Source: Daphnia carinata (taxonomy: Eukaryota; Arthropoda; Branchiopoda; Diplostraca; Daphniidae). From it: a stretch of 64,000 bases of DNA. Of the stretch, positions 1 to 64,000 are shown piece by piece; positions within the stretch are counted from its first letter, which is position 1, and every line of letters starts with the position of its first letter. The notes beneath the pieces are model-generated. The model was not told where the DNA came from. It did no database searches and worked only from the letters and a program-made list of their open reading frames with translations. The stretch lies in the NCBI RefSeq assembly GCF_022539665.2, contig NC_081340.1, positions 1,612,001 to 1,676,000 of the forward strand, read 5' to 3'. The position numbers and the translations under genes were made by a program.

Positions 1-1480
1 GGAAGGGCTCTAAGGTGACAACTCTCTGAGGAAGAACGTCCCCTCTTTTTTTTTCATCTTTCTTTTTACGATATGCGTTGCTTATCATGGACAACCAAGT
101 TGAACATGGACCGCTTACATAAAAATGCAAGTCTAAAATACAAAATAAAAAAGAGAGCGCTGAACTATTGGGCCTGTGCTGTGCTGGTGCTGGGCTGTGC
201 TGTGTGTGTTCATCGTATTTCGACATGAAGTCGTTGCTCGTCTTCTGCGAAAAGCTCTGATAATAGCTTTCAACGGAAAGGACTCAAATTGGCTTGCCAC
301 ACGGCACAACCAAAATCAGATACGTTAAGCTATGATTGGGGAATTTGCTCTCTTTTTTGTTATTTTTAACGAAAAATAGAGAGACAGTGGGACTACGACG
401 GAATGTCCCCAACCTCTGTTGAATAAGCTGGGCTCGAGTTATGTAACTTAAAGACAGCTGTTAAGTTACGACGCATCACGTGTCTCTACATAAATGGGGG
501 TATTCACATCGAGTTGGGTGGGACTAGTTTCTTTCACATTTTTTTCTTGCAAACACATCGATGTAGGAAAATGCAGTCCTACACATTCTTGACATAGGCA
601 AACGTGGGCTAATTGCATAAGTATAATGATGGACGTTAATTGAGCTCATTTGTTTTGATGTCGAATGAACGCTTGATTGCATTATCGAGGAGAATCGATC
701 AAAAGCCATCGTACTATGTTCAGCTAATTGATGCTATACACAAGGCTCACATCACCATGAATAAACAAAAAAGAGAAAGGGGAACTGTACCGAATTATAT
801 CAATTAACGTGGGCCCTTGAGTGAAACAATAGGAACAACAAAAAAAAAAACGGATTCCATCAGCACATTTTGGAAATCAGAACATCTGTTTATTAATTTT
901 ATTTAAGACGAGAGGGATATAGAGCAAGTGCAGAGAGAACAATAGGGGGCTAGTGCATTAGTAGCGTGTCGTGTAATTAGTCCAGGTGTGTAATTAGCGC
1001 GTCAATGAATGTAGCCCACTCCAGAAAGAAAATGGAAAGAGAATAGAGGCACTGTTAAAATAAAATTAAAAAAATAATAATAATGAAAATAGGCCGGACC
1101 TATAGGATTAGATGGACGGCCAATTCCCTTAGCGGCATTTTTTTTGCCCAACACCCCCACCATCAAGCAAGCACCCGTTTTCCGTGCAAATAAATAATGA
1201 GCCTTGATCTATAAGACTCTTTTGGTCCAGCAAGGTCAGCCCATCTCAAATCGGATTTTCAATTGGGTTTCCACATAAAATCAAAATAGGCTTTGCAAAA
1301 TGCGAAGGATTTGATTTTTTTTTATTGTTTTCTATTCTTTTTTCTGATCCCCCCCCTCCCCCGTAGTCCTTCCTTTTCGACGGATGGACTAATCAAGACT
1401 TGATTGGCAGTTGGCAAGTGTCAAGAGAGGGAGGAGCTGCGGACGGATAGCATTTTGGCCCGGGTGTGTAGGAGGGGTGT
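1..1480. other. 5' intergenic region, no gene seen
   Basis: This is AT-rich DNA with several poly-A/poly-T runs. No open frame here has convincing codon use, splice partners or family resemblance. The segment ends at the TATA box of the homeobox gene, so its last few hundred bases may be promoter DNA. Confidence 0.6.
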
Positions 1481-1490
1481 GGCGTGCCAC

Positions 1491-1497
1491 TATAAAA
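1491..1497 (+). promoter_or_regulatory. TATA box of the homeobox gene
   Basis: A TATAAAA heptamer lies about 300 bp upstream of the start codon at 1794. A start of transcription 25-30 bp downstream would leave a 5' UTR of about 270 nt containing an A-rich tract just before the ATG. The match is exact, but the transcription start is inferred. Confidence 0.55.
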
Positions 1498-1793
1498 CAC
1501 GACTAGCAATCGCTTAAACAGCGTTAGTTTCTCCCCAACCATCAAAGCAGACACACATCGAAGTTGTGTGTCTACCTTCTTGCTTTTTTGATTGATTTCG
1601 GACGTTTGCAATCAAAACACCCCCGGCCACAAGTTGATTCGTTCCATCTCCGAACATTTTCATTGCCATTCGAAATCGCCTTCGGAACACAAGAAAAGGA
1701 TCAAATCAACGAAGTGTGTACTTTGCGTTCAGTTAAAAAAACAAAAAAAAAAAAAACAAAAGACCATCGACGGAGTTAGAGATCCTAGTCGTC

Positions 1794-3169
1794 ATGAGTA
1801 GCTTGACGGAACAACACACGACCGGACCATCGGTGATCACGACGGGCAACAAGTCGAGAGTTTACACGATCGACGACATTCTCGGCCGTCGTTCCTCCAA
1901 CGTCGAGCCCATCGTTCCCGCCAAGCGTATTGGTATGACACTTTAAATTATACAACGCGGGACGATTCATTTCCCGGAACAGTTTTTTTAAATGTTGCTT
2001 ACAATTTAGATCATTAAGTTTAATTGAATTTATTTATTTTTTTTAACAGAGCAACAAGTCAATTCGTCGAAATCGAGCGATGATGATGAATCTCTGGTTA
2101 TGGACGAAGAAGAAGAGGACGCCATCTATCCCTCAAAGGTAAATAATAATCATCAAAGATAATCGAGTCAACCTTGCCAACAGTAATTACTGATGGCCTT
2201 GTATATAAAGACCCAACGTATTACGTGTGACCGTCCCCCCCCCCCCCCCGGAGATCAGACATTAGTCAACTATCTCATTAACTTGCAAAAAAAAAAGAAT
2301 TACAGTATCTTTTATTAATTACTATTATTTCTTAAATCTAAATTTTTAGTTGAGAGACGGATCGCTGGACGAGATCGACTTGTCCGTGTCATCGGCGGAG
2401 AAACCGGGCGGCCGTAAAGTGCGTCGGACGCGGACGACATTCACGACGTTCCAGCTGCACCAACTGGAACGCGCCTTCGAGAAGACGCAGTACCCAGACG
2501 TCTTTACCCGCGAAGAGCTGGCCATGCGTTTAGATCTCAGCGAAGCTCGCGTTCAGGTAATAAAAACAAATGCAAATTTTCTATTTTCCTTTGGATTGGG
2601 GGCTTGTCTTATGCAATTTGATTACAAAGTGTGTGCCACTTGATCGACTTAAAACGGCGAGAGATGCACGTCGAAGTACGCAAAACGGATCATCATCCGA
2701 AATATCCCCATGTACATTGCCATGATAATTCGAAGCGTGTAATGTCATGCAAATGTTTCGCTCTTATTACCAACGATATGGATATCCGTAGAATTTCAAG
2801 TTGCGCCCTGTAGGGGTGTGTGCAGCCCTATTATATACATGGCGATTATCGTCATCGACCTGAAACATATACAGACGAGTCGTATGTATCGCCGGGTGTG
2901 GGAATCAAACGACATCGGGACGGGGGGTTAGGGAGAGGTTGATCTACTCCCAACTTAGGGGGAGTCCATATTTTTGTGTGAATCATTTAACGTAAGAGTA
3001 CTATGTACTTTTACGCACGACGTTAACAGTCGATATGGAGGAGGGGAGGGAAGGGGGGGGGAGTGAGGACATGTTAGAGTGGAGGGGATTATCATCGGTT
3101 CACGGATGGATAGATGTTGAATAGTGACTCGATATCAATTAGCACCCAATTGCTTTTTATATGCGCATA

Positions 3170-3205
<36 letters not shown>

Positions 3206-4890
3206 CCATCCCCCCCCCCTCCCCTGCCAGCCTTCCGTTTTTTACCAGGTTTAGTTTCTCGAGTGGAACAAGGGGGGAGAGGATGGGATGATATGCTGAT
3301 GACTGGGCCGCTGCAAAATAAGAATGGCAAGAGAGCTCGCCACTTTAGTGACAAAAGGTTTTTGGGGAGACGACAGGGATTAAAGCAATAGCCAAAAAAT
3401 CCAAGAAAAAAAAAAAAGAAGTAGCTCTTTTGAATCTTTAATCATTTTTTTTTTATCATTCGATGTTGGAGTTCCAGTTTGTTTGATTGTTCTTGTTCTC
3501 AAGAAAAAAAAAAAAGAAAAGAGAGAATGAAAGCGGTTTGTAAAGAGATGCACAATCCCCTAACTCAGGCAGCTAGTTAGTGCTCTATATATGTACCGAG
3601 TCTCTTTCAAAGCCGTTGACAATCGACTGATTAGCCTAAAATAGTGGGTGGAGTATATATGCAAAGAAGAAAAAAAGAAAAGAAAAATGAAGGCTTGAGA
3701 ATCTTTATTTTTTTGGGAATGAGGTTGGCAAAAATGGAAGCGCCCGAAGGATTGTTTACCGGCCGATGATGAGCGGCAAATTAGCCGCCATTATTCTATA
3801 ATGTATAGCCAAATGTCGTACGTCTCTTTCCGCCGAAAACGTGACATCAAACTTTGTTCAAGTATTTAAAATCCGCCTTGAAAGAAACATCAAAGGGATC
3901 TTTTGAAAAAACTTGTCTGATCATTCTTTCATTTGCCATGTCGCGCCCTAAGCGGCCCGCACTTCTGTCTATTTTTTAAAGTGAATTAGACAAAGTTTTA
4001 AGTTTTAATTTGATTTCAAATTAATTAAGTTCATTTTTTTTTTTGTTTTAAATATCAAGGTTTGGTTCCAAAACCGACGGGCCAAGTGGCGCAAGAAGGA
4101 AAAGACCATCGGCGCCGAATCGCCAACTTTCAGCGCATCTCATTTACTCGATCGCCTATCCAGTAAGTTTGAAGCATTTCACATTACACATGATGAAACA
4201 GATTATATTAAAATCTTTCTTCTTTTTGAATGAATAGGCTTGGCTGATGGAGATTTGCAACACGCTGGAACACGCTCCAATCAGCACGACGTGTGGAATC
4301 AAGTTGGGCATCAACAGCCACAACAGCCATCGCATCCTTCCCTCAATCCATTCCTGGCCATGCGCTTGCCTCACGGCAATTTATTCCCATACGCCGGACA
4401 TCCGACCTACGCGGCCCATCCGGCCGCTCTCGCCGCCCATCACGCAGCGGCCGCGGCAGCCTGGAACAATTTGAAGCAGAACGGCAGTCCCGTGGCGGCT
4501 GCGGCCGCTGCCGCCGCCGCTGGATTCCAACCGCGTTACTGGCTCCATCCGCATTGGCCAGCCCACGCCGGTGTCTTCGATCCGATCGGTTTGACAGCCC
4601 ACCCGGAAGCTAGTTCCTCTCCGCCCCAACAATCCGATTACACGTCGTTCATGCTGCAGTCTCAACAGCAGTTTCAAAACCCCCATCACCACCATCATCT
4701 TCAGCTTCATCAACACACATCGCCAGACTGCCGATCGTCGGTGAACAGCAGCCCGACATCATCCGTGCAAGGCGGAGATTCACCCACTCCGGAAATGGAG
4801 AACGGAAGCGACAAGATGGCCAACAGCGTCGATAAAACCATTTTGGATTTGCGAGTGAAGATCGCCGGAGCTAAAGACGCGTCTCCGTAG
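1794..4890 (+). CDS. hbn: Paired-like homeodomain transcription factor, homeobrain-like
   Basis: Nuclear DNA-binding regulator; in insects homeobrain acts in anterior brain development (family knowledge). Five coding exons join in frame: 1794-1932, 2050-2138, 2350-2556, 4060-4162 and 4238-4890, giving 396 residues. An eh1-like octapeptide YTIDDILG lies at residues 24-31, followed by an acidic stretch (DEEEED). The homeodomain covers about residues 99-158, with helix 3 [14 protein letters not shown] and Gln at homeodomain position 50. The third intron splits it between positions 46 and 47, a common site in paired-class genes. The C-terminal half is rich in His, Ala and Gln (poly-Ala near 4495-4525, His run near 4685) and ends in a weak OAR-like segment, [12 protein letters not shown]. 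The [20 protein letters not shown] helix-1 region fits homeobrain better than aristaless or Rx, but naming rests on recall. The start is the first ATG after the TATA box and is in frame with the octapeptide. Confidence 0.8.
2557..4059 (+). other. Large third intron of the homeobox gene
   Basis: This 1.5 kb intron interrupts the homeodomain. It holds a (TC)n microsatellite at about 3171-3200, several poly-C/poly-G and poly-A runs, and no further coding signal. Nothing marks an internal gene. Confidence 0.6.
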
Positions 4891-7800
4891 ATTTTTTTTT
4901 TTTTTTTTTTTGAAGTCCGTGACGCAATCATCGAAAAAAAAAGAAAATGATGTTGTTAGCTAATAGGTTTCCCTTCATTAAACCATACATCCTTCTGCTC
5001 CCCACAGCTTCGTTTACACCGTGTGTTATGTACCTATACGTTTGTGTTTCAAAACCCCCTCCTTGAATGGTGTCTGTACAAATCGACCCCCCCCCTCTAC
5101 AATAGAATATTTAAAAAAAAACAACAAACATCAAAAACAAAGAAAAAAAGCAAAATTAAAAAATATAAGAGAGTAATGACATTAATTATTATTTTCGTAG
5201 GTTATTACGCCTACTGGCCTAAAATTGATTCGCTTGGCTTGGTGATCTACATTAAATTTTAGCTGATTTTCGAATTGATTTCAGTGATCCCTGTCCTTCA
5301 TTTTTTGACATGTTCGTTGTATGTTTTTCGTGTGTGTGTGTGTTGGTTGAATTAAAGAATAACCTTACCAAAATAGCCTTTTGCTTTGATGAAGTGAATT
5401 GGTGTGATAACAAGCGACGCGATGAATCCACTCGTTCCGAAACCCAACTGGTGGGCACAAGTTTTGCTGCTTTCATTTGAACACGGACAAGAGAAGCGAA
5501 TGCTATTAGACTTATTTGAGGCTCTTTTTCGAACAGACGTTTGCTGTTTCGAACAGCGAAAGGCTGTGTATAGGATTAGCGTGGCCATAATAGACATTTG
5601 TGGTTGAACAATAGGCGAGGGCCGTGTATCGACCGAACATGTTTCGCTCTTATTTGAACTGCAAATAAAAGGAACTAAGGCCCTTTTGTACGTTTTTGTT
5701 GACAACCAAAACCCCCTTCAACGGCCTGCCCTTTGCCATGTCAGTGTGCCTTTCTGAATCAAATCAAATCGCAATCGAAACTCGGTTAATTAAAGTCGGA
5801 TTGTAGGTTTTAATATCCAACCCCCGTCCCCTCACATTCTCTTGTTTCTTCTCTTTTGAAGAGCATCATCCATCGCGGCTGGCCGTGATTTATATATTGG
5901 CTTTATCCTTTTTTCTTTTTAAAAATTTTAATGAGATGCGCACACACACACACACATACACACACGGGAGTGATGCAGACCTTAAAGCGGACAACAAAAG
6001 TATTTCAGTCCTTTGAGTATATGCACATTATTTTCTTACTGTAAATAAAAGCCTGCTGTTGAAAATGAATGGGGGATCATTGACAGTCCCCACGATGCGT
6101 ATTTAAAAAACAAAACAGAATTGAACTAGACATCAGAGTATACCGCCCAACATGGTCGTTATTGGGCTCCAAAAAAAAAAAAAACATGCTCATCCCGTTC
6201 ATTGATACACACACACAGTCTGGAGCAACTGCATTTTTGCTTGTGGAGGGCGCAGAGCCGCAAAGAGCAAGGCCGTAGAAAAAATAGAATACAAGTAGCC
6301 TCACTTTTCAAAAATAAAAATAAAAATGGAAACATTTCAAATGAAAATAAAAGGATCCAGTCAACAACAACCCACCAGGAGGGCCCCCTTTTTTTTTCGT
6401 TCGAATATAGTCTACGTATTTCTATACAGCCGCTGATGGCGCTCTTCCAAATAGATGTATCTATCAACTAACAATATATACACTGGTAAACAGTCTAGAG
6501 ATACGGATCAGCCCTCCACTAGTGCAACCGACTGGGTACTGGGTGGCTTTCGTTCATGAAGGAGCACTCATCATCACAGTCAGTGCACACGCAGTTGAAC
6601 AGAAAAAAAAAAAAGGCACAGCGGGAGTGCCATCCGAATTGATCTGCCACATCAAATTGTGTTTGGGGGGATCAAAATGGCTGTGCATAATGGACCGATC
6701 CAGCAACTGCTACCATCCACTGTTGTACATGGGTTTTCTTGTGTGCCAATCTTGAAAATCTGAAGCCCCGCATGCCACCCGCTGTGCTATAGATATTTCT
6801 TTTTTTTTTTTTGGGGGGGGGGGGGGGTCAAAACAGATTGAATACGAACGCCATGATATATCCACCTCGAAAAACGAAACAAGAGTCTTCATTTTTTTTT
6901 TCGTATACATTTGTTGATTTGTTGCTAAAAATGAATTGGATACACAGATTGAATGGGCATAGTGGATTGCTTGGCACAATTCCCCATTTTATTATCGTGG
7001 GGAGGGGGCAAAATGCCATCAACATTCGGTTTCACGCACAATTTAATGTTGTGGTGCTTTTTAGTTACGCTCAGTGGACACCGACAATTCAAAAAGATAT
7101 TCATTAAAAGACAAAGTTAGTTTCGCAACGAAATTGTTGAATGAATGCCCGTCCTTTTCGTAGTTATAACGCTGAGATGTAATCGAAGGTAAAAAAACTG
7201 TTGCCTCCGACCGCCTTCTCAACATCAAACACAATGATTGTAAATCACGTCCTAAGCGTGGACTATATATATTCCCGCTCCCAAAATATCCTAATTTGCT
7301 CTGGGAATGCGCATTTTGAATGCGCAGTTGTATAATAGAAACATAAACAAGGGGGCATCGCTTCTGTGTTCTTTCACGTCTTTTGTTCGCATCAAAGGCA
7401 CCAAACGGAGACGGAGGGTAAATAAAGGCGCGCGCAAGTTAGACGTGCACACGGCAAACACATTTGCATCGAGCAGTGATGTACGTACTACATTCGCGTT
7501 TCATTTCAAAATGTGTGCTTGTACATATACTGCAGTAGAGTATACAGCACAGCTTTCTTTTTCAAGTAGGATGGCGCAAACGTTATTCCTCGGCAAACGT
7601 GTATGTACTCTTTCTAAAATCAGTGCCGCCCTCTTACGTATAGATCGCGTATTCAAATTGCAATTAACAGACTTCCCGTAGGACGCTTATGCTGCTGTTT
7701 GAAAAGTCGGGAGGGGGGAAGGCGATTGTTGAGCTATAGGACTGAGCTATAAGCCCAAAAGAAAATAATAAAATATATATGTATAAATAGGGCGAATGGA

Positions 7801-9490
7801 ACAGTGATGAGAAAGACAGGCAAAAAAGGTATAGGAGCATGTTCTATAAAAAGCAAATAGCTCCGATTGAGTGAACGCCTTGTTTTCCCTTCTATCATCG
7901 TCACATGTTTAGAAGGGGAAAATAGAAAGAAAGAAAGAAAAAGCCCCACAAAATGGCTACGCCAGGACAAATATTGGTGATTCAATGCCGACCGGATATT
8001 GGTTACCATGTCCAATACATTGGCTGGCTAATTCGGAAGCAAAGCTGACGGCCGACCTCCGCCCCCCCCCCCTCCCCGGAGCAGAACCCAACCATTTCCT
8101 CTTCTTATTTTTATTTATTTTTTTTTTTTTGGGTTTTTGTTTTGTTTCCTTTTAATTCTTACCTAATAATAGTGATTTTTCCTATGTCCTAAATGTTACC
8201 ACTTCTTCTTGTTTTTATTCGTTCGCTTGTATAAATACAAATGCTCGTGATTGCCCCGCCTATATTGAGCACGACTGCTTCTATAATACAATACACACAG
8301 GCATGTGCAGCCTGAACGTCCATAACCGCCTTCTGCTCCCGTTACCTCAACAGACTCTTTCTTTAATCTATTTCTACCTTTTAAATCTAAGATTTTTTTT
8401 TTTTTTTTGCTTTCCTCGTATATGGACTGACTCAATTGAAAGCAAACACACCAATCATTGCTGTTTACACAAGCCATAGGCGAAAAGCCGGAAGAGATTT
8501 CTTTTGATTTTCTTCTTTTTTTTTTTATACTTTAGGTAATCTAACGTTTACATACTGTATTAAGGGGTGATCTGGCTTCAAGAAACAGGCCCGTGCTTTG
8601 CTTTAGAACTGGAGTATGTTTTACGTCTTCTATGTTTATCCTCATCACACGCACGTGATTGAAATTTCTTCATTCGATTAACGCGTTCTCCCGGTTCTAC
8701 TTGTTCTATTGAAATAATAATGCGTCACTCTTAGCCACATATTTCCATCTTCTTTTCCTTTAAAAAAAAGATGAATTAAAAGCAATATAATTGTGCTTCC
8801 CTCGTACGCGTTTATCTCACACATTTTTATAATAGGAGATTGAATTAAATTTTCTATACAAAGTGGGGATTGCCCTGTCTCCGTTTCTATGCGATTTCAT
8901 TAAACTGATCCCGGATGAATCGAACGTCTTAGATAAAACGAATTTTTAAAAAATTGCGCGAGTTAGTAATCGATAGAAAGTGGAGAACTTTGACGACATT
9001 GATGGGGGGAAAACAGCGTACGGAAAAGATCAGGAATGTTTTTGGTGTCGAAGCAATAAAAGAAGATCCCTCATCTGACGCGCAGATCAATGGACGGTGT
9101 GGTCAAACAACAGGTTTCGCTCGGGAAATCAAAGTTGAACAACTGGATTTTCCAGCTTTCTCATCCCCACAAACCTATATTCAAACTATTAATTTGTACT
9201 TGAACGGATAGCATGTAATAATGCGTTCTGGATTGGAAAAGCTTCACCAAAAGAACGTTCCCTATAACTTTCCGTTCCTCTAGATAAAGCAATTTTCTCT
9301 TGTTTGGAATATCACAAATTGATGCGAATTTATCAAGGGCACGAAAAAGGACATTGATGAGTCAAATGTTGGATCGTTTTCTGCAGGAAACAGTTGCGAA
9401 ATGAATGAAAAGTGCCGATTCAGATCAGGGAAAAGTGACCCAAATGGAAGCTCGTTGACAAACCTCACTGCTGGAGGCTTTACATTTTTT
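4891..9490. other. Gene-poor interval with simple repeats
   Basis: No convincing gene is seen in 4.6 kb. Contents are low-complexity tracts: an (AC)n run near 5939-5964, poly-A and poly-T tracts, and poly-G/poly-C runs near 6811-6828 and 8060-8075. Open frames of up to 124 codons (for example 7307-7681) lack splice partners, domains or family resemblance. The first few hundred bases contain the 3' UTR of the homeobox gene. Regulatory DNA is possible next to a developmental regulator but cannot be read directly. Confidence 0.5.
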
Positions 9491-9504
9491 GAAAAAAAAA
9501 AGGC

Positions 9505-9512
9505 TATATAAA
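9505..9512 (+). promoter_or_regulatory. TATA box of the secreted fibrinogen-like gene
   Basis: TATATAAA lies 71 bp upstream of the ATG at 9576. An initiator-like TTCAGAC follows at about 9554, giving a very short 5' UTR. Position and sequence fit a focused, inducible-type arthropod promoter. Confidence 0.6.
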
Positions 9513-9575
9513 GTTAGGGCAGTGTCCACACAAGTGGGCACTTACAGGACAAGTTCAGACATCGAAACACACACG

Positions 9576-11142
9576 ATGGAACGTCTTCTCGCGATTCTAA
9601 TCGCGTTAACGGTGGCAAACGCTTTAACCACGGAATTGGATCAAGTGCGGCAATTGCAAGAGAATTTCGTGAGTACTGAATTACATTTTTCGATTTACTT
9701 TCACTGGTCCAATCAGGAGGAATTTAGAAAATAAAAAAATGTATTTCTGTTTTCCTTTTCGTTTTCTGAATTTCGATTTTCAAGGAGATTTTGACAGCGA
9801 AATTTCGACAGCTCGAAACGAAATTGCAGGAACAAGAATCGATTTTAAAGCTATTGGAAAGTGCCAAGCTCGGCATCAAGGATTCTGAACATCCACCGCC
9901 AGGCCATAAGGCTTTGCCACGTACCTGTTTAACAGCCAGAGTGGCCAATCCTCTCCTAACGTCCGGCTTGTATTGGATCGATCCGGACGGTCCCGCATTC
10001 GGAGAAGAACCCATCCGCGTCTATTGCAACATGAACACTGGTAAAAATACGAGTACTTCAATCGAAATTTTCAACATTCGCATTTTTTTTTTTAATGATA
10101 AAGGTTGGACAGAAGTTGTACACGATAGTGAATCACCTATGAATTCAGGGCATTGTACTAGTCCCGGCTGTTACAGCCGAAATGTGAATTACAATGCAAC
10201 CCTAAGGCAAATGGCAGCGTTGGCCGAACTCTCCAATGAGTGTTCACAGTCGATCAAGGTAAGCCAGTATTGAAGGTAGGCCTTGTATTTCACAGCAGTT
10301 TAGAAACCGGTTGTTCAAGATTGTGGCGGAACCGTTTGTGCATAACCAAATGATTGATATTGCGGTTTGGTTTATTTTTAAAATGAAACAGTACGATTGC
10401 GTTTCTTCGCCATTGGAGCGAAATGGTATTTCGTACGCCTGGTGGAACGATCGCAATGGAAACCCTCAGTATTTCTGGTCTGGCAGCAATTCGAGGGTTC
10501 ACGTTTGCCAGTGCGGCATTGAGCAGTCGTGTTTCGAGAATGATGTCCGATGCAACTGCGATTCCGACGTTAAGCTTTCACTAGCTGACCATGGTATACC
10601 AATGATTGACTCATAGTTCGAATCGACTGTCTCAAATGAGGAGCACTTCATTCTTTATTTCCTCAATTACTCAGGTGCTATCCTCAGGAAGGAATTGCTA
10701 CCGGTGACCCGTTTGAATTTCGGGAGGACTCAGCATCCTAATTCTACTGGTATTCACACGCTCGGGAGGCTTGTGTGTGACGGCCGATTGGCCGTTGTAA
10801 ACAAAGGTTTGCCAACTTCCTGCGCAGATTTATGGCGAAATGGATTTTTTACTAGTGGACTGTACTCAATCAAGGGCAACAAACAATTCGAAAAAGTCTA
10901 TTGCGACTTCAACAAATTGCCTAGTGAACCAGGTGCGTGAAAGATGTTTTACTCAGCTGATGAACTGACATAGTTTTTTTTTTTTTTCTGAAATCAAGTT
11001 TGTACTGATGCCTGTTATCTAATATGCAGATTTTCAAACATGGGTCGGCTATGAAGATGTCAAATCCCATCCGATACCAATTGCATCGTCCAAGGCGACT
11101 GTAGGCCGTGCTATCACTTCTCCTACAAGGCATAATCAATAA
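9576..11142 (+). CDS. Secreted neurexin-IV/CNTNAP-like fibrinogen-domain protein
   Basis: Six exons join in frame: 9576-9668, 9785-10040, 10104-10258, 10392-10593, 10675-10932 and 11030-11142, giving 358 residues. Residues 1-16 form a signal peptide (MERLLAILIALTVANA), followed by a short coiled coil (about residues 19-55). The main domain resembles the fibrinogen-like region of neurexin IV/CNTNAP proteins: SGLYWIDPDG, VYCNM, a GHC..PGCYSR motif, WWNDRNGNPQYFWSGS and a Cys-rich HVCQCG...CNCDSD stretch, then LPVTRLNFG. A second half-domain follows (SCADLWRNGFFTSGLYSI, YCDF). No transmembrane segment is visible, so the product is probably secreted. The last exon is very short and its tail looks like a collapsed version of the C1q-like domain I recall in related crustacean proteins, so the gene may be C-terminally truncated. 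Ligand and role are unknown; recognition or adhesion is an inference. Confidence 0.75.
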
Positions 11143-14100
11143 CGAACTAATGAAAAGTATATTGCTATTAAATGAAGTGTTTTTCTTCACTTAAAAAACA
11201 ACTGCTGAGCGGTAGCGTGATACAGCGCAATTATTCGGTGTATTTCATAAACGGCTAGCTTGTTGAGATAATGAATCATGTACTCGTAATCAGCGTTTAA
11301 TTTTAGGCATATTGTGTGATTTTCAATCAATTCTAAGATGTGTCATGATTTGCAGATTCCTAACCGAAAATTAGGGGAGTCCCCGGATGGATACCCTTCG
11401 CTTTTTTTTCCAACTTTTTTGTTGTTTTCCCTAAAAAATATTTAACTTGCTGTACATGGTTCACATCCAAAATATAACGAGAATTACGCAAACTGGCTTT
11501 ATTTTCATGTGGGGAGTTGAGTTTTTGAAATAAATGTGAACAACGTGTTTACGTAGTTAGTGCACTAGTACGATACAGCGATTGTATGATACAGGGGAAC
11601 ATTCAATTGCGCATTCATTAGCTCTTAATCGTCTAATAACAAATTTACATATATTAGTCATATAACAATAAAATTTTTTAAAACTGATAATTATGTTTAG
11701 TTAAATAATTGAAAACCACAAATATATCACTATGTGGAAGGCTATATGGAAGCACTAAAAAATCTGTATTAAAATTTCATGAAATGGGAAGAAAATAAAA
11801 TGCCACAACAACAGTAAAGAGTTTATATTATTTATATACATTATTTAAAGATTAAAGACGCAATCATGCTCATTGTTATTAGTATTTAGTTTATCAGCTT
11901 CGCGAGTTCATCAGTATACTTTCAATCCAAGCAGGTACTTGCTACTACTTGCAGTTCGAAGGTAACCAGTCGGTCGCAATAGAGGTATCGCAGCGACCTC
12001 CACTATGACTGATAAAGAAATTTTAAACCTGACTAAATAAGGCCGACTTTTTGTCACTTTTTCCTGTATTTCCAAAAGCTTCAGAATAGTATTGGTATAT
12101 GTTGTTGAGATTCAAAATTAACTAAAATCACGACTATTCATGTTTTTCCTTTACATTCAAACTAGATGGCGCTGTGTATGATATGTCATGTAGAACAAAA
12201 TTATGATGTGGCTTAACTAAACGCAGTACAGACCAGAACTTGACAGCAGACGCCCATCACGGCAGCATGCACGTTTTACGCTCTCATCGATTAATAATGG
12301 AAGCTTTCTCGCACCGGAAAAGATGCTGTGCTGTTACTACTGGTATTACTCACATTAGTTATATTATGTGCTGTGGCGATACGTATACATATATATATAT
12401 ATATGATTAAACTACAATGGGCATTTCAGTTTAATCAGATCTAAGGTATTTTTTCGTTGCCAAATATGGTATGTGAAAGTGCCACGAAATTGCTGTTCAA
12501 ACTCTTAGCTCCCCAGAAATTTGTGAATCTCCTAATCACAGTTCCTTTTGTTTCAGAAGCTATCTAGAATTTTAATTACACTATTTTGAGCTCCAGTTTT
12601 TCTGTTGAAAACTGCCGCAACATGAAGGTTTTTCAGTGTTTGGATTACCTGGAGGTGTCAGGCTACGTTAGGGTAATGTCAATATAATAATGTTACATGT
12701 ATTATTAAAATATTTTCTATATTGTTTTCGTTATTGATAGTTCAGAAAGCTGGTACCAAGCAGGATGTCTGTGGATAATTCAGATAGCAGTTTGATGGAT
12801 TGTGTTCATTGATTCTGTAACCTGCTTGCCATGAGCTATCTCATGGTTTCTGCTGAAACTGAACAGAATGTAATAGCATTTGTTAACTTGTAAGTTGGAC
12901 TTCATTCTATGATAAATTTTTTAGATTCCTAAAGTGTTTATTGTTTTTCCCAGGAATCCAACGTCTCAGGATCCAACATCCCATGATTATTAATTGTAAA
13001 TATAATTGTTACATGTATTATTCAAATATTTGCTGTATTGCTTTCTTATTTGATAGTTCATATATTTGGTGCCAAGCAGAATGTCTGGATAATTCAGGTA
13101 GCAGTTTGGGGGTGCTAATCGAGTGATCAGATTAGGTAATCCTGCTTTTCTACTGTGTGGCACAGTGCTCTTCCTGTGGTACAAGATCTCGTTGCTTTTT
13201 TCACCCTGTTGGCATGCACTATACCACAACTAAAATGCAGCAAAACTAGTTGGTAGGGTTGGCAAGGTAGGAACATTACGTTCTATTTCAGATAATGATA
13301 GTAATTTTTTTGAAATGTGTTATAGATACAGCATTAATGCTTAGATAATGGGAAGCGGTGACAGGTGCTCTAGCAGTGGATATTCTCTTTGCATCCAAAA
13401 TTAAATTTGGGAAAGCAAATCACATCACGAGTTAGTTGCCCCTGTCGGAAGTTAATTGTAGCTGTTTTTTTTTTTTTTTTTAAGGTGTGAGTATCGTCAC
13501 GATGTCGAAGGTGCTGTAAGATTTCCTGAGCATGAATCGTTACATATTCCGCCAGACATGAAGAGACCAATAAGTTCTGGTCCAAAGTAACTTAGTTGAC
13601 AACTTCTTGTCTTGGTAGGAACAAATAATGTTTATTTTCAATGGTTCTACCCATGTTTACTGATGAGATCACCATGAAGATTTAGCTGCTTGAGGTATGC
13701 CGCCCAAATCCAGAAGCGTTAAACACTGAAAACTGGGAAAAGTTATTCAAGGACTTGCGTGTATTATTTAAAAATACCATAAAGGTATAGATAATTGATT
13801 TTCTCAAAGGTAATAGAGGTTGCAATCAAAATTTATGCAGAAGCATGTTGACTTGAAAACGTTAGGTATTTCGGGGAAATTGATGTATTTACAAAAAAAT
13901 CTTTGTTGGGTAGGCGTATGGCGATTGTCTTCTTACCACGTTGCGGTTGGCTGTTAATGAGTTACCTGACAGGGTAGTGTTCGTAATTGATCTCTCAACT
14001 AACAATTAGGAATTACACTTAGGTGGTAGCTTTAGTTTGTGATGTGGAGCTATTTATTTCGCAATTTTCCGTAAAGGGCGCGTGCGTTATCTCAGAATTT

Positions 14101-14450
14101 AGTCCAGTATTAACCGGTTACAGTTAATTAGTCCTTTCGATTGGCTTCTTCGCTTCGGACACCCCGATTACACGCAATTCGTACCGATCGATAGTATGTC
14201 GAATTCTCTTATGTGGTGTTATGGCATTGTTGAAAAAGTGAGTGTTTAGTAACAACACGGCACAATGAAGGTGAAGCATGGGTGAAGCTTAGGATTACTG
14301 GTATTTTACTCTCAATTTGTTCAAATTCTGGTCATAGATAAGGTGCATTTGAATTAGATCTGTGTTGTGGGAGTTCGGGAAAACTTGTGTTAACACTTGA
14401 ACTGGACACTTCATTTTAGAGGTATTCTAGATATATTAATAGCCTTTTCA
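11143..14450. other. Gene-poor AT-rich interval
   Basis: No coding gene is supported in 3.3 kb. The interval holds the 3' UTR of the preceding gene, a short (AT)n run near 12387-12404, and an imperfect direct duplication listed separately. Short open frames near 12941 and 13370 have no splice partners or recognisable motifs. Confidence 0.5.
12680..13115 (+). repeat. Imperfect direct duplication (about 120 bp x 2)
   Basis: Bases about 12680-12800 and 12995-13115 align along their length. Both run from TGTTACATGTATTATT through a T-rich stretch and TGATAGTTCA to CAAGCAG.ATGTCT and GATAATTCAG.TAGCAGTTTG. Divergence is visible, so the duplication is old. No function is evident. Confidence 0.55.
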
Positions 14451-14454
14451 TTTT

Positions 14455-14990
14455 GAACTGCAGCAAATATAATGAATGTAATTCTAATAACAATTAAAAT
14501 GATTGCGTGCTTTAGGTATACATAATATGTTTGAGTAATATAAAGTTGTCATTGTGTATTATTTTCACACCGAAACAACCAACAACGACTTTATATTACT
14601 CAAACATTATTTATACCTAAGCCAAGCAATCATTCTAATTGTTATTAGAACGGTTTGAGTAATATAAAGTTGTTATTGTGTGTTGCGTTGTGAAAATAAT
14701 ACACAATAATGACTATATTACTCAAACATATTATTTATACCTAAAATAAGCAATTATTGCTATTATTATCATTGCTGCAAAATGCAGTTAAAAATAAAAA
14801 GTTAACAGTTAATAGTAATAATAATTAAGTTAAGCAAGTAGAATATAACAAAATAATTATTGTATAGTTATATGTTAATCAAATACGGTTTTTAATTTTA
14901 AAAATTATATATTTACATGACTAGAATATGTAAAGTTGTGTTGAGAGACTTAATTCGAATTTGACCGCTAGATGACCATAGCTGTAAAAA
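14455..14990. mobile_element. A/T-rich foldback (MITE-like) element
   Basis: The segment GTTTGAGTAATATAAAGTTG and its reverse complement alternate across 14527-14735, flanked by CTAATAACAATTA.AATGATT arms in both orientations, so the DNA can fold on itself several times. The right part (about 14760-14990) is homologous, in reverse complement, to 50740-51010, where the terminal arm CAGCAAATGTAATGAATGTA also recurs. No protein is encoded. It is probably a non-autonomous element; its exact ends and target duplication could not be fixed. Confidence 0.6.
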
Positions 14991-15173
14991 AGAAAAAAAA
15001 GGCCGAAATTTTTTTTGGGTGGATTGCGATAATCGCCCTCTAACGGTCACCATTCTAGGTAATTTTCTACATACACTGACCGAAAAAATTTTATGCCCGA
15101 CTAACTAATCCCGACTAAATAAGCCCGACTTTTCTCGGTCGGGCTTAAAAAATTTTCTGAAAAAGCTGAAACT

Positions 15174-15529
15174 TATGGCAATCCGTTTTACCCAAAACAA
15201 AAATAAAAAAAATTGGCCTTTTTTTTTTCTCTTTTACTGCTATCGCCATCTACCGGTAACATTTCTAGTTAATCTCTACATACACCGGAAAAAATTTTAA
15301 GCCCGACTAAATAAACCCGACAAAATAAGCCCGACTTTCTGTTTTTTAGGGTTAATTCAAAAAGTAAATGCCTAATATAAAAATATACCCCATTTTCGTG
15401 ATCAGCGGTCAATTTCGAATCGGAATAATGTATTTTTAATGAAATCTAGGATTTGAAGAAAATTAGATTGTAAAATGAAAAAAAAGGCCGAAATTTTTTT
15501 TTTTTTTGGGGTAAAACGGATTGTCATAT
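15174..15529. mobile_element. MITE, TATGGCAATCCGTTTTACCC family
   Basis: The segment begins TATGGCAATCCGTTTTACCC and ends with the inverse GGGGTAAAACGGATTGTCATA. Between them are poly-A and poly-T tracts and CGCCATCTACCGG, plus internal AAGCCCGACTAAATAA repeats that also occur just outside. Related ends occur at about 15606, 25640, 34724-34896 and 34920. The short terminal inverted repeats and lack of coding sequence point to a non-autonomous DNA element. Confidence 0.55.
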
Positions 15530-15649
15530 ATAAGCCCATTCTATAACTAGAAATGTGACCGGCAGATGGCGATAGCAATAATATAGAAAAAAGGCCAATA
15601 TTTTATGGCAATCCGTTTTACATTAAAAAAAAAAAATGGCGGAAAAAAA

Positions 15650-17381
15650 AAATCGCACTTTTTTCTCTTTTTTCTACTCGTAGCCATCTATCAGTCGGTT
15701 TCGTTATTACAGGCATGTAAGCAATTTCAGTTAATTGTATCCCATTAGCAGTTAATTGAGTAGCGTGGCTGGAGAACAACGCGTGGCTGGAGGAACAATT
15801 GAAATATGGATAAGATAATAAAACAAAAAAGTGGTAAGTATAAACATTATTATATTGGTTTTCAATTATTAATTATTGTTTATTAGATCAAATAATGAAG
15901 CTGCAGGCCCAGTTATTGGAACAACACAAAATATTAGATAACAACGAAGCTAAGGATGGTAGGCCTAATACGTAATGATTCTATTTATTTGCTTTTATTC
16001 ATTCGTGTTTTGTAGCTCAAATTTTTGAGTCTACAAGCTCAGCTAGGGGAAAAGAACAAATTGGAACAAAACAGTTTCCAAACAGTGAAGGAGGTTTTTC
16101 AAAACTCATCCCTAACTGAACGTGAGGATGAGTTGGCATTAGGTGAACAGTCAGGTGCCTAAACTTTTCAAATAAGAATTCCAAATAAGTATAGAATTTT
16201 AACAAACAATTATTTATTGTTTAGTTATTCAGTCCACCACCTGACAGTGTGTTAAATTTAAATTCTGTTAGTGCTGCACTAAAAGAATTGTTAGTAATAA
16301 GTCCATGCAGCGAAGGAACTGAAGAATTGTGGGACAGTATTTGGGCGGAAAATGGGTGTGGTATGGAAACACAGAAATGGCATGAGTTCAACATGAAACA
16401 TGGATTAGGTACTTTTTTGGTTTTTGTCTATCGAAAAAGTATTTTTAATGCTATTATTTTGCATTCACAGAATTTTAGCGGGGGTTCAAGTCAAGTCTGG
16501 AAGTGTTACAGGATGGAAGAGTGAGCCTGTAGTTGAAAAAACACTGAGAGTGCATTACCATTAAGGTGTGAGGTAAAGTAATAGAGTAATGCAAATTGTC
16601 TAATGAGAAGTACCACCTTGTGTTAATGAATCCGTTACAACAGCAATCCTTTATAGTTCTGACAGAAGAATATGCTCGCAATCAACTCACGAATCATGTA
16701 AGGTACGAACTATACATGTGAATTAAGAGTTTTTATGCTAATGGTGTTTTATTGTCTCATAGATGAACAATAAATTTTGATCTGAAAAGGTTTCTTGTTT
16801 GGGGCAAGGTCATGAATTAATTTTTACGTTTGGATACACTACATGGAAGTTCTACACTTAATTCATATTCCCCAGACGGTATTTGATATTTAAAAAATTG
16901 AAGTGCATATCTGGGCTCCCTTCTTTTCTGAAGCCCCGTTTCCCCTTGACTCATAATAAGCCCGTAGGGGGTCATGCCCCTACTGTACGGTATATATAAA
17001 AACAACATATACCGAGGTTTGGAGGGCTCTGGCCGGAAAGGGGACGTGGAGGTCCGCTTAGTCCGATGATGTGTTCACGGAGGGCGACGTGGCTACCCAC
17101 AAATCCGAACTAAAGGTTAATCGCTCCTGTAAAAATGTTCCAAATCTTCAGCTCTTCTTCCGGCTTCTCTTAGCCAATCACCGGGTAATCTCCCCGGTGG
17201 GTCAACAAGGCAGTGTCTCCCCCTGCCTGGGTTGACGGCAACTTTTGAAAGGGCTATTGTGCCTTTTTAAAGTTGCAAAAATAATTGTAATGTGCAGAGA
17301 ATTGTCAATAAATTTTTTTTTACAAAATGTTTTTTGCAAAATTTGTTTCTTTCATTGTCTGTGTTCACACACTACATTTAT
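15650..17381 (+). mobile_element. Unidentified multi-exon repeat family, copy A
   Basis: This is the left arm of a long inverted repeat with copy B. It looks like a decayed spliced gene. ATG 15806 starts a short exon (MDKIIKQKS), then GT-AG introns separate a coiled-coil exon (MKLQAQLLEQHKILD), an exon reading AQLGEKNKL in better copies, and an exon (about 16238-16408) encoding ISPCSEGTEELWDSIW and ENGCG. Frame breaks follow. The last 400 bases are GC-rich and hairpin-rich (separate entry). I do not recognise the protein. The multi-copy state and the association with other repeats suggest a transposon or an amplified gene remnant. Compared with B, this copy has a deletion near 16680-16735. 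Confidence 0.6.
16913..17260 (+). ncRNA. GC-rich chain of hairpins at the 3' end of the repeat family
   Basis: At least five hairpins follow one another: 16913-16937 (GGGCT/AGCCC), 16965-16982 (TAGGGG/CCCCTA), 16988-17014 (CGGTATAT/ATATACCG), 17179-17199 (CACCGGG/CCCGGTG, 7-nt loop) and 17201-17236 (GTCAAC plus AGGCAG arms). The same block recurs nearly unchanged at about 18240-18570 (-), 24255-24600 (+), 33055-33400 (-) and, more diverged, 41655-41910 (-). It is better conserved than the neighbouring coding-like DNA, which hints at a structural role, either as an RNA or as an element terminus. It resembles no RNA family I know. Confidence 0.45.
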
Positions 17382-17498
17382 GAGCCTTTTTTTTCTTATT
17401 TAGCTTGCTCAATGAACCTTTAATGTTAATGCCACCTTTGATGGTAAGCATTGTTTCCATTGGTTTATCGTATTTCTGTAAGCATTTAATTAATTATT

Positions 17499-17568
17499 AT
17501 CCAGGGATCGAACCCTGGATGTTCGGCATACCGCGCCGATGCTCTACCAATGAGCCATAAATCATATG
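17499..17568 (-). repeat. tRNA-like unit (A and B boxes)
   Basis: On the minus strand a GCTC...GAGC D-arm, a perfect 5-bp TCGGC/GCCGA anticodon stem and a CAGGG-TTCGATC-CCCTG T-arm are in order, including a consensus B box (GGGTTCGATCC). The acceptor stem does not pair and position 33 of the loop is not T, so this is a tRNA-derived relic or SINE head, not a working tRNA. It lies in the loop between inverted copies A and B. Confidence 0.55.
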
Positions 17569-17690
17569 AAGTTAAGTTGGCTTTTTTCTAGCCACTTGCA
17601 GACTTGCATTTACACTTTGAATAAAACCGAAATGCAATACTGCAATACTATTTTCTACATTTAGATGTAGATCTTTATACATCTACTAAG

Positions 17691-17747
17691 GGTTGAACCC
17701 ATGGTAACAGTTATCGGAGCTGAATGCTCTACCACAGAGCTATGGAC
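17691..17747 (-). repeat. tRNA-like unit (A and B boxes)
   Basis: The minus strand reads TAGCTCTGTGGTAGAGC (A-box/D-arm) and, about 30 nt later, GGGTTCAACCC (B box). The anticodon arm is not well formed. It is a second tRNA-derived relic in the A/B loop. Confidence 0.5.
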
Positions 17748-17845
17748 CTTATGAAAAAAATAGAAAGATCAACATATAGTTGTGATAGACTGCATAAACA
17801 TCCTAGACGATAACATATGATATGCGATAATAAAAAATTTAGATA

Positions 17846-17915
17846 TATCTCGTGGCTCAATGTTAAAGCATCGGCGTTGCACGCTGAATGACTGGGGATC
17901 GATTCCCATCCCAGT
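17846..17915 (+). repeat. tRNA-like unit, anticodon loop reads TGC
   Basis: TGGCTCAATGTTAAAGCA is followed by a TCGGC/GCTGA stem with a canonical-looking loop GTTGCAC (T33, TGC in the anticodon position), then a degraded B box (GGGATCGATTCCC). Acceptor pairing is poor, so a functional alanine tRNA is unlikely. This is the third relic in the A/B loop. Confidence 0.45.
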
Positions 17916-18088
17916 AAAACAATATACAAATACAAAATTACTTCAGAAAATATCCAGGTATTACACGTTGTTCCTTGTCTAAGTCCAAGAATTCAAAAAG
18001 TGTAATAAATAACAATTGAATACCTACAGATAAACGATACAACGGTGGCAAAAACAAGAAAGATAGATTGAATAATAAAAAAAAGCTG

Positions 18089-19935
18089 ATAAATGTAGTG
18101 TGTGAACACAGACAATGAAAGAAACAAATTTTGCAAAAAACATTTTGTAAAAAAAAATTTATTGACAATTCTCTGCACATTACAATTATTTTTTGCAACT
18201 TTAAAAAGGCACAATAGCCCTTTCAAAAGTTGCCGTCAACCCAGGCAGGGGGAGACACTGCCTTGTTGACCCACCGGGGAGATTACCCGGTGATTGGCTA
18301 AGAGAAGCCGGAAGAAGAGCTGAAGATTTGGAACATTTTTACAGGAGCGATTAACCTTTAGTTCGGATTTGTGGGTAGCCACGTCGCCCTCCGTGAACAC
18401 ATCATCGGACTAAGCGGACCTCCACGTCCCCTTTCCGGCCAGAGCCCTCCAAACCTCGGTATATGTTGTTTTTATATATACCGTACAGTAGGGGCATGAC
18501 CCCCTACGGGCTTATTATGAGTCAAGGGGAAACGGGGCTTCAGAAAAGAAGGGAGCCCAGATATGCACTTCAATTTTTTAAATATCAAATACCGTCTGGG
18601 GAATATGAATTAAGTGTAGAACTTCCATGTCATGTATCCAATCAAAAATTAATTCATGACCTTTTTCCCCAAACAAGAAAAAGAAAAACCTTTTCAGATC
18701 AAAATTTATTGTTCATCTATGATACAATAAAACACCATTAGCATAAAAAATCCTCTTAATTTTTTTTGGTTGATTAGACACATTTAAAATCATTTGAAGA
18801 AAAATCCTTTCATACCTAAAGAGTCCATGTATGATGTTCATCTTGCAATGATTAAAACATCCTTAGGGCCATTTAAGTGAGTTGATCTTTAGACAGAGAA
18901 GCAGAATTATTCTTCTCTGTCAGAACTATAAAGGATTGCTGTTGTATTGGATTCATTAACACAAGGTGGTACTTCTCATTAGACAATTTGCATTACTCTA
19001 TTAATTTACCTCACACCTTAATGGTAATGCACTCTCAGTGTTTTTTCAACTACAGGCTCACTCTTCCATCCTGTAACACTTCCAGACTTGACTTGAACCC
19101 CCGCTAAAATTCTGTGAATGCAAAATAATAGCATTAAAAATACTTTTTCGATAGACAAAAACCAAAAAAGTACCTAATCCATGTTTCATGTTGAACTCAT
19201 GCCATTTCTGTGTTTCCATACCACACCCATTTTCCGCCCAAATACTGTCCCACAATTCTTCAGTTCCTTCGCTGCATGGACTTATTACTAACAATTCTTT
19301 TAGTGCAGCACTAACAGAATTTAAATTTAACACACTGTCAGGTGGTGGACTGAATAACTAAACAATAAATAATTATTTGTTAAAATTCTATACTTATTTG
19401 GAATTCTTATTTGAAAAGTTTAGGCACCTGACTGTGTTCACCTAATGCCAACTCATCCTCACGTTCAGTTAGGGATGAGTTTTGAAAAACCTCCTTCACT
19501 GTTTGGAAACTGTTTTGTTCCAATTTGTTCTTTTCCCCTAGCTGAGCTTGTAGACTCAAAAATTTGAGCTACAAAACACGAATGAATAAAAGCAAATAAA
19601 TAGAATCATTACGTATTAGGCCTACCATCCTTAGCTTCGTTGTTATCTAATATTTTGTGTTGTTCCAATAACTGGGCCTGCAGCTTCATTATTTGATCTA
19701 ATAAACAATAATTAATAATTGAAAACCAATATAATAATGTTTATACTTACCACTTTTTTGTTTTATTATCTTATCCATTTTTCAATTGCTCCTCCAGCCA
19801 CGCAGTTTTCTCCAGCCACGCTGCTCAATTAAATGCAAATGGCATACAATTAACTGAAATTGCGTACATACTTGTAATAACGAAACCGACGGGAAGATGG
19901 CTACGGGTGGAAAAAAAAAAAAAATCGGACTTTTT
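18089..19935 (-). mobile_element. Unidentified multi-exon repeat family, copy B
   Basis: This is the inverted counterpart of copy A. A 91-codon frame at 19058-19333 (-) has the same translation as 16249-16524 (+) in A. Its 5' exon (MDKIIKQKS), GT-AG introns and coiled-coil exon are all recognisable. At its high-coordinate end it meets copy C head to head, through a short palindrome around 19915-19945 containing GTAGCCATCT in both orientations. Confidence 0.6.
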
Positions 19936-20106
19936 TCTTTTTTTCCGACACGTAGCCATCTACCGCTCAGAATCGTTATTACTGGCGTAGGCAATTTCAG
20001 TCCATTGGATGCCATTCGCAGTTAGTTCAGTAGCGTGGATGGAGAATAACGCGTGAATGGAGGAACAAATGAAAAATGGATAAGATAATACAACAAAAGG
20101 ATGGTA
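19936..20106 (+). mobile_element. Repeat family copy C, 5' end (split by the hAT-like element)
   Basis: The sequence matches the 5' end of copy A, including an ATGGATAAGATAATA start, and stops at GGATGGTA. The same 8 bases reappear at 22801-22808, where the copy continues with GTAAGTATAAAC, the first intron. The copy was therefore interrupted by the insertion. Confidence 0.7.
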
Positions 20107-20316
20107 TAGTGTTGGCGATTATCTAAGTTCTGCTAGATAAAAATTATCTACGCCCCTTTTAGATAACGATACGATTATCGATAAAATATCTAATAACCCC
20201 CATCTACCGGCCAAAAATAGCACTGCAGAAATGATAGGGATTAGTTTATCAGGTTTGTATCGATAATTCTAAACAATAACCTTATGCGACAACCATCGTC
20301 TTCAATAACAAATGTC

Positions 20317-20376
20317 ACAGCGCTGTGGTTATAGTCAGCGCATGTGGCCCAATGGTTCCGAGTTCAACGCTAGGTA
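20317..20376 (+). repeat. tRNA-like unit 1 of the hAT-borne array
   Basis: AGCGCTGTGGTTATAG (A-box-like) is followed about 30 nt later by GAGTTCAACGC (degraded B box). A TATCGATA palindrome lies 52 bp upstream at 20258-20265. Confidence 0.45.
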
Positions 20377-20534
20377 CGGATGTATGTTTTTATCGATTTT
20401 TTTGGTTGCAAATAATGTGTTTTATGCTTTGAAAAGCAAGCAGACGAATGAAATATTAGATTTCCGTTGTCGATTTGTATCGATACTATTCGACAACAAT
20501 GCATTTGGATTATGATTCGAATTTTATGAAGTGT

Positions 20535-20597
20535 GCTGGCGCAGAGCTATAAGGCGAGGTTCATGACACAAAATCCTTAGGTTCAAGCCCAATCGAC
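20535..20597 (+). repeat. tRNA-like unit 2 of the hAT-borne array
   Basis: TGGCGCAGAGCTATAAG (A-box-like) and GGTTCAAGCCC (B box) are correctly spaced. TATCGATA lies upstream at 20478-20485, after a GCAGACGA-type stem arm. Confidence 0.45.
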
Positions 20598-20885
20598 GAA
20601 TTTTACACAATTTTTGGTTTTGTGAGAAAAATTGCATATATGTTTCTACAAGAAGGTTTTTTAGCAGCGGTAGCATTTGTCCTTTCTTAAAATATTTATA
20701 ATATTATATTACGAAACTTAAAGCACTGATAAATTTATGGCAACACCCCCTAACATTGAAAAATTTCACTGCGCAGCTTCGTAAAATTGAGCAGACGACG
20801 ATAAAATTAGATATTCGTCTGCAATTTGTATCGATACTATCCCACACCAATACCACCTTGCTGGTTACAAATTTTCCAAGAACGT

Positions 20886-20947
20886 CATGGCTATGTGGAA
20901 GAAGATGTGGCTCAGGACATAAAGGTAAGGAGTTCAACCCTCAAAGG
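20886..20947 (+). repeat. tRNA-like unit 3 of the hAT-borne array
   Basis: TGGCTATGTGGAAGAAG (A-box-like) and GGAGTTCAACCCTC (B box) are present. Upstream are a GCAGACGA/TCGTCTGC hairpin (about 20800-20823) and TATCGATA at 20829-20836. Confidence 0.45.
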
Positions 20948-21243
20948 AGACATAGTTTTTAACTATTTTTAATTATTGCAAAAATATGTTGTAGATGGTT
21001 ATTAACGGGAATTCACAAATATTTTGCATTACAGTCCTATATAAATATTGTGCCGTTAATAAAAGTAAATTTGCTGTATAAGAATACTATTAATTTGCGG
21101 TGGCAACCCTGATATCAATAGTAAACAAATCTTCAATCTAAATCGTTGCAGACGACAGTAATGTTAGATTTTCGTCTGCAATTTGTATCGATACTACCCG
21201 ATAACAATTAATTCTTTTGAATTTGTCCATTATGCAATATCGA

Positions 21244-21303
21244 AGTGGTCCAGCGGTTTAAGATACAGCGCGCCACAAAATAGAACCGTGTTCGATCCCA
21301 GCA
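21244..21303 (+). repeat. tRNA-like unit 4 of the hAT-borne array
   Basis: GTGGTCCAGCGGTTTAAGA (A-box-like) is followed by GTGTTCGATCCCA (near-consensus B box). Upstream lie a perfect GCAGACGA/TCGTCTGC hairpin (about 21150-21180) and TATCGATA at 21186-21193. Confidence 0.5.
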
Positions 21304-21503
21304 TATGGCATTTTTTATTGGATACCTTACATTTCTGGAAAATACTTATTTGACAGAACTAAAATGTTATAAAGCATAGCATTTAATTGCCATAAAACAT
21401 AAGACACAGAATTTAGAAGATCATGGTAGCAGTTGTATTTTCTTCTATACGCAACACATAAACAAAGGAACACAAATAATTAAATAATTATAATAAATAA
21501 ATA

Positions 21504-21570
21504 AGTGTATCGTTGTGGTTAAAGCGCAAGCTTCGTGATGTAAAGTATCGGAGTTCGAATCCTCATTTGG
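21504..21570 (+). repeat. tRNA-like unit 5 of the hAT-borne array
   Basis: TATCGTTGTGGTTAAAGC (A-box-like) and GGAGTTCGAATCCTC (consensus B box) are present. This unit lacks its own upstream GTATCGATAC palindrome, which explains the 622-bp gap between palindromes at 21186 and 21808. Confidence 0.5.
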
Positions 21571-21862
21571 GAATTTTGCTTTCTTGAAAGAGTATTGCAA
21601 TGTATTTTTTAAGCGCTATTTTACGCACTCCGTAATTTCACAATCAAAATTTTTTATTAATTGCATAGTGGGACATTAAGAATTCAAAGAAATCAAAATG
21701 TAAATGAGAGAAGAAACCTGAAAATATTTGTTTTCATTGCCTTTGCAACATACTGTTTAGCCCTACGTAAAACAGACGACGAATTTCGATGTGTAGTCTG
21801 CAATTTGTATCGATACTCGTTAACACTATTATTATGTATTGCTTTGCTATCATATGTCATGA

Positions 21863-21926
21863 GGGAGTAGCGCTGTGGATAAGTACTGCGATTGGGATTC
21901 GGAATTCTCGAGTTCAAATCTGCTTA
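21863..21926 (+). repeat. tRNA-like unit 6 of the hAT-borne array
   Basis: TAGCGCTGTGGATAAGT (A-box-like) and CGAGTTCAAATCTGC (B-box-like) are present. TATCGATA lies upstream at 21808-21815, after CAGACGACG and TAGTCTGC arms. Confidence 0.45.
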
Positions 21927-22213
21927 GGGGTTTAGGTCTAGTTATCTATTTTTTTTTACAATCTGCTAGACATTATATTTTAAACGTATCTGAGTAATAA
22001 AAATTTAGGATAATCGCTCTCTGTTAACTGAGGCGTTTACGATACTAATAAAATAAGATTTGTAATTTATAAATGTAACAGATTTTCATAGCAAAATAGT
22101 ATTCTGTTTAGCATCGTTGATAAAGCAGATGACGGTAAGTAACAGTTGCTTCTGAAATTAGTATCGATACTCGGCACCAAACGTTGGACTTATTGCCTGA
22201 CACACAAATTGTG

Positions 22214-22280
22214 GAGAGTTAGCGTTGTGGATCAATTCCGCGCTCGCAATACGTAGTACAGACGTTCGAATCCGTCTGCA
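22214..22280 (+). repeat. tRNA-like unit 7 of the hAT-borne array
   Basis: TTAGCGTTGTGGATCAA (A-box-like) and GACGTTCGAATCCGTC (B box inside a fully paired T-arm) are present. TATCGATA lies upstream at 22162-22169. Confidence 0.5.
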
Positions 22281-22557
22281 AGACTTTTTTTAAAATTTGA
22301 AATACATATTTTTATATCCTGACGATAAATACATTTGTGCAATGGTAAATTATTATTTTCTCTACATTTTATGTTCATGTAATACAAATTTCAACAAAAA
22401 TCTATTATATTTCATAAGGCAACACTGATATGTATGACTAAAATTATCTGTTAAGACTTGTAAAGTAAAGCAGACGATAAAAATATTGAATTTCATGACA
22501 TTTGTATCGATACTCGCCAACAAAAACCATACTTGTGCCATGTCGTTTTTTTCTTAC

Positions 22558-22622
22558 TGGTTTAGCGGTGTGGGTTAAGTCGGCGCTCGTAACACGAAGC
22601 GCTGGAGTTCAAATCTAGGCAG
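22558..22622 (+). repeat. tRNA-like unit 8 of the hAT-borne array
   Basis: TTTAGCGGTGTGGGTTAAGT (A-box-like) and GGAGTTCAAATCTAGG (B-box-like) are present. TATCGATA lies upstream at 22505-22512, and another follows at 22706-22713 near the element's right end. Confidence 0.45.
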
Positions 22623-22800
22623 AGGTGACAACTTTAATATTATTATATTTTTTTTCATTTGCACTAGACGCCATCTATTGTTAAATGGGAGATCTATTTG
22701 GAATGTATCGATACAGCGATTATCTAAAAAAGTCGACTATCTAAAAACTATCTAAAAATATCGATATATCGTTTTGAGGTTTAGATAGTCGCCAACACTA

Positions 22801-24645
22801 GGATGGTAAGTATAAACATTATTATATTGGTTTTCAATTATTAATTATTGTTTATTAGATCAAATTATGAAGCTGCAGGCCCAATTATTGGAACAACACA
22901 AAATATTAGATAACAGCAAATCTAAGGATGGTAAGGCCTAATACGTAATGATAAATTTTTATTTATATTTATTTGCTTTTATTCATTTGTGTTTTGTAGC
23001 TCAAATTTTGAGTGTACAAGCTCAGCTAGGGGAAAAGAACAAATTGGAGTGGAACAGTTTCCAAACAGTGAAGGAGGTTTTTCCAAACTCATCCCTAACT
23101 GAACATGAGGATGAATTGGCATTAGGCGAACACAGTCAGGTACCTAAACTTTTCAAATAAGAATTCAAAATAAGTATAGAATTTTAAAAAACAATTATTT
23201 ATTGTTTAGTTATTAGTTTACCACCTGACAGTGTGTTAAAGTTAAATTCTGTTAGTGCTGCACTAAAAGAATGGTTAGTAATAAGTCCATGCAGCGAAGG
23301 AATTGAACAATTGTGGGACCGTATTTGGGCTGAAAATGGGTGTGGTACGGAAACCCAGAAATAGCACGAGTTCAACATAAAACATGAATTAGGTACTTTT
23401 CGGTTTTTTGTCTATCGAAACAGTATTTTTAATGCTATTATTTTGCATTCACAGAATTCTAGTGGGGGATCAAGTCAAGTCTAGAAGTGTTACAGGATGG
23501 AAGAGTGAGCCTACAGTTGAAAAACACTGAAAGTGCATTACCATTAAGGTATGAGGTAAAGTAATAGAGTATGCAAATTGTCTAATGAGAAGTACCATCT
23601 TGTGTGAATGAATCCTGTGTAACAGCAATCCTTTATAGTTCTGTTATAGCTAGAAGCCTCAAATAATTCTGCTTCTCTTGCTAAAGAACAACTTGTCCTT
23701 TACATTCAGAGTGTTGGTGAAGCTGGGTACTTAAATGGCCCTAAAGATGTTTCACTTCACTGGCATTGCAGCGATGAACATCATACATGGACTCTTTAGG
23801 TATGAAAGGATTTTTCTTCAAATAATTTTGAATTTATGACGAAGAATTTCGCCTCCTTTTTGCCAACCACGTCTTATCTACCAAAAAAAATTTTATCCAA
23901 TAGGAAAGGATTTTCATGTACTGGGAACACAACTATCAACAATGCAACATTCTACAGGTGCTAGTTTATCATTCAAGAGCCTTATACAATGAAGTTAATC
24001 TGCAATTTGTATGTCCTTTCCCAAGCTTCCACCAGAAGTTGAATCTATGAGTCATGTAAGTTCCATGATCAACAATTGATGTGTTTAACGGTGTTGTTTT
24101 TCTTTTCTCAATATAGGTTAATAGTAACATTGGATCTGAAAAGATTCTTAGTTGGGGCAAGACACTGAATAAATTGTATTGATTGGATGGATGACATGAC
24201 ATTGCTATACTTAATTCGGATTCCCCAGACGGTATTTGATATTAAAAAAATTGAAGTGCATATCTGGGCTCCCTTCTTTTCTGAAGCCCCGTTTCCCCTT
24301 GACTCATAATAAGCCCGTAGGGGGGTCATGCCCCTACTGTACGGTATATATAAAAACAACATATACCGAGGTTTGGAGTGCTCTGGCCGGAAAGGGGACG
24401 TGGGGTGCCGCTTCGTCCGATGATGTGTTCACGGAGGGTGACATGGCTGCCCACAAATCCGAACTAAAGGTTAATCGCTCCTGTAAAAATGTTCCAAATC
24501 TTCAGCTCTTCTTCCGGCTTCTCTTAGCCAATCACCGGGTAATCTCCCCGGTGGGTCAACAAGGCAGTGTCTCCCCCTGCCTGGGTTGACGGCAACTTTT
24601 GAAAGGGCTATTGTGCCTTTTTAAAGTTGCAAAAATAATTGTAGC
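22801..24645 (+). mobile_element. Repeat family copy C, remainder
   Basis: The copy continues after the hAT-like insertion. Its coiled-coil exon (MKLQAQLLEQHKILD) and an exon with AQLGEKNKLEWNSFQTVKEV are open here (22948-23160), which helps correct copy A. A later stretch reads SNNSASLAKEQLVL and GPKDVSLHWHCSDEHH, then breaks. The hairpin-rich GC block closes the copy (about 24255-24600). Several in-frame stops mark it as decayed. Confidence 0.6.
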
Positions 24646-25640
24646 AGAAGCTTGGGAAAGGCCATACAAATTGCAGATGAAAATCATTGTATAAGGCTCT
24701 TGAATGATAAAGTAGCACCCATAGAATGTTGCATTGTTGATAGCTGTGTTCCCAGTATGCTGAAAATCCTTTCCTATTGGATAAATTTTTTTTTGTAGAT
24801 TAGACATGGTTGGCAAAAAGGAGGAGAAATGCTTCGTCATAAATTCAAAAATTTTTCAAGAAAATTTCTTTCATACCTAAAGAGTCCATGTATGATGTTC
24901 ATCGCTGCAATGCCAGCGAAGTGAAACATCTTTAGGGCCATTTATGTACCCAGCTTCACCAACACTCTGAATGTTAAGGACAAGTTGTTCTTTAGCAAGA
25001 GAAGCAGAATTATTTGAGGCTTCTAGCTGTGACAGAACTATAAAGGATTGCTGTTATACAGGATTCATTCACACAAGATGGTACTTCTCATTAGACAATT
25101 TGCATACTCTATTACTTTACCTCATACCTTAACGGCAATGCACTCTCAGTGTTTTTTCAACTGTAGGCTCACTCTTCCATCCTGTAACACTTCCAGACTT
25201 GACTTGATCCCCCGCTAAAATTCTGTGAATGTAAAACAATAGCATTAAAAATACTTTTTCGATAGACAAAAAACCAAAAAGTACCTAATCCATGTTTGAT
25301 GTTGAGCTCATGCCGTTTCTGGGTTTCCGTACCACACCCATTTTCGGCAGACTTTATGGCAATATTAATCAAAGCCACCCGTCCCACTATGAAATGGATG
25401 TTGAAAAGCAAATAAAAACCTGTTGAGATGGATATCAGGAGAATCAGAATAGATCTCAATCAACTTCAGTTATTCCCTTCCCTATAGTACTTAGTGACAT
25501 AGAAGAGAAGACCTAAAATGCAAAGGTAAAAATATTGGGCATAATTGCAGTTTACCAAGCATAGTAGCAAAATAAAATAATTATCAAAGAAAAACATATG
25601 CACACTTGGGTTGCCGAATGGGTAAGTTTGATGCAAACAA
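24646..25640 (-). mobile_element. Repeat family copy D (variant 5' end)
   Basis: The inverted copy abuts the 3' end of copy C. It matches the family up to the ENGCG exon (about 25340). Beyond that its upstream part differs from A-C and matches copy E: an exon-like MRSILILLISISTGFYLLF and a shared segment ending at a TATGGCAA-type MITE end near 25640. D and E therefore form a structural subtype. Confidence 0.55.
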
Positions 25641-25659
25641 TGGTAATCCGTTTTACACC

Positions 25660-26520
25660 CCCCCCCCCCCCCCATTGACTACGCCAAATGGGTTCTTGCT
25701 TATCGGATCCTTTAATCGATTTTCGAAAGGCCAAACGATATTCGTTCCGAAAAAACGCAACTAAAAACGCACTGGTTTTCCGACATCATCGTTGAATTTC
25801 GATTCAAAATCATGGGTTTTTATAGCAATCCAGATTTCTGAGAAAATAAGTAAAGACAAAGTTAAGCTTGTTTTTTGTTTGAATCTGACTGAACTGGATT
25901 TTACCTAGATGGCGACACATGATGTCTTTGAAGAGGAGGAGCCTGTGTCTGTCACATCACGAGTCACGTCACGGGAAGCGAGTGGGTCGACAGGCAGCGC
26001 GTGGGCCGACGGGCAGATGAGTGGGTCGACGGGCAGCGAGGGGGCCGACGGGCAGAACGGGGGCTGACGGGCAGAGAGAGGGTCTACGGGCAATAACAGC
26101 GGGCTTCTTAGCGGGCAGAAGCAAAAAATGGATGGACGGACAACTATAGCGGGGGTGTTGACGGGCCGAGACTGTGACGAAAGGGTGGGCAAATGCAAAA
26201 AAAAGGTAGATGTTCCCCCAGTAGGCATTTTTGGGGGCAGAATGGGAGTTGACGGGCAGAGTGTGGGTTGACGGGCAGAGAGGGGGTCGACGGGTAAAGT
26301 GTGGTTGGGCAGAGAAAGCGAGGGGATGGCCGGCAGAAACAATGAGTGGGTCGGCGGGGATGAAAGGGGAACTCTTGATTGATGAATAGAATTAAGAGTA
26401 GACGGGCAAAAAATAGGCATGGGTCAATTTTCTTAAAAATAGCGTAAAAATACGCTAGCGCCAACTATCCCCCGGCCGTGGACGGGCTCAACGTTACTAG
26501 TAAATAAATAAAGTGAGAGG
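25660..26520. repeat. GC-rich imperfect minisatellite, GACGGGCAG-type
   Basis: Between about 25960 and 26420 the motif GACGGGCAG recurs many times with spacers of variable length (GTCGACGGGCAGCGAGGGGG and variants). The minus strand is open for 171 codons as degenerate SLPVDPLSARQP-like repeats, a by-product of the repeat. No gene signal is present. The segment before it begins with a poly-C run (about 25657-25672). Confidence 0.55.
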
Positions 26521-26690
26521 GTTTGCGGGCAAAAATAGGGAGTGTTTTAATATGAAAAAAGAATTAAAATTAGACGGCAAAATAACGAATAAATTAGGCT
26601 CAAATTAACGATTGACCGACTAAAATTAAGAAAAAGAAGCGTTAAAATGCGCTATCCCCAGGTCTTGCACGGGCAAAAGTTACTAGTGCG
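26469..26690 (+). mobile_element. Two Helitron-like 3' ends in tandem
   Basis: Two related segments end in CTAG followed by T: 26469-26500 (CCCCCGGCCGTGGACGGG, then GTTACTAG) and 26652-26686 (ATCCCCAGGTCTTGCACGGG, then GTTACTAG). A GC-rich stem-loop 8-12 bp before CTAG is the usual Helitron terminus. The stems here are imperfect and no 5' TC end or Rep/helicase is seen, so this is tentative. Confidence 0.3.
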
Positions 26691-26730
26691 TTGCTAAACG
26701 TAAAAAAAAATATTAATATAATTATAAAAA

Positions 26731-26790
26731 CATAGAATCGAACCCGAGAAATCAGCATGGTAGCCGTATACTAAGCCATAGCGCCATACT
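26731..26790 (-). repeat. tRNA-like unit
   Basis: The minus strand carries TGGCGCTATGGCTTAGTA (A-box-like) and, about 25 nt on, CGGGTTCGATTC (B box). Its arms do not form a full cloverleaf. Confidence 0.45.
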
Positions 26791-26859
26791 ACACTATTCC
26801 ATTGCTTCATAAGCTACCTATTTCAATGGGTGACACCCAAAGCAAAATTTGTTTGGGAT

Positions 26860-27095
26860 GTGCGGTCCTGGCACAGTGGTTACCACCTTCGCTTCGCATT
26901 CTGAGGTCCCCGGGTTCAAGTCCCGCCACCGCCAATTTCCCTCCCTCCCTTTCCCTCCAATTCATCATTCAAGATACGCAAGATTCTACTCATTCAAGAA
27001 AGAAAAAGAAGAAAGAAAAGAAGAAAAAGAAGAAAAGAATAAAAAAAAAAGAAGAAAGAATAAAAGAAGAAAGAATAAAAGAAGAGAGAAAAGAA
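26860..27095 (+). mobile_element. tRNA-derived SINE with GAA-rich tail
   Basis: The head TGGCACAGTGGTTACCAC (A box) and CGGGTTCAAGTCCCGCC (B box) are well preserved. A CCCTCCCTTTCCCTCC segment and a short body follow, then a 100-bp purine tail of GAA/GAAA repeats (26996-27095). The order fits a SINE mobilised by a LINE machinery. No LINE is visible in the window. Confidence 0.6.
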
Positions 27096-27099
27096 GAGC

Positions 27100-30000
27100 C
27101 ATGCCTACTATAACGGGGCTAAATGGTACACCAAAAAAGCCTTGCCAGGCTAAAAATGGCAAAAAAAAGCCTTGCCAGGCTAAAAATCGATCTGTAGTAC
27201 TGTTCACTACACGTTAAGGATCGACCCACAAACTGAAGGGTGGAGAAGAGGGGAACATTGAACGTAGGCTGTTCGTTAGCCTCCCCACGGCCTGAAAGAC
27301 GGCTCGTGGATGCAGACGCTTATGATCGGGATATGTGACCCAATTCGATACCTGTAAGTTTTTGTTGTTTCTTTTTGTATCTAACACCATTACGTACAGT
27401 AGTACTAGTAGACTATTTAAAATTGACAAATTTATATAAATTTAAAACTTCTTTCATATTCTTTCACCTACTCCTAAGGAAAATTAGCGCCACTTGGCGC
27501 GAAGAAAATCTACCTATCCCCCGGCGCTTCTGTGTTCATCCAGGCTGCTACTCTTCAAACATGGAGTCTTGCTGTCGCCTCTAAGAACCCCATAGTACTA
27601 CTTTTTCCAGGTTAGTTCCATAGTTAGTAATAGTCATCTTAAAAGAAAGAGTTAGTCAGGTGAAGAAATAGAAGTTGAAGTTCTTTTAAGCTCTCTTAGG
27701 TATGCAATGGAAGTTTTTGCATGCTCATAACTTTGTTCTATACGCTCAGAAACGTCTTCAGCGAGCTCGATTTGTTCATAGTTCTGTTTTTGGAATCAAC
27801 GGCGATATGGAACAACAAATATACACAACAGTATGTGGACAACAAGAAAGCTTCTGTTTGAAGAAAAAACTACATCAGTAACCAGTTGCAGGTTCTCATT
27901 CATGGTAAAGCTATATGATTAACTGACTTTTGCTATTCTTCTTTAGACCACATGTTTAATTCATCATATATACATATTTCTTTTCTTTTTGGGCATGGTT
28001 ATGTTAGATTTACATAGAAAACCGATAAGAGTTTTTGGACTACCGTACTGCTTTTTGCATGTTTGACGTTTATCCGTCGATATCCATGTTGCCATGGCTA
28101 AAACAACAAAAAGGTTGGAATCTAGATACTATGTGGTACGTTATTATACAAATATTTATTCATTAATTGTTTTCTTAATTTATTTTTGTTACAGCTTTCA
28201 CTTTACGCTATGTACTTCGAGGACTTTGCGTTTAGCTGTGAAAACCTTATTCTTCTATAAGCAAGGCATGTCGTTTTGAGATTCCATTTTAATCATTACT
28301 AAAACATTTTCAAAATTGTATCACATTTTCAGTGCGTCTTGTATTGCCAACGCTGCTGATGTCTGAAATAACCATGGCCTAGGTAAGGTTTGAGTCGTAT
28401 AATTCTTTTATGTGCTATATTAATCTGAAGTCTTTCTTATCTGTGAAACGAGAGCAAAGAAAAGGAAGCATTCGTCTTTAAAACAACCGACTACGCAGCA
28501 ACATGCAACCATGTATCTACCATTATCATAAGGGTTTGTTATTAGAAACACAGAGTTAAACATCCGGAATTGGCACAGCAGCAAAGCTTCAACTTCAAAA
28601 TAGTTGGAAGCCATACAAGTAATAGTATTTATTTAAAATTTTACGCTTCTCAATCTGAAGTTGAGTGCTGAGAAGCTCTTCCCGTATTCATATATAATTG
28701 AAATGTTCAAGTGATGTGAACGAGGTAGGACATCCATTTAGATCCAAATCATTCTAACATCTAGATATCTTGCGTAGTTTGTCATAAGTAATCCCTCAAT
28801 CGTCCTCCATTTTACTATACCATTCTATTCCACAAATTCAAAGTTAATTCCAATTACAAAGGGAACGGCCTCCTTGCGGATATTTATTTATTACGTATAA
28901 ATTTATCTTTGTTTAATGTATTTCTTTGAAAGTGAAAATGCAGGCAGAACGAAACGGAATCACTAAGAGCCGTTTTGGTCAGTGTGGGAACGGGGTGAAG
29001 TTAAATCCGGCTAAGGTCTAAAGGCGAAGCCTTAAGCACGGGATTTATTTAATAAATTTACAATTCGGGTGATTTTTTTTTTCTTATTTCACATCATGTA
29101 AACTATATACACACCTTTTGATTTTATGCTTAATAGGCTTTCTCGAATATACGCGGCGGATGTTTTAAAATTGCATTATGTCTGTATATTGGAGTAGGCC
29201 TATCGTAGTTTAAATCCCAGAAGTGTGTGATTCATTCCTCATCAGGGCAAAACATATAGTTAACAAGATGTCGAATTCAGTTGTCGATCGAGGAAGTTTT
29301 CAATGCTTTCTGTTGATTTCGTCGAAGGTTTTCGGCCGGATTGCACTCAACTCGTCCCCATACTGACCGAAATGGCTCTGGATGATTTCGTTTGCTTTCC
29401 AACAGACAAACATTCCATCTATTTCAAAGCGTGCTTTATACTTGAGAAAACCGAATACGCCTTGATAAGTCTCTGCACGTGAGGCCGTTTCCCCTGTAGT
29501 TGGAATGAAATGGTATGGTAGAATGGATGAAAATTAGATGAACTTGAATTAACAGATATTTTTCTGGATTTTTTTATCGCACACATCACGTACAGTCTAC
29601 ATTTTTCAATAGCAGTGGTACATATTAATCTGTCCTGATGGTGAATTAATAGAAAATTCTGATGTTCAATAATTCTTGAAATGCACAAAACTTATCTTCA
29701 AAGGATTAAGATTTTAGTTAGTGGTAATCTTAATAGCCATGTTTTTCTTGAATCGTTATAATATTTTTCCCTTCCAGATTACATTAAATCAAGGGATTGC
29801 TCTCCTACTATGATTACAACAAGGAGTCACATCAATTCCAAACAAGTTAACAATGAAGGTTTTATGGAAAAGCACTAGCACGTAACCTGGATGAGCCCGG
29901 CGGATCTCCTTAGCCAAGGTTTAAAATGTTTTCTCTGTCTGGCTGTTACGCAAAACAAGGGTGCGTGACACATACTAAATCGGGTGAGTAATTAGTAAAT

Positions 30001-31770
30001 AAGACCTATCGAAGTTTAATTATTCTCGGAACATTAAGAATCATCCTTATTTTCTTCTAATAGAAACTTTCTCTTTCTAGGTTACTAATATTGATGGATT
30101 TACATTGCGCCGGAAAAATTGCAGCTAGCATCAACAGCCGTTAAAGTATGTAAATAATATGTGAACTTGCGTCACCAGGAAGTGGGTTTTGAGGACTGTT
30201 TGATTTGCCCAAAATTTTTAGTTTCCCAAGGATCTACGTAGGCGTCTCCAATTGGATACGAAACATCCTACTGACTGTCACCGTTTTACAATCTGCTGAA
30301 AGGTAATAAACGTTATTCTTGTTAGACTACTCGGTATTCTCCTGCGTGTTATTCCGCGCTATCCGATTCAGTTTTCTCTGGGCTATTTTGAGCGTGTTTT
30401 ATACTTTTTACGTTCAATCGTCTGACTCTGGGGACGAGCGCAAAAAACTAAAATGTCGTTCTTTTTGGTCAATATCTTCATTAAATTGGTATTAGCGCAA
30501 AGGGCACACAGGCGTTCGCAATACCGAACCGATTGTTTTATATGTAAATGTCGTGTTTTTGTATCATGTTGTGTGACCGACAGTTGATCTTCTAGTAATT
30601 CGTTGTTTTGACTTAACCTTGTCATTTTGTATTTTCATTTTCTAACCGAGAAGACACAAGAAAAACCTGGTGATTATGTGTTGATATTTATACGACTAAA
30701 AGCTGGCAAGAGATGGGAAGTACTATTTTAAACAAAAACACGTAAGATTATTTATTCTTAAACTACAGTTTGATGCTGGTCAGACACGCTTGTAAAAAGC
30801 CCTGTGAAATTTCCAATCTAAATCATGTATTTTAATGGTAATACCGAGGTTTTTTAATAAACAACTTGTTCACTAATTCTTCTTCGATTCACTTTTATTT
30901 TGGTTGTTGAGAGAAAAACTAGATGTCGCTGTTGCGCTTCCAAAATGGTGGAATGTTTACGTGTGACAGTGGTGTAAGCAGTTAATCCTGCTTGAAAGTC
31001 TTTGTTAAAAATGTTAGACTCCAGTGAAAAGTTGTATAAAATTAAGTACTATTAAGTGTTTTATTCCCTGTGTCGTTTTGGACGTGAAGCAAACCAAATA
31101 TTTCATTTTTCATGTAACGGGCAATCTTGCAAGCTATGCAAGCTGCCAATTCCAAACTGTCACAAATTGCTCTGTCAAAGAACTATGACCTTAGCATTCC
31201 ATCATGCTACTCTGTTGCTCTATTTAGAGGTATGTAACTTGTGTGTGGCCGTTAATATTGGCATGATTCTGACTTTAACATCTAGCTTTGTAAAACTTAC
31301 AACGGAAGACATACTAACCAGTGGGAAGGTCACCAATGATAGAACCAACACACCACTGTCTCATTTGACTACCCTTTGCCTAGTCATCAGAAACAGCTTT
31401 AATCTGACTAGTGCATCATGTCCCTCTTTGTTTGGATTCCAATGATTAACCACTACCAACCAACTTACATAGAAATGGACATCACAGCCAGTCCTGTTTG
31501 GTATTTTAAGTTTGAGGCTTATCTACTGTTGCCATTCTTTAAATATAATATCCCATCGTAGGTCTGCCGAGCCTTCTCCTTCAGCAAAATTACCAGCCCA
31601 ACAACTTTTGCGTCTTTGGACAACAGGGTAAAGTAAATTTCCTTCCCTGTTATAATTATGCCAATAATATTATATTCCACATGTAGTAACGTTTTCTTCA
31701 TATTTATCATTTAGAACTATGCCATCATCTTCTGTTCCACGCAAAATTGAATCAAAATTCTAAGTTTTGC
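27100..31770. other. Gene-poor interval, only weak ORFs
   Basis: A short tandem GCCTTGCCAGGCTAAAAAT repeat lies at about 27140-27187. Possible spliced scraps start at 28094 (MAKTTKRLESRYYV, then a GT-AG intron) and at 31056 (a 129-codon frame with Cys-rich text and a GTATGT after LLLYLE). Neither shows a domain I recognise or a complete gene structure. The rest has no readable feature. Confidence 0.4.
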
Positions 31771-31775
31771 CCGTT

Positions 31776-32095
31776 CTTCACTTCATAATCCTTCGTCGCC
31801 TGGCTTTTCGCCCCGTCCGTCGCCTCGCCTGTAGCCGTCTTCGCCTCGCCCGTCGCCTCGCCCGTCTCCCCGTCTTCGCCTCGCCCGTCGCCTCGCCCGT
31901 CTCCCCGTCTTCGCCTCGCGCGTCGCCTTGCCCGTCGCCTCGCCCGTCGCCTTGCCCGTCGCCTCGCCCGTCGCCCCGTCTTCGCCTCTCCCGTCGCCTC
32001 GCCCGTCGTCGTCGCCCTGTCATCGCCTCGTGGTCACGCCGTCTACGCCTCCCCTATCGCCCCTTCATCACCTCGTGGTCGCCTCGTCTTCGTGG
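31776..32095 (+). repeat. CGTCGCC/CTTCGCC minisatellite of the hairpin-module unit
   Basis: CTCGCCCGTCGCCTCGCCCG-type repeats fill about 300 bp. The reverse complement (GGCGA, GAAGACGG, GAGACGG words) resembles the GATGGCGAAGACGG array at 36535-37125, which sits in the same position relative to a homologous hairpin module. The two arrays are therefore diverged versions of one component. Confidence 0.6.
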
Positions 32096-32133
32096 TATGG
32101 TTGTGTTTTGTTTTATGTTGTATTATGTTTTGC

Positions 32134-32459
32134 AAACTAACACGTTGGCTGCCACCCACCCACTTTGATCCCCTTTTTTTTTGTAGCTTGACAGGGACGG
32201 GCCGCGCTGTTCTGCTCCATGGTCTATCTGCCATGGGGTGGAGCAGCGCCACTGCCCAAGATTGGCCGAATGGCCCCTAGGCAACGCACCACAGGGAATT
32301 CCCTTTTTCGATGCGGCTGATGAGACCTGGGGTGTGCGTTCCCAAAAAGGTCTCATCGCCGTGTCAGCCCGGCCTACCCGGCCCCCTTGGTCGCTATCCC
32401 TAGGATAGCGACACTAGCGACAGTAGAAAATGGTGGCGTGGCAGCCAACGTGTTAGTTT
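32134..32459 (+). ncRNA. Closed multi-hairpin module, copy 1
   Basis: A perfect 22-bp inverted repeat (AACACGTTGGCTGCCAC at 32139-32155 with its inverse near 32438-32454, plus flanks) closes a 326-bp segment. Inside are successive hairpins: CTGCTCCATGG/CCATGGGGTGGAGCAG, GATGAGACC/GGTCTCATC, CCGG pairs, and GTCGCTATCC/GGATAGCGAC with a 3-nt loop. The copy at 36132-36477 keeps the hairpins with different arm sequences, while GGGGTGTGC.TTCCC, CTAGGCAA.GCACCA and CCTTGGTCG are conserved as sequence. It could be a structured RNA domain or a MITE with long inverted ends. AATAAA follows at 32546. Confidence 0.5.
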
Positions 32460-32545
32460 AAGTGTATCTGTGTATGTATTGTATGTTGTGTACTGTATTT
32501 TAAAATGTATGTAATAGTGGTGGATATGTGGGTGGAAGGAGGGAC

Positions 32546-32551
32546 AATAAA
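32546..32551 (+). terminator. Polyadenylation signal of the hairpin-module unit
   Basis: GGGACAATAAAAAC is shared with the second unit (minus strand, 36037-36042), and the homology extends to both sides of the hairpin module. The conserved AATAAA suggests that the whole unit (minisatellite, T/G-rich linker, hairpin module) was copied from a polymerase II transcript or is one. Confidence 0.4.
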
Positions 32552-32605
32552 AACGATTTTACACTATTTAATTTTGTATTTATTATTTAGCTGTACATTA
32601 ACTGA

Positions 32606-32666
32606 TATGGGGATCGAACCCTAGTATTCTAGCATGACAACCACATGCTTTACCATTATTCCAACC
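32606..32666 (-). repeat. tRNA-like unit
   Basis: The minus strand has TGGAATAATGGTAAAGCA (A-box-like), a GCATG/CATGC anticodon-type stem and GGGTTCGATCCCC (consensus B box). It lies just beyond the 3' end of repeat copy E. Confidence 0.45.
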
Positions 32667-32767
32667 ATGAACTTACAAATAACTAATATGCATTCAACAA
32701 TAAGCTAGTGTGTACTGAATATCTATATAGGTATCACAATCCGAAACAATGTTAACAAGAGTAGTAT

Positions 32768-32830
32768 GACATACCGGTAGCAGGCTGGCCTATGGTGCAA
32801 GAATTCTGTGGTTCAAATCCCAGACGACTT
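32768..32830 (+). repeat. tRNA-like unit
   Basis: The A-box region is degraded (GACATACCGGTAGCAGGCTGG) but GTGGTTCAAATCCCA (B box) is clear. It lies between the previous relic and copy E, as tRNA-like relics also lie in the A/B loop. Confidence 0.35.
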
Positions 32831-32984
32831 AAAATGGATTATCGAAGTAAGAATATTAAATGAAGAAAGAAATTAGAAGAATGCAAAGCAGAAAACACAA
32901 GACCAAGCAATATAAAAAAAAAGAAAGGGCAGAGTAAGAAAGCAGTTAAAAACATAAGTTTTGCTATTTTTTGTTTAAAAAAAA

Positions 32985-34720
32985 TAAATTGTATTGACAT
33001 TACTCTGCACATTACAATTATTTTTGCAACTTTAAAAAGGCACAATAGCCCTTTCAAAAGTTGCCGTCAACCCAGGCAGGGGGAGACACTGCCTTGTTGA
33101 CCCACCGGGGAGATTACCCGGTGATTGGCTAAGAGAAGCCGGAAGAAGAGCAGAAGATTTGGAACATTTTTACTGGAGCGATTAACCTTTAGTTCGGATT
33201 TGTGGGTAGCCACGTCGCCCTCCGTGAACACATCATCGGACTAAGCGGACCCCCACGTCCTCTTTCCGGCCAGAGCCCTCCAAACCTCGGTATATGTTAT
33301 TTTTATATATACCGTACAGTAGGGGCATGACCCCCTACGGGCTTATTACGAGTCAAGGGGAAACGGGGCTACGGAAAGGAAGGGAGCCCAGATATGCACT
33401 TCAATTTTTAAAATATAAAATACCGTCTCGAGAATCCGAATGAAGTATAGAAATGTCATGTCATCCATCCAATCATTACAATTTATTCAGTGTCTTGCCC
33501 CAACCAAGAATCTTTTCAGATCCAATGTTACTATTAACCTATACTGAGAAAAGAAAAACAACACCATTAAGCATCTCAATTGTTGCTCATGTGACTTACA
33601 TGACTCATAGATTCAACTTCTGGCAGAAGCTTGGGAAAGGCCATACAAATTGCAGATGAACATCATTGTATAAGGCTCTTGAATGATAAAATAGCACCCG
33701 TAGAATGTTGCATTGTTGATAGTTATGTTCCCAGTATATGAAAATCCTTTCCTATTGGATAAATTTTTTTTTGTAGATTAGACATGGTTGGCAAAAAGGA
33801 GGAGAAATGATTCGTCATAAATTCAGAATTTTTTCAAGAAAATTCCTTTCATACCTAAAGAGTCCATGTATGATGTTCATCGCTGCAATGCCAGCAAAGT
33901 GAAACATCTTTAGGGCCATTTAAGTATCCAGCTTCACCAACACTCTGAACGTAAAGGACAAGTTGTTCTTTAGCCAGAGAAGCAGAATTATTAGAGGCTT
34001 TTAGCTGTGACACTATGAAGGATTGTACCGGATTTATTAACACAAGATGATACTTCTCATTAGACAATTTGCATTACTCTATTACTTTACCTCATACCTT
34101 AACAGTAATGCACTCTCAGTGTTTTTTCAACTACAGGGCAACTCTTCCATCCTGTAACACTTCCAGATTTGACTTGATCCCCTGCTAAAATTCTGTGAAT
34201 GCAAAATAATAGCATTAAAAATACTTTTTCGATAGACAAAAAACCGATAAGTGCCTAATCCATGTTTGATGTTGAACTCATGCCATTTCTTGGTTTCTGT
34301 ATCACACCCATTTTCAGCAGTCTTTATGGTAATATTAATCAAAGCCACATGTACCACTATGAAATGGGTGTTGAAAAGCAAATAAAAACCTGTTGAGATG
34401 GATACCAGGAGAATCAGAATAGATCTCAATCAACTTCAGTTATTCTTTTCCCTATAGTACTTAGTGACATAGCATAATAGATATCCCTGCCTCAATTCAG
34501 AACCATACACCAATGGAAAAGAACACAGAAATGTAGCTGCTGTGAAAGCAGATCACTTTAGAACACATGATCAGGTATAGATCATCTACGAGGAAACCTA
34601 AAATGCAAAGACAAAAATATTGGGCATAATTGCAGTTTACCAAACATAGTAGCAAAATAAAATAATTGTCCAAGAAAGACATATGCACACTTGGGTTGGC
34701 GAATGGGTAAGTCTGATGCA
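32985..34720 (-). mobile_element. Repeat family copy E (variant 5' end)
   Basis: It contains the hairpin-rich GC block (about 33055-33400), a 70-codon frame (33855-34067) with SNNSASLAKEQLVLYVQS and GPKDVSLCWHCSDEHH, the ENGC.TE.. exon, and the D-type upstream exon (MRSILILLVSISTGFYLLF). Its 5' end meets a TATGGCAA MITE at the same place as copy D, so D and E descend from one already MITE-bearing copy. Confidence 0.55.
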
Positions 34721-34723
34721 ATG

Positions 34724-34896
34724 TATGGCAACCCGTTTTCCTTCCCCCCCCCCCCCCCCCCCAGAAAAAAAAAAAAAAATAAAATATCGGCCTTACTTTC
34801 TGTTTTACTCCTACCAACCGATAGATGGCGGTAGCAGTGAAATAGAAAAAAAAGGCCGATATATTTTTTTTTCTTTGGGTAAAACGGTTTGCCATA
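34724..34896. mobile_element. MITE, TATGGCAA family
   Basis: It starts TATGGCAACCCGTTTTCC and ends GGGTAAAACGGTTTGCCATA. The interior has a poly-C/poly-A tract, GATAGATGGCGGTAGCAGTG, and GGCCGATAT before a poly-T run. A second TATGGCAATCCATTTTACCC end follows at 34920. Confidence 0.6.
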
Positions 34897-34959
34897 GATT
34901 GCCATAGAAACTCATCGGGTATGGCAATCCATTTTACCCAAAATAGAAATAAAAAATAT

Positions 34960-36020
34960 TGTCTTTTTTTGTTTTACACGTCAAATAAATTCTGTGATGC
35001 ATATTTTTCAAGACATCTAGTGGACAAGTGGCTAACTCCGATTCGTTTTCATAGCCACCACGTCAGCTATTCTGCCCAAATTTCTATCAGCTGTTTCATT
35101 TCGCGTGGCGTCGGATTTAGGATGGAAGCATGAAATGAACGTCTTCCTTCTCGAAATTTTACCGTCGATTTCGCCATGCCTAGACCTGGATTTTGTGGGT
35201 TGAATCTTTGCTAAAAGGTAAGAGTAATTTCTTAACGGTGTTATGGCAGCTATTCATTCGTAAACTATTGTGTAACACATTCTAAATTATTCAAAAGACG
35301 AGCATTGCTTAACTTAGCCAGCACGTTTTTGATCTCCATTAGTTAAACACACCGCTTCGGTGCATGGCTTGATTTAACCCAGTTTTTCATCTCTGTTAGG
35401 CAACTACACATTTAATACCAAAGGTGCTACTTGCAGAAGGCAATTCTTAACGATCTGTTCTCTTCTCTGGATCCTAGTCTGTACAACCTGGATCTCTTAG
35501 ATCCAAATTTCTCGGATCCTGATTCCATAAGGTACTTGTAGGCTATCTTACAATTTATGGTTTAGTTTTTAACTGTACTCCTAGATTTTTGGGAGATGCC
35601 TGGTGTGATGTGGTGGCAGCAGAGTCGTTTGCCAGAAAGGAATGCTGTTGATGTTCCATTATCAGTGTAAATGAAAAATTCCAGTATCATTGTTGGATTA
35701 CTTATTCATTCAAGAAACGGGGAAAGATTCGAGATGAATTTGGTCATTTCTTTGTTCCTAAGTGGCTAGTCAAGTGTCACATTGTGCTGGTCACCGAAAA
35801 CTTGGGTTTACATACCTCCTTTGCCAATTGTGTTTTGAGATTCTTAGTTTTTTTTGTAGTTGACAGTAAATTTGAATAAAGAAAGAAAATTTGTAGCAAT
35901 TTTTGTTTGCTATGGCTAGACTTCAAGTCAAACAAGTTGATAGAAAAAAATAAGCTAAGTTTATCTTTTGACTTTTAATAAGTCAATTACCATAAAAATG
36001 AAATACACAAAACAAATATA
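34960..36020. other. Possible non-coding transcript, otherwise unassigned
   Basis: No long open frame is present. AAAAG/GTAAGA at 35215-35222 and GATTCCATAAG/GTACTT near 35530 look like splice donors, and GAATAAAG at about 35873 could be a polyadenylation signal. This is weak, pattern-level evidence only. Confidence 0.25.
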
Positions 36021-36131
36021 TAAATTTTAAATTGTTTTTATTGTCCCACCTCCACCCTTCAATTCCACCACTATTTTACATTACATATATATACATACAA
36101 ATACATACATAAGAACATATATACACTTAAC

Positions 36132-36477
36132 TAAATTAACCTGTTGGCTGCCACGCCATGCAACTCGTACGTTGCTTAAGCTACGGTCGCTACATGTCGG
36201 GTCCGAAGGATCCCCGACCAAGGTGGGGCTTGTCCGAAGACAAGCCCGGGCTGGCACGATGAAAGAGTCCATTCTGGGAATGCACACCCCAGGATATCTC
36301 TCACCGTGCCGACAAAGAGAAGTCCCTACTGGTGCATTGCCTAGCGCCTAATGGCATAAAGCCATTAGGCGCAATGGCGACTGTTCCCCCCATGGCCATG
36401 AGGAGAACAGCGCCCAAGTCCCTACAACTACCAAAAAAAATTGGAGCAAACGGCGTGGCAGCCAACAGGTTAACTTA
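36132..36477 (-). ncRNA. Closed multi-hairpin module, copy 2
   Basis: A 26-bp inverted repeat with one mismatch (TTAACCTGTTGGCTGCCACG at 36137-36156 and its inverse near 36453-36472) closes the segment. In plus-strand order the hairpins are GCAAC/GTTGC (36159-36174), GTCGGGTCC/GGATCCCCGAC, GGCTTGTC/GACAAGCC, a long-range GGCACG/CGTGCC pair, CGCCTAATGGC/GCCATTAGGCG (perfect 11 bp, short loop) and CTGTTC/GAACAG. TTAA at each end would suit a piggyBac-type target, but copy 1 has CTAA/TTAG instead. A shared AATAAA lies at 36037-36042 (-). Confidence 0.5.
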
Positions 36478-36534
36478 TACACTAGAATGCAAAACAAAAC
36501 AAAACAATACCAAGACGAATCCCGTAGATGGCGA

Positions 36535-37125
36535 TGAGATGACGGCGATGGAGGCAGCGATGGAGACGGCGATGGCGATGGCGAAGACGGCGATGGCGAT
36601 GGCGAAGACGGCGATGGCGATGGCGAAGACGGCGATGGAGACGGCGATGGCGAAGACGGCGATGGAGACGGCGATGGCGAAGACGGCGATGGAGACGGCG
36701 ATGGCGAAGACGACGATGGAGACGGCGATGGCGAAGACGGCGATGGAGACGGCGATGGCGAAGACGGCGATGGAGACGGCGATGGCGAAGACGGCGATGG
36801 AGACGGCGATGGCGAAGACGGCGATGGAGACGGCGATGGCGAAGACGGCGATGGAGACGGCGATGGCGAAGACGGCGATGGAGACGGCGATGGCGAAGAC
36901 GGCGATGGAGACGGCGATGGCGATGGCGAAGACGGCGATGGAGACGGCGATGGCGATGGCGAAGACGGCGATGGCGATGGCGAAGACGGCGATGGCGATG
37001 GCGATGGCGAAGACGTCGATGGCGATGGCGATGGCGAAGACGGCGATGGCGATGGCGATGGCGAAGACGGCGATGGCGATGGCGATGGCGAAGACGGCGA
37101 TGGAGACGGCGATGGCGATGAGGCG
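36535..37125 (-). repeat. 27-bp GATGGCGAAGACGG minisatellite
   Basis: The 27-bp unit (GACGGCGATGGAGACGGCGA plus TGGCGAA) is repeated about 10 times in near-perfect register in the centre. It is flanked by shorter GATGGC variants. Because units are multiples of 3 without stops, frames of about 270-280 codons are open on both strands (Ala-Met-Lys-Thr, Ser-Pro or Asp-Gly repeats). None has a credible gene structure. Confidence 0.8.
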
Positions 37126-38846
37126 ACTATCCGGATTTTCTTTTTATTGACCCTATGTAAATGTAACAGATGTAAAGGAATTAAATAAAAGAACAACATA
37201 CGAATTTAATAAAAGAGATATAAGTATATTAATGGTTCACCGGGACTATAAAAATGATACAGGTTAAATAACGAAAACTAGCTCGATTAGTTTCCCAGGA
37301 TTACTGGGTCCATAATATGAACAGACTGAAGACAGGGAATGTTACTTCTGTAAAATAGTTTTTCATTCAAAAGAAATCCTTTGCTAAATGGTTATCAAAC
37401 ATTCCATATGTTCAATCTTCTTCAAAAAGAGCTTGTCACAAACAGTTGTCATAAAGCTTTGTTAGTTGAACGTAGATTCAAGAAGTTCAAACAAACAAAT
37501 ATTTAGTACAACAGAAGTCACGATATTGAATACAAACTTGAAAAAGTTTAATAAACCATTTAGTATATATAATTATGATACAGATGAAAAAGGCTGATAA
37601 GTTGAATGCTGATAGCTCAGCTAGTGTGCTCATTATTGAAACATTAAGCCAATCCTTTAACCTCTACTCACAATTCTATGTAAGAGACTCACTGCTAAAT
37701 AATACCCAACAATTTGCCAACAATATTTCTATTATGCTCTGAAGAAGAGCTTAAAGATATTTTACGCTACAAAAATCATACGGCTGATTTTCCAAAGCAC
37801 CAGCTGGGCATCGACTTCCTTACCATCTGCGTTCAACTTATCATTGCTGGTTTACATAAAACGCTTCCATCTTCCTAATTCTAACAATAAAGCAAAATAA
37901 TAATGCCTGAATAAAAATAATGATCGTATGTTACTTACTCGTTGATGTAGACGCACAAAACAGGAGGAAAACTAAAAAATACAACAGGGCAAAAATGTTT
38001 ATATGGTGACATGGCTAATAGCGGACATGACAGACGACGGTGGCGTTCAGTCTTTCGGGTTTTAATGCGAAGCAACCGAGATTTTAAATCTTCATACGAT
38101 AAGCATTCTCGAATTTTAAATATACCCCCCAGTGATTGATTAGATTTTTAATTCAAGGTTCCTTACTGTTTGTATGCAAATTCCGAAGTGTATCGGAATT
38201 AACGAAGAATTTCTGAACTACTAATTACACAACGAAACGAATCAGAGATGTATAATACCCATAAAATCGCAGAACGCAACTTTCAAGCGAGTATATTCGT
38301 ATGTTACGAGCAATGGAAAGCCGGACAAAATTGACATAGGAAAAAAAATTAACAGAATGTGTTGCACATTCAACATACGACTTTTATAGTAATGAGACAT
38401 TAGGGCGCTATTAGTATTACACAATTTCCCGTAGCGTGCCAGTACGCTACAGCGTAACGTAAAATAAGAAAAGGTCGGGCTTATTTCTAAACCTGACTGT
38501 AGATCAGATGGCCGTGCATGATAAGGTTATAATAATAGCACGAGGTATATCTTCATCTATACTTATCAGGTATACCTTCCCATTAGTGTGATACATAAAG
38601 CTAGTAGTCTCTGTTAACGAAGTAGTGTTATAAGTATATGCAACTCGCGCGATCAACCAATAATGAAATAGCAAAACAAACGCGAAAAAAGCCGCCAACC
38701 CATTTCATTTATGATCAAAATGCTTAAAATGTTTGGAATATTAATGTTCATTTTTTACTTTTTTGCCAAGTTGAAAAAAAATTACCGGAAGTGATCGGAA
38801 GTAGCCTATATCTCCAGAAATAGTAGGCCCACAACAAAACGAATAT

Positions 38847-39041
38847 GATTTTCGTGGTCCTCGTGAAATTTAAGGTGTGTCTGACCTATTTTGACCTGTT
38901 TTTTGCGAAAAGTCCAATTTGGCCAAAATCGCGATTTTTCCTGAACTATAGTTCAGGGAAATTTGTGATTTTTGACCATTTTCGGGTATTTTCTACTGAC
39001 ACATGGATTCGACCCCAAATTTCACGAGGATTACGAAAATG
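38847..39041. repeat. Imperfect 195-bp palindrome
   Basis: The centre CCTGAACTATAGTTCAGG (38940-38957) is a perfect palindrome. Outward, TTTTCGTGGTCCTCGTGAAATTT on the left (about 38849-38871) mirrors AAATTTCACGAGGATTACGAAAA on the right, with intermediate arms partly paired. This could be a MITE or a hairpin-forming segment. Confidence 0.5.
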
Positions 39042-41284
39042 CCGGTCTTTTTTTGTTCAGACCAATAGATAGTGAGTTATTAAGCATTTCCAAACCGGAT
39101 CTTAAACCGAAAAATTGAAATTTCGAAAATTTAAAAGTGAACTACGTTCTTCTTTACAAGGTATAGAAGATCTGCGCAGTTTCAAACGTCAAACGTTAAC
39201 TGTTGTAAATTAATATAACATGGCCTTTTAAAGTTGTTGAAGTTCAGTTTTCCGGTATGACTCATATACCACTTTAAAGCAATAGCACACACATAATAAT
39301 CCAGGCAAATGTTTCAAAACCCTCACCTTTATTTGATATCCATCAGAATTAATTAGCTTCACACGATTACACTCATAAGTTTACATTATTATTAAATAAA
39401 AACCTACAGCACAAGCACAATTCTGATACAACTTTTTATAACAATGATTTGGGACATCTGGCGGCCGTAGTTAGACTTTGTAAAGCCAAACTTCGTGAAT
39501 ATGTCAATAGCCGTCTCATCGTTTGCATAAGATAATTTTTGTACCAAATAACATTAGAATCCAATAGATTCGTCAATAAATCGGTGAAATGTTACGATGT
39601 CACTCGCAAGATAGAAAATGAAGTTCTAGCAATTGCAAGTGGATTTTTCATTCCAGATAGTTGGCGCAAAGCTGGTATAGCCACCATGTCCCAGCTTTGA
39701 GAGAATACTACTTGTATGCAGTGGCACAGGCTGCGCGTAACTACTATAGGCAAATTTAGAATATGTTTATTTGAGTGTAGACAATGGATTGCATAACTAC
39801 GTCAGCTACAATTACCAATTTTTAAACATTTATACCCACCTGGCAGAGGAAATCCTCTGGTGCAGAATAACTCCTTTGTTTTTCTTGTCTGCCAGGTTTT
39901 CCTTTTCACAGTATATCTCTATGGAATGAGTGAATGGTTTCTTGTGGGAGGCCTTTCCAGTCACCCTACTTTGTCATTTTACACAGTGCTAACTATAAGA
40001 GATGTTCAGAGTTGAATTCAACCTACATATTGTAATTACTAACTGATATACATTCCTGCTATTGGTTTAAGGTAACCTTTCCTTTGCTAACCATTTTTCC
40101 CCCCAAATAAACAGCTCTATGCCTTATCCCTCCGCATTTCGATGCCCAGTTCATTCCTCATCTTCATTATTCTGGTCACTGTAAAAAAAAATATTTCATA
40201 TCAGACTTACATAAAACATTTCATGCGCGTAGATATTAATGTGTGTAAACTATTACAATAAGCTGAATTTGAAGCGTCACGCAATCGATGTTGTAAACGG
40301 GTTGGCTGTACGGCAATCACTATGTATTCTCTCGCAGTAGCTTTTTTTTTATACTAAAGAAGAAAATTTGGTTCTATGGGCAAAAAAAAAGATAAAAAAG
40401 AAAACACCAAGAAGCTAAACAGTAGAAACTATTAACTTACCAATCATTCAAGCACAATATTTTACAACTTTAAAAAGAGAGGATTCAATTTCTACACACA
40501 AATCAAAATGGAATGGTCATTATGTCTTCGAAGAAGCCCAAACCTTGATTTAGGATAATTCACTTTCATTATCCAACCATTATTCTCGAAGGAAGCTTTT
40601 CCAGGTAGAACTTCGTTCAACCCTTGCTGGTAATTTCAGTGATCAATTCCTTGAAGTCAAGGGGAATATTGTTAATACTTATTTACCCTGAAATTTTAAT
40701 GGAAGCCATTAAGGGGTAGAAATTCAGTAGCTCATGTCAGTTCCAATGCACCATTATCATGAAGTTCTTTTCCCTGCATAAATTTTATCCGCAGTAAATG
40801 GCTCTACATCTAAAATGCCTATATTAAACACATTCCACAAGAAAGGGCTGCAAACAACACCGCATGGGACACAACACACATCCTATACAACCTGCAGAAA
40901 GAAATTCATATGTACCTTATGAAATCACTGAAACCTATTAACTCATTTGCGATATACAAAATTTGATACCATTTTCGGCTGACTTGTTTAAAACGTGCAT
41001 GGCGGAGAACTCGAAAGTTTTTACGACAAAGAAATTCCAGAACAGCACTAGACGAAGCAGATGTAACTATGATGGCAACTGATGGTAATTTGAGTTTCGT
41101 CTGTTTGACGCCCCTGAAAGCTATGACATAATAAAACAAAAGCATCTCTGAGATTTCTTTTGCATAATTTTTGTTTTGAATAAATCCATACAACCCTAAG
41201 GTCATTGATTGGGCTGATTTTACCTGGCAATCACGGTTATAACAGAAGTTTCAGATGATGTCTTAGCCTTAAGTTAAGGCATCA

Positions 41285-41317
41285 TAGAAAAAGGTTAAGG
41301 CCCTTAACCTTTTTCTA
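41285..41317. repeat. 33-bp palindrome
   Basis: TAGAAAAAGGTTAAGG (16 bases) is followed by a single central base and its exact inverse complement. It is the cleanest short palindrome noticed in the window. GCCTTAAGTTAAGGC, another palindrome, lies about 15 bp upstream. Confidence 0.7.
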
Positions 41318-41654
41318 GATGTTACAATTTAAAGTTATGGCCGGTTTACTTATAAGTTACCAAAAAATTACGTTTAGAAAAACAGTTGGCGGCCATCTAA
41401 TAACGAGCCTCCAACGTGCTGCCATCTAGTAACGTCATAGTACGCATCCACTTTAAAATTGTTTTCGAATTCGTTAACAGGTATTTCCGATATTTGTTTT
41501 ATACAATGGAACTTGACGTTCCAGAATAATCTCTGCTGGCGAACAACATTGTCTGCGCCCACAACTTTTACACCCAGCTGCATGTTTACAACCACAATCC
41601 AAACAACCTAACAACTCGTCCACGACCACTGCGCCGCTTACGACACTGCATTAT

Positions 41655-43080
41655 GTTACAGGAGCGATTAACCTTTAATTCGGATTTGTGGGTAGCGACA
41701 TAGCCCTCCATGAACATTTCATCGGACTATGCGGATCCCCACATCCCTTTTCCGACCAAAGCCCTCCAACCTCGGTATATGTTTTTTTTTTTTTTTTCAA
41801 ATATACTGTACAGTAGGGGCATGACCCTCTACGGGCTTATTACGAGTCAAGGAGAAACGGGGCTACGGAAAAGAAGGGTGCCCAGATATGCACTTAAATT
41901 TTTTTAAAATTAAATACCGCAGGGAATCTGAATACAGCATAGCAATTCCACGTCTTCCATCCAATCCTTACAGTTTATTCCGTGTCTTAATCCAAACAGG
42001 CACATTTTGAGATCCGGTATGAGTATTAATCTATATTAAGATAAAACATAGTTAGCAGATATTTTTTTTTTGTTTATATAGCGTACACATGATACATAAA
42101 TTCATCATATTGGATACTTCCGTAAATATTCTGTCAGGAGCTTCTGAAAAAGCATATTAATTGCAAATGAAAACATTATACTTGTACCTGACAGATAACA
42201 TGTCATGGCTGAGTGAACAGATGAGAGGTGTCATCAAAAGTAAATGGCCTTGGTTTTGGTAGAATGATGTTCCCTGCATTATGTAGTAACTTGAAAGCTC
42301 TGGTTAAGATTGCGATTGGTACTCCCATAATGACGCACTCACTTAAACCAGTGACCTAGTCCTATTGGACACAAAAAAATGCTTCGCATGCTGTTACGAG
42401 CGAAAACATAAAAATGTACTCCTTCATTTTAGTTAACCCGTTAAGCCAGCTCAGCCAAATAGTTGCCAAACCATAAGAGAAGTTACAAATTGAAATGCGT
42501 TACTGGTTACAAAAGTTTAAAATACCTTTATGATAACCCCGTTCCTTGAGGTACTGCATCTATCGATATATTGATGATTTTGCAGATGGAGCAGTTTTGA
42601 CGGTGACTATTTTTTCATTAATGAATTGGTTCAAACTTTTGTTTTCTAGTTTACATGCAAAGGCATGGACAGCAGCTGCAGCTAACAGCTGTACTAGTGG
42701 CCTTTGAGATGTTAAATATTTCCTAAATCCTGAAAATTGCCGGGATACAAAGTCACAAACCTCATCACTGACGAAAATTCCTTCCATACCTAGGAACTCG
42801 CTATATGATGCTCATTGATGACGCACGAGTGAAAAACGTATTTTACGTCGAGTGAGTGCCGTGTTCACCAATGCTCTGGGCGCAAAGGTCACCGGCAGCC
42901 GTTTCCAAGCACAATACATAGTCACATGTGCAACATACCAGGGGAATTATCTAAAGAAACTAGCTATGAAAAAATTTAACGCTGTTATACCCGGGTCACA
43001 CGGTGATACATCTCTTTACAAAATTTGCAAAGCTCCAGTAGTTTACCTGCGGTAATGCACTCCAAATTGTATCCACTGTC
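41655..43080 (-). mobile_element. Repeat family copy F (diverged)
   Basis: It starts with a diverged version of the hairpin-rich block (41655-41910), then follows the family order with many differences. A 75-codon frame at 42560-42787 (-) occupies the position after the EHH exon and is preceded by a GAGCATCATATAGCG version of that exon. It is the oldest copy seen and its 5' limit is unclear. Confidence 0.45.
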
Positions 43081-43099
43081 AAGGGTGGCCGACATTCAG

Positions 43100-46000
43100 T
43101 TTTGTAATGCTCCCGTACTTTCTATACTTGTTTGACTTTAACCTCCAGAAAAATACAACCGATGCCAAATAGTACCCTTAAAATGCTTTATCAACTGACA
43201 AAAAGCAGTGGATTACCTAAGTTTATGTTTGAAGTAGACCCCAAGCGATTTAAAGGGATCGTTTCCATAATTGTCGTAAAAAATTGTGGTAATGTGACCC
43301 AGCAGATCTTCATCTGCATGCGTTGCTATAATACGATCAAGAGCTCTTCGAAAATCTACAGAGATCTTTGGCTTTAATGTAGGTTGATCCAAACAATCGT
43401 CTCCATAAATTAACTTACCATCTTACCGGCAGTATTTCTCCCAGTCGAATTGTATTTGCAACGATGATACTCCAAGGATTTAACAAGTCGTCGTTGTACG
43501 CACCTATGAAAACATACTGTAATGACAATCGTTTTGGTCACTTAACGTAAAAGTTTACCCACTCTCTGCAGTGTTTACTGTAGTGATCAGCCAAATCCTC
43601 ACGACCACCCTTTGCATGTAAATTTAGTTCTGTGGGCGCCAGTCCAGAATAATAGTGTTAGAAACAACTCTTTTGGCAGCGAGGATTTTGAAATGGCGCT
43701 GAAAGTGGAGCAAACTGCGAACTTCATAACCATTAGGCGCTCGTTTGCCATTCAAGACCTGCTTACACTTGGATATATTAATTTAAGATCCTTTGGTCCC
43801 GCATTTAGAAATTTTTAATATTAAGTTACTTGGATCCTGTTCGGTTTTGCAAATCTCTCCTGCCTGGTCAACCCATCAGCATAAAACATATATTAATTTA
43901 ATAGGAACACACGTAATATATTGTACCACCTTTTAAAATTTTCCACTGTAACAACTTCTTCATTGCAACGGGATATGCAATGCAGATAAATCGCATTTGG
44001 CGCAACCATTATGTGAAGATAATTCCTGCGGGTCAGGATCATGTCCTTAAGATGAATGTTATCGATATTTCAGAAGAGACTGAAAATCTTCAATAGGAAT
44101 TCTTTGAAAGAAATGACATACGTCTTGTGGATTTAGCATGTTGATCAGACCACAGGAAATCATTTGCTCTATTCTTTGTTGAACTCTGCAGCATTTTCAT
44201 ATGGGATGGGTGAAACGAATAACTTTTTCGGATTTGCTTCCTCAATGCCTTTTTTGTCAGAAAAGAAATTTATTGATTAATTTACTCCATAAATTGTTCT
44301 CACCTCGTCACTGAGAGGAAAAGATGACCATGTTTCATGAATTGTTTATAGCATAGTTATTACTGCCTTGAAATAACCAACAAGAGAAATTTAAGTTCCA
44401 CTCTACGTAATGAAAATGGCCTTTGGCATCTTCCACACTTCACCCCTAGAAGAACAATAAACACATATAAGGCAGATGATCAATGTTTATGAGATAGTTG
44501 TACATTTGCCTGTCCAGCATTTCATACTGCATGCATGTTCAGGATGAATCACAGTCGAACAAGTTGTGTGCTAAAACTTGCATGGGAACTTGCTACTGCA
44601 TTTGCTGAGGAACCTTGGTCAGGATGCAGATCCTTCCCCTTTGATGTTTATCTATTAGAAGGATTTAAGCCGTGCCACTAAGATAAGTACACTGAGGGCA
44701 ACACATCACTTTTTTGGACACTTGGATTCTAGTCAGATAAGGACTCAAGCATTCCATACTGCATTGGCTGTAGAAAAGAATCATAGTTGTACAGGTTTTG
44801 TTCTGCAATTATAATGCAGCACCTAGCATAATAAAATTAACAATTCAGGAATTGAAAGAAAAAAATTTTTGTGCTACAACATGCCTGCAATATGCTCTCA
44901 CTGAAGATCACTCACTCACTCGGGAGAAAAACGAAAGAAAAGCGGAAGTATATCATATATCGAACCCAATCTTATACGCATATTCCCTGGTAAACTAACG
45001 TTCAAAAATTCCTTTGCGGAATATTCATGGTGCCAACAGACTGTACGGTAAATACGAACAAACATTTTTGTACTAGACTTGATAAGCCCTGGGAATGTGG
45101 CATAGGCCATGGTTGTCAAAAGCGGAAATTTAGAAAGCTGGATCATTGAAGTATTATGGCCCACTAGACGCAATGAGCTGCATACATGGCTACTAATAAT
45201 TGTATACGAATGCCAAAAATAAATAATGGCAAACCTAGATTGGCTCCAACTTACTTTTCCTTCACAGCTAGAATAGCACCAAGCCAATGCATGAACGCAT
45301 TGGTGCCAAAATCGGCCGCCAGGTGATATGGAGGATTCTTGCATGTCATTAACGGTGCGTGATGCCACGCCCTAATCTGTGGGTGCTACATAATAATTGA
45401 ATATTTAAAACATTTAATTAAGTTTTTTGTTTTATAATTACCTTGGATGTTATTTATCACCATTTTCTGGATACAGTTCATTATTTACATTGTACAATGG
45501 TTTCGCTGAATTTAAATGAGAGTTAGTTTGAGACGGAAAATGCGCGCTTGCGTTATCAACATGGTTTGGGGTCATCATTCACGGTATATAATAGTTGCGT
45601 GAACATCCTAATGTAGCGGCACTTGAAACGACTGGGTATGGCACCCTCCCAATGTTGGGACTAGTACCAAGAGTCTGTAAGCAATTACCAACTCGAAACG
45701 TCGAGCGTTGGTATGGGATTGGCCCACCATTCCAATGCAAAACTGAATAGAGATGTAAGAGCTCTCAGCTGATGTCACGATGGGGATCATATAGTACAGC
45801 AATATGATCCGGGCCACCATCGTGACAGTTCTGGAGGATACTAGTATGTCAGTCAAGTGCTTAGCGCAACCTTTTTGGCTTTTTTCCCTAAAACTAAAAT
45901 CAAATTTGGCAAACCGAAACTGATATCTCTGCCGAATATTAAGTATATTTATTTAAGCGATGAAAAAAAATTTCGCCATACCCTGCTATTCAATCATGAA

Positions 46001-46430
46001 ACGTGAAAGATAAATGATTTTAACCACGACAACTGAACAATGCCAATGCCCTAACGCAATAAATCAATGCGACTTCGTGCTACGCAGTTGAATATATAAA
46101 TTCACAGAAAATTTACAAATACGCATGATATAGTTCTTACTAATACGTCTTAATGCATAATTGTGTTTAGAAATTACCATGTTGTACGAACACAAATTTA
46201 AATCGCTTCATCCGCTTTATGTAATAAAAGAATAAAGAAAAGTGGATTCGATAACGACATTATGGCTCTATTCAACATCTCATTTAGAAACAACATACGT
46301 ATGCAATGGCTAGTTATATAGGTAAATACATGACAGGGTAATGACTCATTTTGGAACGAGGACAGCAAATAATAAAACAAGATCTAACCATCCCGTCATC
46401 AAGCTTGATGGACAGCACAATTTTTACAAT
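43100..46430. other. Unassigned interval, possible decayed element
   Basis: Exon-like open segments occur (43132-43377 +; 43612-43818 + after a CTCTGCAG acceptor; 44916-45368 - with a GAAGGAAAA/GTAAGT donor), but they are on different strands and do not assemble. A minus-strand frame from about 45820 starts MVARIILLYYMIPIVTSA, which could be a signal peptide. None is recognised. Confidence 0.35.
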
Positions 46431-46434
46431 TAAT

Positions 46435-46895
46435 AATACTTTGATCGCTCAGTGTAATAGCTGAGAGTGGCGTACGTTGTTGTGTAATATGCTCGAGCCT
46501 CGGTGTAGTAACTGGGAGCGGCCGTAAGTGGTAGTGTAGTACACTGGCGCTTTTGTGGTGTAGTAAGGCGGGGCAGCATAAGTTGTGGTGTAGTAGCTAG
46601 GTTCCGCGTAGTACGAAGGGGCAACCGCTGTGTAGTAACTTGGGGCAGTGTAGGATTTTGGAGCTTCAGCGTAGTAAGACGGCGCAGCTGCGGTGTAGTA
46701 TGTTGGAGTGGCGCACGTTTGTTGTGTAATACACTGGCGCCTCTGTGTAATAGCTTGGTGCGGCGTAGTATTTCGGGGCCTCCGAGTAGTAAGTAGGAGC
46801 CGCATATGTTGTGGTGTAGTACTAGGGCGCCTTTGTACTGTAGTAATTGGGGGCTGCATACATCGTGGTGTAGTATGGCACAGCACTTTAAGTCT
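46435..46895 (-). pseudogene. Broken Tyr-rich low-complexity repeat protein gene
   Basis: The minus strand encodes repeats of the type APSYYTEAPKYY and YYTTTYAAP. The reading frame is broken by a stop (KAP*YYTT near 46825) and by at least two frameshifts, since the repeat text jumps between frames at about 46720, 46560 and 46500. Such Tyr/Pro/Ala-rich proteins are common among arthropod structural (cuticle- or eggshell-like) proteins, but the family cannot be named. An upstream frame (46888-47100) ends with a stop just before the repeats. Confidence 0.6.
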
Positions 46896-46899
46896 GATA

Positions 46900-48190
46900 C
46901 AAATAACTACCATAGTTAGAAGCCGGTGAACCCATTGGCACATCTATGCTCGACCCAGCGAAGTGTAACCGTAGTAGAAGCGTAATGCCATAGATAGCCA
47001 TAGATATAGCAGTGGAAGAAAGACATAATTTATTGCTAACATACCACAGAACGTTGAAACATTGCAAACAAATGTACAGAATTAAGTTTAAAAATTTCAC
47101 TCCAACATTTCATTTAGGGAAATCAATCACTGAACCCTTGCATTACATCAACATCAATTTCTATTTTAACTAAACGTTATACTTTACCCATTGTTGCACG
47201 ACGAACTGAAGCTGCTGATGGTAATGCTACGTCGAAGATGAACACTCGACTGATTGTAGTTGGCTCTGCTGTACCATTTTATACGATTTGATGTCACCCT
47301 GATGTTGCTCGCCATCCCCAGCGGGTGTACCATTACATCTTGACGTAGCCATCAAATTCTTACCCTTTCCTTTTTTTGCGCACCACACAGCGTGAAGTTG
47401 AATGTCAGACAAGGGCATTTCTATGCCCGTGAATTCTGAATGGAAATAAATGAAAACACTTCTTCGAAATAAAATTTAAAAGGAGAGGTAACATAAACCT
47501 AAAGGTCAATGGCTTTTGGAACATTTCAGCATAATCGGAGGAAATACCAATTTCATCCTAATTGATCTACCCATAAGCAGTGACCTCGAATACATCAATG
47601 CCCTCGAGCAATTTAATTTTTAAAAATGAAAAAAAAAAAAATTCCGCTTTTCCGATCAGTAGTTCACTCACTTGCACGGTGCACACTAGTGTAGATAGAT
47701 CTCTCCGGGTGTTTTGTGTAGTGTTTCACGCCTTCTCAATCCCGCTCACACCCCGAAAGCCTCACATAAGCACTAGGTTTTGCCTTCATAAGGGTGTATA
47801 GTCTAGTTAGCATAAGATAGATTAGAATAGATAGATTAGAAAAACGATGATTAAGGCACAATCATTGTCACACGGGATACTTTTGCACTACACTGCCTCC
47901 ATGCAATGCACTTCGTATATATACAACCTTTGCACTTTTTGCAATTTGCACACCAACTTGCAATCAAACCTCTCAGCACAATATGCAAACACTCTACTAA
48001 CATTAACAACCCCACGACTTTCCTAACCTGTTCATCATTAACGATAAATTTTATTTCAGGACCTATCTGTCAAAACTTGTTTGCCATTCGTGTATACTTG
48101 ATATGTGCTAGTGTTAAGCAGACAGTAGTTGTTATTTGATTAATCAAAAGCAATTCTTTGTTCTTTTTTTTTTCTCTTTCGTTCTCGATG
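46900..48190. other. Unassigned interval
   Basis: A minus-strand 63-codon frame (47227-47418) is followed by nothing coherent. A T-rich tract and a CGATGAATTAG acceptor-like site at 48186-48196 lead into the tandem array to the right. No other feature is seen. Confidence 0.4.
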
Positions 48191-48197
48191 AATTAGG

Positions 48198-48871
48198 AGG
48201 GCAATCTCTGGGAGTCACCGTGGACCGCGGGACATCGAGGATCGGCGACACCAAAAACAGGTATCAGTGATAAATCAAAGTGTACTAACTGTGTTTTTTT
48301 GTCTTTTATGTATCTAGATTGGCCGGCCAAAGGACCGAAAAGGCCCATCGTGGATCGTCGTTGGAGCTACAACATCGCCGTGGGATCGTCGCCATAAAAG
48401 GTATCAGTGATAAATCAAAGTGTACTAACTGTGTTTTTTTGTCTTTTATGTATCTAGATTGGCTGGCCAAAGGACCGAAAAGACCCAACGAGGATCGTCG
48501 TGGGAGCTACAAGATCGCCGTGGGATCGTCGCCATAAAAGGTATCAGTGATAAATCAAAGTGTACTAACTGTGTTTTTTTGTCTTTTATGTATCTAGATT
48601 GGCCGGCCAAGGGACCGAAAAGGCTCATCGTGGATCGTCGTGGGAGCTACAAGATCGCCGTGGGATCGTCGCCATAAAAGGTATCAGTGATAAATCAAAG
48701 TGTACTAACTGTGTTTTTTTGTCTTTTATGTATCTAGATTGGCCGGCCAAAGGACCGAAAAGGCCCAACGAAGATCGTCGTGGGAGCTACAAGATCGCCG
48801 TGGGAGCTACAAGGTCGCCGCCTCGAGAACCAGAGATTCATGCCCATTTGGATTACGAAGAAAAGAAGATG
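48198..48871 (+). repeat. 140-bp tandem array of alternating exon-like and intron-like segments
   Basis: Four 57-nt segments (48261-48317, 48401-48457, 48541-48597, 48681-48737) begin GTATCAGTG, contain the ideal branch point TACTAAC and a T-rich tract, and end TATCTAG. They separate 83-nt exon-like segments (48318-48400, 48458-48540, 48598-48680) and a longer last one (48738-48871, ending GATG before GTACGG). The four intron-like copies are identical as read, while exon-like copies differ at several positions. An 83-nt exon shifts frame each time and one frame ends CCATAA, so the spliced product cannot be a continuous protein. Confidence 0.7.
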
Positions 48872-49790
48872 GTACGGTTTAGTATGGCCGAATCGGCATT
48901 TTTTTTTTACTTTTTCCATTTGTTGTGATCTGTGTCATACCAACGTGTTGCTCATTCCTTTGTCCCTACTTTAGTTTCCCTTTAATCATTTTGGCTTTAC
49001 GGGTAATTCACTATGCACTGATTGCACGTCCCTTTCGATCCATGGTCGTTAGTTGTAGCTGTAACGGTTCGGGTTTGCTTTAGTCCCTGCCTTAATCAAT
49101 CCCACCCTTTTTTTCTTACTTGGTGTAGGTATACTAACGATTTTACTAACTTTTCAAATAGTTTACAAAAAGAAAGAGAAAAAAGGCAAATTTCAGTTTG
49201 TGTTCTGTCAGTGAAAAGCCAAGAAAATGCAAATCATTTGCAATAAAAGAAAGAAACTGTAAACAAAAAGAAACCTAGATCTGGGGTAAGGAGAAATCCA
49301 GCCAAAAAATAGCTGGTGGGCAACAACGGCCCACAACGGCCCACAACGTGTTGAGAGGAAATGATATGGCGGGCAAAAAACGGGCCGCCATGTGAAAAGA
49401 AAAAACAGCGATGATGCAAAAAAAAAAAAAAAAAAGCTGGCGTCAACAACAAGTCACCATCCGAAAAAAATTTAGTCATGCCATTTGAAGAAAGTAAAAG
49501 GTGATGCCGTAATGATAACATGCGTAAGTACCAATTAAGTATACACTTACACATATTTACAGGCGGAGCATCCAATAAACTTCAAATCCAACACACAATT
49601 CCGGGACACAAAAGACACGTTTGTATTCACCTAAATTTCACAAATATACGCCAGGATACTTTTAATGACGTACACACGTCAAACCACGGGACGACATTAA
49701 ATGGGGGGCTAGCAGACAAATTTAGTCGCTTGTTTTAAATCAGAAATACGCATGCGGGAAGCCATAATAGAAGGCCAAAGCTTGAGCAGT

Positions 49791-49910
49791 CAGATTGTAG
49801 CATGGTCAGATTGCAGCGCGCCTAGCGTATGGTCAGATTGAAGCGCACATAGCTCATGGTCAGATTACAGCGCACCTAGCGTATTGTCAGATTGCAGCGC
49901 ATCTACCGCC
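49791..49910 (+). repeat. 27-bp tandem repeat
   Basis: Four to five units of CAGATTGCAGCGC.CCTAGC plus GTATGGT follow one another, with the first and last units degenerate. No function is evident. Confidence 0.7.
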
Positions 49911-50739
49911 AGAGAATGGGACTAGGAGTTGGCCCCGGGCCGATCGGGGCTTTTTTTGGCAATCGGAGCAGGCGGTTCTAGATGTAAAATTTTTCGCCTT
50001 GAACCCAATTTCAGTCGGGTTTCATAAGCGGGATTCAGAGCAAGTTGATATGTTTTTTTTCCATTAGTTAAGTTGGCTAATATTTCCCTGTGGTTTCTCG
50101 TGTCTCAGGTAATCGGGTAAAGCTCAATCCCCGTTTGCCCAAGATTTATTTTTTTTTCGGGGCGGGAGGATTCCCTTGATTACAGATTATAGCTGTAAAT
50201 TTTTCTGAACAGTCATTATTATTTATGTAATATTTTGAGTTAATCTTAATTATTTAGTTATTATTTAAATTATAATTGTAAACCGTAATCGTAAACTTGA
50301 AAATTGCAATGTTGCATCAAATCGCGCCTCGGAAGACAAGGCTGAGAGATGTTTGAAGGAAGAGAAGTTTGAGAGGATGGTGTTAGCATTATTTCTGGTA
50401 AGAAAATTTAATGAAGTTTGTTTCTACGCTTATTATTATTGAAAAAAATAGCTGCAACGTAACCATATAGAAACATTCGTGTAATAAATCTATTATAATG
50501 AAAGCAAATAATTAACTTTAAATTGGAAAGATGGTTTAGATTACACGGGATTTTCTTTCGCGGTTTCACGATGACTGTTCCATTTGTGACTACTCTTGAC
50601 TAAATAGGGACTATCGGTGGAACGAATCTACAAAAATTGCCAGTTTTGTTCCCAGGAATCTTGTTGTAGATTGACCTGATTCGTGACTAGGCGATAATGG
50701 AACTTTAATTCTTAGTGGAACTGATGTATGAGTGTTAAT

Positions 50740-51010
50740 CCTATGGCCATCTATCGGCCAAATTCCTATTTAATTTTCTAAATACAACTTTACGCATTCT
50801 AGCCATATAAATTTATATTTTTTAAATGAATAACTTTATTTGATTAAAAATATAACTACACAATAAATATTTTGTTATATTCTACTTAATTAGCTTATTT
50901 AGTATTACTATTAACTATTAACTTTCAATTTTGTACTTCAGCAAATGTAATGAATGTAATTCTAATAACAATTAGAATGATTGCGTGTCTTAGGTATAAA
51001 CAATATGTTT
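50740..51010 (+). mobile_element. Second copy of the foldback element
   Basis: The sequence aligns in reverse complement with 14760-14990 (ACAACTTTAC.CATTCTAG, TTTGTTATATTCTACTT, TTACTATTAACT) and ends with the same arm as 14455 onward (CAGCAAATGTAATGAATGTA, GAATGATTGCGTG). After ATATGTTTG the homology stops, so this copy lacks the long palindromic centre. Confidence 0.55.
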
Positions 51011-52915
51011 GTTACGTTTGAATTCTCCCACTAGATCCGAGAGAATCTAAATGATTAATCATTACGTTTGCTTCGCTTTAAAAAGATCTAATTGAGCAGC
51101 AGAAACATTGTAACACGATTTTAGAGAATTTTCACTGTTTCGATAGATTTCACTATCACTGTTATGTACTCTATATTCCAGCCATGTTTTTTTTTACATC
51201 GAGTTTATGTACCATCTATGTTAATCCTTCACATACCTTTTTGTCCCGATGATTTGTTTACTCGGAAATTATCGGGACTATGGAATTCGGAATTATCTGC
51301 CACACCTTCGACTTTGTAATGTTTCTGTATTGGCTGGACCACCTGAACAACACAACTAAATTTCTTTTAGTTATTTCATTGTTACAAAGCTAATACGATA
51401 GAGCGGTTGTCACTGCGAGGAGGATATTGAGAAGGAATTATTAATCGAAATGCTTGGACAGTACACTAATTACACAAAATCAAAACTGATTAACAATAAC
51501 ATCAACGGCTATGGTAAGCAGCTCTATCTGTATCATTCTGTGCAGAATTTGGAATTTATTCTGTTAATTACTTATGTTTTGCGACAGAGAAAACTAGTGA
51601 TTCTCCTTTACCAGTTACGTACCAAAATTTTAACAGATGTATTTGTAATCCGTCTCAATTTCAGGAAAAATACTGTCACAATAGAATTCCCATTGTAGCT
51701 GATGAACACAAACGTGTTTTGCGTTCTTGATTTGAAGTTGTTTCTTGAACAGAATCAGAGCGATGTTCTGTGACGACTGCACACCAGGACTGTGAGGTAC
51801 ACTAATGTCTAAGGAACTGCATCATATGAAAAATATTGCAGCAAGGTGGTTGGTTCTTTTTCTCTTATGCCATCGGCACTGTTTTTTTCTACACCTTTTT
51901 TGTTTCGACAATTCCAAGAACCTGCTAATTGCTTAGACACAAATTCCTTAGATCAAGATCTGGAGGGAGGGTGAACAAAAATTCATGTTAACTAGATTAC
52001 TTTGAATTGTTTCTCGTGGTACTTTTTAATTTGTTTTACAGAGTATACGTTCTACTCAAGCTTACTTTAACGTTTGGATTATAATTTTCTGTATGTTTAT
52101 GCACACGTGAACCAAGTATCCGATGGATATTTAACGAACATTCAGGTTAGGAATGCTGATGTATTTCAGTCCGGTGTAAGCCAACACAATCATTGGATAC
52201 AGGGCTTTTCGCATCATAAGAGGATGCAATATAAAGGGACAGGCCGGGGGCAGAGGATGAAAAAAAAATCTTAAACATCAACAAAATATCAAAACCCAAT
52301 ACATAATTTGCCAGAGAGGGAGAAAGATAAAGAGAAGAAAAGATTTAAGAGAGCTTGACTGGCAAGAGTAGAAACGAAGTAAACGGGATTTAACAAAAAC
52401 CGGTCATTGAAAATAACAGCCAGATATACGATATGGATTCTGGGCTTGGTATTCTTGTTTTGGTTCAATTAACGACACAAGGACGAACACCTCGTCAGGG
52501 CTCCCCACAATACAAAGTGAAAAAAGGAAGGGTATAGAATAAATGTCATCGAGCTACTTAAACTCTATAGTTAGTATTTTTTTTTCATATTTCCTTTTAA
52601 ATAAGAACTGGTGAATGAAGAATCTTCATCCATGGGAATCATGTTACATAATGCACCTACTGAAAAACAGGCGCCTATTATAAGACAATCGGCTGACAGA
52701 TGTAATAAGAAAAAAGGAAAACAAAATAAAGCAAGTTTCTTGAACCAGAAAAATTTGCTCTTTTTGAAAATATGGATTTCTGTACTGAACGGAAGGGGAG
52801 CGGGGGGTGGGGAGGAAGATCAAGAAAACCAAGAAATTGAATAATGAAGCTCGATCTGCTGCTGTTTTCCATCCAGGCTCCGTTTCCTTAGCGATGCAGT
52901 AGCTTCACACTAAGC

Positions 52916-55900
52916 TCACGATTTCAGCTTTCGAAATGAGAAACACCCTGAAAAACAACAAGAACACACAATGATTCACTGCCGAATAGCCATCAAAATC
53001 GAAATCGTAGGTAATGTGATTGAAGTACAAATAAATCAAAAACCGTCATGCTAACATCTACCAACTCAGTTTACCTACGGTACTTCTTTTAGCGCGATCG
53101 GTCAAACTAAAGTCGTCAAAGTTGTGTTCAAGCGGAATGGTAGAAGAAGGAGACGAGTGCTTTTGAAACGAATACTTTGGAAGTGAGAAATCAATGCAGA
53201 AGGTACACACAATGGCAGGAGAAGAGTCATAGAAACAAACGAGAAATCAACAACAAACAAGAACAAACAGAGAAGTAGGAAAACATCTACACTACACTTG
53301 AAGCTTTGAAGTCTGGTATGCTATTTTTTTTTTCAGAGTCTTTTAGAATTATTTACGGTACCTTTTTCTTTCGATTTTTGCTTTTCTGACCATTGCTGTT
53401 CATCTTCGTCGTAGTTTTCGGCTTTATTTGGTCATTAGTTATGTTAATTTTAAAGACAATCCCCCAGAGGACAAAGAAGTGATTGAGAGGTAGAAAAAAG
53501 CACGGTAACAAGAGTTAGTCGTCAATGTCAAATGCCAAGTGCATTCGAACAAATACATCCAACCAACTATGGATGAAAATTAAAGAGTCTTATGCTTTTA
53601 CCTCTTCACTTGGCGATTCGCCCTTGGTTCCGTTACCGTTGGTGGCCGGCGCTGGAGATTTGGTCGCTATTTCTTCCTTCTGTTTTAAATGTAAAAGAAA
53701 CGAAACGTTAACAAAAAGTCATTGTAAATTATTTGTAACTAAACGTGAAATGCACTGTGCGTCATCCTAATTTTTTTTTTTTAATGGAAAATAACTAAGG
53801 TTAATGCCACGCTGCACAACATTAGGAAGAGACGCAACACCTTTGATTTTTTTTTTTTAAACAAGAGCCCGTCTGGTGTACTAGATGGTTTAATTTAGAC
53901 TTCCAGTACCCAGGTGCCACGCAAAGGAATGGTAGGGGTGTGTCTGAAGGAAGAACAACAGAAAAAACTGAAGTTGAGGTAATGTAGTAAGGTGATGTTA
54001 TTAGTAAAATAAATAGGATATAAAAATCCAAGGTTGAACGAAGGAACGGGGAAAAGAATAAAAAAAAAAAAAAAGTGAGACGAATGGGGCAGAGTGTTTG
54101 TGTGGCTAACCTGTGGCGACGGCGGGGCGGCCTCATCTGAAGAAACACTCTCTGAGTTAAGGCTGTTTTTCCTGGCCGTGGCAGCGGCCACTGTCATTGC
54201 CGAGCTCTTTGCCCAGCCCACCATGAAGCCGATGGAACCTACCTTAGTGGCCGACAATTCGGCCTGTGCTCCACGGACCAATTATATCGTTTTTGTTTGA
54301 GAGAAATCAGCACTCGAGAAAGAAGAAGAAAAAAAAACACACACACGCATAATATGTACCTTGGCTTGATCCAATTGATCCCGTAAAAGCTGAACTGCTC
54401 GTCTTTCTTCGGCCAACAACGATTCCAGTGTTTCCAATTGTTCTAGATGACTTCCGGATTGCACGGAGCGCTCCTCTGCATCTTGCCGTTCTTTTTCCAA
54501 TTCCTTCCAAATAAAAGAAACATTTAATGGCGGTAATTGCATAGATAATATTTCCATTCACCAACCTGTGCTAATCGTTCTTTTTCTTCTTGCAGAGATT
54601 CAATCCTGGTATGAAGTGGTGTGACATCTATTGGGGATTCTTGCACCTGCTGAGCTCTAGTTTCCTGCTTCTGACACTGCTCCATCCAAAAGTCTTTCTC
54701 TTGCTTTACAGTCGTTAAATCAGATTCCATTTGAGCCACTTTAACTTTCCACGATGCCTCTTCAGCCTCTACGCGACTTTGGAGTCGGTTGAGTAACTCC
54801 TCCGTCTGCGACAGGACCGTTTTGTAATGCAGTACTTGCGCTTGAGCTTTCGATTGCTCTTCGCTTTGAAGTCGCTCAAGCGACATCGTCACTTGACAGG
54901 AGAGGGATTCGGCAAAAGCGGTCGGTGATGTGGACGCATCAAACGATAACTCTGGAAAGACTCTTTGCAAGCCGGCGCCAATAACCTGCTGGATTTCGGC
55001 TGGATTCGGGACGTTCTTTGCGCTGCTGCTTGATTTTTTCAATTCGACCAAAGCCTTCTCAGCCGCGGATAGCGCATCCATTGCTTTGTAGTTTTTGTCC
55101 CGAAGTTCATTGTTCTTACGTTTCTGAATTTCCAATTCCTCATCCTTGGCTTTCAATTCCACCTCCAGCTGCAACTGATGATCTTTCTGGCCTTGGCTTG
55201 CTTGATTCAATTGCTCAGTTAAAGCTTGCGTTTCTCCACGTAACTGTTCAAGTTCTTTCTTTAATTCCGCCTCTTTGGCGGCCATTTGGTTTCGTTCGTC
55301 TTTTATTTGTTCTTGAAGAGAAACCCATTTTGCGTCATCTTCTTGTCGGTTTTGGGAAGAATTGGACAACTGGGTAGTAAGATCCTGAATTGTATTGCGC
55401 AACTGTTCCAGCTCCTTCTGTGCTTCTGCCTCTTTGATGGTCATTTGTTCATGTTCCACCTTTATTTGCTCTTGCATAGCAACTAGCTTTGCATCATCTT
55501 CTTTTCGGCTTTGCGACGAACTGGATAACTGAACAGTAAGATTTTGAATTTCATTTCGCAATTGTTCCAGCTCTTTCTGCGCTTCTGCCTCTTTGGCAGC
55601 CATTAGATCACGCTCAACTTTTATTTGCTCTTGGATGGCTGCCAATTTTGCGTCCTCTTCTTGTCGGTTTTGGGAAGAATTGGACAGTTGAACATTCAGA
55701 TCTTGAATTTTATTCCGCAACTGTTCCAGCTCTTTTTGTGTCTCAACATCTTTTGCGGCCATTTGGTTTCGTTCGATTTGCATTTGTTCCTGAATAGATG
55801 CCCATTTAGCATCTTCATCCTGTCGGCTCTGTGATGAATTCGATAGCTGAAGATTAAGAGCCTGATTTTCCAAACAGAGACGAGATACTTCCTGCCGGAT

Positions 55901-57769
55901 ACGTTCTTCATTCTGGGCAGCTAAGCTGCGTTCCATCGCTAGATCGCGATCGACTTTAGTGATGCGATCTTCTAGTAGCTGCTTGGTGCGTTCCATCTCT
56001 TCGAGACGAATGCGGGCATCGTGTGCAGTATGCAACGATTGGGCTTCTGATGTCTGGAGTGCTTCTCGTAATTGAGCCACTTCGCGTTCAACTTCGTGGC
56101 TTTGCCCGTTGCGGGCCTGTTCTGATTCTTGCAATTTGCATGCCAGGAGAGCCATTTGATTGGCTTGTTCCATTAGCTGTTGTTCTTTATGAATTAAGAA
56201 ATCTTCAAGCTGTTGCACACGTGCACCCATTTCTTGCTGCATTTGTTGGGCGGTGGCGAACCGTGCTTCAAACTGGTTCTTCTCATCCTGTAGACGTTGC
56301 AGCTGGCGGAGGGTTTCATCCGACGTCTGAGATACCTTCTGTGCTTGTTGGACCGCAGCCCTCAGAGCATTCACCTCCGCCACGTGTTGCTCAGATGCTT
56401 GTTGAAGGCGAACGGTCAACAGCTGCAGCTCGGTCGTCTGACGAGCCAAAGACTCTTCTAGCTGCTTCCGTGCGGCAGCGGCACGTGTCCGTTCACTGGT
56501 CATTTCCGTTCCCAGAGTGCGCAACTGAAATGAAACGAGGAATTGATACACGAATACTTAAAAAATAAAATACTAATGTAAAGGTACTAAAAGGAAAGTT
56601 TACTTTATTCTGGTACGCTTGTTTCTCTTCCAACTCTTCTTGCAAAGCTTTATCTTTATCGGCTAACTGCTTCCTTAGTGCTCCGAGGGGGTCAAGACGT
56701 CCACCTCGTTCCATCCACTCGGATTCGACAGTACCTGCTGCCTCTTGCTGTCGATTAAGTAGGACTTCAATCATGGTTTGCAATTCAGCGGAAGTTAACG
56801 GCAACTGACGAAGGGCTGAGAGAAGTTTCTCTGTTCCTCCTAACTGCAAAAGGAGCTCTTCGCCACCATCAGCCGCATCAACCGAATCGGTTTTGACGTT
56901 CCTCTTTCTCTGTTTCTTGGGAGTGCTAGGTTGTTGAGGTGGCTGTGCGGCAACAGCAGTTGGGGCACTGCTCACATTGCTGACATTTCCGCGTGCGACG
57001 GTGAACGCTACTTCTTTTACAGGTGCCCCCTCGACTACGGGTGCTTCGGATGCATTAATCTTTTCTTCAACAACGACTTTAGGCTCTTTTTTGCCCGCCT
57101 TCTCTTTTCCTTTGGCCTTCAGTTCTAAATCGTCTTTAGGTGGGTGTTCCATAAAATGATTCAAGGAATCCACATCCGGATCAAATGTATCGGTTGATGC
57201 ATGATCACGATTCCGTAATATCGGTTTGACCTAGACCAAAGGGAAAAAAAAATGGCCTTGCAGTAATCCTTGTACGATTGAAATTTTGGTTTAGATTTTA
57301 TTAGATATGGGAACCATGAATTACCTTCTCTTTTTTGTCACTTTTTTTCTTTTCTTTATCAAGATTTACTGCAATGGGTTCCTCAGGGATGATTTCAGTA
57401 TCAGGTTCAAATTCCACGTGTGGTTTCTCCTCCAACGAAATGGGTTGGGGGATTGCTCCTGAATTACTATGGTTTTTGCCTTTCTCTTTCTCTTTGTTCT
57501 TCTTGACAACATGTTTTTTAGTTTTTTTCTCTTTATCCTTATTGGATTTTTCTCCTTTCAGCAAATTATCTGCAAACTGTTGCTGTTCAGCTAACACTTC
57601 TTCGAACGGCTTCTCCTTAATACATGATTTAAGGGTTGTGTTGTAAAATTGTACTTTCTAAAGTATGTTCAAATGATTCTACCTGAAAGCTTTTCACTGA
57701 AATTAAGTAGAGAATTGCAGCTGTGATGGCGCAAATGGCAAGGCCAATTAGTACTGAGGCAACGTCCAT
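52916..57769 (-). CDS. Rrbp1: p180 / ribosome-binding protein 1 (kinectin-related) ER coiled-coil protein
   Basis: ER membrane protein of the p180/kinectin family, which binds ribosomes, mRNA and microtubules. Ten exons join in phase: 57683-57769, 57325-57615, 56604-57230, 54566-56524, 54360-54503, 54111-54263, 53602-53679, 53362-53421, 53075-53159, 52916-52947, giving 1171 residues. Residues 1-25 form the N-terminal membrane anchor, followed by the family's FEEVLAEQQ motif and a Lys-rich basic segment. Residues about 310-1045 are coiled coil: DPLGALRKQLADKDKAL and KNNELRDKNYKAMDAL are close to vertebrate p180. Four tandem 53-residue repeats lie at about 558-769. The tail is low-complexity and basic (NGQKSKNRKKK). 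The 5' UTR is probably spliced, since an acceptor (TTTGACAG) lies 8 bp before the ATG. The four small 3' exons are less certain; the exon at 54111-54263 may be shorter (donor AAG/GTAGGT inside), and the exon ending at 53362 could instead read into a stop (KKVP). Confidence 0.85.
55223..55858 (-). repeat. Four 159-bp tandem repeats inside the p180 coding exon
   Basis: Four successive 53-codon units each contain QLS.SSQ.R, AKW..(I/L)QEQ and EAQKELEQLRN. Their similarity at DNA and protein level shows recent tandem duplication within one exon. 53 residues equals six heptads plus one hendecad, so repeat addition can preserve the coiled-coil register. Confidence 0.8.
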
Positions 57770-59053
57770 CCTGAGGTCTGTCAAAAAAAAAAAGTTATGT
57801 AAGCTAATGAAAAAGATTATAATAAAACAGAATAGTAAGCAACAGTTGTTGAACATGAAACTAAAATGGCTGACTATGAACTGTCATCTGCAAAATGTGC
57901 TCACTACTTTCTACTGCACCTTAACAATTAACCTGGTAGACAAAACACAGGATAACACAGATATAAGAGACAAGAATGTATAGGACCCTAATGCCCTAAT
58001 GAACATACGTCAAGGTAGTGAACTTGAGTTGCTTCCGCATAGGTCACAGAAGTACTGCGACAATTTACGTCTTCATTTACTTACTTGCAATAGAAATCCG
58101 TTACGAGAAGGAACGTGGAACCAGCAAAGCTAAATCAGTCGTGAAATAGGTAATTTGGTGGTGAATGTAAGGATGAATTCAACAGTTCATCAATGCCACG
58201 TCTATGGATGGACCCATTCGCAAGTTTACTCCATATGCCGGCTGGACTGCGTGAGGAAGGAAAGACCGGAATACAGTAGGAATGGGCAAGAACCTTACCA
58301 GAAGAAAGAGGAACGAGAATTGGCGACATTCACCGGGAAACTAGACAACCACGCAACGTAAACCGTTTCAAGCAGACGACGCTAACAAGAAATACTCGAA
58401 ATATTCGTTCCGTCCATTGGCCAGCGCCACCTTTCACTAAACAACTGCCATATGCTATTACATTTTCCCCAAATAAAAAAAAATAACTAGCACTTGCAGT
58501 TCCAATCCAGTGATTTTTTACCCTAGACTTTCAATAATGTAGTTTTAATCATTTTTGTACATCAACGTAGGATGACTGTTTGAGTACGCATCGAATGACC
58601 TACAGCGTCGAATGTTCCTAGCTACCGATGTCATAAGGCTACTGTTTTATACTCTATAAGAAAAAATTATATTTTACTGTTCGAGAAATACTCCCAAAAA
58701 TTTAAATTTATTTAATGAAATTTATAATATAGCTTTTCCATATTAAAAATAGAGCCTTGCTCAGTTTCTGCATTTGTTGGTAACGACGATCCCATCCGTT
58801 ATGGCGCTGTCAACTAAACCACATCTAAGTAAATATCGTACTGTACCTTTTTTCGTTGCCTGCTGCTCCTAGCCGCCTGCCCTAGTGTTTTTGACGGCTG
58901 AGAAAGCTATTGTATTTGCTTGGAGCGATTTTCTTTTATGATCGATCTCTGACGTTCCACAGTCTTCTGTAGAATTTTTTTGTGGGTGATTTTGGTGTGA
59001 TTAATCTGGTATTCAGTGAATCTCTTCTTATTCAATCAACTATAAGAAGCGAG
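57770..59053. other. Divergent intergenic region between p180 and fritz
   Basis: About 1.3 kb separates the two start codons. It must contain both 5' UTRs and promoters. No TATA box is obvious for either gene, which fits housekeeping-type promoters. Small open frames near 58135-58361 are not supported. Confidence 0.5.
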
Positions 59054-59065
59054 ATGGACTGGTGA
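59054..59065 (+). promoter_or_regulatory. Minimal upstream ORF of fritz
   Basis: ATG GAC TGG TGA (Met-Asp-Trp-stop) ends one base before the main ATG at 59067. If translated it would require re-initiation or leaky scanning, and so could reduce fritz translation. The sequence is clear but its use is untested. Confidence 0.45.
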
Positions 59066-59066
59066 C

Positions 59067-61677
59067 ATGGCCACTCAGCAGTTGTCGGCTCACTTCTGGA
59101 CCTTAAGAGACGATGTTATCATTCCAGACTGCGACCTTGGAGCCTTCAAGTACGTTATCAAGCTTTGCAATGTTATGGTCTCATAATAACATGAGTGATT
59201 GTAAGCTATCGTATTTCGTATAAAGATACCAGATGAATAAAGATGGAGATCTGTTGTCAGGGCCCTATGGCCAGCTCAAAAGAACTCTCTGCCAAAGCCG
59301 TGATAAGATTACTACTCCCAGTAACAAACGTCCTTCACGTTTGAGAGATAACTTACTTGAATTTGAGGTTTGTGTATTTTATGCTTGTCTCTAGTTTCAT
59401 TTATTTATATTTTTATTGTTGTTCAGCTTCATTCATTGTTGTTTTATTTGATCCAGGATCTGCTTGCCAATCACATGATTGCTCATGTCGGATGGTCTGT
59501 GACTGACTATGGTCTCGGGTTGATTGTGTTTAGCAATGGATTTATTGTCCATCTCACAGTGGATCTCCACCAGACAGATGTTATTGATATTATTATTGAC
59601 AAAAGTCTCGAAGGGAAACTGTTAGCTGATATAGTTGGTGGTGAGTTAGTTATTGTTTTCAAGGAAACCATGTTGTAATAAGTGAAATCATATTTGAACT
59701 ATTGTAGTGTGCAGTTCATCAGAATTGTTGGTGATCGCCCATGGAATCCCGCAACTAACTATTATCGCTACGAACCAGCCTGTTTTTAATACAGTCCGCC
59801 CGTCTTACTTAAACCAGTGTAACGTGACAGTTAACAGCGTACAGCTTCCCGGGCCTGGGACCCGGCGTCAAGAAAGGAAAATAAGCCTTTCTCCCCAAAA
59901 TACTACTGTAAGAATTACTGACGAATGTTTTTGAATTTACTGCTAAACATCGGTGTTAAATTTCCATGTCGTTCAGTTTTGTCTCTGGTGGGAGAGAGAA
60001 GGTGGAGAATTGTTTGCCTGGGCTCCTGTTGTCAGGGCAGAAGACCGAGCAAATATCCTGGTCTACTCCATTTCATCTGAGTTAATTGCGTGCCACTATA
60101 CGGAACACAATCCATTTTTAGTGGAATTTAGTGCCAAAGACAATGGCCAGCTGAGAGTGGCAGAGCTTTTATCTTCAGCCAAAGTACGGTTTCCTTAGCT
60201 CTTTCATTTAAACCAAAAAAGAAAGAAAAAAAAACAGCGGCATTTTTTTTACGATGTACAGGGTCGATTAAGTGTACATTATACTGTCTTCAACGTGCAG
60301 CAGCCTTTTAAGCCAATTCAACGAAGATTGTTAAGGATACCCGCTCTTCCCAGATGTCATTCGCATAGCCCAGACGAGCAAATCCTGTTGCTAGGTTGCG
60401 TTGATGCTTCCATCATCGCGTGGGATGTGACAAGAGATACAATTACAACGATCAAATCTTCGTTTGTGAGTACTGTCACCTCCAATTCTATAATCAAATA
60501 TGAAATGCCGTAATCAAATCTGTTTTGCAAAATGTTAGATACCCTTTCATTTGTCGTGGCACGGAGAAAGCGCTTTTTTCACCGTTTGCGGAGAAAGAGG
60601 ACAACTTCAATGTTGGGATCGTGCACTAAACCCGCTTCTGCTTCGCCTACAGCGCGGTACCGATGGATCGCCCGTTTTGCATTTGCAACAATATCTTCGC
60701 CACCAGCCTTCAGTTCTTGCCCTAAAATGGGCCGCCTTACCCGACCACCTAAGCAGTCTTAGAGAATCTCCAGTACATAACACGGCGACACTGCAATTCA
60801 GATTGAAATCTACGCGGAGTATCCGGAAGAAATCACGCTCTCCTGCCGTTCGGGATGTGGGACAATATCGCAATAACACCACTAGAACAGCCGCACAATA
60901 TTTATTAGTCTGCTTCGAAAGAGGCCCGATATTGTGTCTTCAATTCCTGACTAGCTGCTGGCCTGGTGGATGCTCCTTAGACTCGCTGTCCATTTGTTCT
61001 GAATATTTGTTATGGCAGCAATTGGAAGCAGCTGTACAGCATCTGTTATCGCTCAAATGGACGAATGTTAGGAGCTTCTACGAGGAAGATGTTCTGTTGA
61101 GCTGTCTGGTGAAAGTAGTTAATGGCCTGTTGCACCAACCCAACCCTGTGGCTGATAATCTCCTGGAACGAGTCATCATCAATCTTCTAGGCACTGTCAG
61201 AGGAGATGATGCCCTTGCCGAACCGGTCTTTGATGCCGCTCGAAGATGTTGCCGAGCCATGTTTCGTCGCGGTCGTCTTCAGCTAGCTGCAGTCTACGCC
61301 CTCAGAGTACAGGATCCTGATTTGTTGATCGAATTGGTACTCCACGCTCGCAATGCCGGCGATGAAGCTTTGGTGTCTCAAGCGACAACTGTATTGGACT
61401 GTGTCCGGGACGAATTTTCTTCCACTAGCTCATCTACGAGATCATCGCGATCTTCGTCTTACATTTCTAGTAGCAGTAGCGATACGTCGGAATCGTGTTC
61501 CACGTGCGATGAAAGCCATTCGACTCATGACGATCCATCACATCAATTATCGAACCTCAACTTGGGTGTGTACCGCTTTAAACCTAATATGTAATATAAA
61601 TGTTGATTTCTTAAATTCTTTCGACAGAGGACAACAACGAAGACCAAGTTCACGTCATAAGCTTTGGAGTCGTTTGA
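59067..61677 (+). CDS. frtz: Fritz / WDPCP planar cell polarity and ciliogenesis effector
   Basis: Eight exons join in frame: 59067-59149, 59226-59367, 59457-59640, 59708-59907, 59977-60183, 60262-60465, 60539-61565, 61628-61677, giving 698 residues. Fritz (WDPCP in vertebrates) is a cytoplasmic WD-repeat protein acting with inturned and fuzzy in planar polarity and in septin/ciliary assembly. Supporting stretches are the start FWTLRDDVIIPD, an LLRIPALPRCHSHSPDEQIL segment, GCVDASIIAWDV, WHGESAFFTVCGERGQLQCW, LLVCFERGPILCLQF, and the helical C-terminal region (LEAAVQHLLSLKW, VVNGLLHQPN, RRGRLQLAAVYALRVQDPDL). A Ser-rich tail follows (about 615-660). Length is near human WDPCP and shorter than fly fritz. 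Retaining the last intron would give an alternative end, YRFKPNM. Inturned and fuzzy are not in this window. Confidence 0.85.
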
Positions 61678-61695
61678 GCGAACCTAACGAATGTT

Positions 61696-62639
61696 TTAGA
61701 TCGTTGCGCCTTTTTCATCCCATAATGTGAGACCGGAACACAAGCAAATTCGCTTGGTGTTTTCCAAGATTCCGGCCGAGCGGGCTATAATTCCACACCC
61801 GATTCTGTGACGCGTAATAACAATCAATGACTTGATATTTATACTACTTCGAGTTGCAGTTACCTTTCGCCGGAATTGCCGTCCATTTTTGAATTGGTGT
61901 TGGATCCACGGCCAAGGTCGTCTGCTTGAGCCGTCACAGCAACTGAGCGTCCAATTAAATCATGTACTTTTATGTATTTGTCAATGATTCTGAAGGCGGC
62001 TCTACCGCTTTCGTCCGAAATGATGTTGCCTAAATCTCCCAAGTGCTATTGATTACAGTTGAATAAATTCTAATAGAACTGTTACATTTGTTTGCATCAA
62101 AATACCCTATTTTGGATGTTGTCATCAGGCCCACCGTGTGGTCGATTGTAAGGATTGTAGTGATCCCCAATGCTGTCACACCCTTGACTTAGATCACCAC
62201 TGGAATAAATGTGGAAACCATGAGGTCCTGGCTTCAATCCATCAATGGTTCCATCAATAACACATTCTTCGTCAACTTCAGTGAACCTCACCACACCTTT
62301 AATAGAGCCCTTTGAGAATCCGACAGGGTAGCCCAGCACAGCAACAGCAGAGGCCATTTTTTTGGAACCTACTCCTGTGATGATTACCCGTTTGCCAGAG
62401 GTTTCCAAGGCAGCATGTAATTGATGAATTGGTAGACTGCTCTCGATGACTACTCGTTCCTGGCTCAAATCCACTTCAAAATTCTTGATGCCATCCATTC
62501 CGTTCAACACATTGCTAACCTTGTCAACGCATGACTGGCACGACAAGGGAACAGCAAACTCTATCTATAATGAAAACAATATTTACGAAATTCTATTATA
62601 AAAATGGAAAGCGTGTTGTTCTACTTTGGTGGTCGTCAT
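61696..62639 (-). CDS. CCS: Copper chaperone for superoxide dismutase
   Basis: Four exons join in frame: 62625-62639 (only MTTTK), 62106-62564, 61864-62045 and 61696-61804, giving 254 residues, close to the family's usual 250-275. CCS delivers copper to Cu/Zn-SOD and forms its disulphide in the cytosol and mitochondrial intermembrane space. Domain I is an Atx1-like fold with SCQSC at about residues 13-17. The preceding residue is Leu where most family members have Met (MxCxxC). Domain II is SOD-like: GPHGFHIY, GDHYNPYNRPHGGPDD, HLGDLGN and CGIIARSAG. Domain III ends with CLC, the CxC copper-transfer motif. The stop codon lies 18 bp from the fritz stop on the other strand. Confidence 0.92.
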
Positions 62640-63559
62640 GTTGCACGAATGGAATCCCGAATGAGGGAATCGAATATTGCAAAACACTGACGTTTGAAAG
62701 TCGTTTCTTTTCCTTTTCTATACGTTAATCGATGTCGTCTGGTATGGACATGGTGTGGTACGTTGACAGATTGACTAATTTATGTCGGAATGTTTTTGTA
62801 TTGTTCGATCAGTAAAAAAAAGTGGAGCAATATTCGTGCTACATAGTATTAGAATATTACGATCGATTAAACATACACAAAAAGAAAGTGAGTGTTATTA
62901 GAAAACGGATTGGCTGACCGTCCCCACCCCACTTTGCTTCATTGCCAAATATGATGATATCAATTGTTGTGTCTGCATGTGGTAAAAAAACGAAATGAAA
63001 ATGGACGAACAGAGTTAACTTTTCTTTTTGCATCATCATTTCAGAATTGATGACTAGTCTTTGACATCGAATAATGTGCATGTCCGGCAGATACGTTCCT
63101 CTTTTCTTTTCATATAAGGCTATAGACAAATGGTTTGTTTGTGGAGTTTTCACATCCATGAGTACCACATGTGGTAAGTACAAAATTGAATAAAGATATA
63201 TATGTATATGTATAATATATGTAAAAAAACGTGCACATGATTGGATGCCGGCCAAAGAAACAAAATACAGCTTTTTTTTTTTATCAAAGGTTTGAAGAGT
63301 TTAGCGAGACAATAATTAAAGTAATTACTGGACGTATAAAGGTGATGCTTCTTATATTAAATATTTGCAAAAAGAACGTTTTATTTTTTTAAAAAGAGAA
63401 TTTGAATAAAAACCACCACCGATCAAATAGAGATTTGTTTTGTTATGTAAGATTCAAAAAAAAGGAATCTGAATCACAATGGAAAAAAGGAGGAGATTCA
63501 AAAAGAAATTTATCGTATTCTATTTTTTCCTGCATATTCTGTGTTTATGTATTAATCTA
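62640..63559. other. CCS promoter and Syt14 3' UTR
   Basis: About 0.9 kb with no supported gene. The left part is upstream of CCS; the right part is the 3' UTR of the minus-strand synaptotagmin gene, with possible reverse-strand AATAAA signals near 63380 and 63185. Poly-A/poly-T tracts are frequent. Confidence 0.5.
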
Positions 63560-64000
63560 TTAAGGTGGCAGGAGAGCGTGCCAATGGCATATTTGCTCAC
63601 CTGCAGCCTCTCTCATTTCCTGCCAATGTTCCGTCTGTTGATCTACGGAACTATCGAAACCCAACGAGATCCAACCGAGCAATTCACGACGCTTCAAACT
63701 TCGCTTGTTGACAACAGAGATGAGCAAGGTGACTTCGGCCAGCTGGAAGAGCGTCACCTGGAAAGCGAACGTCTCCAACCAGGTCGGCCCGCCGTCCGAA
63801 TTCTTTTTGGGTAATCGTCTTGGCACGTCCGAGTTCTTGTCCCGTTTGCGTCAACAGCATCACTTTCACGCAAGCATCTGGTACCCTGTTGGACGTCCAA
63901 CTTCGTAACGAAGCGGCCCTAAGGATTTCCACAGACAAACGACCAGTTGTCCCATTGTAAGCCAAGCCCAGCAACAATTCCGGAATGCCATTACGTGGTG
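63560..64000 (-). CDS. Syt14: Synaptotagmin-14-like, C-terminal C2 domain (partial)
   Basis: Only the last part is in the window; the 5' side continues beyond 64000. The visible protein is a C2B domain: PELLLGLAYNGTTGRLSVEI, DACVKVMLLTQTGQELGRAK, then WLETFAFQVTLFQLAEVTLL, VVNKRSLKRRELLGWISLG and the family ending ICHWHALLPP. The NKR..KR.E..GWISLG and WHALL features match synaptotagmin 14/16, which are Ca2+-independent trafficking proteins (family knowledge). The frame shifts at an A5 run (63804-63808 on the plus strand, T5): upstream reads ..AKTITQKEFGRR, downstream reads KNSDGGPTW. One extra A would restore the frame. Because both sides match the family, this looks like a homopolymer sequencing error or a recent single-base loss. 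Confidence 0.8.

Follow-up and report, generated by a model that had tools for sequence, protein, structure and literature searches.

A hAT-type element of Daphnia carinata carrying an array of TATCGATA words and tRNA-like units

The element, its array and its relatives

Within a 64,000-nucleotide stretch of Daphnia carinata DNA (the window), positions 20107-22800 hold a complete hAT-type element with both ends present. Its left terminal inverted repeat, TAGTGTTGGCGATTATCTAA (20107..20126, + strand), is complementary at 19 of 20 positions to the right one (22781..22800, - strand), and exact copies of an 8-bp target-site duplication, GGATGGTA, lie on the left (20099-20106) and on the right (22801-22808). 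The left subterminal stretch (20127..20218, + strand) contains TATCTA/TAGATA words and TATCGATA at 20176, with no unit directly after it; the right one (22657..22780, + strand) contains TATCTAAAAA repeats and TATCGATA at 22706 and 22759. An initial annotation of the locus had described near-perfect 20-bp inverted ends, an exact 8-bp duplication, subterminal TATCTAA repeats and the lack of a transposase. All four descriptions hold, with TATCTA/TAGATA words near both ends and no hAT dimerisation match in 20107-22800.

The interior is an array of eight units on the + strand, with a repeat size of about 350 bp. Unit 1 (20219..20410) has TATCGATA at 20258 and a B box at 20362; the corresponding positions are 20478 and 20581 in unit 2 (20439..20622), 20829 and 20932 in unit 3 (20790..20980), 21186 and 21290 in unit 4 (21148..21339), 21808 and 21912 in unit 6 (21773..21957), 22162 and 22264 in unit 7 (22124..22314), and 22505 and 22607 in unit 8 (22469..22656), where TATCGATA is followed by a right-end-like stretch, ACTCGCCAACA. 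Unit 5 (21507..21586) has A and B boxes only, without TATCGATA (B box at 21553). A GCAGACGA/TCGTCTGC hairpin and the motif GGCAAC.CTGATA had been claimed for each unit, and neither is that widespread: TCGTCTGC occurs at two places in the element (20815 and 21172), as does GGCAACNCTGATA (21102 and 22418). The CAGAYGA arm alone is present in six of eight units, and folding beat all 200 shuffles in two of seven stretches, those of the hairpin-bearing units 3 and 4, so we rejected a conserved hairpin.

Searching the genome for the 20-bp terminal repeat, as the initial annotation had proposed, gave 67 matches at up to three mismatches, whereas the reversed control gave 5. We assembled 24 copies (the window copy and 23 fetched ones), 14 of which have both ends. 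Among these 14 end-to-end copies, eight have exact 8-bp target duplications, one matches at 7/8 positions and one at 6/8. No fetched copy is without units; the order of units is common to the copies, and their number varies from 2 to 8 in the other end-to-end copies.

Larger relatives carry a transposase gene, reading leftwards, at a site that corresponds to 21484..21500 and is marked by match breakpoints; the gene is absent here. Specifically, the element matches of several copies break off at element position 1378 or start again at 1394, hAT transposase sequence lying next to them, and three PF05699 matches lie 8-39 bp past element matches that end at 1378. In one full-length but broken relative (L043), the transposase lies between units 1-4 and units 5-8. 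We identified this broken transposase through its likeness to that of L054, another broken copy, whose pieces match zf-BED (PF02892, E 4.5e-5) and Dimer_Tnp_hAT (PF05699, E 1.2e-7); one piece of the L043 transposase region has no Pfam match. L053 also matches PF05699 (E 1.6e-6). By alignment reading, the L054 BED piece seems to lack one zinc ligand, and its best match among solved structures, human ZBED1, is weak (E 0.07). A PDB search using the transposase catalytic piece gave no useful match.

Since the other end-to-end copies have 2-8 units, eight of the 14 have exact duplications and units flank the transposase gene in the full-length broken relative, the array is part of the transposon. 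The family shows 8-bp duplications, short terminal inverted repeats common to the copies, and a dimerisation domain and BED zinc finger in broken, array-bearing relatives, which bears out the earlier proposal of a hAT-like element whose array is moved by a hAT transposase. We read the window copy as a non-autonomous, internally deleted member of this hAT family with a BED-finger transposase.

No intact autonomous copy appears among the six closest transposase matches, of which the top one is the 175-aa query piece and the remaining five contain stops. Two candidates, L051 and L052, were rejected as autonomous copies because their genes, which are nested between matches to the element ends or next to them, are pogo/Tigger-like (judging by the reading frames) and not the family transposase. 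A 5-kb stretch of L065, a transposase relative with 40% identity, contains a single TATCGATA together with three dispersed B-box words; it told us little about subterminal sites. A D. magna relative shows 60% identity over 64% of the searched piece, and viral contigs contained neither a relative of this D. magna homologue nor a unit match. Pfam matches of the homologues P0001 and P0002 fell below the cut-offs, and a PF27041 tag attached to them was not reproduced.

Abundance, spacing and constraint of the TATCGATA word

TATCGATA occurs ten times in the element, compared with a mean of 0.08 and a maximum of 1 in 500 dinucleotide shuffles, and 12 times in the whole window, compared with 0.98 expected. 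The initial annotation had noted this excess over chance and listed nine sites, all of which are present; it had missed the one at 20176. Successive sites within the array are 220, 351, 357, 622, 354 and 343 bp apart, so that the spacing of about 350 bp reported earlier stands and its supposed doubling does not, the long gap being 622 bp. In all seven units having TATCGATA, the word lies 102-104 bp before the B box, with a spacer that shows 36% identity among units; the distance to the A-box-like stretch is 58-60 bp in six units and 53 bp in unit 8. A slower loss of spacing among copies was rejected, as indels between TATCGATA and the B box are only mildly fewer (6.7/kb versus 9.5/kb).

When the 23 copies are compared against the window copy, substitution is 0.8% in the ends, 1.4% in TATCGATA, 4.7% in the fixed letters of the B box, 6.5% in the letters of the A box and 9.2% in the rest. 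None of 384 rotations gave a value as low as that of TATCGATA. Conservation of the word between copies, a check put forward with the initial annotation, is thus evident, and the constraint is comparable to that on the ends. It extends to both right-end sites that lack a tRNA-like unit (22706, 1.5% versus 4.4% in the flanks; 22759, 0.7% versus 3.2%), and the exception is the left-end site at 20176, which shows no extra constraint (2.3% versus 1.7% in its flanks). A diverged relative, L081 (69% DNA identity over the unit region), retains two exact TATCGATA words 340 bp apart.

The TATCGATA palindrome is made of two TATC half-sites in a context that resembles the terminal repeat. The + strand has five right-end-like sites, of which four follow TATCGATA; in 150 shuffles the mean was 0.47 and the maximum 2. 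The low rate of change, close to that of the terminal repeats and seen also at two right-end sites without a unit, fits a site for the element's own transposase, and we consider TATCGATA a probable subterminal docking site of its BED finger.

The tRNA-like units and alternative readings of the array

Eight B boxes (GTTCRANNC) lie on the + strand of the element and none on the - strand, compared with a mean of 0.28 and a maximum of 3 in 500 dinucleotide shuffles. Each is preceded by an A-box-like stretch at 44-49 bp, in agreement with the eight tRNA-like A/B-box units described initially; the A box, taken as the best match in the interval 37-50 bp upstream of the B box, is full in five of the eight units and has 6/7 letters in three. 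A T4 run follows within 39 bases of the B box in every unit, which random 39-base windows reproduced in one of 3000 draws. No unit has a T4 run between its A and B boxes; because 789 of 3000 composition shuffles also lack one, we rejected this absence as strong evidence and count it only as support. By sequence, 8/8 units thus have the parts of a type 2 polymerase III promoter (A and B boxes spaced as in tRNA genes, and a T-run), and they may once have been transcribed by polymerase III. We rejected functional tRNA genes because the cloverleaf fold is lost: 22 of 40 T-stem pairs are kept, and no Rfam tRNA match (RF00005, E<=1) was found in the window element and seven other copies.

The tRNA-like parts appear weakly constrained among present copies. 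In the rotation test, 168 of 384 rotations were as low for the A box and 125 of 384 for the B box, so neither is significantly less substituted. Between-unit likeness was equalled by shuffled columns in 3711 of 20,000 cases for the A box and in 303 of 20,000 for the B box. Among the relatives, a broken transposase carrier (L050) has five TATCGATA words and no exact B box, and L046 has three TATCGATA words and one exact B box, indicating that the polymerase III part seems unnecessary for recent spread.

We considered whether the units are passengers, that is, whether an ancestral subterminal repeat captured a tRNA, or a sequence derived from one, which unequal exchange then multiplied together with the repeat and which has no function, leaving the role of TATCGATA unchanged. 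The weak constraint on the boxes, the lost tRNA fold and the variable unit number all agree with this. However, units that are 41-61% identical in pairwise comparison have all retained a B box and a downstream T-run, the latter at a frequency that chance rarely gives, and the seven TATCGATA units have retained their distance to the B box. Somewhat unlikely in our judgment, this is nevertheless a serious possibility; the tRNA-like parts are probably polymerase III modules that were useful to a once active element.

The initial annotation had favored a mobile boundary, in which binding of TATCGATA by host proteins of the DREF/BEAF type and of the B boxes by TFIIIC would insulate chromatin, and a hAT transposase would move the array. 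TATCGATA is indeed the DREF word (PMC6179265), its spacing to the B box is fixed, and both modules are old in the family, as L081 retains A-box-like stretches besides TATCGATA. Yet L081 has no exact B box, copies that retain TATCGATA have few such boxes or none, and the substitution rate of the word is only slightly above that of the terminal repeats, even at the two right-end sites that have no B box after them. No tested result requires a boundary, and docking of the transposase is the simpler account of TATCGATA; we regard a boundary as distinctly unlikely.

The fixed distances from TATCGATA to the B box and to the A-box-like stretch could also point to an upstream element of host polymerase III genes that arrived with the tRNA, which we find highly improbable. 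Fifteen host tRNA genes were fetched and three (L074-L076) excluded for too little upstream sequence; TATCGATA, allowing one mismatch, was found upstream of none of the remaining 12, a narrow sample in that eight of them resemble one tRNA type. Moreover, three of the ten sites in the element are without a tRNA-like unit, and unit 5 has A and B boxes without TATCGATA. Finally, successive insertion of SINEs into a hAT element, the pile-up that copies lacking the array would have indicated according to the initial annotation, would suit the single orientation of the tRNA-like heads and has next to no probability, since 57 of 60 exact unit cores lie within element matches (of the other three, one is beside a family transposase and two are within 2 kb of a 3-mismatch end match), unit order is common to copies and the core of the unit is not scattered through the genome as a SINE would be.

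A proposed mechanism and its relation to known systems

The explanation that we prefer, at about even weight, is a hAT array in which TATCGATA would be the site of the transposase BED finger, joined to polymerase III modules that were formerly active. The long subterminal regions would be the array of ~350-bp units that flanks the transposase gene in the full-length relative. The BED finger would bind TATCGATA as a subterminal repeat, and its repetition may load many transposase subunits per end. The second module, with tRNA-like A box, B box and T-run downstream of TATCGATA, would have bound TFIIIC and probably made short RNAs during the family's active period. Polymerase III activity might have kept the ends open, or transposase bound upstream might have competed with the polymerase III start complex. 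Transposase binding alone does not predict the fixed 102-104-bp distance, which counts against this explanation, as do the lack of extra constraint at 20176, the apparent loss of a zinc ligand in L054 and the single TATCGATA of L065.

Like other members of the hAT superfamily, such as Hermes, the Daphnia element has 8-bp duplications, short inverted ends and repeated words within its ends, and, here in relatives, a BED finger and a hAT dimerisation domain; Ac and Tol2 are further members. The BED domains of Hermes bind to short repeats in the subterminal regions, AAGT-like words that are concentrated near the tips (PMC10368747); the Daphnia sites, by comparison, extend over 1-2 kb in ~350-bp units, and every unit has a polymerase III type promoter. 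Similarly, the binding motifs of four hAT-encoded proteins match their own subterminal regions (PMC8097297). DREF binds TATCGATA through a BED finger, and its human homologue, ZBED1, carries a dimerisation (hATC) domain at the C terminus (PMC6179265). The Daphnia word is the identical 8-bp palindrome, paired with a BED finger, but unlike the DRE it sits in a transposon, nearly as constrained as the ends.

The units share an A box, a B box, a T-run and a lost tRNA fold with tRNA-derived SINEs, but they are not dispersed and keep a fixed order inside a cut-and-paste element. DINE-TR1 and Tetris of Drosophila are MITEs or foldback elements with internal tandem repeats. They resemble the Daphnia element in having tandem units in a non-autonomous element, with copy number changing in register; however, the Daphnia units combine a probable transposase site with a polymerase III type promoter, and occur also in a full-length relative. 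Clustered B boxes are also a feature of tRNA-gene and TFIIIC (ETC) boundaries.

The array of units, each complete one joining TATCGATA to a polymerase III type promoter, places such promoters, in fixed geometry, in the ends of a cut-and-paste element. The titles and beginnings of abstracts retrieved from an open-access library yielded no description of this arrangement. BED-finger host regulators arose from hAT transposons several times (PMC8097297; PMC3606216). A bolder and, in our view, unlikely proposal would be that a crustacean hAT family docks its transposase on the DREF site TATCGATA, coupled at a fixed distance to polymerase III modules, that DREF and the DRE promoter network of arthropods have their ancestry in a transposase of BED-hAT type and in the subterminal repeats of its element, this family being closely related to the source, and that transposase occupancy switches the adjacent polymerase III units. 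With a DREF word nearly as constrained as the ends of the transposon, the question of how a transcription-factor site arose can be put to the test, since one piece of DNA can serve to assay both the transposase and DREF. The family could help explain the origin of the DREF binding site.

Structure, neighbourhood and copies of the element

We compared the hAT-type element at window 20107-22800 (2,694 bp; 20-bp inverted ends, 19/20 complementary; exact 8-bp target duplication, GGATGGTA) with its relatives in the 108-Mb assembly, which comprises 106 contigs and carries the window on contig C10. The initial annotation had described a hAT-like element loaded with tRNA-like units, and this description holds with corrections. 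The window copy contains ten sites of the 8-bp palindrome TATCGATA (500 shuffles: mean 0.08, maximum 1) and, exclusively on the + strand, eight B boxes (GTTCRANNC; shuffles: mean 0.28, maximum 3), one for each of the units numbered 1-8 from left to right. A large inverted-repeat element encloses the copy, and a Pfam profile search found no hAT transposase match within 20107-22800.

A genome DNA search with the element returned at least 80 matching pieces (40 of 61 candidates scored), and the 20-bp end had 67 matches at up to 3 mismatches versus 5 for the reversed control. Copy comparisons cover the window copy and 23 fetched copies, a subset of those found by the search. Both ends are present in 14 of these 24. 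Target duplications are exact in 8 of the 14, partial in L040 (7/8) and L043 (6/8), and absent from L031, L035, L041 and L051. These duplications, together with the inverted ends and the hAT dimerisation and zf-BED matches in relatives, confirm the hAT nature of the element. Unit number ranges from two to eight across the 14 end-to-end copies: two in L051, four in L038 and L048, eight in L043 and the window copy, and six and seven in the others (L034 has one unit split in two, counted twice in the unit listing). In the short form seen most often, element positions from about 1090 to 1667 are missing and the junction falls inside blocks that match between units 4 and 6, as would be expected of exchange between repeats in register.

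Several neighbouring or nested arrangements were also seen. At locus L038 (C8:1075876-1082207, 1501-4832), a short complete copy at 1730-3088, with duplication GGTTAGAG, seems inserted in an older relative, about 79% identical, whose matches stop at element position 229 and restart at 245. Locus L052 (C3:11751985-11756775) contains a gene that we take to be pogo/Tigger-like, lying between tandem 17-bp copies of the hAT end on both sides, with flanks that mirror each other. In the window, a large palindromic (foldback-like) element spans 15643-19941. Its core (17393-18077) seemingly holds three tRNA-like units, one above the Rfam tRNA cut-off at 33.5 bits; genome-wide, 442 loci are candidate matches to this core, and the 40 that were scored include long matches of 89-100% identity. 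Between similar arms at about 1500-2180 of loci L062 and L063, this core points one way in the first locus and the other way in the second, as though it inverts inside the palindrome. Long tandem repeats with periods of 27/81 bp and 140 bp occupy window 36557-37126 and 48251-48805.

Transposase-bearing relatives and origin of the units

At three loci (C9:9519650, C9:9729598 and C7:11125017), Pfam hAT dimerisation matches lie 8-39 bp past the point, position 1378, at which the element matches stop. In L043, 4,940 bp from end to end, a broken transposase that reads leftwards separates units 1-4 from units 5-8. It was identified through translated likeness to locus L054, one tested piece giving no Pfam match; the broken gene pieces of L054 match zf-BED (E 4.5e-5) and Dimer_Tnp_hAT (E 1.2e-7). 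Five of the six closest genomic transposase matches, the first being the query piece itself, are in copies bearing ends or units of the family. The remaining one (L081) adjoins family units, and stops interrupt five of the six. The array thus belonged to the form of the element that carried the transposase, from which the window copy derives by deletion. One named relative of the transposase was found, in Daphnia magna, with 60% identity over 64% of the piece searched. At element position about 2904, between transposase and unit 5, the full-length relative L043 has one additional B box, tRNA-like and on the other strand.

A later pile-up of SINEs was rejected: among the matches listed, 57 of 60 exact unit cores (AATTTGTATCGATACT) fall inside matches to the element, one more is in L081 adjoining the transposase, and the other two are within 2 kb of a 3-mismatch end match at C3:6460604. 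The window-copy units are 41-61% identical to one another, yet each of 124 unit pieces across copies has at least 70% identity to one window unit, so the array is older than the copies. Lookalikes of the right end (AGATAGTCGCCAACAC) at 11/16 or better number five on the + strand (150 shuffles: mean 0.47, maximum 2) and one on the - strand. Four of the five lie directly downstream of TATCGATA, and the best is unit 8 (13/16). This likeness, part of which is accounted for by a common GATA, suggests that the units are relatives of the transposon end.

Geometry and constraint of the tRNA-like module

The best A-box-like stretch precedes GTTC by 44 bp in six units and by 45 and 49 bp in the other two, close to tRNA spacing. 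A T4 run follows the B box within 39 bases in all eight window units and lies between the boxes in none; when the frame of this test was slid, the fit was best at offsets of 0 to +10 bases. Across copies, 110 of 124 units were retained after long-gap ones were dropped; in these units, which are not independent of one another, T4 occurs between the boxes in 0/110 and after them in 105/110, and the A4 control in 13 and 20. The tRNA fold is lost in the units. TATCGATA lies 104, 103, 103, 104, 104, 102 and 102 bp from GTTC in the seven units with both, and 102-104 bp away in 73 of 87 cases over all copies. Upstream of host tRNA genes, it was found at up to one mismatch in 0/12, a narrow sample (15 fetched, 12 with upstream sequence). 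A genome tRNA search (63 scored of 10,460 candidates) showed that host tRNA genes at C2:247413-266766, C1:8861140-8878400 and C6:4931301-4955748 are arrayed in tandem at regular intervals of about 1.1 and 1.9 kb.

Relative to the window copy, substitution in the 23 copies is 0.8% in the ends and 1.4% in TATCGATA versus 9.2% elsewhere, bearing out the conservation of this word between genomic copies, and 4.7% and 6.5% in the fixed letters of the B and A boxes. Rates as low arose in 0/384 annotation rotations for TATCGATA, 125/384 for the B-box region and 168/384 for the A-box region; this test is the better guide, Fisher values being only indicative because the copies have a common history. CG letters show 8.9% substitution outside TATCGATA sites versus 2.8% inside. 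Among sites without a tRNA-like unit, 22706 and 22759 have 1.5% and 0.7% substitution (flanks 4.4% and 3.2%), while 20176, at 2.3% against 1.7% in its flanks, is uninformative on constraint. Between unit classes, identity is 94% in the core TTTGTATCGATACT, 69% in the B box, 57% in the A box and 36% in the spacer, levels reached by 0, 303 and 3711 of 20000 column shuffles for core, B box and A box.

Possible roles of the array

In Hermes, the BED domains recognise short repeats in the subterminal regions, and a pair of these repeats makes up a quasi-palindrome to which binding is cooperative (extract of PMC10368747). Four hAT-encoded proteins have motifs that match their own subterminal regions (extract of PMC8097297), and the BED finger of DREF binds TATCGATA (extract of PMC6179265). 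By analogy, TATCGATA would be a putative BED site of this hAT family, and the array would multiply such sites. At its fixed distance, TATCGATA falls about where TFIIIB would be expected, and we speculate that bound transposase and polymerase III might compete or cooperate. The chromatin-boundary role proposed in the initial annotation is unsupported. The tRNA-like module retained polymerase III geometry during divergence of the units but now changes almost freely, so it would have been of more use to the element in its active, ancient past than to deleted copies in their recent spread.
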